A DNA stretch of 64,000 bases from Heliocybe sulcata (lineage: Eukaryota; Basidiomycota; Agaricomycetes; Gloeophyllales; Gloeophyllaceae), in contig ML213539.1 of NCBI GenBank assembly GCA_004369045.1, forward strand, positions 54,521 to 118,520. Reading direction: 5' to 3'. How positions within the stretch are numbered: the first letter of the stretch is position 1; each line of letters opens with the position of its first letter. Below, piece after piece: positions 1 through 64,000 of the stretch. Under the pieces are notes generated by a model. The model was given only the letters and a program-made list of their open reading frames with translations, had not been told where the DNA came from and ran no database searches. A program made the translations under genes and the position numbers.

Positions 1-99
1 TGTGGCGTGTGACGGGGAGATGAGAAGGGAAATGGGAAAGCCATAACTGGATGCGTAGCACGTGCGTGGTGGCGGTTGTGATCGACAGGATTACAATAG

Positions 100-802
100 G
101 GTGCCAACCAAGATGCAGAAGGCCGCGAACAAGCAGCGGGTGGAGTGGCTTCTGGCAGACAGATTCCACTGCAAAGTATGTACTTTAGGCCCCTTCTCCG
201 CAGACCAGACATCTGATGGCATCACAGGATCCTGATACCCAGAGTGGACAGTTTCAGCACCCGATCATAGAAGAGATCGTCCATTCTGTATGGTTCAACA
301 ATCGGAACGGGCTGGGGTGCCTTTATCAGCAGGCATTCAGCCCGATCCCTTCATCGACATTAGCACTTGTGGTTGCAGCGGTATGTTCATCCATCCGCGT
401 CACAGTTGCTCGTTTCTAATGTGCTGCAAGGTCCATCATGCACTGACATGCTGGTCGGACGGCTATTACAGCCATACTGACTTCACAGCCGGGGCATATC
501 AGATATATGACGACTTCCTCGTTGCCATAGAACAATATGAATCAGGTGCGATAGCCGATGTATGGCGCTCCTACCGTACCAAGGTCTTCAAGAGAGGACT
601 GTGGGTTTTGATCGTATGCAGTAGCACCGACAAATACTGACTTTGTACTAGCAAAAATGCCAGAGCTCAGCGTGAAGAGGCACGGAAGCCTGTCGCGGGC
701 CTTCTCCTCGATGAAGACGTACAGGCTGAAATGCTTCGCCTGAAAGAGTCCCTGGCGGAGGATAGTGACTCCGAGGATGAGATCCCGCGCGCCAGTGAAT
801 AG
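100..802 (+). CDS. DUF6532 domain protein, 3' part (partial)
   Basis: Exons 100-175, 228-380, 431-600 and 652-802 join in one frame through GT-AG introns and end at TAG 800-802. The joined protein contains the pattern I associate with the basidiomycete DUF6532 domain: FQHPIIEEIVHSVWF, then SPIPSSTLALVVAA, then VHHALTCWSDG, a run of aromatic residues and an acidic/basic tail ending EDEIPRASE. The exon at 100 opens directly after a plausible acceptor, so the true start is probably left of the window; an internal ATG at 113 is the only visible alternative. DUF6532 has no known function. The family call is from recall of its consensus; the exon structure is read from sequence. Confidence 0.7.
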
Positions 803-2085
803 ATGCTGCGAGCACTGTCTCCTATTTGTATGGTGTTCATTTAACTGCTTATATTTTATCATTCTGCTACGTTATTCATTTGTCCGTCGCAAACCGACTC
901 GCTATGCCTCGCCCATGTCATTACCATACCTAATGATGCTCCACTGCATATCATAGTGTATATACAGCAATGTGAATCGTAATCAGCCATACTATCAAAA
1001 CATTGAATATGCAGAGATAGAAGATGATAAAGGACGCTGGAGCGTATACGAGGATATGGAGGACAGCTACCTCCATTCAGTGTCGGATGGAGACAGGCCC
1101 TCCAGATGGAGACGGGCGTCTCCATACCGAGATCACGTCTCCCGATCCCCGGAGACGGAGGCGGCCGGTCCCATAATAAGGGGGTACCTCTCCATCACTC
1201 CATCACTCCACCTGGCGCCACATGGCTCGGCTGGAAATATACCGGGTTCCTGATGTGGTGCTGGTGCCGGTGCCAAGACATGGTGAAGCGTGGTGTGCAT
1301 TGATGCGCATTGATGCATATTGATGATCTCTAATGACACGCGATGCCAGACTAGGGGGAACGACTTGGTACATATTTTTGTCCAATACGGTCCGTCATAT
1401 ATGATGACGGCACATTGCAAAACTCCTGACAATCCAGCGGATTTGAATCTGAAGTGTCTTGACAGGAAACTGGATTTCCCTTCAGAGAAATAGCGACACT
1501 TCAGATGTTATGTCATATTTTCTTACTTGTCAAGAAATACTCGTCACTTCACATCTTTCACGCCTGAGGGCCATATAAGAACGAGCAACCTCGGTGACTC
1601 TGTCTTTCCTGCTCTTCCTCCCGACCACTATCCGACGCTTTGCAAAGCCTGTCGCACTCCCCACCGGCACCCCATCCCCCGTCTGACAGCTGACGAGACC
1701 ATACGCTTGATGGTATTGTAAGCAGACCCACAGCAACGCTCACGGACAGATTCAACCGGTCGTGGTCGCGCATGAAAGTCTCGGCTTTCTTAGGCGCTGA
1801 ATGTCCAGATGCTTCCAGTGAAATACAGAGAGTCAGTATTCACTCATGTCGTTCTTACTTCTAAACAATATCGTCTGTGCTTTGTTGCTGATTGAGACCG
1901 TCTCTTGTGTCGGACAAGGCAACGGTCGCGCCAAGAGCACTCGCCACGTGCACAGTGGGGGTGGCTAATCTGCGCCGGTACCCCTGACGGCTTTTTATCC
2001 TCCACCAGCTCGTTTGTCCCCGAGCTACTCTCCCTGGTCCTTTATCCCGCTCTCTTGCTACCTAACCACCGCACTTGTTGTCGCC
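803..2085. other. Intergenic, no gene seen
   Basis: No supported coding exon. A perfect 12-bp inverted repeat (1447-1458 and 1495-1506) encloses 36 bp, and a short TTGATGC-type tandem lies near 1298-1325. The stretch just before 2086 should hold the promoter of the downstream lyase gene. Confidence 0.5.
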
Positions 2086-3458
2086 ATGCACGCCACTCAC
2101 GCTCTTTTCTACGCCGTTGCGGTGCTCTGCGCTGTCGCCAACGTCCATGCTGATTCTGCGAATCACGGCTCTCATCATCGCTCTCGAGTACACCGCCGAA
2201 TGGGCCGGGAGATCCAGCGCCGAGTGTCCTCGGCGCCTTTAGACGATCCGTCCGTTCCCAAGCGGATCATTCAAAGACGGTCCTGCGCACCGCGCGCTAA
2301 TAATGAGACTGCTGAATTGGCGCAATCGTCTCCATCATCGGTTATTATTAGCAGCAGTGCTGCTGCCACTGCGAGTGCGAGCATCCAAGAAAGCAGCTCT
2401 GCTAAGCCCTCTACTGCGTCGTCATCAGAGTCCACAAAGGCTTCGGCGACGTCGTCGGCTGCACCGAGCGCTACTAGCAAGGCATCAACCAACAATGCCA
2501 GCTCCAGCTCGGGCACAGGCGCGTGCGATCTCGCCCAGCTCTTCCCCGCCGGGCAGGGCGTGAAGCAATGGACCACCTGCTCCTCTTCCGACAGCGCTAT
2601 CTCATTGTCGGATGCGACATTGAAGCCGACCAACCTCCTCAAGCAGTTGACCCACAACTATGTTGCTGCCCCCGACTCGGTAGGAGACGCGATGCAGGCG
2701 CATTACCCCCAGGGGTCCTACATCCCCTCCAAGTCCCCTCGTGGAGGCCTTTCGTTCTATGCGTCTGGTCCATCTGACGTTGATCTGACCACGGCGAAGG
2801 AAGCGACCCTGGGTTATCGCGTGTATTTCCCCGATGGGTTCCAGTTCAACATGGGCGGCAAGCTACCCGGTATCTGTGAGTGATAGTCCCGGTTCCTGCA
2901 CACGAGAGTGATCTGACCATTCTTCCAGATGGCGGTAACAGCGCCTCGGCATCCATCTCCTGCTCCGGCGGCTCGCGCTCCGATGAGTGTATGTCCGCGC
3001 GGTTCATGTGGCGCACGGACGGTGCGGGTGAGATGTACACATACCTCCCGCCCTCGTACGACGCCAACAATGCGATCTGCTCCATTGCGCCCAAGAGCGA
3101 GTGTAATCCAACGTACGGCGCGTCCGTCGCGCGTGGCTCGTTTACGTTCGCTACGGGTGGCTGGACGACGATCGCTGAGCGCGTGAAGCTTAACGATGTC
3201 GGGCAGGAGAACGGCGAGCTCGAACTGTTCGCGAATGGCAAGAGCATGTTCAAGGTCGGCGGGCTTGTCCTGCGCAATTCGGATGCGGGCAGGCTCCGGG
3301 GAATCATGATGCAGACGTTCTTCGGAGGTATGGTCAGATTGTTGTTTGTTGGACGAAAGCTGACGACCTTCCTAGGTTCTACCACCGCTTGGGCGTCTCC
3401 CAAGGACCAGGACGTCTACTTTGCAGACTTCTCCGTTGCCATCACCGAGGCGCTCTAA
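2086..3458 (+). CDS. Secreted polysaccharide lyase family 14-like protein
   Basis: Exons 2086-2875, 2929-3327 and 3376-3458 give 423 residues. The start at 2086 is preferred over an in-frame ATG at 2014 because it yields a clean signal peptide (MHATHALFYAVAVLCAVANV, cleavage near residue 22). A Ser/Thr/Ala-rich linker follows (about residues 85-145), then a C-terminal domain with GGKLPGIYGG, SARFMWRTDGAGEMYTYLP and GIMMQTFFGGS, which match what I recall of fungal PL14 (glucuronan/alginate-type lyases). The enzyme would act outside the cell on acidic polysaccharide. The exact substrate cannot be read from sequence. The low-complexity linker resembles those that join wall or anchor modules. Confidence 0.85.
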
Positions 3459-4385
3459 TCTCCTCGTGCCCCTCCCGGCCTTCTCCCGGCCTTCTCCCCG
3501 GCACGAACGCACGCCGCATATGACACCAAGGCAACTACTAACCAGGATCAAGGATCATAGACTAACCATACTGACCCACCGCAATGGAGCAAACAATCCG
3601 ATACCCCACACCATATTATCTGTACATATTCATGCATTTACGGATTCATAGATGGGGGTTTGGTTCGCTTGCTGCGTTGTTTTCATTCTTTTGTATATCA
3701 TCGGTCCTTTCATGACATGCTACGCTCCTCTACGGGTTTAGAGTTAGTTGGGCGTAGGAATGCGCCGTGCGCACTGGGTTTCTGCTTCATGTATGTTGGT
3801 TGAAGAGACTGGTACTCTTTGCAATGCATCTGGGTTGTTTGCAGAAACTTGGATTATATGTGTGAAGCGGTCTATAGTGCAGCTGTGCGGGAACAATGCA
3901 CGCTGCGTCCCGCATATGCGTGACTAGTTGACCAATGGCGGTCCTGTCGAGTCGGACTCGCGGCGTTCTGCGACGTCATTATTCCGAGCTCGCCGTCCCT
4001 TCACGCTGCGCGAAGAGGGCGGGTCATGCCTAAGGGCAAAGTATGTATTGCAAGTAATGCCCACAGAGTTCGTGCAATACACTCGATAGCCGATGCTGCT
4101 AACCCGCAGGGAGCAAAGGCTATCGAATCCCACACTCGGGCAGCTGCATCATTATGCATCACGAGCGTCGGATACGATGCAAGCGAACACACGCTGAAGG
4201 GTTAGTGGGCTCTCTGCTAATGATACAAAGGGACCAAAGGTATTCGCGTCGCTGGACTGCTACTAGGTGGTGCTGCATTCGCTGCGCACGTTCATGATTC
4301 GGCTGAATGATTGAGGCGTGTGTCACCCTAGCACGGAGTATAGGTACGTTAGTAAACTGTTCGTAGGTAACAACAAAGGAATACT
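3459..4385. other. Intergenic, no gene seen
   Basis: Downstream of the lyase gene; no exon supported. The last part (about 4190-4385, minus sense) may continue copy A of the duplicated unit, because a branch-point-like CTAAC and acceptor of an intron lie there. Confidence 0.4.
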
Positions 4386-5236
4386 CACGGGCCCGCTTGC
4401 GCTTGAGGGGACATCTGACAAAACCATCATCAGCGACCACCCTCACCCAGGATACTAAGACGCAACGCACCTTGACTGTCCGAGCCCTTGCTCCGCCGAA
4501 GCGGCACACCACACCGCGCTTTGGTGGTAAAGATTGTCACCCACCCCCACTTACATCACGGGCCGTCTGCTCGCAGCTGCAATCCGCCTCTGCAAGGAGC
4601 CGGGAGCCGCCAATGGAGGTTTTGCAGGCTGCCCCTGTCGCAGGGTAGTGCGTCGGCGTAGAGCCTGTCACCCTTGTGGGCTGCCCTGTTAACGGAAGGT
4701 AGGCCGGCGCGCTGGGAGTCGAGACGAGGTCAGACTCGAGGGATTGGTGGGAGGATATGAACATACCATGTGGCGTGACTGACAGAGCATCGTGCTGAAA
4801 TCCTGATGCGGGAGCTAGAAAAGCTAGACACAGGCCGGGGAGGAAAGATCAGCAGCGTATCCTCCAGCACCCACCTACCGCAGCGTCAACAAGACCCAAC
4901 AGCTATAGCCAAAGTCAGTACGAGAGATCAATGGATGGAGAAGTGAAGCTGAGAGGGAGCTGAGGAGGCAAAGGCGGAGGACAAGTCGCGCTGGTGGTTG
5001 AGGAAGACGAACCACGCTTTATATAGACCGACGCGGCGGGGCTGACAGGCGGGTGACAGCTTATGTCATCGTCAGCCGCCTGTCGGAACGCGCTGGACGG
5101 TCGGCGGGTTTCGCGCCTATTTCCTATTTGGGCGGTGCGCCTGGTGTGCACGGACGATGCTGTCAGCCAGGCGGAAACTGCGGTAAACGCTCGCTGGTCA
5201 CAATATTCCTCTTTGCCATGGGCTACTGGAGGATCA
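4386..5236 (-). repeat. Duplicated gene-like unit, copy A (inverted relative to copy B)
   Basis: Read on the minus strand, this segment is closely similar to 19377-20220 on the plus strand. It carries a TATATAAA box (5018-5025), a CT-rich leader and several GT-AG intron-like segments, so it looks like a promoter plus a spliced transcript. The longest shared reading frame (4764-4537) codes 75 residues containing TPSAPAYLPLTGQPTR, GAACKTSIGGSRLLAEAD and CEQTARD. I do not recognise the product. It could be a small secreted protein gene, a non-coding transcript or part of an unrecognised element. Substitutions between copies fall in both exon-like and intron-like parts, so purifying selection is not evident. 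Confidence 0.6.
5018..5025 (-). promoter_or_regulatory. TATA box of copy A
   Basis: TATATAAA on the minus strand, followed about 25-30 nt later by a C/T-rich leader. The same arrangement is conserved in copy B at 19580-19587. Confidence 0.55.
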
Positions 5237-6219
5237 GATAGTTCGCCTACGCCTCCGCGCCTTGAACTGAGAGGAAACTTGGACAAAAAGGTCCTGGGGG
5301 CAAAGCTAGTGCATGGTGAGGAAGCTCGTCCCCGAAACGAGGGGATGGTCATCTGTAAGGCGTGTTGAGACATGAGCGCTGAGCAAGACAATCCCTCGCA
5401 AGCTAAGTATAATCAAAAAAGTGTCGTATTTCATCAATCTTGCGAGTAAATTACACAGTATGATCTAGAGATGGGTTAGCAGTTAAGACAAGACGACCAT
5501 ATGACGGAGATCAAGTGTTTTCCGACGCCGAACATTCTTGGTCTGAGTGTACCTACAGAATAGTTCCTAGTCAGTTACAAATGAAATAGGAGTGGTTGGA
5601 TATATGAATGGTCAGAAGAAAAAGGCAATATGTGATGTCTCCTCCGCCATAAAGGCTCGGAACAGGTCTGAGAAGTTTCTCATCACGGAAGTCGAACCAA
5701 AAGCTGAACTCACGCCGCAGCATGCTCCTACCAGATATTGAAGAAGCATATTAAACCTGCATAGTAGCCGCCGGTCGGAAGTCCAAGATACATTCGATGA
5801 AGGGAAGAGAGGAAATTCAAAGGACTCGAGGTGTTGGGAGCGAAAATAACGGCAGATAAGTTTTGTGACGAATTGGGATGCTATCCGACTCCGTCGGACG
5901 ATCCACCTGGCCAGCCGACGCACAGGTGTACTTCACAACAGCGCCAATACAGGCTGGAAACCCATATCATGAGTAAGTCATCCGGGTGTTGATTAGGCAT
6001 TTAATACAGGAGTGAACATAGTACAGGCAAATCCTACAGCTAGATATGTTCTATGCAAAGTAGGGGAACACAATCTTAGTACAATATAATCAAAAGCGAC
6101 ATCAATGAGCGAGGTGGGTAGCGTCCGTGCTCCACAGGATATATGCAAGGCATCAAGACAGGCAAGAACACCGAAGTAAACCTAGGGGAAACCGGCCCAT
6201 CATCGAAACAAGAATTGAT
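5237..6219. other. Intergenic, no gene seen
   Basis: No supported exon on either strand. It separates copy A from the convergent 3' end of the first DUF6699 gene. Confidence 0.4.
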
Positions 6220-7682
6220 TCAGGGAGATCGCTCATTCCTGCTAGTGGCGCTCGTAGCCCTTGACCTCGGCCTGCTCGCGCGGGATCTCGGCCTCTCATG
6301 TTCAATGAGCGTTTCCAACTCTTCCTGTTCCCTTTTCTCCTCCGTCGTCAGCATATACCTCTTCGCGCATCTCACCACAAACGTGCACGGCAGCACATCC
6401 CCACAAAGCTGCTTCACATACCGACTGTCCCTCTCGATGCCTCCAAACGTCGTCCTGTCGTCCAGCCAATCCAAGCGCAGCATCGGTCGCCCTAGTCGTC
6501 CTCCGGGGACACCATCGTTTGCAGAACGGTTGTGGTAGTACGACTTGAGATGCTTGGATGCCTGCTCTTTCGTCAACTTCTCGTGATCTGACTTAGCCAC
6601 AGCCTTGTGCAGGAAGTCGCTCAGCTTGTCGACGATTTCGCCGCAGGTAACGCCAGTGGAGTCGTCCGCGGCGTCGGCGGAGATGATCCACGGTAGACCC
6701 TGCACAATGAGGCGAACGGAGGTCAGTCGCGGTACTGTCGCGGGCAGCTCGCGGCCTTTGATCCAGGAGCGCCCATGAGGCTCGCTCGTGCGCTGGCAAT
6801 AGGCTGAGTCGAACAACATGTTCCAATTGAGGAAGTCGTCGGCGTCATCGCCTGGGGGCTGAAGTAGTGGGTTGAGCTCAACACGGGCCTCGACTACCTT
6901 CGCAATGAAGGGCGTAAGTACTGGGCCATCTATCATAACCGCCATCAAAACGATGAGTAACTGCACCCTGCAGAGATGCGATACCACGTACAATGCTTGC
7001 CGACAGCGAACCGGGCGATCACAGTACTCCCATCCCTGGGGAGCATGCGATCCTCCATCACATGGCTGGGAGGCGCCTCGGGTGCCGGTTGCGCCGCGGC
7101 AGGGGGCTGAGGCGGCGGAGGGCCTCCAGGCAAAGGGACCCCCCATGCAGGGCTATACGGTGTTCCCAGAGGCGGTGCACCCCACCCTGGAGGCGGCGCC
7201 TGCGGTAGACCATACCCCATAGGAGGCAGTGGGGACTGGAAAGGCGCATACCCAGCACCAGGATGAGCCGGGAAGGGTGTACCTGGCATGCCGTAAGCTG
7301 CTGCCGCCGCTGCCTGTGCTTGTGCTTGTTGAGCAGCAGCTGCATATGCCCAGTAATCCTGCGGAGGCAGCGGTGCTCCCGGAGGAGCCGCAGGCGAGCG
7401 TCCATTGACATGGATCTGGGGTAGACCCATCGGAGCGGGGTGGTAAGAGCCGGGCATCGGAGCTTGGTAAGTCTGAGGTATATAGGGAGAGCCTCCGTAC
7501 GGAGACGCCAGACCCGGATAGAATTGGGGGTAATTGGAGGGCGATTGGGGGTGACCCGCCCAGGCAGGTGGGAGCGAGGTCTCGCTATTCTGAGGAGAAG
7601 GAAGGACGTTGGGAAAGACGTTTGGCGTACGGTCCGGGGGAGGGGCAAGGGGCGGTATAAAGGGTGTTCCTTCCATCGACAT
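6220..7682 (-). CDS. DUF6699 protein with long Pro/Gly/Ala-rich N-terminus
   Basis: Minus-strand exons 7682-6992 and 6920-6220 give 463 residues. Residues 1-225 are disordered and rich in Pro, Gly, Ala, Gln and Tyr. The second half has the DUF6699 pattern: ELNPLLQPPG, FDSAYCQRTSEPHGRSW, ATVPRLTSVRLIVQGLPW, TGVTCGEIVDKLSDFL, then LRLDWLDDRTTFGGIERD and FVVRCAK. DUF6699 is a basidiomycete domain of unknown role. A downstream ATG (7676) is also possible. The C-terminus is Arg/Ser-rich. A second DUF6699 gene on the same strand lies 1.3 kb upstream. Low complexity suggests a scaffold or condensate-forming protein, but that is inference. Confidence 0.85.
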
Positions 7683-8937
7683 TTTGGGCAGATATATCAG
7701 GGACGGGCTGGGCTGCAAGGCTGATTCCGTGGAGTACCATTGAGTCACGGACGCACCGTAGCAGACGAAACTGCATGCTCACCGGACTGGTGCGAGATAA
7801 GTCGCGCAAGAAGGAATGATTGCTGTGACTCGATAGATCTTGACCCGGGAAAGGAATTCCTGTGCGCACCGTTACACGCGGCCTCCGTCGGTCAAGCGCT
7901 AGCGTGCGCAGAAGACTGTACGGCGTACCTAGCTCAATCCAAAGCTGGTTACTCGCGCCTTCCGCTGCCAATGCGCCCGGCTGTGTCCCGACGACGAAAT
8001 TTTGGCTGTTCCCAAATTCAACCTTCCGGAAATATCTGGCGGGTCCCGCCTATACGCGCCGAGGAAACCTAATTCGGCGGCTGAGTCGCAGGGTATCAGC
8101 GGCCAGTATCAGGTGCCCAGCAGCTGGAGACCGAGCCCTTGAGCTTTTGATTTTTGCCGTTTTTGTCGAGCTGGCGGTAGACGGGTGTGTGTCTGGCCGA
8201 GTCATGGCATGGGCTGTACCAAAAGCGCCGCCAAGCAACAGCAGGCACAGGACGCACGTGGCAGATCGGTGCCACACGGTGGCAGTGTTGTCGGCTACGG
8301 GCGATGAATTCGCGGTTCGTCGGAAATGCTTCTGAATCTTCTAGTACTTACTATCTCGTGCTCCGAAACAGCTAATGCGGATATACCTCGTGGATAACTA
8401 CGAATGCTGCCATAGTAATTGACATATCCTACTTAGCCCCCGCCTTTGCGGATTTTCTCCTGTATGCGTCCCTTACCGTGGAAGGACATTCACCAATCAA
8501 TATCTCACGTTTGAAGGACCGACGGAGGGCATATGAGCATACCCGTGCATGGCCCTTCATCAGCTTGCCCATATACTCCATCGGGGAAGGTTTAGCGGAT
8601 CTACAGTCATCGATGATTTCCGATAGTCTGATAATCACTGCGCAGCTCTGTCAATACTCCACTCCGTGAGCGATATTGCAAACTTGTCGAGGGAAATTTT
8701 CTCTTGTGAAGAAGGATCACAACTGCTGCATAGTGAATGGCTGGAATTGCAACCAGGAGACTGGAGAAAGCCGATGGGTGCGGTGTCAAGCAGTCTGACC
8801 AGGCTGGAGACGAGTGTGCAATGCATAGGAAATAGAGACAGAAAGTACATGCAAGGCGGTAAAATGGGCAAAGAAAGCAGAGCAGACCTTGCGTCAGATA
8901 ATTATAAATGTTACCGTGTAATTGATAGAAGCTGCTA
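7683..8937. other. Intergenic between the two DUF6699 genes
   Basis: No exon chain could be supported. A lysine/arginine-rich minus-strand frame of 69 codons (8638-8429) and a 91-codon plus-strand frame (8666-8941) look mildly coding-like but have no recognisable domain, and the latter overlaps the 3' end of the next gene. Confidence 0.4.
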
Positions 8938-9815
8938 TTAACTGGATAGTTTGATGCAGAAAATATTCGGAGCCTTGAACCCGAGCCTGCTGATAGAGTA
9001 GCCGTCGTTCTGCTCAAGCCTCTCAAAGAACACCCTCTCTCTCAGCCAATCTACAGAAACAACACATTATATACTCCTCTGAAGTTGGTGGTGAGATAGG
9101 CTACTCACCTACTCGGCGCATACGCGTATTCGTCTGCGCGGGGGAATAGTACAGATTCCACCCGCCACCCTGCGCGGTAGCCTGGTTATGTGCCGCCGTC
9201 CTCCGCACGTGCTCCTGCAGTCTTGGGGGGAGCGCAGCAAACTCGGTGTCTGTAACGTAGTTATCCGTGTACCTAAATCGTACAAAGACCATATAGATCA
9301 GCCGGTGTTGGCAAGCATGAAGACTACATGACGCACTCCTTCCACACGGTGGCGCAAATATCGCCGAGTGTAACTCCGCGCTCGTTCTTTATGATTGTGC
9401 ACCATGGGCTGTGCTCGGTGATGAGGATAAGGTCTTGCACGCGTGGGAGCGTCGCAGGCTCGTCCTTGCATGTGAACGGGAGGTCGCGGTCTTGTGCGTC
9501 GGGGTTAAACCCACCCGTCTGACCTGCAAATTACAATACTAGTAAGCATTGCAGGATGCTGAGATTTGGGCCTAATGTACCGGTTGAGAGATTGAATACG
9601 AGATGAAATGAGGGATGAGTGTCGGTCAGGACAGGGTGCAGCGTGAGCTCGCTCTTGAGCAGATACAAATCCGTCTGCGTCAACACCGGGCCATCTGAGG
9701 TATGCGGGAGAAGACCACCGTCAGTTCCACCGTCAACAACGTCCGACGCTAGACCAGTAGCGGGACGATACTCACAAGACATTCCGGGGGACCACTTGCC
9801 GATCGCGTCAGCCAT
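8938..9815 (-). CDS. Compact DUF6699 protein
   Basis: Minus-strand exons 9815-9776, 9694-9581, 9523-9337, 9272-9109 and 9050-8938 give 205 residues. The protein is almost entirely DUF6699: LYLLKSELTLHPVL, FHLVFNLSTGQTGGF, EPATLPRVQDLILITEHSPW, RGVTLGDICATVWKEY, VTDTEFAALPPRLQEHVRR and the terminal VDWLRERVFFERLEQ. The last exon was missed by simple ORF calling but restores the conserved DWL box seen in its neighbour, which supports the splice at 9108/9051. Function unknown. Gene shares strand and family with the 463-residue protein downstream, suggesting an old tandem duplication; length and N-terminus differ greatly. Confidence 0.85.
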
Positions 9816-10392
9816 TGTCGAGCCCTAACGATGTGCCGCTGAAGTTTCGAAGGAGGAGTGCAGCACGACCACAGGCTCGCTTAAATAGAGCGTTGTAAGA
9901 AGAAGAGAGCGAGTCAAGCAGTGATTCCCATCTAGAGGACGTGCTCTGCCTCATGGCCATACCGTAACCTAATGAGATCCAATCGGATAGCTCAGCCACA
10001 ATCCTGTTCTTGTTTCTTTACCGAGTGCCGGCGGTACCGGGGAAGCTGCCGGCGGATTATTCCTTACCGAGAGCCAGGCGAAATCACCTTGCCGCACAAG
10101 GATGACGTGAGGCACGAACGGCTCAGACTTATGTCCAGCCAAGCTAAGAGCGACACCGAGACGCCACGCGCTGAGCACGCGTCTTCCACGTGTCTTTTCA
10201 TTTTCTGCGCGCTCAGCGCGTCTTCGCCTTTCTCCCGGTTACGCGTCGCTCGCCAGCTTGGCACGTCGCGCTCGTTTTTGTTCTCAGCTGGCTGTGTTTC
10301 GTGTTTTCGCATAGTCCTACTATACTTCGTCGCCTTTAATCTCATTATTCTGGCTTTACTTATTTATCCGCCCCTGGCTATCCTAATTGGCC
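9816..10392. other. Intergenic, divergent promoter region
   Basis: Lies between the starts of the compact DUF6699 gene (minus) and the gag-like ORF (plus). No exon or strong TATA box recognised. Confidence 0.4.
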
Positions 10393-11457
10393 ATGACGCA
10401 ATCCCCAAAACCCAAGCACAAGTCTCTCAACGCGCAAGCCTGGAAGGCCTGGGTCACTGGGCTTAGTCTTTCTCAGAAAAAGGAGGAGAATGGTATTAGG
10501 AAGGGAGCTAATGGGACTAAGCAGTCTGCTCGAGAGATGGCTACCCACTGGCCCGGCCCTGAGACGGGCGCTAATACGAGCTCTAGCACGGAGGACACCG
10601 CCGCGGACCGGCTCTCCAGGATTTCCTCCGACGCGTCTCTGATCACCATTGACGAAGAAGATAGCCATCTCTCTCCCCCTCCTCTCAACCCATCACGGAC
10701 TCCTCCGCCGCATCCGTGGGATGGATTCCTCGGCTTGTCTCCGAAGACCTGGGCGAAGCGCATCCTCAGCTCCCCCGGTGACCAAGCAGTTCCACCTAGC
10801 AAGAGGAAGCGCACCCTGCGTACGACTGCCGGCGAGGTATCTGTGAGGCCAGGGCAATCCCTCCAGCTCTCCGGCTTCCACGACGAGCTCTACAAGCTGT
10901 CCGACTGCAACATATATATTCCCATTACAGCCTTCACGCTCAAGGCCCTTACAAAATTCATGGAAGAGGGGGACACTATGAAGAAGGTTAAGCTGGATGA
11001 CAAGGTCAGAGTCGTCAATCTTCTCTGGCTCCCGGACGAGCGGAGTACAGAGATCTGGGAATGGCGACAGGGTCGCGACAACTTCCTCCGTTTTGCTGCG
11101 AAGATAGGTGACCAGTCATATGTCAAGCGCTGGTTTGACCACTTCCAGTGGTTCCTTGATCTCGAGGACTTCGACGACAACTGGCGGGCCATCCGGGAGA
11201 CAGACATCATCCTTCGTAAGCGTTACCACTCCGAGCCATTCGAGTTCGACCCAGCCTTCTACCACCTCAAATACCTTGAAGTTCACATGAAGAGGGGCTC
11301 CGAGTCGAGGGCAGAGTCAAGGGCAGAGACCGAGCTGAGGGCAGCAGAGGCCAGCGTGCTGCTGGCTCAAGTCGAATCCCTGTTCAATGACTTCCAGTCC
11401 CAGTTCATCCAGGGCTCTTCATCTGGGATGTCCCTCGGTGGATCTGGCGGTCAATGA
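10393..11457 (+). CDS. Gag-like ORF, probably from an LTR-type retroelement
   Basis: A single uninterrupted frame of 354 codons from ATG 10393 to TGA. The N-terminal third is low-complexity and Ser/Pro-rich. The central and C-terminal parts (about residues 165-310) are helical with widely spaced Trp/Phe (NLLWLPDE, FLRFAAKIGD, WFDHFQWFLDLEDF, DIILRKRYHSEPFEFD), an organisation I associate with capsid-type Gag proteins of fungal Ty3-like elements. No protease, polymerase or terminal repeat is visible, and the sequence to the right is lost in an assembly gap. The frame looks whole. It could also be a host gene derived from such an element or an unrelated hypothetical protein. Confidence 0.45.
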   Translation: MTQSPKPKHKSLNAQAWKAWVTGLSLSQKKEENGIRKGANGTKQSAREMATHWPGPETGANTSSSTEDTAADRLSRISSDASLITIDEEDSHLSPPPLNPSRTPPPHPWDGFLGLSPKTWAKRILSSPGDQAVPPSKRKRTLRTTAGEVSVRPGQSLQLSGFHDELYKLSDCNIYIPITAFTLKALTKFMEEGDTMKKVKLDDKVRVVNLLWLPDERSTEIWEWRQGRDNFLRFAAKIGDQSYVKRWFDHFQWFLDLEDFDDNWRAIRETDIILRKRYHSEPFEFDPAFYHLKYLEVHMKRGSESRAESRAETELRAAEASVLLAQVESLFNDFQSQFIQGSSSGMSLGGSGGQ

Positions 11458-11492
11458 AGTAGTCCAATCGGTGAGTTCATTTCCTCTCCCTC

Positions 11493-11621
11493 TCGGGTTG
11501 CTCATCGCCCGAGAGGCCCTGCTTTACCCCGGGTCGCTCTTCGCCCGTGTGGTCCCCCTACCCCGGGTCGCTCTTCGCCTGTGTGGTTTCCCCTACCTCG
11601 GGTCACTCTTCGTCCGAGAGG
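11493..11621. repeat. Minisatellite, 34-36 bp unit, entering the assembly gap
   Basis: Four units beginning CGGGT at 11494, 11530, 11564 and 11599, each with the core TCGCTCTTCGCC or a variant followed by a GTGTGG or GAGAGG tail. The array starts about 35 bp after the gag-like stop codon and runs into the N gap, which probably reflects more copies that could not be assembled. Confidence 0.85.
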
Positions 11622-12561
11622 NNNNNNNNNNNNNNNNNNNNNNNNNNNNNNNNNNNNNNNNNNNNNNNNNNNNNNNNNNNNNNNNNNNNNNNNNNNNNNN
11701 NNNNNNNNNNNNNNNNNNNNNNNNNNNNNNNNNNNNNNNNNNNNNNNNNNNNNNNNNNNNNNNNNNNNNNNNNNNNNNNNNNNNNNNNNNNNNNNNNNNN
11801 NNNNNNNNNNNNNNNNNNNNNNNNNNNNNNNNNNNNNNNNNNNNNNNNNNNNNNNNNNNNNNNNNNNNNNNNNNNNNNNNNNNNNNNNNNNNNNNNNNNN
11901 NNNNNNNNNNNNNNNNNNNNNNNNNNNNNNNNNNNNNNNNNNNNNNNNNNNNNNNNNNNNNNNNNNNNNNNNNNNNNNNNNNNNNNNNNNNNNNNNNNNN
12001 NNNNNNNNNNNNNNNNNNNNNNNNNNNNNNNNNNNNNNNNNNNNNNNNNNNNNNNNNNNNNNNNNNNNNNNNNNNNNNNNNNNNNNNNNNNNNNNNNNNN
12101 NNNNNNNNNNNNNNNNNNNNNNNNNNNNNNNNNNNNNNNNNNNNNNNNNNNNNNNNNNNNNNNNNNNNNNNNNNNNNNNNNNNNNNNNNNNNNNNNNNNN
12201 NNNNNNNNNNNNNNNNNNNNNNNNNNNNNNNNNNNNNNNNNNNNNNNNNNNNNNNNNNNNNNNNNNNNNNNNNNNNNNNNNNNNNNNNNNNNNNNNNNNN
12301 NNNNNNNNNNNNNNNNNNNNNNNNNNNNNNNNNNNNNNNNNNNNNNNNNNNNNNNNNNNNNNNNNNNNNNNNNNNNNNNNNNNNNNNNNNNNNNNNNNNN
12401 NNNNNNNNNNNNNNNNNNNNNNNNNNNNNNNNNNNNNNNNNNNNNNNNNNNNNNNNNNNNNNNNNNNNNNNNNNNNNNNNNNNNNNNNNNNNNNNNNNNN
12501 NNNNNNNNNNNNNNNNNNNNNNNNNNNNNNNNNNNNNNNNNNNNNNNNNNNNNNNNNNNNN
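11622..12561. other. Assembly gap (940 N)
   Basis: A continuous run of N. Any reading frame drawn through it is meaningless. Confidence 1.
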
Positions 12562-13020
12562 GCCGCCAATGCTGTGCAGCCGGCTTCGCCGGCCTGAGCC
12601 CCCCCCAACCCACGGAACTCGGACTCAGCATTGCGCTACGTTTGAGTTTCATTCGAGATCTTATTTCATCTTCATCGTCTCGCAGCACGCACACTTAGCT
12701 TGGTACGATGTTTGCACCGGTTCCTTAGACAGCAATTTGCACGGATGTTGCGGTGGCTGAGCAGGAATTCCAAAGGCATCAGTATTTGGAAGATTATTGG
12801 AAGATTATTTAATACAATATTTGATGCGTCAAATTCAGAATACCAGACCGAAATATTACATAATACTCAAGTCATCCATCATTCCGCAAGATTAGATGAT
12901 CTAACTTGCACCGGTGCCGCTCCTGCGAGGCGAAAGCTTGCGTGTACTGTTGCCTGGAGCTACCATCTGCTTTCTTCAGAACTTGTCAAATCTATCGAGG
13001 ATCTAAAAGTCAGACAAAGA
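12562..13020. other. Intergenic after the gap
   Basis: No supported gene. A short direct repeat of TTGGAAGATTATT occurs near 12786-12810. The 3' part is the promoter region of the CCDC124-type gene. Confidence 0.4.
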
Positions 13021-14079
13021 ATGCCGCCGAACAAGGGAGGAAACGCAAAGAAAGAGGCTGGTCGAGCGAAGAAGGCGGAGAACGAGAGCAAGAAGCAGGC
13101 GGCGGCTGGAGCAGCCAAGGTTCGTCTACCTGCTCCTCATCTACAGGACTTGCTAGTCTGAACGATTTGCGGCTCTTAGGAGAAGCAAGAAGCGGAGAAG
13201 TGGCAGGACGGCGCGAAAAGCGGCAAAGGCAAGGAAGACAAGGAGGCGAAGCGCAAAGCCGAGCTCGAGCGCAAGGCAGAGAACGCGCGGCTCCTCGCAG
13301 CAGAGGAGTCTTCTGCGCCTGCGAAAGCCAAAAGCGCACCCAAAGCCGGGAAGAAGGCTGCCGCGCCCAAACCTGCTGGCCCTGGCGCGATCGCTGCGGG
13401 TGGCGGGCTCGCTGCAGCCGACTCTGGCCCGTCGAAGAAGGAGGAGCCGGAGAGCTTCTCGGCGACAGGGCTGGATAACGCGCTGGATCTTCTAGACGTG
13501 GTCACTGCGAAGATGGATAAGGCAAGCGTCGGGAGTAGAGCTGGGCAGTTGGAGCAGCATCCGGAGGTATGTGCTATACGACGCAGGGTTGGTACTGGTA
13601 CTGATGGCGTCGGCTATAGCGGCGATTCAAGGTCAGGGTACATTCGGTGAAGCCCGCTGTCTTCAGGACTGATGGTATGATGTAGGCTGCTTTCGAGGCG
13701 TACAAGGAACGGGAGCTGCCAAGTCTCAGGTCCGAGGTGCGTTTAGTCAATCGACTCATCCCTATCCGATCTCACTGCCTTACTTCCGCGTCACAGCATC
13801 CTGGACTACGCTTGCAACAATATCAGGTACACGTGCCGATCATCCACGGATTTTCAGCAGCTGACCACTGCTGTCCTAGGATCTGCTGTACAAGCAATTC
13901 CAGAAGTCTCCTGAGAATCCGTGAGTACCTCAGGGGCATCGTTGTGGTACGGGGCGCTCACAGATGATCCCAGTTTTAACCAGGTCACCATCGGCTACGA
14001 CGCAAGCAAAGAGGACAAGGTCGAGGCGCTCAAGAGGAGGAACACTGAGATTGAGAACCGCCTGCGGGAGAAGTCCTGA
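13021..14079 (+). CDS. CCDC124-family (DUF1014) ribosome-associated coiled-coil protein
   Basis: Seven exons (13021-13119, 13180-13566, 13620-13631, 13686-13736, 13797-13826, 13880-13920, 13974-14079) join to 241 residues. The N-terminus MPPNKGGNAKKEAGRAKKAE and following Lys/Glu/Ala-rich coiled coil, then ESFSATGLDNALDLLDVV, QHPERRFKAAFEAYKEREL, HPGLRLQQYQDLLYKQFQKS and PFNQVTIGYDASKEDK, match the CCDC124 family closely. Family members bind ribosomes, including inactive ones, and animal forms also act in cytokinesis. Two exons are very small (12 and 30 nt) yet encode conserved residues, which supports the splicing model. Confidence 0.93.
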
Positions 14080-14470
14080 GTCCAGCCTTAGGCTGTCACC
14101 AAGTCACGGGCGGCCTGCGCCTGTCTCGGAAGCAGGGTTCCCAGAAGGCTTTAGGAAATGCTGCACAGGATTTGCGCAGTCCTGCCGAGGTTGCGTAGGC
14201 GGGAAATCGTGGGTGGCTGTTGTTGTATCATAACCGACCCGATGTAGCAATGCTTTTCTTCTTGCTTTTCTTGAACCGTGTGCAATATATTTGGACAGCC
14301 ATACTGCAGGCTATCATGTTGTGTTCCTTCTTGTGTTCCTTCTTCCACGTACAATTGCTGTGAGGCCAAGCATTCTTCCGCCACACCCGCCACACTTCGA
14401 AGTCGATCGCCACAAGCAGCACAGCTTTGGCTGTCAACTGCAGTTATGTAAGCAGGCCTATAAGAGCACT
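14080..14470. other. Intergenic, no gene seen
   Basis: Lies between the CCDC124-type stop codon and the target duplication of the foldback element. Probably holds the 3' UTR; no other feature recognised. Confidence 0.4.
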
Positions 14471-14478
14471 TTAAGTTG
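14471..14478. repeat. 8-bp target-site duplication, left copy (TTAAGTTG)
   Basis: TTAAGTTG abuts the left end of the foldback element and is repeated exactly at 16650-16657 against its right end. Confidence 0.9.
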
Positions 14479-15473
14479 CACCTAGACGTCCCACACTTTA
14501 AGGCTTATTAGCCTGGGTCACACGCCCGCCGGTGCAGGCTAGTTAGCGTTAAACCTGCTGATTTGGCCTACCGGCGGATTTACCGGGGCCTGGTGGGGAC
14601 TTCGTAGCTACCAACTACCTGTTGTATATAGGGAGTACTGTATGCACTGACGTAGCGCCTCTGAATGGTGCCTCGGGCTAGTGTTCCATCCCCGCCACCG
14701 TCGGCATTCCCTCCCGGAAAGGCAGCCACGTGCGCGATGCAGTCCCGCCCTTCAGCGCTCAGCTTCGGCGTCGAGCTGTACCTATAATATCATCACGCTC
14801 GTTAGTTTCAATGGCAGGGTATTTTAATAGTTGTCTATGGTCGACTCCGGTGCTTCCGCAGCGTTGCTGCTTTGCCGGCAGTGCCGGCATAACCCGGTAT
14901 GGGCTGTGGGAAAAACATATGGATATGGAAAATGGTGGTAGAATGGCTCCTAGAAAATCGCAACAATGTCCAATAAATAGGAGGATACTTAGAGAGACTT
15001 TTGGTATATGCCTGTATACATTTGCAGCCCAATATCTCTCCAAGATTCCTACACCTTCCAGAATAAGTTTATCTTCATCCTCAGCTGCAGTAATAGTGAA
15101 TCGAAATTTGCGTCCCTCAGAAACATCCTGAACCGCTGATACTCTGTATTAACCATATTCTAACGCATCTCTACAGGTTTAATTAGTACCGCTGAGAATT
15201 ATATCCACTGCATCCCCAGATACCACCTCTGTATGGTACCCCTCCTGCTACTTATGCACGCACAAGGGGGTGTTATTTAAACAATATAACACTGGATACA
15301 GCATTCCCAGTTATATATAAGCCTTTGTTGGCCATCAAAATACTCCTGGGATATCCCCACGCTTCAATATGATACATGCCACTCATAGTGCCTATCACAG
15401 GTACACCTCCTGCCATAGGGATGGACCCACTGGGTTTGGTGGCATAAAAATATGGTACAATATTCTCATTTTA
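14479..15473 (+). repeat. Left arm of foldback element
   Basis: 995 bp, exact reverse complement of 15655-16649 wherever compared. The first mismatch at the inner edge is at 15474. Confidence 0.93.
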
Positions 15474-15654
15474 ACCATAGTTTATGCTCATAACTTGTCC
15501 GGTGAAATACCAGCCGTTGGTTGTACTGCTATGGCGATCGGCTGCCCTTATGGGATGGAGCTTAAATGCAGTACTCTGGAACACACTACCGGTACATGCT
15601 GGCACCAATAAAGAAAAATAACATCTGGGGCAAGTTATCATTATTGAGTATACA

Positions 15655-16649
15655 TAAAATGAGAATATTGTACCATATTTTTATGCCACCAAACCCAGTG
15701 GGTCCATCCCTATGGCAGGAGGTGTACCTGTGATAGGCACTATGAGTGGCATGTATCATATTGAAGCGTGGGGATATCCCAGGAGTATTTTGATGGCCAA
15801 CAAAGGCTTATATATAACTGGGAATGCTGTATCCAGTGTTATATTGTTTAAATAACACCCCCTTGTGCGTGCATAAGTAGCAGGAGGGGTACCATACAGA
15901 GGTGGTATCTGGGGATGCAGTGGATATAATTCTCAGCGGTACTAATTAAACCTGTAGAGATGCGTTAGAATATGGTTAATACAGAGTATCAGCGGTTCAG
16001 GATGTTTCTGAGGGACGCAAATTTCGATTCACTATTACTGCAGCTGAGGATGAAGATAAACTTATTCTGGAAGGTGTAGGAATCTTGGAGAGATATTGGG
16101 CTGCAAATGTATACAGGCATATACCAAAAGTCTCTCTAAGTATCCTCCTATTTATTGGACATTGTTGCGATTTTCTAGGAGCCATTCTACCACCATTTTC
16201 CATATCCATATGTTTTTCCCACAGCCCATACCGGGTTATGCCGGCACTGCCGGCAAAGCAGCAACGCTGCGGAAGCACCGGAGTCGACCATAGACAACTA
16301 TTAAAATACCCTGCCATTGAAACTAACGAGCGTGATGATATTATAGGTACAGCTCGACGCCGAAGCTGAGCGCTGAAGGGCGGGACTGCATCGCGCACGT
16401 GGCTGCCTTTCCGGGAGGGAATGCCGACGGTGGCGGGGATGGAACACTAGCCCGAGGCACCATTCAGAGGCGCTACGTCAGTGCATACAGTACTCCCTAT
16501 ATACAACAGGTAGTTGGTAGCTACGAAGTCCCCACCAGGCCCCGGTAAATCCGCCGGTAGGCCAAATCAGCAGGTTTAACGCTAACTAGCCTGCACCGGC
16601 GGGCGTGTGACCCAGGCTAATAAGCCTTAAAGTGTGGGACGTCTAGGTG
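15655..16649 (-). repeat. Right arm of foldback element
   Basis: 995 bp, mirror image of the left arm; ends with TCTAGGTG followed by the target duplication. Confidence 0.93.
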
Positions 16650-16657
16650 TTAAGTTG
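16650..16657. repeat. 8-bp target-site duplication, right copy (TTAAGTTG)
   Basis: Identical to 14471-14478. The insertion lies only about 50 bp upstream of the calcipressin start codon, so the element replaces or separates the native upstream region of that gene. Confidence 0.9.
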
Positions 16658-16707
16658 TCCCACTCCACCACCAACTAAGCCTACAACTTCCTCCTCGCTT
16701 CAGCATA

Positions 16708-17548
16708 ATGACTTCAGGAATGTCCATCCGCATCCCCTCGCCGCCTTCCCCGCCGTCGCTGGAATCGTCGAGCTCGCGCTCCCCGTCGCCAAGCCCCAAC
16801 TCGCGCAGGACGAATACGCTGATTGTTACCCAACTTCCCCCCGCATTCTTCCATCCGATGGTCCTTAACACTCTGCGGGAACACTTTGCATCGTACGGCG
16901 AGATACACTCCTGGGCACCTATACGGGCGTTTGCGCGAGCGATCCTCGTCTATTACCGAGAGGATGACGCCGAGCAGGCCAAGTTAGAATGCGATGGTCT
17001 CGTAATTGAGGCCACGAAAGACAGGTGCGAATTGACATGTTATATGGAGCTGAACTTCTTAGCTGACATCTCTTGCGCCACACAGTCCAGAAACAGTGCT
17101 ACGGGTCTTCCGAGGAGACCCTATCCCACTTTCGCCCTTGTCCCCTTCAGCAAGCCAGGACGATACGACGTACCTCAAACCGCCGCCACTCGAAAAGAAC
17201 TTCCTCATCTCGCCACCAGGCTCCCCTCCAGTCGGTTGGGAACCACTTAAAGAAGAGCCACCTAACTCTGCTCCCCTCGCAGACGACCTTGTCGCTGCAC
17301 TGAAGAAACTACAGGTCCGGGAGAAGCGGTCGAGCATCGAGGTGCTCATCGAGCCCGAGGAATCTGGTGTGGGTGTGTACGTCGAGGACTGCTCTGGGGA
17401 CGAGGAAGAGGAGGAGATAGACGCGGAGGAGGATTGGGCATATGGAGAGACCGCCCCGTCTAGGGTGAAGTGGAAGCCGGTGCCGACCTCTCGCCCACAG
17501 ATGGGTCAGACTGCGAGGCCTCCCATGGCGGGGGTGGTTATGTCCTAA
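16708..17548 (+). CDS. RCN1: Calcipressin (regulator of calcineurin)
   Basis: Exons 16708-17024 and 17086-17548 give 259 residues. After a Ser/Pro-rich start comes an RRM-like domain (TNTLIVTQLPPAFF, LREHFASYGEIHSWAPI, RAILVYYREDDAEQAK, about residues 35-105), then ETVLRVFRGDPIP and the signature NFLISPPGSPPVGWEP, followed by LADDLVAALKKLQV and an acidic tail. Calcipressins bind and modulate the Ca2+/calmodulin phosphatase calcineurin through the ISPPxSPP and later motifs. All hallmark motifs are present, so it should be functional. The foldback transposon ends about 50 bp before the start codon, which may alter its expression. The symbol follows the yeast gene. Confidence 0.93.
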
Positions 17549-19376
17549 GCATGACCTTTCATGGAGATAATGCCCTGGGGTTTCTGCGTTGAAGTCGAAT
17601 TGACGCATGCCAGAGATGGATGGCTTACTTTCATGACCTATACTTTCTGTCCAGTTTGTAGCATGAGATATGGACTCAACCATGGGTGTACTTCTAGCAT
17701 CGACCTTAGCCGGTAGAATACCAGTACCTGTAGAGCGTTCTAACTAGTATCATAACCTCTTTCCGGACTATGGGTCGAGCATGTGCGATATCCAAGTGAG
17801 GCCGATATAAAGCTACATGGTAAACTGAAGGACTCCAATGTCGTGGCGTTCTTCCTGATATCGGCCGAATTGGAAGATATACCCGGGAAGACAATTTCCT
17901 GGAGAGATTCCGCTTGTCTGAGTGCATGGGCAAGCAGGTGGGTCAAGACCGCATGTGGCAGATCGACCCGAGTTCCTGTGTGGCGGTGGCACGATGAAGT
18001 GAGATGGTCACGTCACGTTATGCGTTATTGTGGCAGGACGCCAAAATTTTCTTCCTGCTTTGCGACCGACGTCCTACCAATTTGCACTTAGCAGCACGAT
18101 CCTTGTTTTAATCACCTGCGACTAAACCGGATACGTGCGATACTTTCTATCAGATGCAGTAACCCTCCTTGAAAGTATCGTGGTGCATGATGTGCCTCGC
18201 TCGTCACCAGACAGCTGCGTCTTATGTGAGTTCACCAGTTTGTCGCCCTTTCCTTTCCTTTTACTACTGGATGATAACGTTCAGACCTGTTCCGAGCCTT
18301 GCAAGGCGGAGGAGACATTTTATATTGCCTTTTCTTTCTCTGATTTTGTACATTAATTCTGCCATTCTTTCTGTCGTGTATGCTGACGCGTCCTGTAGGT
18401 GGGTAGTATACCGGACTACTAGGCGTCCTGCTGCGCCTGCGGCACCTTTCGTGCCCGCCGCCACTCTGATGTCGACTGCACCTAGTGATCCTGTTGGACC
18501 TGTTCAACGTACTCTTAGTCACTCAACTCTTGTGACTGGAACCTTTCAAGGACTATTGCCATGTTGAAGCATCCATCTGCTATAAGTGCACCGCCTTACG
18601 GCCGTTCTTGCCCTCCGAGCCTGCGCTTGGCTTGTCTCATTATCTTCTGCGATAAGTCTATATTACTGATCCCAGGATTTCGCGTTGTCCTCGGGTTGAC
18701 GACATCTCGGACCTCGCTGGTTATCATGACTCACGACATCCATCCCACTGCATGTCGGAACGCGACGGCCGCCCACACTTATTTCTTAGCAACTCGAACA
18801 AGGAGCTACAAGCATTCGCGAAATCCTTGAATGTTCGCTTGGATGTGAGCGGCATGGCTGTACGTAAGCTTCTGCTTCCTTTTTGCACATTCTCTCATCT
18901 CCTGTGAGATGATCGATGCCTCGGACCAGTTCTGAGATCTGAGCCTTGATGGCCGAGGAGACATCTCATAGTGCCTTTTCATTCCGGTCATTCATGGCTT
19001 CTACTTCTTCTCTTCTCTAGATACAGCGTTAACTGGAATAAAGTAGGCAGGTACATGCAGGCCGCTGACAGGTCGTTTGACGTCGGAAAGCGCAGACTCT
19101 CCGTCGTCAGTGGTCTTGTCTCTCCTGCTAGGTGCGTCTCCAGGTCATATTTCCGATGGTACTCCGTCTGTCAATGATATACGGCACTATAACAAGGCCA
19201 CGTACTTCGACATCGTCATTGGCAAAGACAGAAATGCGGGCGAGCGTGGCCGTCTTTTCTCTGCGACTGAGGAGAAACTATGATGAGCATATGTTCAAAC
19301 CTTGAAGACGAGCAGTTCTACGATATATCTGACACGGAACTGTCTCTCCAGGACTATGGAGCTCAATGTCCGGGAG
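17549..19376. other. Unassigned region with coding-like fragments
   Basis: No complete gene could be built. Between 18675 and 18860 (plus) a frame reads DDISDLAGYHDSRHPS and RPHLFLSNSNKELQAFAKSL, which looks protein-like and ends near a plausible donor; another fragment at 19190-19283 reads NDIRHYNKATYFDIVIGKD before a stop. They may be exons of an unrecognised or decayed plus-strand gene. No domain was recognised. Confidence 0.3.
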
Positions 19377-20220
19377 CCCGTGGCAAAGAGGAATGCTTCG
19401 GAACTCTAGCGACCAGATGTTCCTCAGTCTCTACCTGGCTGACAAGATGGTCCGTGCACACCAGGCGCACCGCCCAAATAGGAAATAGGCGCGAAACCCG
19501 CCGACCGTCCAGCGCGTTCTGACAGGCGGCTGACGATGACATAAGCTGTCACCCGCCTGTCAGCCCCGCCGCGTCGGTCTATATAAAGCGTGGTTCGTCG
19601 TCCTCAACCACCAGCGCGACTTGTCCTCCACCTTTGCCTCCTCAGCTCCCTCTCAGCTTCACTTCTTCATCCATTGATCTCTCGTACTGACTTTGGCTAT
19701 AGGTGTTGGGTCTTGTTGAGGCTGAGGTAGGTGGGTGTTGGAGGATACGCTGCTGATCTTTTTTCCCCCGTCTTTTGTGTCTAGCTTTTCTAGCTCCCGC
19801 TTCAGGATTTCAGCACGATGCACTGTTAGTCACGCCACATGGTATGTTCATATCCTCTCGCCAACAACCCCAGCCTCACCTCGACACCCAGCGCGCCGGC
19901 CTACCTTCCGTTAACAGGGCAGCCCACAAGGGTGATAGGCTCTACGCCGACGTACTACCCTGCGACAGGGGCAGCCTGCAAAACCTCCATTGGCGGCTCC
20001 CGGCTCCTTGCAGAAGCGGATTGCATCTGCGAGCAGACGGCCCGTGATGTAAGTGGGGGTGGGTGACAATCGCTACCACCCAAGCGCGGTGTGGTGTGCC
20101 GCTTCGGCGGAGCAAGGGCTCGGACAGTCAAGGTGAGTTGCGTCGTGGTATCCTGGGTGAGGGTGGTCGCTGATGATGGTGTTATTAGATGTCCCCTCAA
20201 GCGCAAGCGGGCCCGTGAGT
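19377..20220 (+). repeat. Duplicated gene-like unit, copy B
   Basis: Plus-strand counterpart of copy A (4386-5236, minus). It shares the TATA box, CT-rich leader, the 75-codon frame (19839-20066), and intron-like segments including one whose donor is GTGAGTA after GGGCCC and whose branch site CTAAC is kept in both copies (near 20250). Similarity fades in the next exon-like block after about 20280. The product is unknown. The two copies are about 14 kb apart in opposite orientation, with the gag-like ORF, gap and foldback element between them. Confidence 0.6.
19580..19587 (+). promoter_or_regulatory. TATA box of copy B
   Basis: TATATAAA preceded by a GC-rich stretch and followed by a C/T-rich leader, as in copy A. 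Confidence 0.55.
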
Positions 20221-20370
20221 AGTCCTATATTGCCTGCATATAAACAATATACTAACTCGCCTATACATTGTTCCCAGGGGGTTTCGAGCATTGCTCCAAT
20301 CCTTCAACGATACACAAAACTCCAGGGAGCGGTGCGTCGCGAGTCTGATCCTATTTCAGCTATCGCTAGG

Positions 20371-20406
20371 GAGCCTTCGCTCCCTTCGGGTCAGCAGCGA
20401 AGGCTC
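20371..20406. other. Stem-loop, 11-bp perfect stem
   Basis: GAGCCTTCGCT (20371-20381) pairs with AGCGAAGGCTC (20396-20406) across a 14-nt loop. It lies downstream of copy B and could be a 3' end structure or a fragment of a small element. Confidence 0.5.
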
Positions 20407-20976
20407 TCCTAATCATTAATCAGCGAGAGGGCTCCGTTGTCGCTGGTGTACGCTGGTGTTCTTGCACATCCCAGGATGGTGCAGTCTCCTGCTGTCCCAG
20501 TGCATCGAAGTCGTCCTGCAATATCACGTACGCGTAGAATAGAACTATGTATTCTTTTAACCTGCGCATATGACCACGGCTAGCAAGAACATACTCTGCA
20601 ATGGTTATATAGCGCTCCCCGACCACTGTCGGGTGGCGTCAGTTAAGCACGTGACCTTGACTCATGCGCACGTGATATCTTGTTTTGTCACAAGTCGCGA
20701 GGTCTATGGCATAGTATTCTTGCAAACTCCAACTTTGTAGTTGGTGGCTAGCACCTCGCCACACACCATGGCGGCTAGACATATACACTTTATACATTGA
20801 TTGCACGATATTACATTGAAACCTATGGAAATATGACAACAATCTCGCACATGATTATAGAAACGTACGAATATAGAAGTACACTTGACGAGAGCCGTAT
20901 GGCGATCCAGATAGAAAGTATCGTACACCTATACCACAAGAAATTCAAATACGGAAACAGTAGCTTGTGATCACGA
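20407..20976. other. Intergenic, no gene seen
   Basis: AT-richer sequence between copy B and the 3' end of the PP2C gene. No exon chain recognised. Confidence 0.4.
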
Positions 20977-22495
20977 TTAGAGGGTCTGCACGATGATAGA
21001 AGTATCGTCGATCCAAGGCGAGTCCATATCCAAGGTCAGCACCTTGGACACCTTCAGGGTGCAGCGGTCGCCGATGACATATCGCAGCAAGCGCAGGGCC
21101 AGGTTCGGGTATCCTCCCGACGCGTTATTGCTGCCAAGATCGCGCTCCCATAGCTCCTCGATGCGCTCCCTCGTATGACCGTCACACAGATCGTTGAGGC
21201 CATCTGAGCACAATACCAGGTATACAGTATCCCTCGCAGGCGACTTGAGCTTGCGGTGGACAACATCCGCTTGCGAGGAGATATAAGGCGGGGTGCGGTT
21301 CCGGACAAGGAATTCCTCCCAAGGCGACGTGTCGTGAAAGCCAGGGTAGAGGTTATATAGGATGCGACGGGTGAATTCGGGGGGCTGTTTGAATGGCGCA
21401 TCGCCGATACCTAGTCGATGAAGCGCGATTCAGCATGAGAAAGGGTTTCATGAGGAGTCCACGCACATCTGAAGGGCGCTATCGCGCCGAGAACACGGCC
21501 GTCAACGACGCACCCCGACTCTCCAGGGTGTTCACGACGCACACGCGCGACTTCCTTCTCATTGTCGCCGTTATGATTGTCAGTCAGAAGCTCGGCTGAC
21601 CAGCGACCTGACATATTCTTCGAAACGAGAACTAGATCCTAATGTCAGCCGTGCAGTCACTCCATGATACGAGGCCGCACTCACTTGCTTGACAGTCACC
21701 GAGATTAGCCACCCATAGATTCTCGTGTCTCGGATCGACCAACGCGACAAGGGCTGTTGTTCCATACATACACAACCGCGCCTTGTCATAGTTGGAACTT
21801 CCAGGTGGTCCCCTGTGGTCGTTTATGATCCTCCGTATATCCTCGTCCGGGACATCTGATAAGGACGCTAATCCTCCAGGAAACAGCTTGAGCACGTCAG
21901 ACGCTATTGCATCATCGAAAGAGCGGATGGAACGGGAAAGGATCTGCGAGACCTCTTCTGGGGAGAGAGACGACGATCCTCTCTGCTTTACAGCATCTCT
22001 GAGGAAGTCACGGACGATGATAGGAAGATGATGGCGCGTGTGCTCGACAGTCGCCACGCCGAGATGTCCTAAGGGAAGGTAAGCCACAGGATAGCTGCTA
22101 TTTCAATGGACGCGCTCACCGTCGAACACACCGGTCAAAGTCCAAGTCTGACCGTGAATATCCAGGTGCTGCACGACGTACCGGTCCTGGGTGCTATACG
22201 ACGGACACGGCTGGAAATTCAAGCTATCCGCCTTCCACCCTCGCTGCGAATCGAAACCTGTCGTCTGCGGCTTGGCGAGCAAAGCCAGCTCCTTCCCGAT
22301 TTGCTCCTCCGTCAATGGCTGGAATTTGCGCGGCCACGGTCCGTCCTCAGGCCCACACCGCTGCCCAGGAATATCATAGTCATACGCCAAGTTGTCCGGT
22401 TCCTTCTCCTTGCAATTAGTCGGCGGCACGAAGCTCTGACCAAGAAACGTCGTCTGCAGCTTCTTCTCCGCGCTAGCGATTATCGCAGCAGCCAT
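20977..22495 (-). CDS. PP2C-family protein phosphatase (pyruvate dehydrogenase phosphatase-like)
   Basis: Minus-strand exons 22495-22120, 22068-21685, 21631-21467 and 21410-20977 give 452 residues. PP2C landmarks in order: STQDRY, GVFDGHLG (metal-binding Asp), YGTTALVALVDPRHENLW, VANLGDCQA, LTDNHNGDNEKE with REHPGE, RVLGAIAPFRCIGDAPFK, LVLCSDGLND and DDTSIIV. The NHNGxNxxE...HPGE spacing is typical of the mitochondrial pyruvate dehydrogenase phosphatase branch. It would remove phosphate from Ser/Thr, probably in mitochondria; an obvious targeting peptide was not verified. The start at 22495 is the first ATG of the frame. The usual Glu of the first PP2C motif appears as Gln (TQD), worth noting but not necessarily inactivating. 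Confidence 0.88.
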
Positions 22496-23100
22496 GGCGG
22501 AGCTCGAGTCCAGTCGCAGGGAAAGTTCGCCCAGAGTCAAGGTACAAAGAAGCTGGCGCTATACGTCCCGAGCATGCACTTCGTCAGCATAAGTCCAGCA
22601 AAGGATCCGAGCACTGGCAGGCGTGCGCGTCCTTTTCGCGACGTCAATGGGGAAACGGGCGTTTCGCTTGCCGCCATGCATCAGCAGATGCGACACGTTG
22701 CATGACGCCGAGTGGAAGATCCGAGCAGGAGTAATATTGCTATCACCATCATGCTCTTTGCCGACAGACATTTCACGGATATTTCGAGCGTAGTGGGAAA
22801 TGGATGAGAGAATGCGGCGTCAGTGGTCTGGATCCTTCCGTGTGGCTCAATAGACTCGATCTAGTCTAACTCAAGATGAAGTCAAACCCAACTCTGTATT
22901 TGTCTGATAAACAGCACTGGCATTGAATAGTATCGCTACATTGAGGAGCGTGAAATTAATGATACACTAGTGGCGTCGCAGAATGCGTATGGTATCAGCG
23001 ATAAGAGCAAAGAAAGTCATGAAAAGCGAGCGAAATGATCTATGCTATACGCATGGTCCATGCAATCCAATCCAAGAAAAAAGTATCCCAATGAGCACAA
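22496..23100. other. Intergenic, no gene seen
   Basis: Contains the upstream region of the PP2C gene and the 3' flank of the membrane protein gene. No exon supported. Confidence 0.4.
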
Positions 23101-25977
23101 TTACCGGCGGAACGGATTCTTGTTACCAGAAGATCCCGTATTCGTCGGCGTCACCCAGTACGACCCAGCTCCAGCACCGTTCAACGAAGACTCCTCCTTC
23201 TGCCTCGCGTACACCGCAGCCTCAGTAGGCAAAGGCGGCGTCAGCTCCCGCGACCGACCGCTGTACATCGACAAGCTGTCGCCCTTGGTCGTATCCGAGA
23301 ACCTCGACTGCAAGTTTTGTGGCTTCACCGGCTGCCGCGGCTGAGGCCCACGCGTCGGCACACCGGTCATCTCAGAGAACAGCGAGTTCGAGGACAGCCG
23401 ATGAGAGGAGCGATCGTCCTGGACCCAACTATCCGGCCGAAGGTGCCGCTGGGCCTCAGGCTCTGACGGCGCACGACTCGAGGGCCTCGAGTAGTCATAA
23501 GCCCCGAGGAGCTTCTCGAAATCCCTGTCACGCCTCGCCTCCTCGGCATTCCTCATCTTCATCAACTTGATATCCTCACTATCCTCCTGAAGCGCAACAG
23601 GTCCCCGACCAGGTTTGCGCCCAAAGAACTGGAGGATCCGTGCCCGCCAGGTCTCCTTGCGGTCCAGAGACTTTGCTACAGCGAACTGTGCCGTCGCCTT
23701 TGCCCGCCTCTTGCGCATCTGGCGGCGCCAGCACATGAGGAACACAACGAAAATGAACGCACAGCCGAGGGCCATGAGTAGTATCTCCCACCACTGCAGC
23801 GGGCGGGAAGAGTTGGTCACAACAGTAGGTTGGTCGATACCGGTGATGGAAGGCAGAGGTGTCGCCGAGCTTGTACCAGACGCTTGAGGAACGATGACGA
23901 GCTCCGAGAGACATACACCCAACCCGGGAATGACGCTGGACGTGCCGTTGCAGTTTGCAGACGCACAAGTCCCGCCGCGGAGGACCTGGCTCGAACTTGA
24001 ACACGCGAGACAGCTACTCGGGCCCGACCCGCTGCAGCTCGAGCAGCTGCTATCACACGATTGACAACTGCTCGACGTCGCATCAAAGTACTGAGACTTG
24101 CTGCATGTCGGTAAGCATCGGCCATTCGTCAACACAGGGCGCGAGGAGGAGCAGCTCGAGCACTGATTGAACGCAGAGCCAGAGCAGGTCGCGCAGTCTG
24201 GGTGGCACAAGACGCATTGACCGGATGAACTGAACGTATTCGAGGGGCAGGAGGCAACACATTTGCCAGACGAGGCCAGCTGGTTGTTCGCGCACGTAAG
24301 ACAAAATGTGGACGATCCTGCGCAAGTACTGCATGAAGAATCGCACGCTGCATAACATGCAAGTCAGTCTAGAGCGAGAAAGTGGATAAACACCGCACGC
24401 ACCAGTGCATGTGAGGTTGTCTGTAGGCGACAGGAACGTCCCAGAAGGGCAGCTCTGCACACACTGGCCCTTGGACAGCACAAAGCCAGGTAGACACCCC
24501 GCGCATTGCAGCTGGTTTACCGTCGATGCAACGCTGAAACTCGGAATCTGGCAGGACGTGCACTTGGACGGGCAACCTGCTTTATTGTCAGCATCTGATC
24601 CATAACACCTCCCGAAAAGTATACGCACTATCGCACTCATGCTTATCATTATTCGCGATCAAACTGGATCCCTCGCAGACACCGTTTCCATCCGCGGGTA
24701 CGCACGTCCCGTTGAGCATGTAGCGCCCGCTCCCGCAGATAATACACTGGTTCGAGGACGCTCCGGTACACGTCTGGCACTCGGTCGAGCACGGAGTACA
24801 CGCGGTCCCGTTGCTGAAGCTGCCGTCGGGGCAAGTCGTGCCCGTCGAAGTGACGGACTGCTGGGCGATGCATTTTGTGCGGTCGTTCGCGTCGAGGGTG
24901 AAGCCGGATGCACACGAGAGGCAGTCACCATTTCCGTCCGCGCAAGACGTACAGCCCAGTTCGCAAACTACAGTACGTCAGTCAATGGGTACAAGTAAAT
25001 AAGGACTTGGATACTCACTCGAACAGTCGCCGTTTGAATCTAAAAAGAACCCAGACGCGCACTTGGCACAAGCTGTCCCGTTATCTGCTGTCGTCCACCC
25101 AGAGTTGCATGTGCACTGTCCGTTGCTCCCGCATTGACCGTTCAAGCAGTTACAGCTCGATGGCGGGTTCACAACCGCGAAGCTCAAACACCTCCCAGAG
25201 CCCGATATCCCATCGTCACATTGCGAGCAGCCCGCGGGGCAAGCTTGGCACGTTGGGCCAAAGAATCCTGATGCGCAAGACTCACACGAAGATCCAGTGA
25301 ATCCAGACGGGCACGTGCAAGTCCCAGACGCAGAGCAGACACCCGAGCCGGAACAAGGTGGCGAACACGACGCAGATTCAATGTCAAGAAGTGACAGAGA
25401 GCCTGCCGCATTGGACGGAAGTTGCGACACGTCTGGAACGGAGTCCCAGAGGATGATGCGGTCCTTCGAAGAGCCGGGAGAGATGGCGGCCCAAACGTTC
25501 GATGAAAGCGCTAGGGAACCAGCGGATAGCGGGGTTCCAGAAGAGCTATTGCCGACGGGAGATGTTGGCAAGCCTGAAAATCCAGCCTGCCCGGAATATA
25601 GGGATTCAGAATAGATGGCAACTCCTGGTTCAAGCGCCACGTTTAATGGCAGAGAAGCGGATGATGAATTGAAGCCAGGAGAAGGGGAGAGTGATGCTGA
25701 TGACGACGTGAGGGCATTATGCAGTAACTGTGGATTTGTCGTAGACGTATATTGGCCAGGGAGTAAGAGTAGGCTGGTCTGGAGGCCGGAGGCAGACAGT
25801 TTCGTCCCGACTAATGCAGCATCAGTTATGACCACGGATAAGCCTGAGCAGCCACGAACTCGTTATATTAGAGAAGCCTTCCAGGCATTGACCAGCAACG
25901 CAAACGACTGTTGCAGAAGATTGTGCGGCGACCGACGCGCTCAGAAAGAGAGGCAAGAGTAGGATGCTGGGTATCAT
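23101..25977 (-). CDS. Cysteine-rich (EGF/furin-like) single-pass membrane protein
   Basis: Minus-strand exons 25977-25860, 25810-25020, 24968-24629, 24576-24403 and 24347-23101 give 889 residues. Signal peptide MIPSILLLPLFLSASVAAQ; an N-terminal region with GTKLSASGLQTSLLLLPGQY; an EGF-like stretch CSASGTCTCPSGFTGSSC from about residue 200; then a long array of CxxC and CxxxC repeats (about 200-620) like growth-factor-receptor/furin-type modules; a transmembrane segment WEILLMALGCAFIFVVFLMC near residues 661-681; a basic stop-transfer RRQMRKRRAK; and a 200-residue cytosolic tail without kinase. Predicted type I membrane protein at the cell surface or endomembranes. Similar proteins are widespread in fungi but their role is undefined. 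Confidence 0.88.
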
Positions 25978-27167
25978 GGGGGGCGTAGCAGGTCGTGGAG
26001 GGGAGAAACAAGAGACTGAGCGCCCTCCACTGCTCCAAAAAAGGCGTGTCGGTACATAGTCGCCATGGTTTCTTTTTGTCTGCAAAGAATAAGGCTGCCG
26101 CCAATGTGAGTCGGTCTGCCAGGAGGAGAACAAAAGACACTCACAGAAGCAGTATGTGTGACGTTCCTGTCAATGTAGTCACATGTGACACATTACGTAC
26201 GGCAATGTAATACGCCCCTCTCGTAAAGAAAACCGTTTACTTCCACGTCTTAGCGCGGCAGATTACAACGCTGGTGGTGACCCATGGAGACGCAAAGATG
26301 CTCCTCGCTTAAACGCCACGTATAAGTACGTGAATTAGGAAGATGATCTGACTTGACGTCTGCAAAAACAAAAACAAAAACTGCTCGAATATGGAAGGTC
26401 TAACACCATTTTAGATATAAAACCAATTCGGGTGAGCCTGCACGTGCGCGCTTTTACGTTGTTAGTTTTGCGACTTGCATGGACCCTAGTGTCTGTTTGT
26501 CAGGACAGAACTATCTTATAATAATCCGTTGCCCCAGCCGTAAGTGATTTCTACATAACTGACCGAATCACTTGCAAGATTGAAGCAGCATCGTACGGAA
26601 ACTGGTGGACCGTAGCAGCCCTTCGTAAGCAGGATGATTTTAAAATGCCGTGGTGAACAGAAAACGGAGGAATGCACTTAGTACGCTAATGTTAGTGACT
26701 GAAGAGAGTGTATAGATTTTCAAGCTTGAGCTTGAGCTTGAGGTGTGGACAAGAGGAGGGTTATATATACCCAAGACCTAGAACGATGGTCTGGCATTAG
26801 AGGACTTGTAAGGGTGGATACCATCCATGGCAAGCCAACGTAACATGTAATATATTATCGACTATATATGTATATATAAAAACCATATGCAGAGGTAGTA
26901 GAGCCTTCTACTGTGCAGTGCGCGATGCCACAACAGGCGTGTGGCAGTCACGAAGTCACGGTCACGTGACATCCAGCCATCACGTCACCGCGTCTAAGTG
27001 CTTGCCTCGACTTCGAATGAACTGGAAACTTGCTCTGAACGCATTTCTCGGCTTCTGGGAAGAGGACGCATTTCTCATTATTTCTGGCAAACTAGTGAAC
27101 CAGTGCTACTCTCGCACTAGGACGCCCAACCAAACCGTGAAATTACTATTTGCGAGCTCACTTGCGG
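25978..27167. other. Intergenic, divergent promoter region
   Basis: Separates the divergent membrane-protein gene and REV1. Holds a CTTGAG hexamer repeat near 26723-26740 and an AT-rich TATATATGTATATATA tract near 26863-26880. No gene seen. Confidence 0.45.
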
Positions 27168-27175
27168 TATAAATA
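27168..27175 (+). promoter_or_regulatory. TATA box of REV1
   Basis: TATAAATA lies 80 bp upstream of the REV1 start codon. Confidence 0.6.
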
Positions 27176-27254
27176 GGACGACAATTATCTATCACTCGAT
27201 AGCTGGGTCGATCTCAAAGTGTCTCTGGGACGACTTCGACTCTTGTGACAGGTC

Positions 27255-30200
27255 ATGGAGGAAGAGATACCAGCCTCTGGTGCTGCTTCGTCTGAATGGT
27301 ATGGTTCGCAGGACTCGGCATTTCTGGAGGGCCTCAGAACGATTTCTCTTCCTGATCGAGGTATTGAAGCTCGCCATGGTGATCAGCAAGAAGCCCAGCC
27401 AAACGTGAAGAGAGTACGTCCGGAGGACCCTGAATCGGACGATGTGCAAGCGGAAACAGCGGGTGATAAAGATTTTGGCAAGGATTACTTGAAGTCGGAG
27501 ACGTACGGTGCCTCCAAGTTTGGTCAGTTTGGGGAGTACATGAGGAGGAAGCGGGCAAAGCTGCAGATTCAGAATGCTGAGATGGACATTGATGGGGAAC
27601 ACGAGACGAGTGGGAAGAGCAGGATGTTTCATGGTCTATCTATCTATGTGAGTAAGGTTCATCAGGTCTCACAACCTGGTCATTAATTATTGGTAGATAA
27701 ATGGATGGACTGAGCCGTCCGTGCAAGACCTGCGGCAACTCATCATTAAGCATGGTGGAGAGTATCATCCCTACCTTGACAGGAAAGCCTTAGTGTGAGT
27801 CCCACATAACGGCATGATGTCGATATCCAATTCACTCAATCCGAATTCCCAGCACGCACATCATCACCTGCTCATTGACCCCAGCCAAGATCAAAGAGTT
27901 TAAACACATGAAGGTTGTGCGACCCGCTTGGCTCCTCGAGAGTGTGGCGGCTGGAATACTCCTTCCCTGGCAAGACTACATCTTCAGATCCGGGGAAAGA
28001 GTAGAAAGTTCGCAAGGACGGAGATCGGCTCAGACGTTTCTTCTGTCCAGTATGACGGAGTCCGCTCAGCCAATACTCAGCAAGTCTACTTCCTCAGCCG
28101 TCGCATCCTCTAGTTCGGCGGCAGTGCCTCCAACGTCTCCGCAGTTGCCGTCTAAGAGCGGACCCTCAACCGATACCATGCCTATCGCATCTACCTCAAA
28201 GGTCACGACCGATTCCCTGAGCCCTCGTACGCCTCCTCAATCCCCCTCCAAACCCAAGACTCCGTCAAAGTCCTCTCCCCGCGCACACTACTCTACTGAC
28301 CCTGCAACTCTCGCCGAAGCGAAAACCATCCCCGGCTACTCCGCCTTCAAGTCGAATGAACATGCTCAGCGAGGGATGGCCGACCCTGCCTGGCGCGCGG
28401 CACATACGGCGGTTGCGCCGGACTTTATTGAGGGCTTTTATAAGAACTCGAGGTTGCACCATTTGAGTACGTGGAAGGCGGAGCTGAAGGGGCTTGTGCA
28501 GGAGGCGCAGGAGCGCGTTGAGAGGGGGTTCCTTTGCTTGGATGATGATGACCTCGGTGACGGACAGCACGAAGCTGGAGCAAGCGACAGGGATGCGTAC
28601 AGTATGCGCGGAACTGCAGTTCTCCCCTCACTGAAAGGCAAGGGCAAGGCGGTGGACACGCCCGAGGAGAGGGTGATTATGCACTGCGACTTTGACTGCT
28701 TCTTCGTGTCAGCGGGATTGGTCGATCGCCCGCATCTGAAGGGGAAGCCGGTGGTGGTGTGCCATTCGCAGGGAAGCCAGGGTGGGTTGTCTAGTACGAG
28801 TGAGATTGCCAGTGCTAGCTATGAGGCGAGGGAGTTTGGGATTAGGGGTGGGATGAGGTAAGTGGAATTGTTTTGGCAGGCAGCGTACGCTGTATTGAGA
28901 TTATGGCAGTTTGCAGCAGGCGAGGAGACTTTGTCCGGATGTTATCACGATCCCCTATGAATTCGAGAAGTGAGTTGCATTACTCGTGTGAGCCTTAATC
29001 GTGGTATTGATTGTAGCTCGAAGGTACAAGAAACTCTCCCTGCTTTTCTATACTATCCTCATGTCGCACGCGGACGATCTGCAAGCCGTATCTGTCGATG
29101 AAGCGCTGCTCGATGTCTCCAGCACTGTTGCGCGGAGGAAGTTATCTGGGACAGAGTCCGAGGACCATGCGAAGGACCTCGCAGAGGTCATTCGGTCTCA
29201 AGTATGGAAAGCGACGAGCTGCGAAGGTCAATCCGATTCACCTATTTTTGGGACTATCAGCTCACGATGCTCTTATCGGCATAACAGTGAGTATCGGCAT
29301 ATCCCACAATATCCTCCTCGCCCGCCTAGCCACTCGGCGAGCCAAACCCGCAAAATCGTATCACCTGCTTGCAAACGAACTATCAGAGTTCATTACACCA
29401 CTGGACATCGACGAGCTTCACGGGTTTGGGCACAAGCACCATCAGAAAGCGCAGGAGAAACTAGGCACCACAATTCTTGGCGAGCTGGCGAAGAAGAGTA
29501 GAGGCGTGTTGTGCGAGGCGCTGGGGAAGGGCACTGGGGAGACCTTGTACAAGGCCCTACGGGGTATCGATGAGAAGAAGCTAGAGAGCGATAAGCCGAG
29601 GAAGTCGGTGTCGTGTGAGATAAATGTGAGTACACCATAGGGAGCTAATCTTCAGTCTGTTGATATACTTTCCAGTATGGTATCAGGTTTCAGAATAACG
29701 AAGAAGCGGAAACGTTCATGCATCAGCTTGCGGAGGAGCTTGGACGACGGCTAGACAAGATTGATATGAAGGGTCGATCCATGACGGTCAAGATTATGAA
29801 GCGAGATCCGAAAGCTCCGACGGAACCACCCAAAGTATGCAGTCATCCTCCTCATGTCATGAAGGCAAACTCACAAGCAGTAGTTTATGGGACACGGCGT
29901 CTGCGAGATATTCAACAAGCAGTGCACTCTGGTGATTCCCGCGGGACGCGCAACTAGCGATCCTCAGATCATCGGCGAGCAGGCTTGGCGAGTCTTGAAA
30001 GCATTCAATTTCGACCCCAAGGAGCTGCGGGGTATCGGTATCCAAATACAGAAGCTTGAGAAAGGCTCAGCGGCAACAGAACCGGAGCCTGGGCAGGCGA
30101 AGCTGCAGTTTGAGCGCTTGAAGAACGCGGCCAAGGTCGACGAGACGCCTGGTACACGCGAGGAAGTGCCAGTCGATCAACTTCGTCACGTTTGCGAACT

Positions 30201-31206
30201 TCCGCCGCAGGCTGCTCCTTCGCCGGCAGTTTTGGTCATCCCCGAGAAGGAGAAGGAGAAGCAAGATGCTGCGCCCATAGTGGACTTACCTTCATTCTCA
30301 CAAGTCGACAGGTCCGTCTTCGATGCGTTGCCAGCCGATGTCCGCCAGGAGCTTGAAAGAGAATATAAGCGTCGCTCTGAATCGCCCGCTCCGTTTCTCA
30401 TGCAGAGACGGGGCTCTCGTGCGCCTTCGGTCGGGCCCTTCGCTGTGCCTACTTCGAAAACCATGTTCAAGGGTGCGAAAGCGGCTAATCTCAAGCGTAT
30501 CACGAAGCAGCTGGCTCCGCGGAACAGGGCTGTTTTGTGTCCATCCAAGAACAAACTGTTCGCGAAATCTGGCCCCTCTTTTGTGAAGGTATCGGACGCC
30601 GAACTCAAGAAACTTGGGCTCGACTCCGATGTCTTCAACATGCTCCCTGTGGATCTCCAACGCGAACAACTCGCAGGCGCTCGTCAGGCCCAGAATGTTG
30701 GCAAGCTCTCTCTGAAAGTGCCTCTCAAACCGCGGCGCATCACGCGCTCGCCCTCTGTCAAATGGGTGCGCCCGCCGTTCCCGAAAGCCAGATACATCCC
30801 GCTGCCGACGCTCAAACAGCAGGGGAGGGTCAAGAGCGATAAGCTTTATTTCACAGAGACGGACGATGTGCAGAATGTTATCGAGAAGTGGGTAGAGGGG
30901 TTTCGCGAGTACCCGCCGAACCGGAGAGATGTGGAGTATTTTGAGAAGTGGATGGTGCAGTGCGTGGAGAGCAGACGAGGAACAGAGCGCGCGCTGGACG
31001 TGGCAAGGTGGTGGTTGGTGCTGCTGAGGAGGTATTTTGGGGTTTGGGAGCGCGCTGGTGAGGATGAAGAGAAGGGGCCTGGTGAGGAGGGGAGGGTCAC
31101 CTCGGAGATGATTGGGAAGGCATGGTGGAAGGCTTTTGGGGAGGTCAAGGATAAGATGAATGAGGTTGTGCGGAAGAAATATGGTGGAAGTTTGTCATTG
31201 AGGTAG
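27255..31206 (+). CDS. REV1: DNA repair protein REV1 (Y-family translesion polymerase)
   Basis: Eight exons (27255-27647, 27697-27794, 27853-28857, 28910-28969, 29024-29226, 29261-29625, 29676-29834, 29884-31206) give 1201 residues. Domains in order: BRCT at about 120-205 (FHGLSIYINGWTEPS, HIITCSLTPAK, VVRPAWLLESVAAG); Ser/Pro linker; Y-family catalytic core from about 438 (VIMHCDFDCFF with metal-binding Asp, YEAREFGIRGGMS, SVDEALLD with the catalytic Asp-Glu pair, TVSIGISHNILLARLA); little finger; two ubiquitin-binding motifs (VFDALPADVRQELE about 905, VFNMLPVDLQREQ about 1009); and the C-terminal protein-interaction domain. REV1 inserts dCMP opposite lesions and scaffolds polymerase zeta in the nucleus. 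All key motifs are present. Confidence 0.96.
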
Positions 31207-31520
31207 GGTCTCAAGGTAGAATATTTTCCGATTTATCATGAGTTACGCATCTCAATGCTATCTAGGATTTAGCTGACCAAGGTGAGCGAATTATCGGAAT
31301 GAATGCAGTCACGTGACTGTACGCTTCGGTACGTTTGACAAGCCGCAGAAATCACGATCCTTGCATGATAGACCGATTTAAACCCTCTACGTTTTCCAGC
31401 GTATGGCCGCGTGTAAACGTCCCGGTCATATGATGATATATCACGCCCAGGGAGGAACGAAAAAGACGTCGCGTCGAACCCGACCTCAGGAAAACAACCA
31501 ATGAAGGAAAAGCGCGGGTT
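31207..31520. other. Intergenic between REV1 and tRNA-Trp
   Basis: REV1 3' flank and the 3' side of the tRNA gene. No gene seen. Confidence 0.4.
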
Positions 31521-31603
31521 TGAACCCGACCCGGATTGAACGGATGACCTTGTGGAAATACCAACAGCTGGAATCACACGCTCTACCACTGAGCCACGGG
31601 TCC
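31521..31603 (-). tRNA. trnW-CCA: tRNA-Trp (CCA) with an 11-nt intron
   Basis: On the minus strand the acceptor GGACCCG pairs over 7 bp with CGGGTTC, the discriminator is A, the D arm is GCTC-AGTGGTA-GAGC, and the T arm is ATCCG-TTCAATC-CGGGT. The anticodon loop reads TTCCAG, giving anticodon CCA, followed by about 11 nt (CTGTTGGTATT) before the stem resumes with CCACA. Intron TTGG can pair with the anticodon, as usual in nuclear pre-tRNA introns placed after base 37. Without the intron the tRNA is 72 nt. One anticodon-stem pair (A-C) is mismatched. Confidence 0.9.
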
Positions 31604-31889
31604 ATGGGCAAGAGTTCCATACAAAAGTATCTAACAATATAAGCTCTTGTAGTAGTCTGCACCTGTCCATCAACGCAAGGCCAGAAAACGTACCAGCTAC
31701 GATGTAAGGTATACAGGTTTTGCGCAAGGCCGACATGACATTGGACTGGGACAGTATGCAGCCGGCGGCCGGATTACCGGTATCCTGATGTAGACCGGAC
31801 ACCATCATGCATCATGACTGGTGCGTCTCAACTCCCACATCAAACTCCAAGAGTACGTGCGATGTGTTAATAGCGGCAGTGTGCAGATT
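31604..31889. other. Intergenic, no gene seen
   Basis: Upstream flank of the tRNA; a missing first exon of the decayed dehydrogenase may lie near 31815. Confidence 0.3.
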
Positions 31890-33036
31890 CCTCTAACTGG
31901 AGCGAGTTCAACATTGTTTCCTTTGAGCCGAGAATATTTGAGGAACCAGATGTCGAATCGCGATCACGCACTGTGGCGTCTGCGCATCAGATGTGCAGTC
32001 CCCATGCCAGGACTGGGGCCAGGCTAAGCTGCCTCTTATCGTCGGTCAGTATCTGCATATTGACTGCAAATGGACACGACTACTCACCGCTCATGTCAGG
32101 TCATGAAATTGGCAAAGTTACTAGCGGGTCGAGTCAAAGGTTATTGGCGCACGATTGAGCTCCTGCCTGCACTGCAGAGTTCTCCGAAGGCTACAAGACG
32201 TACTACCAGATCCTCGTTTGGACCTACGTACGTCTCGTCCCCATCCCTGGGCTTCCTCTCTAAACCGCCTGCAAATTGAACCATCAATACCAGACGGGAT
32301 CCAGACCCAAGGCGGCTACTCTACGGCCATCCGCGCCAACCAGCGCTCCGTCTTTGCTGTCCCAGACGGAGTCTCGTCCACGGATGCCGCGACCATGTTA
32401 TTTGGCGGCTTGACCGTTTACTCCCCGTTAGTCTCGAATAGCTGCGGGCCAGGCAAGAAAGAAGGCGTCGTTGGGGGGGGGGGGGGGCGGAGGTGAGAAC
32501 CTGTGTCAGTATGCGATCTGGTTTGCGAAGGCTCTGGGTGCCGAGGTTATCGTGTTCACGCACAGCTCCTCCAAGGGCCAGGACATCAAGAAAATGGAGA
32601 CTCCACACTGGCGATCCCGTTCGTACCTGTTTTCTCATCCTCCACTGCTCTCTGACGCACTTTGTTATAGGACTTCGCGAAGCCCTCTGCACACCAGCTC
32701 GACACCGTCAACTCCACGCGTAACGAAGCCTCCAGCCTCCGCTTGCTGAGTTCTTCTCGACCCTCTACGTCTACGGTGAGTTTATCGCCGTTGGTCTCCC
32801 CGCGGCTGGAGACCCTTCCCGGTCATCCCGCCGACGAGCTTCATCTGCAACGGCTCGTTCTTTGGGTGGAGCCACCTGGGAGCAAGAAAGAGTGCGTAGA
32901 GACGCTCAAGCTTGCAGCAGAGGAGGGTGTCAAACTGTTGATCGAGGAGCTGCTCATGAAGGACGTTAAGAAGGCGGTGGAGGGGGTAAGGTGGAGGTAT
33001 GTGCTGGTACAGGCCGACTTGAGTCCTGCAGAATGA
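31890..33036 (+). pseudogene. Decayed zinc-type alcohol dehydrogenase (MDR family, CAD-like)
   Basis: Conserved blocks of the NADP-dependent cinnamyl-alcohol-dehydrogenase type appear in order: FNIVSFEPRIFEEPDV, CGVCASDVQS, GQAKLPLIV then GHEIGKV after an intron, SCLHCRVC, IQTQGGYSTAIRANQRSVF, TMLFGGLTVYSPL, SCGPGKKEGVVG, QYAIWFAKALGAEV, and at the end GSKKECVETLKLAAEEGVK, KDVKKAVEGV and WRYVLVQ. The blocks lie in different frames. At least one base is missing near 31952, a run of 15 G at 32473-32487 replaces the nucleotide-binding GxGGLG, and the segment 32600-32870 shifts frame again. The gene is therefore dead in this assembly; the G run could partly reflect sequencing error. Confidence 0.8.
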
Positions 33037-33402
33037 ATAGTCGATGCTATCCCACTGCGATATCGTACCAGGTTATAGCTACATATCCCGCTACATCGCC
33101 AATCCCCGTTCGGCACTGGTGATTCCGAGACCGAGAAACCGGTGTATCATATTCGATTTGCCACATCCGTCGCTGATCTCGGCATCAGCCGTGGGCCTGA
33201 GGACCGCAACGGTCGTACAGGGGATTTCTTTCCTATTTCTCTCATTGTAGCCGATGACTCGAGCGGCAGATGTCACATTGTATGCTTTGAACCTCCTGCG
33301 GACTGGTTGAGATGCAAGAGTGAAGGATAGCGCAGGCCCAGATATTGAAACGGGGTTCGCCGTAAATCCGGAATTCTGGCTTTGGCACTGGCGCTCTTCA
33401 GC
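33037..33402. other. Intergenic, no gene seen
   Basis: Upstream region of the methyltransferase gene; no exon recognised. Confidence 0.4.
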
Positions 33403-33409
33403 TATAAAA
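33403..33409 (+). promoter_or_regulatory. TATA box of methyltransferase gene
   Basis: TATAAAA about 97 bp upstream of the start codon at 33506. Confidence 0.55.
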
Positions 33410-33505
33410 TGCCTGCACACCTGACCACAAATACTCAGACTTTACTCCATCTATCCGATCTGAAGCACTCTCAGACGTTACAGTATCGACAACATCGAAG
33501 CAACT

Positions 33506-34378
33506 ATGGCTGACGCTTCTTCTGCTGGACACCACCATGAACACGCTCACGGCCATGCTCATGACCACTCGCACGGCGGCAAGGACCTCGCCGACTTCAA
33601 TCGCGACTACTTCGACGAGAATGCTGACAAGTACGACGAGATGCCAGGCGCTATCGAGCTCACGACTAAAGTTGCGAACGCGATGCTGAAGAAGTTCAAG
33701 TTCGACGAGGACAGTACGGTTGTCATGGACTATGCTTGCGGGACGGGTGAGTTGTCATCGTTGTTGTACTATTTACAGAAGTCTGAATATGCGGCTCGGT
33801 GTGCAGGGCTGATTTCGAGAATCCTGGCACCTCATAGCAAGAAGATTGTCGGCGTCGATATCAGTCAGGGCATGGTGAACCGGTACAATCTGCGTGTATC
33901 AAACCAGGGCATCCCTCCTGAAGAGATGCAAGCGGTCCGTCTTGAGTTAAAAGGGGAGGAAGGAGAGCTCGACGGCACCAAGTTCGACGTGATAGTGGTA
34001 AGCTCCAAGTTTCATCGTCCGGACGGTCGGACACAGCATCTAACGTAACGTGTCCGTGATCAGTGCTCTATGGCATACCACCACTTCCCGGACATCGACG
34101 ACACCACTCGCATCCTCGTCAACTTCCTCAAACCAGGCGGACGCCTAATGGTCGCAGACCTTCTGAAGAACGAGTCCGGGAGCATGCTCATCCCCGAGAA
34201 ACACCAGCATGTCTTCGAACGCCACGGCTACGCCCCGGAGGACTTGAGGACGGTCTTCGAGAAGCAAGGCCTCACAAATTTCGAGTGGGAGCAGGTCGCC
34301 GAGTTCAAGATGCATGGTATGGACGGGAAGACGCTCCTAGCTGTAGCTACAAAGCCGGCTGTCAGTGCTGCCTTGTAG
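33506..34378 (+). CDS. Class I SAM-dependent methyltransferase with His-rich N-terminus
   Basis: Exons 33506-33746, 33807-33997 and 34064-34378 give 248 residues. The start is followed by a histidine cluster (GHHHEHAHGHAHDHSHGG), then the Rossmann fold: motif I VVMDYACGTGLISRIL, motif II VGVDISQGMV, motif IV FDVIVCSMAYHHFPD, post-motif LKPGGRLMVADLL. This resembles UbiE/COQ5-type and other small-molecule methyltransferases common in fungi; the substrate is unknown. The His-rich tract could bind metal ions. A TATA box sits at 33403. Confidence 0.9.
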
Positions 34379-35218
34379 CAGTCACTGTCACTGGTGCTTC
34401 CACTCTGGATGGGTGGCTATTGGGTATATCGCAGGAGGTGGCGCATATAGGCTCCAGATGTATCAGTATAATTTGTGATAAATATTTCGCGAGATTTCTG
34501 CTTATGGACCCTACTGCAGTGGCAAGCATACTTCTTCCGCACAATCTTATTGTCTTCGTTTTGGCCTCCCCCGAAGCCTTCCACCGGGCCTAACCGACCA
34601 CCGCTCTATCATGATACTGTGGGACTACACATGAAATGCGGACAAGCTATGGAAGTGCTGGATACCGGTACCGATGTTGCTCTGCAAGCGAACGGATAAT
34701 GAGAGCCTGCGCAGACGGGCATGGATGGATATATACAGGTACGCAGCTGCCGATATCTACTCAATGCTATTAATGCTGAGGGAGAGTAGGATATTTCGCG
34801 GGGCATATTGCAATGCTCACTGGCTGATAAAAGAGGCGATGCAGACCTGGACTAGTCGTTATGACGGCTCGGCAAGGTTGAAGACTGTACAGAACACATA
34901 CGTTTACCCGTGCAGACTCGATTGTCAATGACTGGAGAGCAATCCTCCCTTCGACGTCGTGCTCTGAGGCGCACTCGTTGCCGCGTAGCTGTCGGATAAC
35001 ATTCAGAAAGTCGACTCGATTGGGTGATCCGTTTGCATTCGCGTTGGCCGTTAGCTCCCTCATCATGTTACCGGTGTGTTCTTACATAGTCGTCGTCACT
35101 GGATGCCACAAGAGTAAATACTAGGCAGTAGAGATATTTAGGTTATGGCCAATGGTAGCAAGAGGTATCTAGTATGCGGAGTCAGTGAGGATTAGAGGCA
35201 CCAACGGAAAAGCAGCCA
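34379..35218. other. Intergenic, no gene seen
   Basis: No supported gene or RNA. Confidence 0.4.
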
Positions 35219-35410
35219 AGGGTTCGCCCTTGCGTTCGTGACGATAGAAGGGCAGCTGCATAATTGAGTGAATATATAGTTACAAGTGAAGATATGCAGG
35301 TCCCCGTCGCGAAGCTGGTAAGACGTCCTCTAGGGCACTGGTCCCTATGGCGCAGAGTTGTAGTGGCACGGTCGGGTGTTCGAACCCGGCCAAGGACCGC
35401 TCCTTTTCTC
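35219..35410 (+). repeat. tRNA-like unit, left copy of an inverted pair
   Basis: From about 35219 to 35410 the plus strand matches the minus strand of 35578-35790. The inner part (35340-35400) starts GGTCCCTATGGCGCAG, which resembles a tRNA 5' end and A box, continues to GGTGTTCGAACCCGG, which resembles a B box, and closes with GGACC and a TTTT run. It is only about 60 nt long and lacks an anticodon arm. It may be a tRNA-derived SINE head, a shortened tRNA relic or a pol III RNA gene. Confidence 0.5.
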
Positions 35411-35577
35411 CAGCAAGCATACTTAGTTCAGTGATCCTTTCGTCTTCGTTTCATGTCATCTCCAAATTCATTGTGTATACTGCACTGGACGAGCGAGTGA
35501 ACAGTGAATCACAATATAGAGAGAACTGATTGTACAGAATCTTTATCTGCCGACACGTCTTTGAGTTTTTGGCACCA

Positions 35578-35790
35578 AAAGTGCCGAAGCAAAAGAATCG
35601 TCCCTGCGACGGGTTCGAACACCCGACCGTGCCACTACAACTACGCGCCATAGGGACCAGACCCCTAGAGGACATCTTACCAGCTTCGCGACGGGGACCT
35701 GCATTTCTTATGGTTTCCATTGTGTATGTACTCAATCATGCACCTGGTCTTTTACCGTCACGAACGCAAGGGTTGTCGATAGACCCTATC
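35578..35790 (-). repeat. tRNA-like unit, right copy of an inverted pair
   Basis: Reverse-oriented partner of 35219-35410. The tRNA-like core is more complete at its ends here: GTCCCT pairs with AGGGAC. A-box-like and B-box-like elements and the trailing TTTT are kept. The shared flank includes CTTGCGTTCGTGACG and GCAGGTCCCCGTCGCGAAGC, so the duplication is larger than the RNA-like core. Confidence 0.5.
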
Positions 35791-35982
35791 TGGCTGGTTT
35801 CGCGCTGGTGCTTCTATGGCATGGGCATCAAGTTTCGCCTATGATTTTTACCGACCCCGAAGTCCTACGTGCCTCTTGCTATCAATGCCATAAACAGGGT
35901 CTTTGCCCGTAGTGAGTGGCATTGACGCGAAACGCGAAACCGTCACGTGCTCCTGCATCCGTGGAAAGAAGGCACAAGCTTG
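35791..35982. other. Intergenic, no gene seen
   Basis: Short spacer up to the transposon's left terminal repeat. Confidence 0.4.
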
Positions 35983-36851
35983 GTGGGTGCGCACAGGACC
36001 CCCGATAATAGGTATCGATGCCTGATCGCGGTCCGGACAAAAAATCGGTCGCCCAGACGCAAATGCCTGATTTTATCCGGACAAAACGGCCGAAAACTGC
36101 TTGAACGCCTGTTTCATTGTCCGGACAAATCGTGGCCATAATATAATGGCCTGATGCGCAGTCCGGACAAAGGCTTGTTGGTGCAGTCGGCAGGCGTATT
36201 GTTGTTATCGTGTTTGACCCGGTGACGCAAGGTTCGAATCTCACGTAGTGCATTTCTTTTTGTTGTTGGTGTCCCATTCAGATTTCTTTTCTATTTCATT
36301 CTTGAGTACTACGAGTCAGCTTATTATATAGTATGCTAAATTGATAATATTGACAATCAAAGTAGTCATATACAATATGAAAACAAGCTAGCAATAGCGC
36401 TGGGTAGCGTGCTTTCTGTGTATTCATGGACATCCGAACGTGTAGCTCACAAGTCCTAGCAGCCGTCACTGAGTTGGAGAAGTTACGCGCCCGCTATCGA
36501 TGAGCTGGGAACAAGGGTGGGGATGGTGGGCACGAGTAGCAGGATGGTTACCTAACGAGTGTATGTTTGATTATGGGCATATAAACCCGTTGCATCGCTC
36601 AGAGAACGCTAGAAATCACTTTTATAGACGATTTATAGCTTTTGAAACGCCTGATCCGAGAATCCGGACGGAAAACTGGGCTGAGGCCTAAGCCCGAAGT
36701 CCGGACAAATGGCCTCAAAATCTCGGACCCCTGATCTAATCCGGACAAAAACAGCCGATTTTTGGAAAATTTATCCGGACAAAATTCCAAAATTTTGGAA
36801 ATCCGGGATCAGGCATCGATACCTATTATCGGGGGTCCTGTGCGCACCCAC
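35983..36851. mobile_element. Non-autonomous DNA transposon (MITE-like) with ~45-bp TIRs
   Basis: The left end GTGGGTGCGCACAGGACCCC continues as an inverted match to the right end for about 45 bp (35983-36026 against 36808-36851). Just inside each end lie four copies of TCCGGAC, most continuing as AAA (near 36032, 36074, 36120, 36161 and 36661, 36702, 36741, 36774), all in one orientation on the plus strand. Such subterminal repeats commonly bind transposase. No transposase is encoded. A clear target duplication was not found; one-base length difference at the tips leaves the exact ends uncertain. Confidence 0.85.
36170..36250 (+). other. tRNA-like segment inside the MITE
   Basis: Contains TTGGTGCAGTCGGCAGGC (A-box-like), GGTTCGAATC (B-box-like) and a trailing TTTCTTTTT. 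The T stem does not pair and no acceptor stem closes, so it is not a working tRNA; it may be a tRNA relic or SINE fragment captured by the element. Confidence 0.35.
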
Positions 36852-37436
36852 AATGCTTCGCAAACTAGCCGTACCGGTGACCGAGCCCTGGCGACTCTCA
36901 CAGGACACCCCGTCTACCTCCGCATCATGGCTATGTATGTATTGGCATAGGCTCATTCAGGCCGGCGTGAGAGGACTTGACAGCATAGCTTCTTCATATG
37001 ATGATTCCGGACTGTTCTCTTTTCCCCGAGGCTCTGTCCAGCCAGAGGTCACCTGACGTCTGGCACTTTAAACGGGCCATGAAGAAGGTATGAATTCCAT
37101 ATCTACGTGTCTATCATGCACTGACCTGCTCAGCAGACGCTGGCATACGGCCGACATCTGCCTTATGAGAAATATCTATTATGGGATACATGGCCTCGAC
37201 GATTTCCCGCTGCAACATTACGACTTTCCCAAGTCAGCCAAGTACCGGAGACTCGCCCATGGGCTCTCCGGGCCGCATCCATCTGACCTGCTCCTGGGCC
37301 CGTTACGTCTAATACGGGGGTATACTCCTTCCGAACTCAAACGCTGGAAGACCCGACCTGGATACTCAATACTCAACACCTGTCTCCGACTGGCACGGTT
37401 TCGCACAAGGTCAAGAGAGACCGAGGTGCTACACCG
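36852..37436. other. Intergenic, cerato-platanin upstream region
   Basis: No gene supported. Confidence 0.4.
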
Positions 37437-37443
37437 TATAAAA
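37437..37443 (+). promoter_or_regulatory. TATA box of cerato-platanin gene
   Basis: TATAAAA, 94 bp upstream of the start codon and followed by a C/A-rich leader. Confidence 0.65.
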
Positions 37444-37530
37444 CGTCTGCCTCCAGCAGGAGCAACTACCAAGCAAGCACCACAAGCTTTCACACCAACA
37501 CATTCATCCCTAACCAACCAAACGACCATC

Positions 37531-37950
37531 ATGCAATTCCTACTTGCCTTGATCTCCCTCGCCGCTGCCGTTATGCCCTTCGCCCAGGCTGACACGGTCT
37601 CTTACGACACGACGTACGACAACTCCGGCCAATCCCTCTCGACCGTCGCCTGTTCCGACGGACCCAACGGCCTCATGTCCAAGGGTTACACCACCTTTGG
37701 ATCACTGCCGGATTTCCCCTACATAGGCGGAGCCGCCGCCGTTGCATCCTGGGACTCCCCCAACTGCGGGACGTGCTGGCAGCTCACATACAACGGCAAG
37801 TCGATCAACGTGCTGGCGGTCGACCACGCCGATAGTGGGTTCAACATTGCGGAGGAGGCGATGAACGACTTGACCGATGGTCAAGCCGTCTTCTTGGGAA
37901 GGATCGACGCTGTTGCTACGCAGGTCGATGCCTCTCAGTGTGGCCTGTGA
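37531..37950 (+). CDS. Cerato-platanin family secreted protein
   Basis: Single exon, 139 residues. Signal peptide MQFLLALISLAAAVMPFAQA, then mature DTVSYDTTYDNSGQSLSTVACSDG (given here as positions 21-44), GYTTFGSLPDFPYIGGA, NCGTCWQLTYNGKSINVLA and the C-terminal ASQCGL. Four cysteines at the family positions form two disulfides. Cerato-platanins are small wall-associated, chitin-binding or expansin-like proteins that can also elicit plant defences. The gene is convergent with the GH81 glucanase 300 bp downstream. Confidence 0.95.
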   Translation: MQFLLALISLAAAVMPFAQADTVSYDTTYDNSGQSLSTVACSDGPNGLMSKGYTTFGSLPDFPYIGGAAAVASWDSPNCGTCWQLTYNGKSINVLAVDHADSGFNIAEEAMNDLTDGQAVFLGRIDAVATQVDASQCGL

Positions 37951-38247
37951 ACAGACAATCGTGAGTGAACGCAGTAAATCTCCAAGTCAGCGTGATTGAC
38001 GAGCGATTCAATTCGTAGAGGCAAATGGGCACTCTTCGTAATAATGGGCTTGATTAGCTAGGAACGGACTTCTCATGGACATTCTTGTATCTGCACGGAC
38101 ATGTTGTATCAGCACTGTAACGAGTTTGGGATGTTATGTGTCATGACACTGACGGTTATGAGAAATGTATGGCGCTTGTAACGAGATCCGGTCAATATTG
38201 CGACATGCCCGTCTCCACCTGTCTCTCTCTCTCTGTCACCCTAAGGG

Positions 38248-40762
38248 TCAGATATTGCCATTGCCCCATGCTGCGGAGCCATGAGTCACACTGACAACTG
38301 GATAGAATAGATGCCTACCCGAAGCAAGTAAAAGGTACCACGTCCTGCTAGCTCCTTGGTCGAGCCACTCAGTCTTGAAGTTGTGGCTCGCGAAGAACTC
38401 CCAGGCCCTCTGAGGATCGACCAAGGCATAATTGGCGTATAGTATACCTCTCCAGCCGCCCTCCACCTTGTCAACTCGGCCTCCGGAGAAGTGGCGCGAC
38501 CACTCCTCCTGCACGAATTTACCGGAGCGAATATACGGCGAGACGGGCGAGATAGGTATCATATGGATCCCTTGGATGAAGTGAGTCTCTGACCCAAAGT
38601 ACGTCGCATGGTCGCATTTATTTTCGAACAGCTAAATGCAGTATTTCACTTCAGATTACGACTTGTATATATAGATAGGGACATACTATTCCAGTAACCT
38701 TGTTCTTGATAAACCTTGGTGGCTGATTGACGTTGGAGTTCTCCATCAAGAAATAATTTTGGAAGACTCGTCGTTGGATCGCCAGCATGAGACTACCTCG
38801 GGCTTCTGTCGCTTTGTCGCCTGCTACCGAGCCCCACAGCTTCAGTGCGTATGAGAAATAAGCGTCTTCCGACGTAGATTCCTGGTCTTTGCCGTCAGCG
38901 GACTCGAACAGTCCCTTGGCCCAGCTGTGGCCGTGGAACCAATCGAAGGCTCGAGAGACAGGGAAATGGACATCTTGCTCGCTCGGGTTCGCGGCCTGAT
39001 ATTATCAGCTTTACTACAGCGCCGGATCAGGACATGGCGATACCCACATCACGGACAAGGTTGTTCACAAAGTCGCGATGCAAGTCCAGCCAGGTGGTTG
39101 TGTTATGTAGCTCTTTGTCTAGACGAGCCACAACAGCGGCTGCATGGACGAAGTAGCCGTAATGAAAATGATGGTCGTCTGCCAAGCGAGTCATTTAAGT
39201 TACGTACGAGCCAATCTTCCAAGAAATACGTACTATAACAGCCATTGCCAAAATCGCTCATCAAGTCTCTTGTCTTATATATAGCCGTCGTCACAAGCCC
39301 CTTCCAAATACCTGGCCCGAATTCGCTCAGCCAAATTACTCCAGGCAGGAAGATGGCGAAGGACTGTACCATCGTAGGCAAGAGGATACTGCTGCCTATT
39401 TTCGACAAATCGAGCGAGCGCCTCCCTTACTTTTTCCAGAAGCGCACCTGCGAGCTCTCTGTCCTGTAAAGCGTCCCATGCAGCCCAGACCAAACAGGCG
39501 AACTTGTCAACTGCCTTGCCGCTGAAATACATGCTATCCAGATCGCTCTGCTGTGACGCGTCTTGCATGGACTCTTCTATGGCTGCACGGCGTATAATCT
39601 CCTTCGCGCTCTCGCTGAGACCGCCGGATCCAGGATCAAAAGTCGCGCTGGTTGGAGAGAACCCAAGGGCAGAAGGGAGATCCGTCTCCGACATAACCCA
39701 GCGATCCGATACGACAGCCGTCATGAAACCTTTCGTGGTTGACTGCAAGCCCAACCGGGACTGAACTCGGGAAGCGGTATGTCTGTCGAAGGACTGGATG
39801 TGGTGAGGAAGCGCATACATGAGCAAGGGAGCAGAGGAGGATCCCTCTCTGACATAGTTAAAGGAGTAGGTGCCGATACTGCCGTCCACCGACCCTGCGA
39901 TTGCCATAGCTGTGGGCCAACCTCCGGTGCAAGCATCGATGACCGCTTCAAGCTGCGGAGTTTCTTCAGGAACTTTGGCCAATTGTATGGCACCAGTGAA
40001 ACGATTCGATGCTTGGATACGAGAATTATTCGATATCTTCAACGTGAAGCCTTGCCCATCGAAGCTGTGAGCATACAACAACCACGTCTTCCCGTCCTCC
40101 AGCAGTATCCGCCACTTCCCAACACCAGGTGTAGCGTGCTTCTCCTGCCGCACCTTGCGGAAGAACACGGCGGACTCGAATTGCGGGGTGAGATCAGCGT
40201 ATATCCCCGTGATGAATCCACAGCCCTGCAGAAGAGGGAATGTGATGCGTCGTCCGTGATCGCCGGGACCAAGGTGCAGCCTGAAATTTACAGAGAACTG
40301 AGTTGGGGAGTCCAAGGACATGTAGGACAGCGCCGGAGTGAACTCCGCGGCAGAGAAGGTCATCGACTGGATTCCAATGGGGTTTATGTAGTATTGGGCC
40401 GGGTCGGAGGAGGGATCAGGTCCATACGCCTGTAGCCTCAGTCGGATCGCAGTCCCTCAAGTACTATTGCTAGTGACCGTGCACACCTTCTGATTTCGAT
40501 CGACATGAGAGACGCTCAAACCCCAGCTGCGTAGGACTCCCGAGTCTCCTCTGCTCCACCAGACACTGTACGGATGAAGCCATACTCCTTGGCTTTGCGA
40601 ACCTAGGAACAGATTCGCATAGAATTTATTGGTTTGGAGAGGTGTCTTATCGCTCACTTTCAACGACTTGGGCCGGACGGGGTGGTTGGTGTATACATCG
40701 AACAAAGGCACGCCTGTCGAGATGGGAGTGAAGATGTCCTCAACCACGTCCATTCCAGGCAT
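38248..40762 (-). CDS. Glycoside hydrolase family 81 endo-1,3-beta-glucanase
   Basis: Minus-strand exons 40762-40487, 40429-39370, 39311-39234, 39178-39048, 38995-38687 and 38631-38248 give 745 residues. GH81 blocks: FTPISTGVPLFDVYTNHP and NKFYANLFLGSQSQGVWLHP at the start; YYINPIGIQSMTFSA; then DFGNGCY/NDHHFHYGYFVHAAAV (about 465-487, catalytic Asp region), FDWFHGHSWAKGLFE and SADGKDQESTSED (catalytic Glu region), and SRTWYLL near the end. It cleaves beta-1,3-glucan of the fungal wall. No signal peptide precedes the first block, so it may be cytosolic, unconventionally exported, or lack a still unseen first exon. A 48-nt segment (38268-38315 or close) could be an in-frame intron in the last exon. 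Confidence 0.9.
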
Positions 40763-41182
40763 AAATTCGTGTAAAAGGCTGCTGAACAAGACGAGCAGCG
40801 ACAAATGGAAGTCAGTACTTCCCCCCGGCAGCGTAGTACAGTTCGAACGCTGAGCCAGAGACTTCGAGCTAATACGACGCAGTCCCAGTCGAGGTTCGCG
40901 ACGAGCGGCAGGATGCTTTACGCATATACCCTAGTGCCTCCAGCCAAAGTGAGCCTTGGGCAGCGTGTTGAAGACGCCTGGTCCGGGATGCTCAAAGATG
41001 TCGAACAAGTCGAGGAGCGGACAGAGAGGACCGTGGGAACTAAGCGTAGCCGGTAGAATGCAGAATTCATTGAGAAGCTGATCATGACTAGGAAGAACGA
41101 AGCGGCCATATATTCCTCGGTGCATATCAGAAATACTAGTGCAACTGGTTCTTCCGTGCTGCTTCTCGAGCTCGTGATGTCT
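40763..41182. other. GH81 upstream region with an unassigned frame
   Basis: A minus-strand frame at 41125-40931 reads LLDLFDIFEHPGPGVFNTLP and KAHFGWRH before its stop and looks protein-like. It may belong with the Cys-rich frame just upstream, but no splice joins them convincingly. Confidence 0.3.
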
Positions 41183-41668
41183 TCAGCGGTGCTGAGATCC
41201 TTCCACAATCTTTCTAGATATTTCTGCAGGTTTTACCCGCTGGGTGCATTGCTTGGACGTGAATGGCGGCGACTTGTCAGTACAGCCTCCTGTCGTACCA
41301 GTGTCACTGACACTTTCTCCAAGACCATCTATTATTAAGGTGGTTTCAGATCCTACTGGTGAGCAGCTTCGGAGTTTTTCTAAAGCAAGAGCTGGCTGAC
41401 ACGGAGCGCAGTAGCCATCTTCGCCACTCAAGGTGGGACAGGAATATCCCATACAGCGGGCCCTGAAAGTATCTGAAGCGCAGTCTAGGTCACCCTTGCC
41501 TGCCCTCGTCCCTTCCCACGGGAGGCAGGCACATGCTCCCTCCAGCGCAAGGGCCGCACTGCAATTCCCGGACGGTGTTCTCTTCAGCTCCCGCGAGCGG
41601 TCGGAGCTTGTCCAGAAGCCATAAGTGAGAACATAACGGTCGGACCAAGCTGCGCATTTGCCAACCAA
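41183..41668 (-). CDS. Unrecognised cysteine-rich frame (possible exon)
   Basis: A 161-codon minus-strand frame with 12 cysteines, including ACACLPWEG, LDCASDTFRARCMG, SCPTLSGEDGYCAPC and GGCTDK. Directly upstream another frame reads MLWLRNCLAVTLAV, which resembles a signal peptide, but is out of frame and no clean GT-AG junction links them. It could be an exon of a small secreted protein gene or a chance frame. I do not recognise a family. Confidence 0.3.
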   Translation of the reverse strand: MVGKCAAWSDRYVLTYGFWTSSDRSRELKRTPSGNCSAALALEGACACLPWEGTRAGKGDLDCASDTFRARCMGYSCPTLSGEDGYCAPCQPALALEKLRSCSPVGSETTLIIDGLGESVSDTGTTGGCTDKSPPFTSKQCTQRVKPAEISRKIVEGSQHR

Positions 41669-44123
41669 CTGCCAAAGTCACTGCAAGACAGTTCCGGAGC
41701 CACAGCATTTTCTGTACGGTGACGAGCGTAGGTTCTCTCTGTCCAGCCAAAGGGCTACGAGCCTGGGCACTGGCGGTCACCCGAATGAAGCTGAAGCTCC
41801 ATGCGCTTCGTAACGCGGTGGGCACAGCCGATCTACTAAAACAATTGCGTGTTTTTTTTTCTCTCGATTTCGGTCTATACGCTTTCTGGCCCATTGCACC
41901 CTAAACTTACAGTGCATTTTTCTAGCATGGTTCGCGAACGATCACGACATCTGGGCAGATTGACAGCTTCTGACGATCCATCTGGTCCTTCGCCCGGTGA
42001 TAGCTTCTGGATTTATCTCGTCCTCTGCATGAAGGCAGATGCCGGTACGACGTTTTTCCGAACCACTGCGAACTCCAATGGGGGAATGCGGCCGCAGTAC
42101 CGATCCATCATTCATGGGTGTCGTGTACTGATGGTGCTCACGAATTGCTGTCCTGTCTTTATCTTCTCAAAAAACGACATCTGGGGTAACATGCGGAATG
42201 CGGCTTTATTGTTTCCCGACTCTTCTCTGCTGTGTGGCTCGCTGCCGATATCTACCGCTTTACGGGGAAGCAGCTCCGACATATGACCCTCTGTGGCATA
42301 ATCAAGCCCGGTTGTCTCCGATCAATGATGCGACTGTGGCACTCCAAGTCAGCAGCTTACATGCCTGTACCTCCTATCGACACTACCACCGCAGAAATGA
42401 GCCGTTATCTCGAATAACCCCAGCCCTTCTTCCGACCCAGAAGGACGGCACGCTCTCATGATCTCATGAGGCAGTCAGCGCTGCCGGAACGCTGCATAGT
42501 CGGCCCTCCGCTCTCATTTATTTGAGCTGAAATCAACGTCAAGCCGCCCCTTACGGCGTTTTCAGCTCCTGGCCTATGTTCCTGCACTTTTCCAAAGGCA
42601 CTTGGAACTCTATGCCGCGAGATATAAAATAATCAAAAACAACCGCTGGCTAGCCTTATTCAGATCGAGCAAAGCGAGCACGTTCTGGCTTAGCAACGGT
42701 CACCGTCCACGCCACGTGCAGCGTGGTCTCGGAAGGATATTCGGGAAGTGTAAGGGAGTCAAACAATTAAAGGAGCCCCTATCTTTACCCATTGGCCGCC
42801 AACTAGCCACCGACTGTGATTGGTCTCCAGGCCTGCACGGACTTTGCGTGGGGCTCCCCATCTGAGATCGGTCTGGAAGCGGGACATTCGATTGCAACGC
42901 CACAGCCACAGCCCGACGGCGCAGTTGAGTTGATTATTTTATTTTATTTGGCTACAGTTTTCTCGAGTATTGCGGACGCCGATCATTACTCAAACCAGCC
43001 ACTAAATATCCCTAATTCTTGGAGCTGTTTCCCACTCACGAGATCTTCTTTCTCCGTGTTTGCGGCCCTCGTCACCAGCTCGCTTGCAGTCTCTTTGCAA
43101 TGACAACGGTTATCGCGTCTAGCCTAGTTCGCAACTGCCATCACAAATGTCTTACCCACAACCCAAAGTCCTTCATGCATTTGATGAGCGCCCACAGGCG
43201 AAGGTCCTGTATTCCATTGCCAGCTACCGGCAATCTAATTCTTTCGGGGTCAGTCGCAAAACGAACCTGATCGGGGCGGCCTGATTATACGCATCAGGTG
43301 TCAGCGCATGCCAATCCACGTAGAACCCAAGTTCCTGTTATGGCGCATAACGTGGCACGGACCTTACTCTGTCGAAACAACGTGGCCCAATGTGGCTGCT
43401 GCCCGTTAATTGAGCTGTGGCATGGGGCAGTGACCCTAGCGTGGCCTGTCCTGAATATTCCCTCCCCTGACGAACAGAATTGAATAGATGACGATTTCCC
43501 GGGCCTGCCACGCGCGAGCGACGACATAGGAGCCCAAGGGCCTGGCCCTGATAACAGTAAGTACTATAGTTGGGAATAATTAAAGCAGTGATCATCTCGA
43601 ACAATAGTCTTCGGTCACTATGAGAAGAAAATCCCGGAAAAGCTGGCTGTCGTGTGGATATTTGCCGTAGGCCGACCACAGCACGTTGGCAAGTCGGTTA
43701 TCGAAAGAATAGATGCCGGGCCGTCCTGGCGTTCGGTATAGAGAAGCAAAGAGAAGCCCGGCTGATAAATCTTAGACCCCGGCGGAGGTCGCGCAAAGCC
43801 ATATTCGGGGCAATCTCGATTACGATCGAGGTCGGGTAATTTGGATCGGGGCCATCTGATGCCCTAAAATCACCGGCCGATAGTGTCTTTAGTTACCGAG
43901 CGCCTGCGCGACAATAGCTGGGCCCCAAATCTACCGCGCTTTCCGCCACTCAGGAATTCGGGAAGTTTGCCACAAATCTCCAAATATAAGTCGCCTCTCG
44001 CACGATGCTGGAGGGATTTAAACTCCACCCCATAAGCGTATATATCCCATCCCCCGCCGTTCACGTCTTACCTTGCGTCCCCCGACGTACCCATACCTCC
44101 GCTCCCATTACTTGACACGAACA
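41669..44123. other. Long gene-poor region
   Basis: About 2.4 kb without a supported exon chain on either strand. The right end, near 44036-44045, has a TATATA tract upstream of the HMG-box gene. Confidence 0.4.
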
Positions 44124-45504
44124 ATGTCCATCAACGCATACTCACACAAGCCCCGTGTCCTGGGTTGGGCACCCGTCGACGATACCTTTGACCAAACCAT
44201 CGAGATACCCCGTGGCATGGAGCAATACTTTGAAACTCCCTGGACTGTGAGCGTGCAGCACATAACGTCAGGACATCATAAGCTGACCCATACGATACCT
44301 ACAGTGCCATGCCGATGCGCCTTCAAGCGGTCCTTCCAACGCGTCCTCACCAGCGTCCATCCTCGACAGCCTTTCCTGTGAAGCCCCGCGCCGCCACCAG
44401 CGCGTCGCTCGCGAGCGCGACCCCAACCGCATCCCCCGCCCACAAAACCCTTTCATCATCTTCCGCTGCGAATACGTTAAAAAGAACACCAAAGCCGGCG
44501 ACTCCGCCGCCGCCGCCAAGACCGCCTCCAAGCGCGCCGGGGAGGAGTGGCACAAGCTGCCCGCCGAGGGGAAGGCCTACTACAAGGCGCGCGCCGCGGA
44601 GGAAAAGAGGCTGCACCGGATCAAGTATCCGGACTATACCTTCAAGCCTCGGCGGTCGGAGACGAGGCAGAAGCCCTCCAGGACTGGACCGGTGGCCAAG
44701 GACCGCCAGGCTGGCGTGACCCGCCTGATTGCGCGCACTCGCGGCGAGTCTGCGTCGGGCTGCGAGAGTGCTTCGAGTCCCGGTTCTTCTCCTGAGCCCG
44801 CATACCTATCGACGCCGCAGCCCAGTCCCTCGGACATCAGGCATCCTGTGCTATCGATGCCAGAGGAACGTTATCCCGCCACCGCCGGGCAGGCCTATCA
44901 ATGCGTCCAAAGCCTCTACCATTCTCATGGAGAGTTCACGGGTTACGCCTCCGGCCTTTCGTATGCACCCTATGGTATGGCGGCTGTCAACGACGTGAGT
45001 AGGCGCAGCATTTTCGCATGTCAACCTCGAACTTACTGGATTCCGTAATAGGACGTATGGTCTGCGTATCCCAGCCAATATGAAGCTGCCAAGTTCCCAG
45101 ATCAGCAGGCTATGACCACTGCAGACTCATACAACCAATACGAGAGTGGATCGCTCCTGCATCCGGAGCCCCAAGGTAAGCTTTCGGATTGCGTCGCTTG
45201 CTGTTGCGCTGACCGAGCCCTCGACCTAGACACTGGAATGCACGGGGACCTGTCCCTCCAAAACGAGACTGCCTTCTTCTCCCAGTACGTGCAAATGGGC
45301 AGCCTATCCGGCGAAGACGCGTGGAACCAGAGCTTCTACGACTCCAGCTCCGTGTCCAGCCACAGCTCTCCCTCTTACTTCGACTACTCGTCTCCTTCAT
45401 CCCAGACGCCGTGCGAGGAGTTCGAGCGGCTGGCAATGCCGCACAGGCAGGCGAAAGTGGCGGGCATGTGGCCCCATGATGCCGCGAGCGGCAGTCAGAA
45501 TTAG
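44124..45504 (+). CDS. HMG-box transcription factor
   Basis: Exons 44124-44246, 44305-44994, 45052-45175 and 45230-45504 give 403 residues. The HMG box spans about residues 84-155: RIPRPQNPFIIFRCEYVKKN, KTASKRAGEEWHKLPAEGK, AYYKARAAEEKRLHRIKYPD, ending YTFKPRRS. The start IPRPxNxFIIFR and the ending YxPRR-like motif match sequence-specific fungal MATA_HMG/ROX1-type boxes. The C-terminal half is Ser/Tyr/Gln-rich and probably a regulatory domain. It would bind DNA in the nucleus; in mushrooms such factors control mating, fruiting and stress. No neighbouring mating-type genes were seen, so a MAT role is not supported. Confidence 0.9.
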
Positions 45505-46739
45505 GGGCCGTGCCATTGCCTACGACCTAGCCACGATTAGTCCCGACTCAAGAACGATCAGTGACGAGACGATATACCACGGGCAGGTCCCTTCCACTTC
45601 ACGAATATGCCACTCATGATTTCCATGTCCTATGCTTGTAACGTTCAACTATATGTGTTATGATTATCTGCTGCAGGCCGGCGTTCTCTGGTGGTTTTGA
45701 CGGTGTCGTATGCATTGTACGCGTAGAGTGGTGTATAGTACTGTAGTCCCACGCGAGCCTGTATTGATAGCATTTCGAATTCGTATATCAAATTAGACTT
45801 GTGTTCCTCCCGATCCGTTCGGGTCCGATGCACTGACCCACTATCAAGTCCGAGCGGTTGACGTCGACTGACTGAAGATCTGCATCAATATCGTTCCGTG
45901 AAAAAGATAGATGAGCAATTCACCGGCTTGGTTTGACCGGCAGCACTAGTGTCGAGATGGGAGAGGGGACCAAACGGTGCAAAAAACTTGTACCAGTCAA
46001 GGTATATCCGGGCCGGAATACTAGGTCGAGTTGTTGATGCAACTAATGATATTCCGACGACTACTTTGCATATTGTCCCCGCGAATGGCCTTCTTTTTCT
46101 TTTTGCGCGGGTTGAAGAGTACTGTCCCTTCGGTCCCCCCAGGCATCGACTAGATTTGGGGTGAGCCGTCGCTACCCAGCGCTACATTTAATTCGGGCGT
46201 CATCTGCAATTTCGTTTCAACCGTTGTCCACGAAAGGCATAGATGTGTATAGCAGATAAATTTGCCTGGTTTGCTTGGTAGTATAGACTGCAGAGACGTC
46301 GCCAGGGCTCGACAAGACGCAGCTGGCTGGGCTGTCGCGTCACGCCACAACTTGTGGAAGTGGGCCATTGCTACGCATGGCATTGTACGAGTCCTGAGTT
46401 TGCAATTTTCTGAAGTAAGTTAGGTGCATTCCACTTAAATATGGTGCACAGCAGTAAATGCAATAATGTACAAGTAGCTAATACATTATATATATACATT
46501 GACAGAGGCACTATCTACAAGAAGATCAAAAGCACAACACCACATACTACCTAAATACTAAGGGGAAAAGAGAAGTAAGTTGATAAGCAGAAACTGATGT
46601 AGAAGGACATAGGCATGTGGAGGCTACTGGATGGTGCCCACCAAATTAGCAGCATTATTCACTTTGGGGAATTTATCTGTCCATTTGTAAGCAGTTTTGT
46701 GATGTAATCTGCTTACATAAACATTACTAACAACTTACC
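45505..46739. other. Intergenic, becoming AT-rich to the right
   Basis: No gene supported. From about 46390 the base composition shifts to AT-rich, unlike the flanking coding DNA, which suggests decayed transposon sequence. Confidence 0.4.
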
Positions 46740-47020
46740 TGAATGCTTCTGGTTATTCTGAATTTTTGCGCATTTTAGGCGATTTATTTGAGTTTATTCA
46801 CACTACTGAAAGTCATATGGCGTTGTCCATGTGGTTATATGAGCGGAAATCTAGGTTTGTCCAACAGCTCTTGGTTATCCTGATTTTTTTGCGCATTTTA
46901 CCACTTAATTTATGCTGCTGGAAGCCAATCAGCACCATCTTTTGTGCTTATAAAAGCGTGGATTTTCGGATGGCTTGGTGCTGCTGATTATCCCGAATTT
47001 CTATGTATTTTTTGAGTTGA
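46740..47020. repeat. Degenerate tandem repeat, about 110-125 bp unit
   Basis: Three diverged copies of a GGTTATYCTGAATTTTTGCG motif begin near 46750, 46874 and 46984, each followed by ATTTTA-like sequence. The family was not recognised. Confidence 0.45.
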
Positions 47021-47285
47021 TTTCAATGGGAAAATGCCTTTATACAGGATTTGATACATAGCAGCGTGTTATTAATAGCACTTATAGCACTGCCTCCACC
47101 TTCCAGAATATTTGGTGATTTTTTCGCCATTGTTTCCCTATTTTCTTCGCTGTCTGTGAAGGCAACATGAGCTTACATCATGCTGATTATGTCAGAGCAT
47201 GGCTATGACGCACTTGCATGTTCCGATTGTTGCAATTATTTCGCTGCATGTGCGTCATAGTTGCCTTAATGGGAACCCATCACAG

Positions 47286-47672
47286 TACAACTACAAAACT
47301 TTGTAGTCACTAGTAAGTAGCGCTCTAGTATAAGGTAGCAGCCAATCAGAAGGCAGGATTCCCAACCGGGGCGGAAATCTCGTAGTTGAAGCTCCGACAA
47401 GCATCTCTCACGGTAAGCAACAAGTAAGTATGTGATTTGTAGTCTCCATTTTATTATAACGCCCACTGCAGGCTCAGAATCAACCAGAAAATCACGAAAA
47501 TATTTGGAGAGGTAGGTCATGCCATGTAGATAATATATTTGGAAGATGGGGTTGCTATGACAACCAGAGGGCGAGCACTGGCTGGATTACTGAAATGTGG
47601 CAATACAAATCCAAAATTGTAGTCTCGACTACAAACGGAGTTTCAATATTTTGTAGTTTTCACTACACTTTC
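47286..47672. repeat. Possible small foldback/MITE relic rich in TTTGTAGT
   Basis: ACTACAAAACTTTGTAGT at 47290-47307 is palindromic, and TTGTAGTCTCGACTACAA (47616-47633) and TTTTGTAGTTTTCACTAC (47648-47665) repeat the same word in both orientations at the other side. This could be the two ends of a ~390-bp element; ends and target duplication are not clear. Confidence 0.35.
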
Positions 47673-47925
47673 AATTCCCACCACTTCTCGGCATTTTATT
47701 CCCACAGTCCACATCGTTCGGCATGAGGCTCTCAAAGACTCCTCCTTCGTTCCTCAGGACTCGTAACATGTGATTGTCAAGCAGCGCACGGCGGTCTCCC
47801 AGAGTCTCCCGCTGCTTCGACCGGCAACAGTATAGAGATTCGGATTCTGGAAATCGTCTCTTCTCCTTGCTCTTTACGAAGACTGAGAGGCGCTCGGCTG
47901 CTTCCCAATTATCCAGCGCCCCATC

Positions 47926-48737
47926 ATGGCGGATGCAGTTAGCCCGTCCAACCCGAGCGCCAGCGACGGCTCGACGAGACGCCTCAATGCCGCTCTTCCC
48001 TGGCTGACGCGCATCGCGCAGGGATCCAGCTCCTTCATAGGAATATTCCTCGCGATTCACCTCACCGCGCCAGCGATGGCGAACCTCGGGGGCTCGTCCT
48101 TAGCTTCCCAAGTGATGGTACGTCCGTCGCAGTCATAATTCCGCTGTCACTCCTTGCTCTCCTCACCGGGCATACAGCTTCTCGGTAGAGAGTACTACCA
48201 GACGCCTTTCGGCGAGGCCTCGCTGGTCCTGGCACCGATCGGCATCCACGCCTTCACCAGTATCACCAAGCGTTTTGTCTCGCCACGAAGAATCCGGCCT
48301 ATACCAGTGTCCTCACAATAACAGGCTACGCCATGTTCTTCGTGTTCGCGCCGATACACTTCATCACTCATCGACTCAACCCGACTTCCCCTGATGCCCC
48401 AATTTACTCCGTCGGACCCTCCGAGCTAGACTACGAATTCGTCAAGGTCGGCTTGCAGACTTGGCCCTGGAGGAACTGGCTATTATATACAGGCCTTGTC
48501 ATCTGCACCGCTCTGCACGCCGCAGAAGGATCAAGCTTAGTAATGTCCACCTTCTTCGCAAATTCGTTCGATAGGAAACGTTGGAGGGCCAGGACGCGAA
48601 GAACAGTAGCTGCTCTTTCCACTATCCCGGTGCTGACAGGTGTTCTATCGATGGCGACGGAGCCTCTCATGACCTTCTCTTCTCTTGCGCTGCGTTATCA
48701 CGAATCATTTACAAAATCGTATATCTTCCGTCTCTAA
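47926..48737 (+). CDS. MCP1: MCP1-like mitochondrial membrane protein, apparent frameshift
   Basis: Exons 47926-48117 and 48178-48737. Conserved text: RIAQGSSSFIGIFLAIHLTA, LLGREYYQTPFGEASLVLAP, HAFTSITKRF, then TSVLTITGYAMFFVFAPIHF, THRLNP, DYEFVKVGLQTWPWRNWLLY and ALHAAEGSSLV. This matches the MCP1 (DUF1691) family of mitochondrial outer-membrane proteins linked to lipid homeostasis and organelle contacts. Five or so membrane segments are visible. The frame used up to about 48290 hits a stop, and the conserved frame resumes one base out of register between about 48270 and 48305, with no intron long enough to explain it. Either one base is missing in the assembly or the allele is broken. Confidence 0.75.
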
Positions 48738-48830
48738 ATACAAATGCGTTGCTCCTCATATTTGCGCTGTTCGTAAAGAATCGTAAGGCCAAGCTGGCCC
48801 GGGGTATATCTGTGCGTATAGACGCTCGTT

Positions 48831-51800
48831 TTAATGCCGAGACCTCATGCTCATGGTCCGCATGGTAGGGACTGTAAATGAACGCTGTGAATGAAGATCC
48901 AGAATACGCGAAATAAAAGAAGGAGCTTACACATCATCAGTCCCTTGATGTCCTTGACTCTCGCCTGCTGCAGCGACTTGCGCATCAGCATGACCCTGAT
49001 AGAAGCCCAGACGAGCAGAAGACATCCAAAGGCGATCGGGATGAGCCAGTACAGCGGCGAGAGGTGGTACGACCCGCCGAACACGACGTGCAGGGGCGGA
49101 GTGTAGACAATAAACATGCCAAGACACGCTCCCGCAAAGATACCGCAGAAGTTGTAGTAATTGGCTACAGCGTTCTTTCCAAAGGGGAACTTGAACCTCG
49201 CCTTGACAGCGAATACCTACGCGCACGAAGGATTATGCCGGGATTCCAGGAGATGCGAGTACGACTTACGTTGAAGCACTGGATGATAAAGATGGACAGG
49301 TACACTACGTAGCAGCGTCGTCAGACGGTCTAACCCGCTTGAAGGCAACTTCCATCACCACTTACCAATTCCTTGCGCCTGACCGAGTGCACTGACTTGA
49401 TCTGCCGCATCGATTGTCCGCCCTTGATAATTCACAAAGAGCGGACTCGAGCTCAAAAAGTACGCTAGCACCAGTTGGTCAGCACGAAGGAAAGAAGATG
49501 TCGTGCAAGCACTGACTCGTGCCACTAGTGCTGGCAGTCTGCGCTCTCCTCAAATCACTCGGAGAAAACCCCGCCTTCCAAAACACCACAAAATAAGCCA
49601 CCAGTCTATGGTGCAAAATTTCCTCAGCATGTGCGTCCGACAGATATACGAATATTCGTCACTCACCCGCCGACCATCTCAATGACGCCAGCTTCCAGAT
49701 AGGCATAACTGAGCAGCTTCCTATCGACCAGCGACTCCGCGTCGGACTCCTCGAACTTATCCTCCCAGAACTCGCGCATAAAAGGAGCCTTGATCTGGCC
49801 CCATAGGACAGACAACCGACTTGGCCGTACGATCTCCTGCGTCTCCGGATCCCGGCGGAGAGTCTTAGTCCGACGAAGCGCGCGTTTCTTGATCATCGTT
49901 ATTGTGTTATCAGTAACCGGTTTGCGGGGTGGCATGCGCATCAATCCGTCCGCCGTCTCAGGCTTGTCCCAAGCAAATGAGAGCTGACATGCAAGGTCAC
50001 CGTGGTTATCGTAGTCATGGCCCTGCAGGACTCACTGCGACGAATAGCTCGAAACCAAGGTCTGGTTACATGCGAAATGAGGTATCACCCGGACTGATAG
50101 CAGTCGCGGCTTACCGATAACTAAGATCAGAATCGCCGAGAGTGGGAGGGGTATAGGAACGACAACATCTACGAACAAAGAGTTCAGCACCATGATACTG
50201 CAATCGTAGAGTCAAGGGACGCACAAAGGAGCTGGGGTATGACTTCTGGAGTACTGTGCGAGATGGTATATCTGTCGTGCGGATGTAAGTAGATAGGTCA
50301 AATTATACTTGCCAGCAGTGGACATACTGGATGGACCGCTTCAGATTGACAAAGATCTGCCGCCCTTCAGCAACACCCTCTGCAAAGACAGTCAATGTGT
50401 GTCCCCGCTTGCTCCTTTGGGATACCACTTACTAACGGTAGATGCAAAGTTATCATCTGGCGAAACTCAGTCAGTGGGACTTCCTCGGGGCGCTGCAGCA
50501 GCCCTTACCTAGCAGAATCATGTTTGCAGCCTCCTTCGAGACATCTGAACCGGATATATTCATAGCAATGCCCAAATCCGCCTAGGGGCAGCGTCAGAAG
50601 GATCAGCGACAGGGAAAGTGCAGCATGCCAACCTTCTTCAGCGCCGGAGAATCGTTGACACCGTCACCGGTACTGCGATAATTGAGCTCCCGCAATGTCA
50701 GTAGTATACAGATGATTACTCACACCCCGACGATGTGACCCAACGCCTGAGCATGCTTGACTAGAATATCGATGAGTTTTCCGAGCCGTACGCCGTTGAC
50801 CTATACGACCTACCAATTTCCAGCTTATGCTTCGGAGATGTCCTAGCGAACACGATTTCTTGCTTGCTAAAGACTGCGCACGCGGCGTCAATATCAATGT
50901 AATCTACAACGCAGCCCGTTGCTTACTTTGGTCCCATTGCCATCCCTGAAGACTGTCGATGTCGTCGCCGTGAACAACAACAGCGGAAACCTCATCTTCG
51001 TAAATCTCTTCAATTGGACGACCAGTCTTGGTGCTCAGGGACTCCCGAGTATCTCCGAGGATAAGGTTGATCTTGCGAGCAATGGCTTCAGCCGTCTTAG
51101 GGTGGTCACCTGTGGGAGGTCCCTCAGACGACGTCCATGGCAAGGGTAACAGTGCATACCAGTCACCATCATGACCTTGATACCGGCGAGACGCAGGGTA
51201 CCGATGGCTTCGCGGACACCATGCTTGGGTGGATCTTCAAGGGAGACTAGACCGGTAAAGCAGTATTCGGAACTTGGGTAATTAACGTCCGTCCTTGAGA
51301 ACGCGTAGTCCGCTGGATATTGTTCCTTGGACAGCAAGAGTTGTGCGCAAGCAATGACACGGTGACCTCGGGAAGCCATGTACTAGACAGGATATCAGCT
51401 GTATTTCCATACATCTGCTCATGGTCTTACATTGTAAGCACCATCATACGCAGCCTTGAAGGCCTCGGTAATCGGTTCAATTTTGCCATTTTTGAGGTAC
51501 GTAGAGCACTTGGCCAGGACACGTTCAGGAGCTCCTTTGATGTATAGTGTTAATGAACCATCAACGTGTGGTTTATTCACCTGTATAGATCTTGTAAGCC
51601 AGGTGCTACCCCTACTCCAAGGTACACGTACGATGACCAATGCCCACTTGTTTGTAGAGTTAAAGGGCACTTCAAAGACCTTGGGATGTCTCTTCACATA
51701 GTCGTCGTAGTCGACCAGATGACGCCCAGCGAATCGGATGAGCCCAGTTTCGGTGGCGTCACCCAGTATTGTTCGTTCTGAGAATGGGACGTTGGTCCGG

Positions 51801-53847
51801 TCGAACTTAATCCGGGAATTCAGAGACGCATTGCTGACAAGCTCTGACATTCCGGGCTTATCGAATGAGAAGTTTTCTGTTTCTTGTTCGTCATTATTCG
51901 ACTGCGCGGAGGTGCCTTAAGACCGTGTAATCCACAATAGACACAATAAATACCTGGAAGGCTGAGTACATCCGTTCGCCGCTCCAAAGGTTCGTGACCG
52001 TCATCTGGTTCCTGGTGAGGGTGCCAGTCTTGTCCGTTGCCAACAAAGTCAGCTGTATGATGTACTGCTGGTTAGTCATCGGGACGTGTCGAGGAGTGGC
52101 AGGGATTTACCGAACCTGGACAGAAGCGGGTGAGGAGAGCGTTTCGTACCGAGATAGCACTGGGACATACCGAGAGTTTCGACACCCTGCAGATCCTTCA
52201 CCAAGACATTCTGAGCAGCCATCCGCTTTGCGGCGATTGACAGTCTTTGCAAGCGTAAGGAAAGTAAAGCAGCAAGAGGCAGTACTCACAAAAGCGTAAC
52301 GACCGATGGAAGACCTTCCGGCACGAATGCCACCAGAATAGAAACGGCAAAGGTCACCGTCTGAGAGGCCTTGCCCTTGTAGACTGTCGTGATGCCGACA
52401 ACGAAAAATACGATGGCAAATAGTATAGCAATAGTAGAGACCATCATGACAAAACGACCACTACGCACAGGACTCAGTACGTCCAGGACGATATGATCTC
52501 GTCAAGATCAAACACTCACATCTCAACTGATAGTGGGCTCTTATTCCCGCTTTCTCCACCAGTCAGCGCCGCAATTTGACCTGTATGGCATAGACAAGTC
52601 AGACTCGGGAAATGTCACAGGGATCTAAGGCAGACGTACCGATGAAAGTATGATCTCCAGTCTTGACGACCACTGACCCAGAGTTACCATGTGGCGAGGA
52701 ACGAATGACTACGAAGGGCCGGCTTACCTCCCCATCCCTCCCCGTTCACAATGAGGGTCGAATTGAATACCTGCGCCGCATTCAACTTCGAATTGAGACA
52801 AGTGAATAGTTACCATACCAAATTCTCAGCTTCAACAGCAGAGCCTCGCGACCCTTCCGGTAATGGGCGGCGCTCCTGGGGTTCCGATTCTCCAGTCAAG
52901 TTACTGTTATCCACCTTCAAGTCGGTTGACCCAAAGATGATTAAATCCGCAGGCGTCTTGTCTCCGGTACGCTGCGGGGCTTGACATCAAGGCTGCCCAA
53001 TGAAAGGAGAGTTTTATGAAGACCTACTAGAAGGACGACATCGCCCCTTACGAGATCTGCCGCCGGTATAGATGTCAATGCGCCATTTCGAACGACATGG
53101 CATGAGGGAGGAATCATCGCAAGGAAGGAAGCGAGGATAGCTTCCGACTTCTGGAGCTGATAGAATTCAATGAAGGCGTTCAGGAAAGCCACAGCGATCA
53201 GAATGCCCCCCAGGTACGTATTTTGGAAGTTATCCTTTGTAGGACATGATCTATTAGCGGCAACACGAGCGAAGACGAAGCGAATCACCTTGTAATCAAT
53301 ACCCAGGAGAATGTATTCCAAGATACCAGCGACGATAAGCAGGATATTGAACATAGTGAGTAGGCAGTCCATATACTATGTTGAGCTAAGTACAATCCTT
53401 ATGTCGTCAAAGAGAAGCAGTTCTTACCTTGCGGAAAGCCGATTTCTTCTTCGGAGGCGTCAGGATATTCGGTCCATCACGAGCCAATCTAGTCTTAGCT
53501 TCCTCCGGCGTTAATCCAGGCGAATGCTCAGGCTCCTTGACGTCGATCACGGTTCCGAGCTCGTTGCCCAGTTCGTCGAAGGTGTACCGATGTTCTGTAA
53601 TATCAACATCCTGTCCCTTAGCCCCGTCACCCGCTTTCTTGTCTTTGTCCTCATGTAAGTGGTCATAACCAGCAGCGGCGAGCTCCTTATCCTCCTTCGT
53701 CAGTTCCCTCTTCATTTCCACGCCCTTGGGCCGCATTGGCCCCGTGCGTTTCTCCTCATTGACGTCTTCGGTCGCTTCAGGAAAAGCCACACGAGAAGAA
53801 GGAGAAACGACGTCGTTGGATAAAGCGGGCAGCGCTGAAAGGTCCAT
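48831..53847 (-). CDS. Type IIC P-type ATPase (Na,K-ATPase alpha-like)
   Basis: Thirty minus-strand exons from ATG 53847 to TAA 48831 give 1152 residues in a continuous frame. Order: cytosolic N-terminus with [12 protein letters not shown] and [45 protein letters not shown] (actuator); [34 protein letters not shown] with phospho-Asp near residue 425; [45 protein letters not shown]; ten predicted membrane helices. The N-terminal block and VETLGS-before-P-domain text resemble Na,K/H,K-ATPase alpha subunits (type IIC) rather than ENA (IID) or PMA1 (IIIA). It would pump alkali cations or protons at a membrane. Exon 10 (52115-52111) is only 5 nt. Confidence 0.92.
52111..52115 (-). other. Five-nucleotide exon of the ATPase gene
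   Basis: Between introns 52116-52170 (GTATGT...CCAG) and 52053-52110 (GTAAAT...ACAG, branch-like GACTAAC) the bases GTTCG complete [16 protein letters not shown]. Without this exon no GT-AG combination keeps both the upstream VETLG and the downstream LATDKTGT in one frame. Confidence 0.7.
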
Positions 53848-54499
53848 GGCAAGCCCTAGACGCAGGAGTGAACAACAAGGAGGGTGAAAAATTCCTCCTT
53901 GACACCAGGGTCACCGAAGAGAGGTTTTATTTGTTGGTATGGTCGGAGATAGCATAATCTGATCCCCTGGATACTGAAAATAGCTTCGGAGACAGACCAG
54001 ATCGACCTGGGACGAAAGGAACAAGTTATCACAATTCTGGAACACATGCGCACCATGATTGGGCCCGCTAACGGGATTGGAATGGCGCCAGCAGAGCCCA
54101 GCGAACAGCCAAAACCGCGCAGCGCACACTTCAGCCACCAGAAGAAAGAAAAGGAAGATCACGTGACACTCGAAACGCCGGGCGCTCCCTTCTTGTCAAC
54201 CCTGGACAAGTCCGGGATGCCCAACCGCCTCGAGGCATCCATTCTAACACAGAATTTGACAGAGAAGAAAATTAATACCGGTGAAGGCATGGTCTGGCGG
54301 TCTCCGAGTGTCACCGAGCTACGAGAGTAGCTTCCCATAGTTTCAGGCTTACCTTTCGCAGCATTACTGCCCTGCCTTGTACAGGACCTATGGAAAGGCA
54401 GGAATACGACCCATTTTGCGATGAGGGAAGATTGCCGCTGCCATATAGCATTGTTGAGATGGATAGGCGAGCTGGGTAGGCTGAACGTCCCGAGTAGCT
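53848..54499. other. ATPase upstream region, no gene seen
   Basis: Promoter side of the pump gene; no exon chain recognised. Confidence 0.4.
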
Positions 54500-56260
54500 G
54501 TGGCTCCGGCGCCCTTCACTTCGCGATAGCATCGCGAATCTTAATTGACTCCTCGTTATCTTCAGAGGGTCTTGTGAGCTGGAAGAGCAGCATTCGAGGG
54601 CATCTGGGCAGAGAAGACCCATCCACGATCGGATCTCGATAGAGACCGGGCTTGACGTACAGAATGGCTAGGACAAAGAAGAAAACAACTATCAAGAAGG
54701 CGTGATCTCAACAGTTACAAAGGTGGCTGGGAAATCGATAGGAGATCACATACCAGACAGTCTGGATAGTAGCTCTGAACGCTTACGGCGGCCCCGGTAA
54801 GTCCGGCCTCTATGGCAAGAATTGGGGTCGGTGTCGCATGCTACCGATTTAGCTTGTCAGCTGACAAATGCCAGAGAACTTACACATCCAAAGGCAGCTT
54901 TAGTCCTGACTGACAGCACCCAGGTTGAACACGCATTCCAGGTTGCAATCCTGCAGTACTGATATTCAATGCACCCGACGAGATGGAAGAGGATGCTATG
55001 TTGGAATGCAGGAACGCAACTAAACATAACCTGGGATCCAGGAGTGATCGAATGATCGCACCCGCAAATCCAGATGAAGCCTAGTAGCGAGGTGCATATT
55101 GAGGATACGGCCGGCTCCAAGTTGTCGCGCAATAGAAGCCAAGCAGGTTAGCGGATGGTGCAACACAGCACAACGGAGATTTCGAGAAGCTCGCACGATG
55201 TCGACATAAGCTGATGAATAGCATCCTCGGGATCATGAGTCACCACATTGTTATACGAGCTGCTGAAGTCAGCGAGACCGCACACGCGCGAGCGAAGTAG
55301 ATGCGTGGACACCTGCGTCATCCCGATGTTACCTCGCTAAGAGGGATTTTCACCCGGGATGGCTTCCCGTAAGCAGCGATCCGAAGATTCCACTAGGAAG
55401 GAACAAAATCGCGGAGTCAGCCGATTACAACATCCAGGGTACGAGTGAAGGTGGGCTCAGCATACTGCACGCGCCGTGCTTGACGATATATCTCCTAAAC
55501 GCTCGATGGGCCCTGGAAATATCAATAATACTATCATGCAAGAACTCCAGTGCGCACTGGATATAAACTTCCGGATCCAGAAGCTAAGGACCTGGCTGAA
55601 GCATGATGACCACTAACGTGCGATATCATTGGTGTCGCCAGACCGATGAGCACAGCAGAAGGCGTCTATGGGCGCCTACAGTTGAGTCCGTCCATGCGTC
55701 CGTCCGCCTATGACATTCCGAAGATCTCGCGTTCGGGACAGCACACGGTGCCGAAGGAGCAGCTGCGAAGCCCACCAAACTGGGACGCGGACGATCAGGC
55801 CCTGGACGGGACCGCGGTGGTTTCCAGCACCAAACACGTCTGATATAAGACCGCGTAACTCCTGCGGGACAGGGGACGGATGTTCGAGACACGGAAAGGT
55901 GGAGATCCGCAGAGAGCGTGTCAGAGCGTTCAAGTGCAAGGTTCGTGTCAGCCCTGCTTGCCTACCACAAAAAATGTAAGTTCCGCCTAGTAAACGAGAT
56001 GCATGGTCATACCTCGAGTCGGAGGCATGGCCCAGGTGTTCCTCCACTGCACTTGACCTCGGTGAAGTTATTCTGCTAAGTCCAAAGACTGTCCAATTTG
56101 CCCATCGCCGGCACGAGTGATTAGACTCTTGATATCAAAGAAAGCTCTCATCCAAGCGAGGTAAGCCAGAGTAATAAGAAGGGCGTCGCCGACGGTGACC
56201 TGCTGCAATTCCAGACGATGACAAGCGTCCAGACGACTCTGGCATATTAGTCCATGGTGG
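54500..56260 (-). pseudogene. Possible decayed multi-pass membrane protein gene
   Basis: Several minus-strand fragments look protein-like: near 56210-56080 VTVGDALLITLAYLAWMRAF, near 55130-54870 hydrophobic stretches including SICTSLLGFIWICGC, and near 54665-54520 LYVKPGLYRDPIVDGSSLP then LLFQLTRPSEDNEESIK. They are separated by stops and frame changes and could not be joined by splice signals. This may be a broken membrane protein gene or an intact gene with exons I failed to place. No family recognised. Confidence 0.25.
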
Positions 56261-56856
56261 ACTTTCCCGGTTAAGTCAATTTGGATTTATTTGTACAATG
56301 CCACTCGGCCACAAGTCAGCACAAGTCTCGTTGCAACTGGGTCCCGCCTTGCAAGGCACATAAGTAGTACAGTCTTGCAGTCCTGAAGTCCTCCATCTTG
56401 CTGAGCGCCCCTTGCAAAGGACGGGAAATCATTGGGAAAGGGCCGACGCTCCATAGTCGATCGAATAGAACGCTGCTCTTTCCTAGTCCGAGTCGGACAC
56501 TGCAGAGGACAAGCAAGCACCGGGTGGCACGAAACAGATTTATACATTCATTGCTCATTTTGATCCCATTAATGAGCGATGGGTAGGATAAAGGGGAGCA
56601 ACTACAGGGAGGTCATTAACGTCATGAGATGAACACCTAGAATCCTTAAATAAAAACGAAAGAAGAAAGCCATATTCAAGAACCCATACAGATCCCTCAA
56701 GATAAAGGCAAGGCGCAAGCGCGAGTAATGAATGTCCACGGCGAAAGTAAAACATATACACGTTGACCAGTCATACAACCAGATATAGCGTTCACCGAAA
56801 TAGCACGTCCTCCATCTCTCTCCATCCTCCGATCATATACAGGTGATCGAACATAA

Positions 56857-57640
56857 TCATAGGTGCTCCTTGAACTTGGTACCACCTTCGAATGTCCGTA
56901 CGGGGCTAGTGGGGCTTGACATGGAAGATCGGAAGCTGTCCGTGCTCTGCGGCGACGGCGGACGAACTCTCGGCGCATATGGATCTGGATATGGCTGTGA
57001 CGGACGGACGGGGACAGGGGCGGCGAGCTCGACGGCGACAGACGACTCGGATGGTGATGGCGCATGATGTGAGGAAGAAATGGTGCGCTCGGGAGGGGGC
57101 GGCTCTCGCCGTGATGTGCCCCTCTCCATATCGTTGACGGTTCTTGTCGATCTCGCGGCGGCGGTCCTCCCTTCATCCCCTGAGTCCGACTCCCACTCGT
57201 CGCCAGACCCAGCTTGCACCCAACCTTGACCCCTCTTCGTCAAACCAAAGGCTGCCCCACTCGGCGGTGATGTCGCCCTGGCACCGAAGGTGAACAGGCC
57301 GGTGAGCTTTTCCTTGAACGAGTGCATACTGCCGGTGCTGCTTTGTCGCACGTGGGAGTACCTCTGGCGGCGGGTTCTGTCTTCGTCGGTAGGTTGGTGG
57401 TAAGTGAGAAGGTAGAAGACCGCCGCACAGCAGACGACAATTATAACGCAGAGGCCGACTACGAGGCCGACGAAACCTGTGGAGGGAGAGGAGGGCTGAG
57501 CAATCTAGACTCGAGCCCATAAAATATGTACGGAAAGGTGGGGTAATCTGGGGTTGCTACGAAGACGTACCCCCTTCGGACCCATCAATTTTCGGAACGT
57601 CGCGACCCCGGTGTAAATGCGCATCCGCTTGCAGAGTCAT
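56857..57640 (-). CDS. Small single-pass membrane protein with disordered cytosolic tail
   Basis: Exons 57640-57571 and 57476-56857 on the minus strand give 229 residues. A short N-terminus (about 24 residues) precedes one transmembrane helix, FVGLVVGLCVIIVVCCAVV and following FYLL, then basic DRTRRQRYSHVR, HSFKEKLTGLFTF, a Ser/Pro/Glu-rich stretch and the C-terminal VRTFEGGTKFKEHL. The hydrophobic segment starts exactly at the splice junction, which supports the model. There is no signal peptide ahead of the helix, so it is probably a type III/signal-anchored protein. Proteins of this layout are common in mushroom genomes; function unknown. Confidence 0.75.
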
Positions 57641-60184
57641 TTCTAATTCAGTAACCCTCCTGTCTGGTACGGTGGTCAATGATGGATACACAATCACAGG
57701 CGATATTTTGTACCTCGGCCGTTAGGCGTTATTTCCCAGAGCTGCCAGAGATGTTGGTTTCGGGTAGAAAGCGGTAAGACATATGGGGATGGTTGCGCAT
57801 GTTCTGCTGTAGTGGGACCGTCATGTGCACGGCGTGTTACAGGGGGTCGTCATTCGAAGCCTAGGCGGCTCTCCAAAAGGTATCCGGGGTTCTTGTCGTC
57901 CGACTGTCAATCCGCGGTACAACTATGTCCTGCATCCGCTGGGTTCCAGACGCAAGCCTATTGACATCTGTCAGTTAGATAACTAGCCCACAGACATATA
58001 ATAATGTGGGTAAAGAATATGCACCGCTACCTCAGAAGATCCGGTGTACGGGGACCGAGTCACGGCAACTTCCCATTTAGGAACTCAACGTGCTTCTGTA
58101 CTTGGTGGCTCCAGGATATCGTCAACGGGTCAAGCGACCTTCCAACCATCTCTTCTGCAATCAGCCTAACTCTTCTTTCGTTTACTGACCGTCATCAGCG
58201 CAGTTTTTGGGAGCGTGCGTGAACCGGCGAGAATTCGAACCAAAGGCGTCAAGGATCTTAGCCGGCGGTAAATTCCTTCGTTGGCCAGCTGACCGCCCTC
58301 CACTCGTCACAATAGAAACAGGAAAATTTTACTCTCTTCGTAGTTCATCTGTCAATCTTCCTGGGACGTAAGTGAACAAGGCGATACGCAGAGCAGACTT
58401 TCCTCCAGTTTTCAAGAGGTCGCGTGACTCCAGCTCAGCGCTCATTGGTTGCGAGACCATGTCAGTTCCGCACCGGAAGACACGTACTCCAGCGCCCTTC
58501 CAATTGGCGTTCGCGTCCACCCCACAGAGAGCCGAGAATAGTGGTTAGAGTTTCTACTTAGCGCGACTTGGGGCCACCCTCATTTGGCAGATTCCAGCTT
58601 ATCGATTTAAGATTGGCGGCGAACAGAAAGATGATCACAGCGTGACATTAACTGAGGAGTGCAGTTGATTATTCGGAGAGGAGCGTAGCCCGGGGCCGTC
58701 GTCGTATGCACTGCATTAACAGACAGCGGTCCAGACAGGGCCATGGAGTGAAATCGAGGATTGGACGGTATTTTCACCAGGTGGAGAAATAGTAACCAAT
58801 CAGAGACGCCATCTTCTTAGCTGTGTAGACCGGTCTAGAATCGTATACCGTTCGTATTTCCGTAGGCCACAGTGACGGTATGATGCGGTGAAATCGGGAT
58901 GCGTTTGTGAGGACAACCCTTGATACGACGAGGTGGGGATACGGAGGAGTGTGAGATGATGGTACCGAGCAAGAAGGGAGATATCAACAGACGTTCTCAG
59001 CGCTACGAAGTAATAACCGACGGGATAGGATAGTACCTGCGCCTGGGGCCAAAATGTATTAATCTCCCGTCACTCCGGACAGAAGATAAGGCCTGCAACA
59101 CTGGGAGCGCCCACAGCGTATTCTTGGATATAAAGCGGTGCACATCCACAAGGAGGGTGCAAGGCTTTATCAGAGGCGATGCACTATAGTGCTCACTTTG
59201 TTCCTCGCTGGTCAGACGAGGCGTGCGATGGGCGCGTCGCCTGAGGCTAGGCATTCGGGACAATGGATGAAAGCCGTGTTTGTGACGTAAAATCAAACTT
59301 GCCTGGTAGACCGGAATAGAGCATCAGATTCTGTGGCGGACTCTGGGAAGGAGCGTGGTTCAGGTCCAGTCGCTCCTCGGAGCCTCCTCGGTATGTCCTG
59401 ATCACCCGCATTTGTACAGAGTCGACTGTAAACAAGAGATAGGCTTTGGGGTCCGAGAGCTATTTCAATCTATCTGTCAAAGGAGGTCTGGGTTCAGACA
59501 TGCCAGAATAGAGTCGCGAGCAAAGCAATCAAACGTCTGATGGGCTGTCCACGGTGGCTGGTGAGATGAGGCATCCTATCCGTCAGAGCTTGCCCGACCA
59601 AAGATGCAGGCAGAGACTTTAGATTCGATATCCCAGTGGATCCTTTCTCAGGCTGTGCCGCTGAGTTGCGACTACCAGTGAACGTCTGAACGTCGGAGGG
59701 CGGACACATCAGCGCTCAGATTTGAGCTTTCGATCTTGTGTGTCAATTGCGTGGCCGAATAGCGGCGAGATACGAATAGCCTGAGATAGGCGGTGTAGCG
59801 TAAGTATTTCAGACAAAGATGGGGACTGTGCTGCTTCATACATGTCGTTAACAACATTCTCTGGATATGTGCAGCAAACAAAGCGACGTTCATTCATGCC
59901 GGCCCGCCGCCCGGAGCCCGATCATCGCGGCAGGATATTTGTTCCCAAAATGGTAAGTCCCCGCCGTTTTGTTTTGACTTGCATGCAGTCTGCAGAGCTC
60001 CTTATAACCCGGTCGAGCCTATCTGTTGTCTGCGCTATCTGCTGTGCTTGCGGTATATTTGATAGAATCTCTTCCAGCCGACAACCGAGAACAATGGATC
60101 TCTACAGCTTTTGCACGAAAGGAATTACTTAAGCAGTACTGCTGTGATATATAAGATGCGCATGCCGGACTATCCGACGCAACA
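57641..60184. other. Gene-poor region with weak coding-like frames
   Basis: No gene supported over 2.5 kb. Minus-strand frames at 59897-59709 (VVNDMYEAAQSPSLSEIL) and 59435-59247 (RVIRTYRGGSEERLDLNHAP) look mildly protein-like, and a plus-strand stub at 59896-59952 (MPARRPEPDHRGRIFVPKM) ends at a GTAAGT donor, but none can be extended to a gene. Confidence 0.35.
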
Positions 60185-61782
60185 ATGTCTTATACTCTCG
60201 TACCGCCTCATGCCACTGTTCCGTTTCTACGTACTGCTCTCCGGCATACCCTCGAATCGGAGGACCGCAAAAACCCATATTGTAGCGGCACCTGCCGTGT
60301 CCCTCCGGAAAATTTCCATGTCTACTACCGACATGCTGCTCGTAAAGAATCTGGGTTAGTCGCGATACACATTTATCGTATAGGCTTTATAGAAGATTTA
60401 CATCATTTCAGGTTCTTGGATATGTTCAACGCCTCCGAGCAGGATGTACAACCCCTTCTGCGGGCTTGTCGACCCCTCGCCTCGTCAAACAGTGTGCATT
60501 CTGGCGAGCTTGGCTCTGATTGCTTTGCCGTTGGCTTCTCTCCTGAACGGCAAGGGTTTCTCGACATGATCAGCGCCGAACTCTTGGAAGGACTGGATGA
60601 AGAGCGACAAGCTCGACTTGAACTACGTCAATTGAATGTTTACGGTACGTACCTACACGCTCACTATTACTCGAATGTGTTACATATGACATTCGGATAG
60701 GCCGCGAGCACGCCCGGCACCAGTGTAACGACCCATCAAAGGAAGACGACCTATTTGGACGTCTACTCTGCGTATACCCGACCGCTCACGAAGGTGGTAC
60801 CTTGGTCCTTCATAATGAACATCGCCAATACAGAATCAATCCTAAAGACCTCCTGTCAGAGACCGCAGAACCGAATTTGGCCTACATTGCTTTCTACAGC
60901 GACCTCGAGTATGAAGTCGAGCCTGTTACGTCCGGTCATCTTGTCATGCTGGCATACGATATTCGATTCATCAAGCGGGATGAAAGCAACAAGCAAAAGA
61001 CCCACCTCAAGATGTCTACTACGACTGTCAATCAAGATGAAGTCAAGGGGTACTTGAACCTCCTACTCGACAACTCAGAATTCCTCCCGAAAGGCGGCCT
61101 CATTGGATTTGGCCTATGCCACAAGTATCCTGTCGAGTTCTTAGGTCGGAGGAACTATCGAACTGATCCTACTCCCATGCGGTCCGTGGGTCGCGCAAGG
61201 CGTCGTCTCAAGGGGCCAGACGCTGTGCTTATGCGAGCTGCCAAAGACCTCGGTCTGCACGCGTTCCTCAGGGTGATCTATTACGACTTGGATAAGCATA
61301 TCTCTGTCATGTCAGATGGCTATGCCGTTTTTCTCAATACTCTCAAAAAGCATCCGCTATATGAACTCGTCGATGACAACGACGAGCGGAAAGCGGACGT
61401 CGTAGAACATGTTGGTTGTGGCGTGCCTGTGGCACGGAAACCAAGAAAACAGGGACACAGGGTAGCCCGCTGGACCATAGATTGGATTACGGAAGTAGGC
61501 AGCATCAACACATTCGTCGAACCGTTCATTGATGCCTCGCACGAGCTCGAGTTCTTTCATGGGAATCTGGCTTTGATCGTGCGGATTGGTCCTCCGGGTG
61601 CTAGGGCGATCGCTACAGCCTCCGGGTCCGTCAATGAGGATTCTGCTTCGGAAAGATATAGTGATTTGGAGGATGAAGACCCTTACAGCAGTGACAGTCT
61701 ACCGGACGCAAGCGAGGGTACGGGTAATAGCGAGGACGAGCAGAACGATCAGCTGGGCTCGAATACAGGGCCTGCTAGATAA
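60185..61782 (+). CDS. 2-oxoglutarate/Fe(II) oxygenase-like protein, metal ligands apparently lost
   Basis: Exons 60185-60354, 60412-60644 and 60701-61782 give 494 residues. The region LRQLNVYG...DDLFGRLLCVYPTAHEGGTL then LAYIAFYSDLEYEVEPVTSGH follows the fungal prolyl-4-hydroxylase-like family, whose members read YG...H-x-D-T-P...MFG and SDVxHEVxPVTSG. The 16-residue spacing between YG and LFG is kept, but the first His position is Cys143 (CND), Asp145 remains, and the distal His is Tyr205 (LEYEV). If the recalled consensus is right, iron binding is lost and this is a pseudo-oxygenase. The C-terminus (from about 430) is acidic and Ser-rich. An intact 494-codon frame argues against simple decay. 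Confidence 0.8.
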
Positions 61783-61856
61783 CTTGCTTGCCAAAGGGAC
61801 CGTAGAACACGTCATCTATCAAATGCTTGCTTACTATAACTAGAAAGTGCGACAAG

Positions 61857-63914
61857 TCAGTTCTGTTGGTGATCGACCTTGCTCACGATGAAAGCACATC
61901 TCAAGCCTTCGTCCATGGGCTCCATTTCCATATAGCTCCCGCTTCTGTTTGCGGTCTCCTCTGGACCCTCCTGCAAGACAATACGCATCCGGTTGGCCAA
62001 GGAATAGCGTGCCCACTGCGGTGACCAGCCCAGCTTGTAGGTATTTGGATTCCCAGAACGCACAAAGGACAGCCAATATGCGATGAGCTCGGACGAAAAC
62101 GCGAGCTCCAGCGGCGTTTGAGGCGAGAATGTGGTGCTTCCATTGGGCCTGCAAGGTACCGGGATGGATCACGATAAGTCAATGCAATTAGATATGAGGT
62201 GGGCGCACACACCCTGGGTTCGTGCCATCAAAGAACATCCAATTCTCGGCGCCGTGCTCTACGGCGTCGGAGCCGCGAACAGGCTGGTTATATCGGTATG
62301 CCCATGTATTGTTCGTCACCGAGAGCGCACTACCTATGATATTCCGCTATGACAGACAGTCGGCTCACATGAACGCAACTTTTCAATAGAAAACCTAGAT
62401 ACGCACCGCACATCTATTTAGTGATTCACCAGTGGACGCTCGGATCCGCTCCTCATCAGTCGCGAACTGACCAGGTGCATATAGAGATGCAAACCCATCG
62501 AGATCAAAGTCAGTAAGCGAGGGCCAGACTGATTTCAAAGTCGCGATGAAGTCTACGACCTCGGGCAAGCTTTCATTAGATGTTGAGCTGCATGCATGGC
62601 AAGTGTGAGTGGTGGGAATGTGGACAACGTAACAAGACATTCACCCCAAGAGTATGGGCACGCGGGCGAATTCGCCTCGCAGGAGCGATCTAGTCGGAAA
62701 GTCTGTGATGATTCTCCCATCCACCATAGGTCGGAAGGCATTGTATCCCGTGCTACGTAGGCATTCAATCAAGCACAATCAATTCCAAAATGTCGGCCGA
62801 CTGACAAGTTGTAGTACGCCGCATCTTGGGCTCGCGCCAGTGCACCAATGTCAGCACCTCTCAAGCATTTCATTTGCTCGGAAAGTCTTCCAGTTCCACA
62901 ACCAGCGTTGCTCGCATAGTATTCGAACAATGGCTAGGTAAAGTTGACAGATCTGGTCGTTGAGAAAAGTCCGCGATCTCCTCACCAAGGTCTGCTCGGG
63001 TAACGCGAGTGGCACTCTGAAGACACTTTGAGCGATAGCTGCAGAGAACAGATGTTCCGGTTCTTTTGCAACGAGATGCAGTTCGACCGAGCTGGCTCCA
63101 GCACTGTGACCGCCAATGCTAACTTTCGCGGGATCGCCGCCGAACGCACGGATATGTCGCTGGACCCATTTTAGCGCCAGCAGTTGATCTTGGAATCCAA
63201 CATTCAGATCGCCTAGCTCAGAGTCAATAAATGCAGGATGAGATAGGAATCCCAGAGAGTCGAGCCGGTAGTATGGTGCGACAATGATTACGTCCGGGCT
63301 CTGCTCGATCCAATGATCGAAAGGCCATAGTGCCGGGTTGCCATACGTGTATCCTAGGTAGTCCCAAGTCAAAGAGAGGACAGGTGCCAAAGTAAATGTC
63401 CCTACCCCCTCCGTGGAAGTATACGAATACCGGAACTTGCGCGCAGTCGTCAATACAAGCTATCTCGGATATAAAGCTGACCAGACATACGGCGACTGCC
63501 CCGTCTTGCATTGGACGGGGTGTATATATTCATGTTGAGGCAGTCTTCTGTGCCTGCTCCTCCAGCATCCCCAGCTGCACAATCTCAGGAGGTTAGTGAA
63601 GGCAAGAAACAGTGAAGCCTCCAGCACTGACAACCTGTAGTACCCTGTACGCAAAAGTCAGGGCACTCGGTGATGTTCAGTATTGTACCTCTGGCTTCAT
63701 GGGTGACGCGAGTCGTGTTCAGAGTGCGTGGCGCACGGAAGCGTAGGTCCGCAAGAGGCGGTTCAGCATACGGAATCCCTAGGTAAGCGATGGTATTGGA
63801 ATTCGTCTGATTCCCTCTGTACTGAACATAACCCAGGTCGACGACTGGGTCCTGGATAGAGCAATACCATGAAGGCAGCAGTGCCGCTAAGATCACATCC
63901 CTCCAAGAGAGCAT
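61857..63914 (-). CDS. Secreted type-B carboxylesterase/lipase
   Basis: Nine minus-strand exons (63914-63644, 63574-63491, 63435-63406, 63353-62986, 62933-62806, 62752-62645, 62587-62403, 62333-62213, 62148-61857) give 528 residues. Signal peptide MLSWRDVILAALLPSWYCS; YLGIPYAEPPLADLRFRAP; GTEDCLNMNIYTP; oxyanion loop FHGGGY; nucleophile elbow IGGHSAGAS with Ser212; Glu335 in LGSTSNE; His418 in AVEHGAENW. The complete triad and usual length indicate an active alpha/beta-hydrolase that cleaves carboxylic esters outside the cell. The stop codon lies 74 bp from that of the convergent oxygenase-like gene. An upstream alternative frame start beyond 63914 has no ATG. Confidence 0.93.
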
Positions 63915-64000
63915 TAGGTGATTTGGACAAGACGGAGCCCACGTCGAGGATATTACTGCCAGTATGAGACAATCAGTCAAAGAAAGCAGTAGGCTCGTCG

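Follow-up and report, generated by a model that had tools for sequence, protein, structure and literature searches.

A probable KDZ/Zisupton-like palindromic transposon in Heliocybe sulcata, with evidence of concerted evolution of its arms

The window analyzed here, a 64,000-nucleotide stretch of the Heliocybe sulcata genome (C37:54521-118520; assembly of 31.6 Mb in 51 contigs), contains a palindrome of 2,171 bp (Table 1). Position x pairs with position 31128-x over 995 consecutive bases with 0 mismatches; inward of these perfect arms, 10 mismatches fall within the next 27 bases, such that the imperfect arms reach 1022 nt at 99% identity and leave 127 nt between them. The arms, their pairing, and the 181-bp core are as reported in a preliminary description of this DNA, which had also claimed an 8-bp target duplication: TTAAGTTG is present on both flanks, identical at 8/8 bases, supporting a transposon insertion. 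Among the seven inverted pairs of at least 40 nt listed by the repeat finder in the window, the 995-bp repeat is the longest (the second, at 359 nt, has arms 15 kb apart), and a perfect inverted repeat of this length is far beyond chance. No residual inverted symmetry was detected in the 127-bp center, where 406 of 500 shuffles scored at or above the observed value. The element is real and well bounded. Its insertion, with duplication of TTAAGTTG, lies 50 bp upstream of the start codon of a calcipressin-like gene (58 bp from the right end of the element itself to the ATG at 16708), matching the distance of about 50 bp given previously; the Pfam Calcipressin profile (PF04847) recognizes both reading-frame pieces of this gene (E=4e-7 and 7e-23).

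Table 1. The palindromic insertion and the adjacent gene, in window positions
Feature	Position	Strand	Details
Target-site duplication, left copy	14471..14478	.	TTAAGTTG
Palindrome, whole	14479..16649		2,171 bp
Left arm	14479..15473	+	begins CACCTAGACGTCC; pairs with 15655-16649 without a mismatch; imperfect symmetry to 15500
Core	15474..15654	.	181 bp, between the perfect arms
Spacer proper	15501-15627	.	without inverted symmetry; homologous to relatives' cores in fixed orientation
Right arm	15655..16649	-	ends GGACGTCTAGGTG; imperfect symmetry from 15628
Target-site duplication, right copy	16650..16657	.	TTAAGTTG
Calcipressin-like gene, outside the element	16708..17545	+	reading-frame pieces 16708-17247 and 17096-17545

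With arms occupying 995-1,022 bp on each side of a short middle, and with no transposase, the window element falls in the foldback structural class. Copies of the palindrome differ by single-base indels and by substitutions in all three codon phases, and a conserved reading frame is absent; a captured gene in the arms, whose frames looked protein-like, was rejected on these grounds. A head-to-head arrangement in which a smaller element is present twice was likewise rejected because the 12-bp terminal motif occurs within the window only at the two ends. The element returned no RNA family match at gathering score and no match in a plasmid collection, and a search of the assembly for an empty allele of the insertion placed the right flank at one position only.

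Several other repeats are present in the window. An inverted repeat of ~810 bp (93-95% alike; 4371-5183 on the plus strand and 19422-20232 on the minus strand, 14 kb apart) flanks the palindrome region and has two more copies in the genome, at C39:47572-48374 (93%) and C6:503956-504759 (82%). A foldback-like structure at 35227-35772 has inverted arms of 119 nt (89%) and 48 nt (83%) with a 183-nt middle, and a 56-nt inverted repeat (95%) at 35976-36858, its copies 771 nt apart, possibly marks the termini of a further small mobile element. A run of 940 N bases occupies 11622-12561.

The palindrome belongs to a family defined in this genome by CACCT...AGGTG ends. Its 13-bp end, CACCTAGACGTCC, has 45 exact matches, where its length would lead one to expect about one by chance. 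The preliminary description had proposed a search by the termini for relatives with a transposase and had named a lack of such relatives as grounds for abandoning its reading; the 45 exact ends remove that objection, and one pair of them, 9.16 kb apart, brackets a transposase domain. One-mismatch forms of the end pattern were mostly chance (96, against 70 for a reversed control), and single ends of this kind were not counted. Twenty-six convergent end pairs were checked, including those with the sister ends CACCTTAGGCAGG and CACCTGGGCTTCCC, and target duplications were found in 24 (23 at 8/8 bases, one at 7/8). The two pairs without duplication are L039 and L060 (C23:101094-101239), the latter a 146-bp pair that is perhaps a miniature derivative or chance; the ends of L057 differ at 13/90 positions. 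Not counted as elements were single ends with N on the other side (L013, L014, L015) and stretches without an end pair (L036, L037, L046, L048-L050, L052, L061-L072), and three convergent pairs lie outside the 26 (C3:1097025-1100846, C25:333609-335839, and C19:197438-199488). All genome match counts are lower bounds from one assembly.

Full size (2,059-2,330 bp) is reached by 18 of the 26 pairs, five of which are free of N. Each of the five is a palindrome, and arm identity ranges from 89 to 99.8%: L009, which is the window copy (99.0% over 1,022), L010 (99.1% over 1,020), L044 (99.8% over 1,042), L033 (96.7% over 1,023), and L034 (89.0% over 942 aligned positions). The other 13 contain N runs, most likely because the assembly is gapped at the palindrome. 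Arm values of 100% for N-filled copies count N against N and were not used, and putative asymmetric ancestors with short ends were discarded when their interiors turned out to be N runs. With 13/18 full-size copies gapped in this way, collapse of near-identical arms by the assembler could inflate arm identity. A stronger form of this concern is that the assembler mirrored a single arm to create the palindrome, as the N runs inside many relatives suggest that it struggled with such structures. However, the window copy has a perfect target duplication and gap-free sequence across its core; L010, likewise free of gaps, is independent of it, having a separate duplication and arms that differ slightly; and copies exist with arm differences of 4-11%. 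We therefore regard a mirrored assembly as very unlikely. Three shorter gap-free copies, L041 (1,064 bp), L042 (1,661 bp), and L045 (1,626 bp), retain one arm but only a portion of the second, so that inverted ends, perfect or nearly so, remain over 27, 601, and 662 bp, respectively; they look like decay products of the palindrome. No microhomology was evident by eye at these one-arm deletions.

Profile PF18758 (KDZ) has 21 matches in the genome, at about 11 loci, two of which are bracketed by ends of the palindrome family; the other nine lie outside such ends. The first bracketed locus, C29:105794-114955, is an element of 9,162 bp with the duplication CTAATTAC and inverted ends 97.5% alike over 284 bp. 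Its 13-bp ends are those of the window element, to which it is 69% identical across 131 terminal bases; against L044 the figure reaches as much as 80% across 108 bases. It carries PF18758 (1.1e-47 on one piece); a CxC1 match falls below cut-off (22.1 vs 26.9 bits). The second, C26:18959-27188, spans 8,230 bp with the duplication AGCGTACA and ends alike at 99/100 positions; these ends are 75-79% like the L033/L038 subfamily and bracket KDZ matches at C26:24741-25591. Both duplications are perfect at 8 bp. The window subfamily and a sister subfamily each share their ends with a KDZ-encoding element of the same genome, the C29 and the C26 element, respectively. Of the three end pairs longer than 5 kb that were checked, only the third, L058 (C27:334742-341876), has no KDZ match; it is an element of the 2.1-kb type with later insertions. 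L058 is otherwise palindromic, but its positions 1757-1898 (142 bp) are 94% like positions 3077-3218 of the C29 element. A comparison of the palindrome interior with the C29 element found no match, likeness being confined to the ends.

Because two longer elements with the ends of palindrome subfamilies bracket KDZ transposase matches, we read the window element as KDZ/Zisupton-like, and its 8/8 duplication is of the size seen in that superfamily. It would be moved in trans by a KDZ transposase recognizing the CACCT...AGGTG ends. Duplications of 8 bp are also the rule for hAT elements, and nine hAT dimerization-domain matches (PF05699) are listed in the genome, such that a hAT-type foldback element is a rival reading; yet all nine listed matches fall outside the ends of these families, in contrast to two KDZ loci, and a hAT affiliation has accordingly very little probability.

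Published accounts, as represented by the excerpts available, are consistent with the KDZ reading. Cryptococcus KDZ1-KDZ3 are described there as ~9.2-11 kb long, with inverted ends of 139-241 bp, a KDZ transposase with a CxC1 domain, and duplications of 8 bp in KDZ1 and 4-8 bp in KDZ2 and KDZ3 (PMC12810828), to which the C29 element (9.16 kb, 284-bp ends, 8-bp duplication) is a close match. Kyakuja families are given 7-bp duplications and no inverted ends in the excerpted text; the 8-bp duplication and inverted ends seen here point instead to Zisupton for the partner transposase (PMC12730594). Unlike the elements in these excerpts, the window element is only 2.17 kb long, consists almost entirely of a palindrome, and lacks a conserved reading frame. 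In the partial literature searched, non-autonomous KDZ members are little described and no report of palindromic ones was found.

The center of the palindrome may provide a record of descent separate from that of the arms. The window spacer aligns in fixed orientation with the cores of L010 (96%), of L034 and L035 (82%), and of L044 and L058 (67-69%), while the L033 core is 76-77% like it in either orientation. Across L009, L010, L034, L035, L044, and L058, a homologous core (67-96%) occupies the same place, so the palindrome center predates the divergence of the relatives compared. As judged by these alignments, the comparisons show a palindrome with a core older than that divergence and, in most of the relatives, arm changes of the two-arm kind. 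Independent change of the arms would put most differences between elements in one arm only. Between L009 and L010, its nearest relative, whose spacers are 97.6% alike, 54 sites in positions 1-995 changed identically in both arms, against single-arm changes at 0 sites in L009 and 3 in L010. Six other pairwise comparisons covered positions 410-995; two-arm changes against single-arm changes in the first and second element numbered 202 v 0 and 1 for L009/L044, 22 v 3 and 24 for L010/L033, and 63 v 22 and 71 for L033/L034 (plus 2 arm-aligned). When L009 was compared with L033 (26 v 0 and 24) or L034 (77 v 0 and 72), single-arm changes on the L033 or L034 side were about as many as two-arm changes, and single-arm changes dominate L034/L035 (28 v 54 and 27, plus about 18-19 crosswise or complex). 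By these counts, L009, L010, and L044 are strongly homogenized, L033 is so in part, and L034 and L035 are so only weakly.

A tree of the common interior places the two arms as sisters, with ultrafast bootstrap values of 93-100, in 7/11 elements (L009, L010, L038, L039, L042, L044, and L045); L035 has sister arms at a bootstrap of 56, the arms of L033, L034, and L058 are not sisters, and L051 was left out for having only 115 interior bases. Arms have probably been homogenized inside elements by gene conversion, with 4/11 elements not cleanly so. Near-identity of the arms is also seen in relatives 5-35% diverged from the window element, so the age of the insertion cannot be read from arm identity, and high identity need not mean a recent one. 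The preliminary description had held that the insertion must be recent or that the arms are kept alike by gene conversion; the two-arm changes, sister arms, and mosaic structure (below) favor the latter, and the alike-armed diverged relatives weigh against the necessity of the former.

Between subfamilies, the inner portion of the arm is common, but the outer ~410 bp are unrelated, on both arms. L033 is a mosaic: its outer ~450 bp are 94-100% like L038, its inner part is 86-100% like L009/L010 in most 50-bp steps, and the switch point is identical on both arms. One exchange would alter one arm, whereas the exchange in L033 is on both, which fits arm copying. An old core, renewed arms, and a mosaic on both arms are together explained by copying of one arm onto the other. 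These features could also be read as the same transposon giving rise to each palindrome recently and independently, by inverted duplication of half an asymmetric element (snap-back or template-switch repair) without continuing conversion. The perfect or nearly perfect arms of L009, L010, L039, L042, and L044 would follow, and the mosaic L033 could be a palindrome re-born from one recombinant arm. Such births are nonetheless hard to reconcile with the homologous core at the same place in six elements; no asymmetric full-size ancestor was seen among the five gap-free full-size copies, and L033 and L058 already have the appearance of intermediates whose core is common and whose arms are homogenized in part. 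We consider recent independent births improbable. It is in our judgment likely that the window element is a non-autonomous DNA transposon of foldback (palindromic) type with arms homogenized by copying, and that it belongs to the KDZ superfamily, where its inverted ends and 8-bp duplication make it Zisupton-like.

Under arm copying, joint arm changes would arise when one arm is copied onto the other by gene conversion, perhaps through template switching between arms while an excision gap is repaired from the sister copy; the core would escape because it has no inverted partner. Arm mismatches lie toward the center in L010 (5; mean relative position 0.90) and L033 (28; 0.84), and L009 has only 3, at the arm boundary. 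Central crowding is weak in L058 and absent in L044, L034, and L035. This distribution, in 3/7 elements, gives partial support, as a hint only, to copying from the ends inward; mismatches near the center are what end-inward repair after excision would leave, unlike pairing started at the center of an extruded cruciform. A doubtful but possible extension is that transposition itself keeps the palindrome perfect, through end-inward repair of excision gaps in which new strands copy either arm. With such excision-coupled copying, a moving palindrome would erase its own arm differences and spread new end segments to its two arms simultaneously, and descent would be recorded in the spacer only.

Long inverted arms with a short middle also characterize Drosophila FB foldback elements. 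To our knowledge, these have not been linked to a KDZ transposase. In the available portions of the literature, the closest precedent is Galileo, an element of the P superfamily in Drosophila mojavensis, with foldback-like non-autonomous copies, inverted ends of up to 1,260 bp that are 98-100% alike within a copy, and chimeric copies for which conversion and recombination were proposed (PMC3573991). The window family shares the long near-identical ends and the chimeric copies. Galileo, as excerpted, differs in superfamily (7-bp duplications) and host, has tandem repeats in its ends, and does not form a palindrome over its whole length with a conserved spacer at the center. Sex-chromosome palindromes, according to partial accounts, have arms kept near-identical by arm-to-arm gene conversion (PMC3723533, PMC8981503). 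Those are large, chromosomal, and gene-bearing in these accounts, whereas the family here is mobile, dispersed, and 2.2 kb in size.

Instability is expected of long perfect palindromes; a whole mobile family nevertheless has this form here. These data provide sequence-based evidence of concerted evolution of arms in a KDZ/Zisupton-like foldback family, which would add a foldback form to the KDZ superfamily. Given its position 50 bp from the calcipressin start, the window copy may influence that gene, and its transcript, as the preliminary description suggested, might fold into a hairpin and feed small-RNA silencing. Should arm copying be confirmed, the family would offer a natural set of replicates in which to study arm-to-arm gene conversion, made up of many dispersed palindromes that differ in age and each record descent in a spacer.
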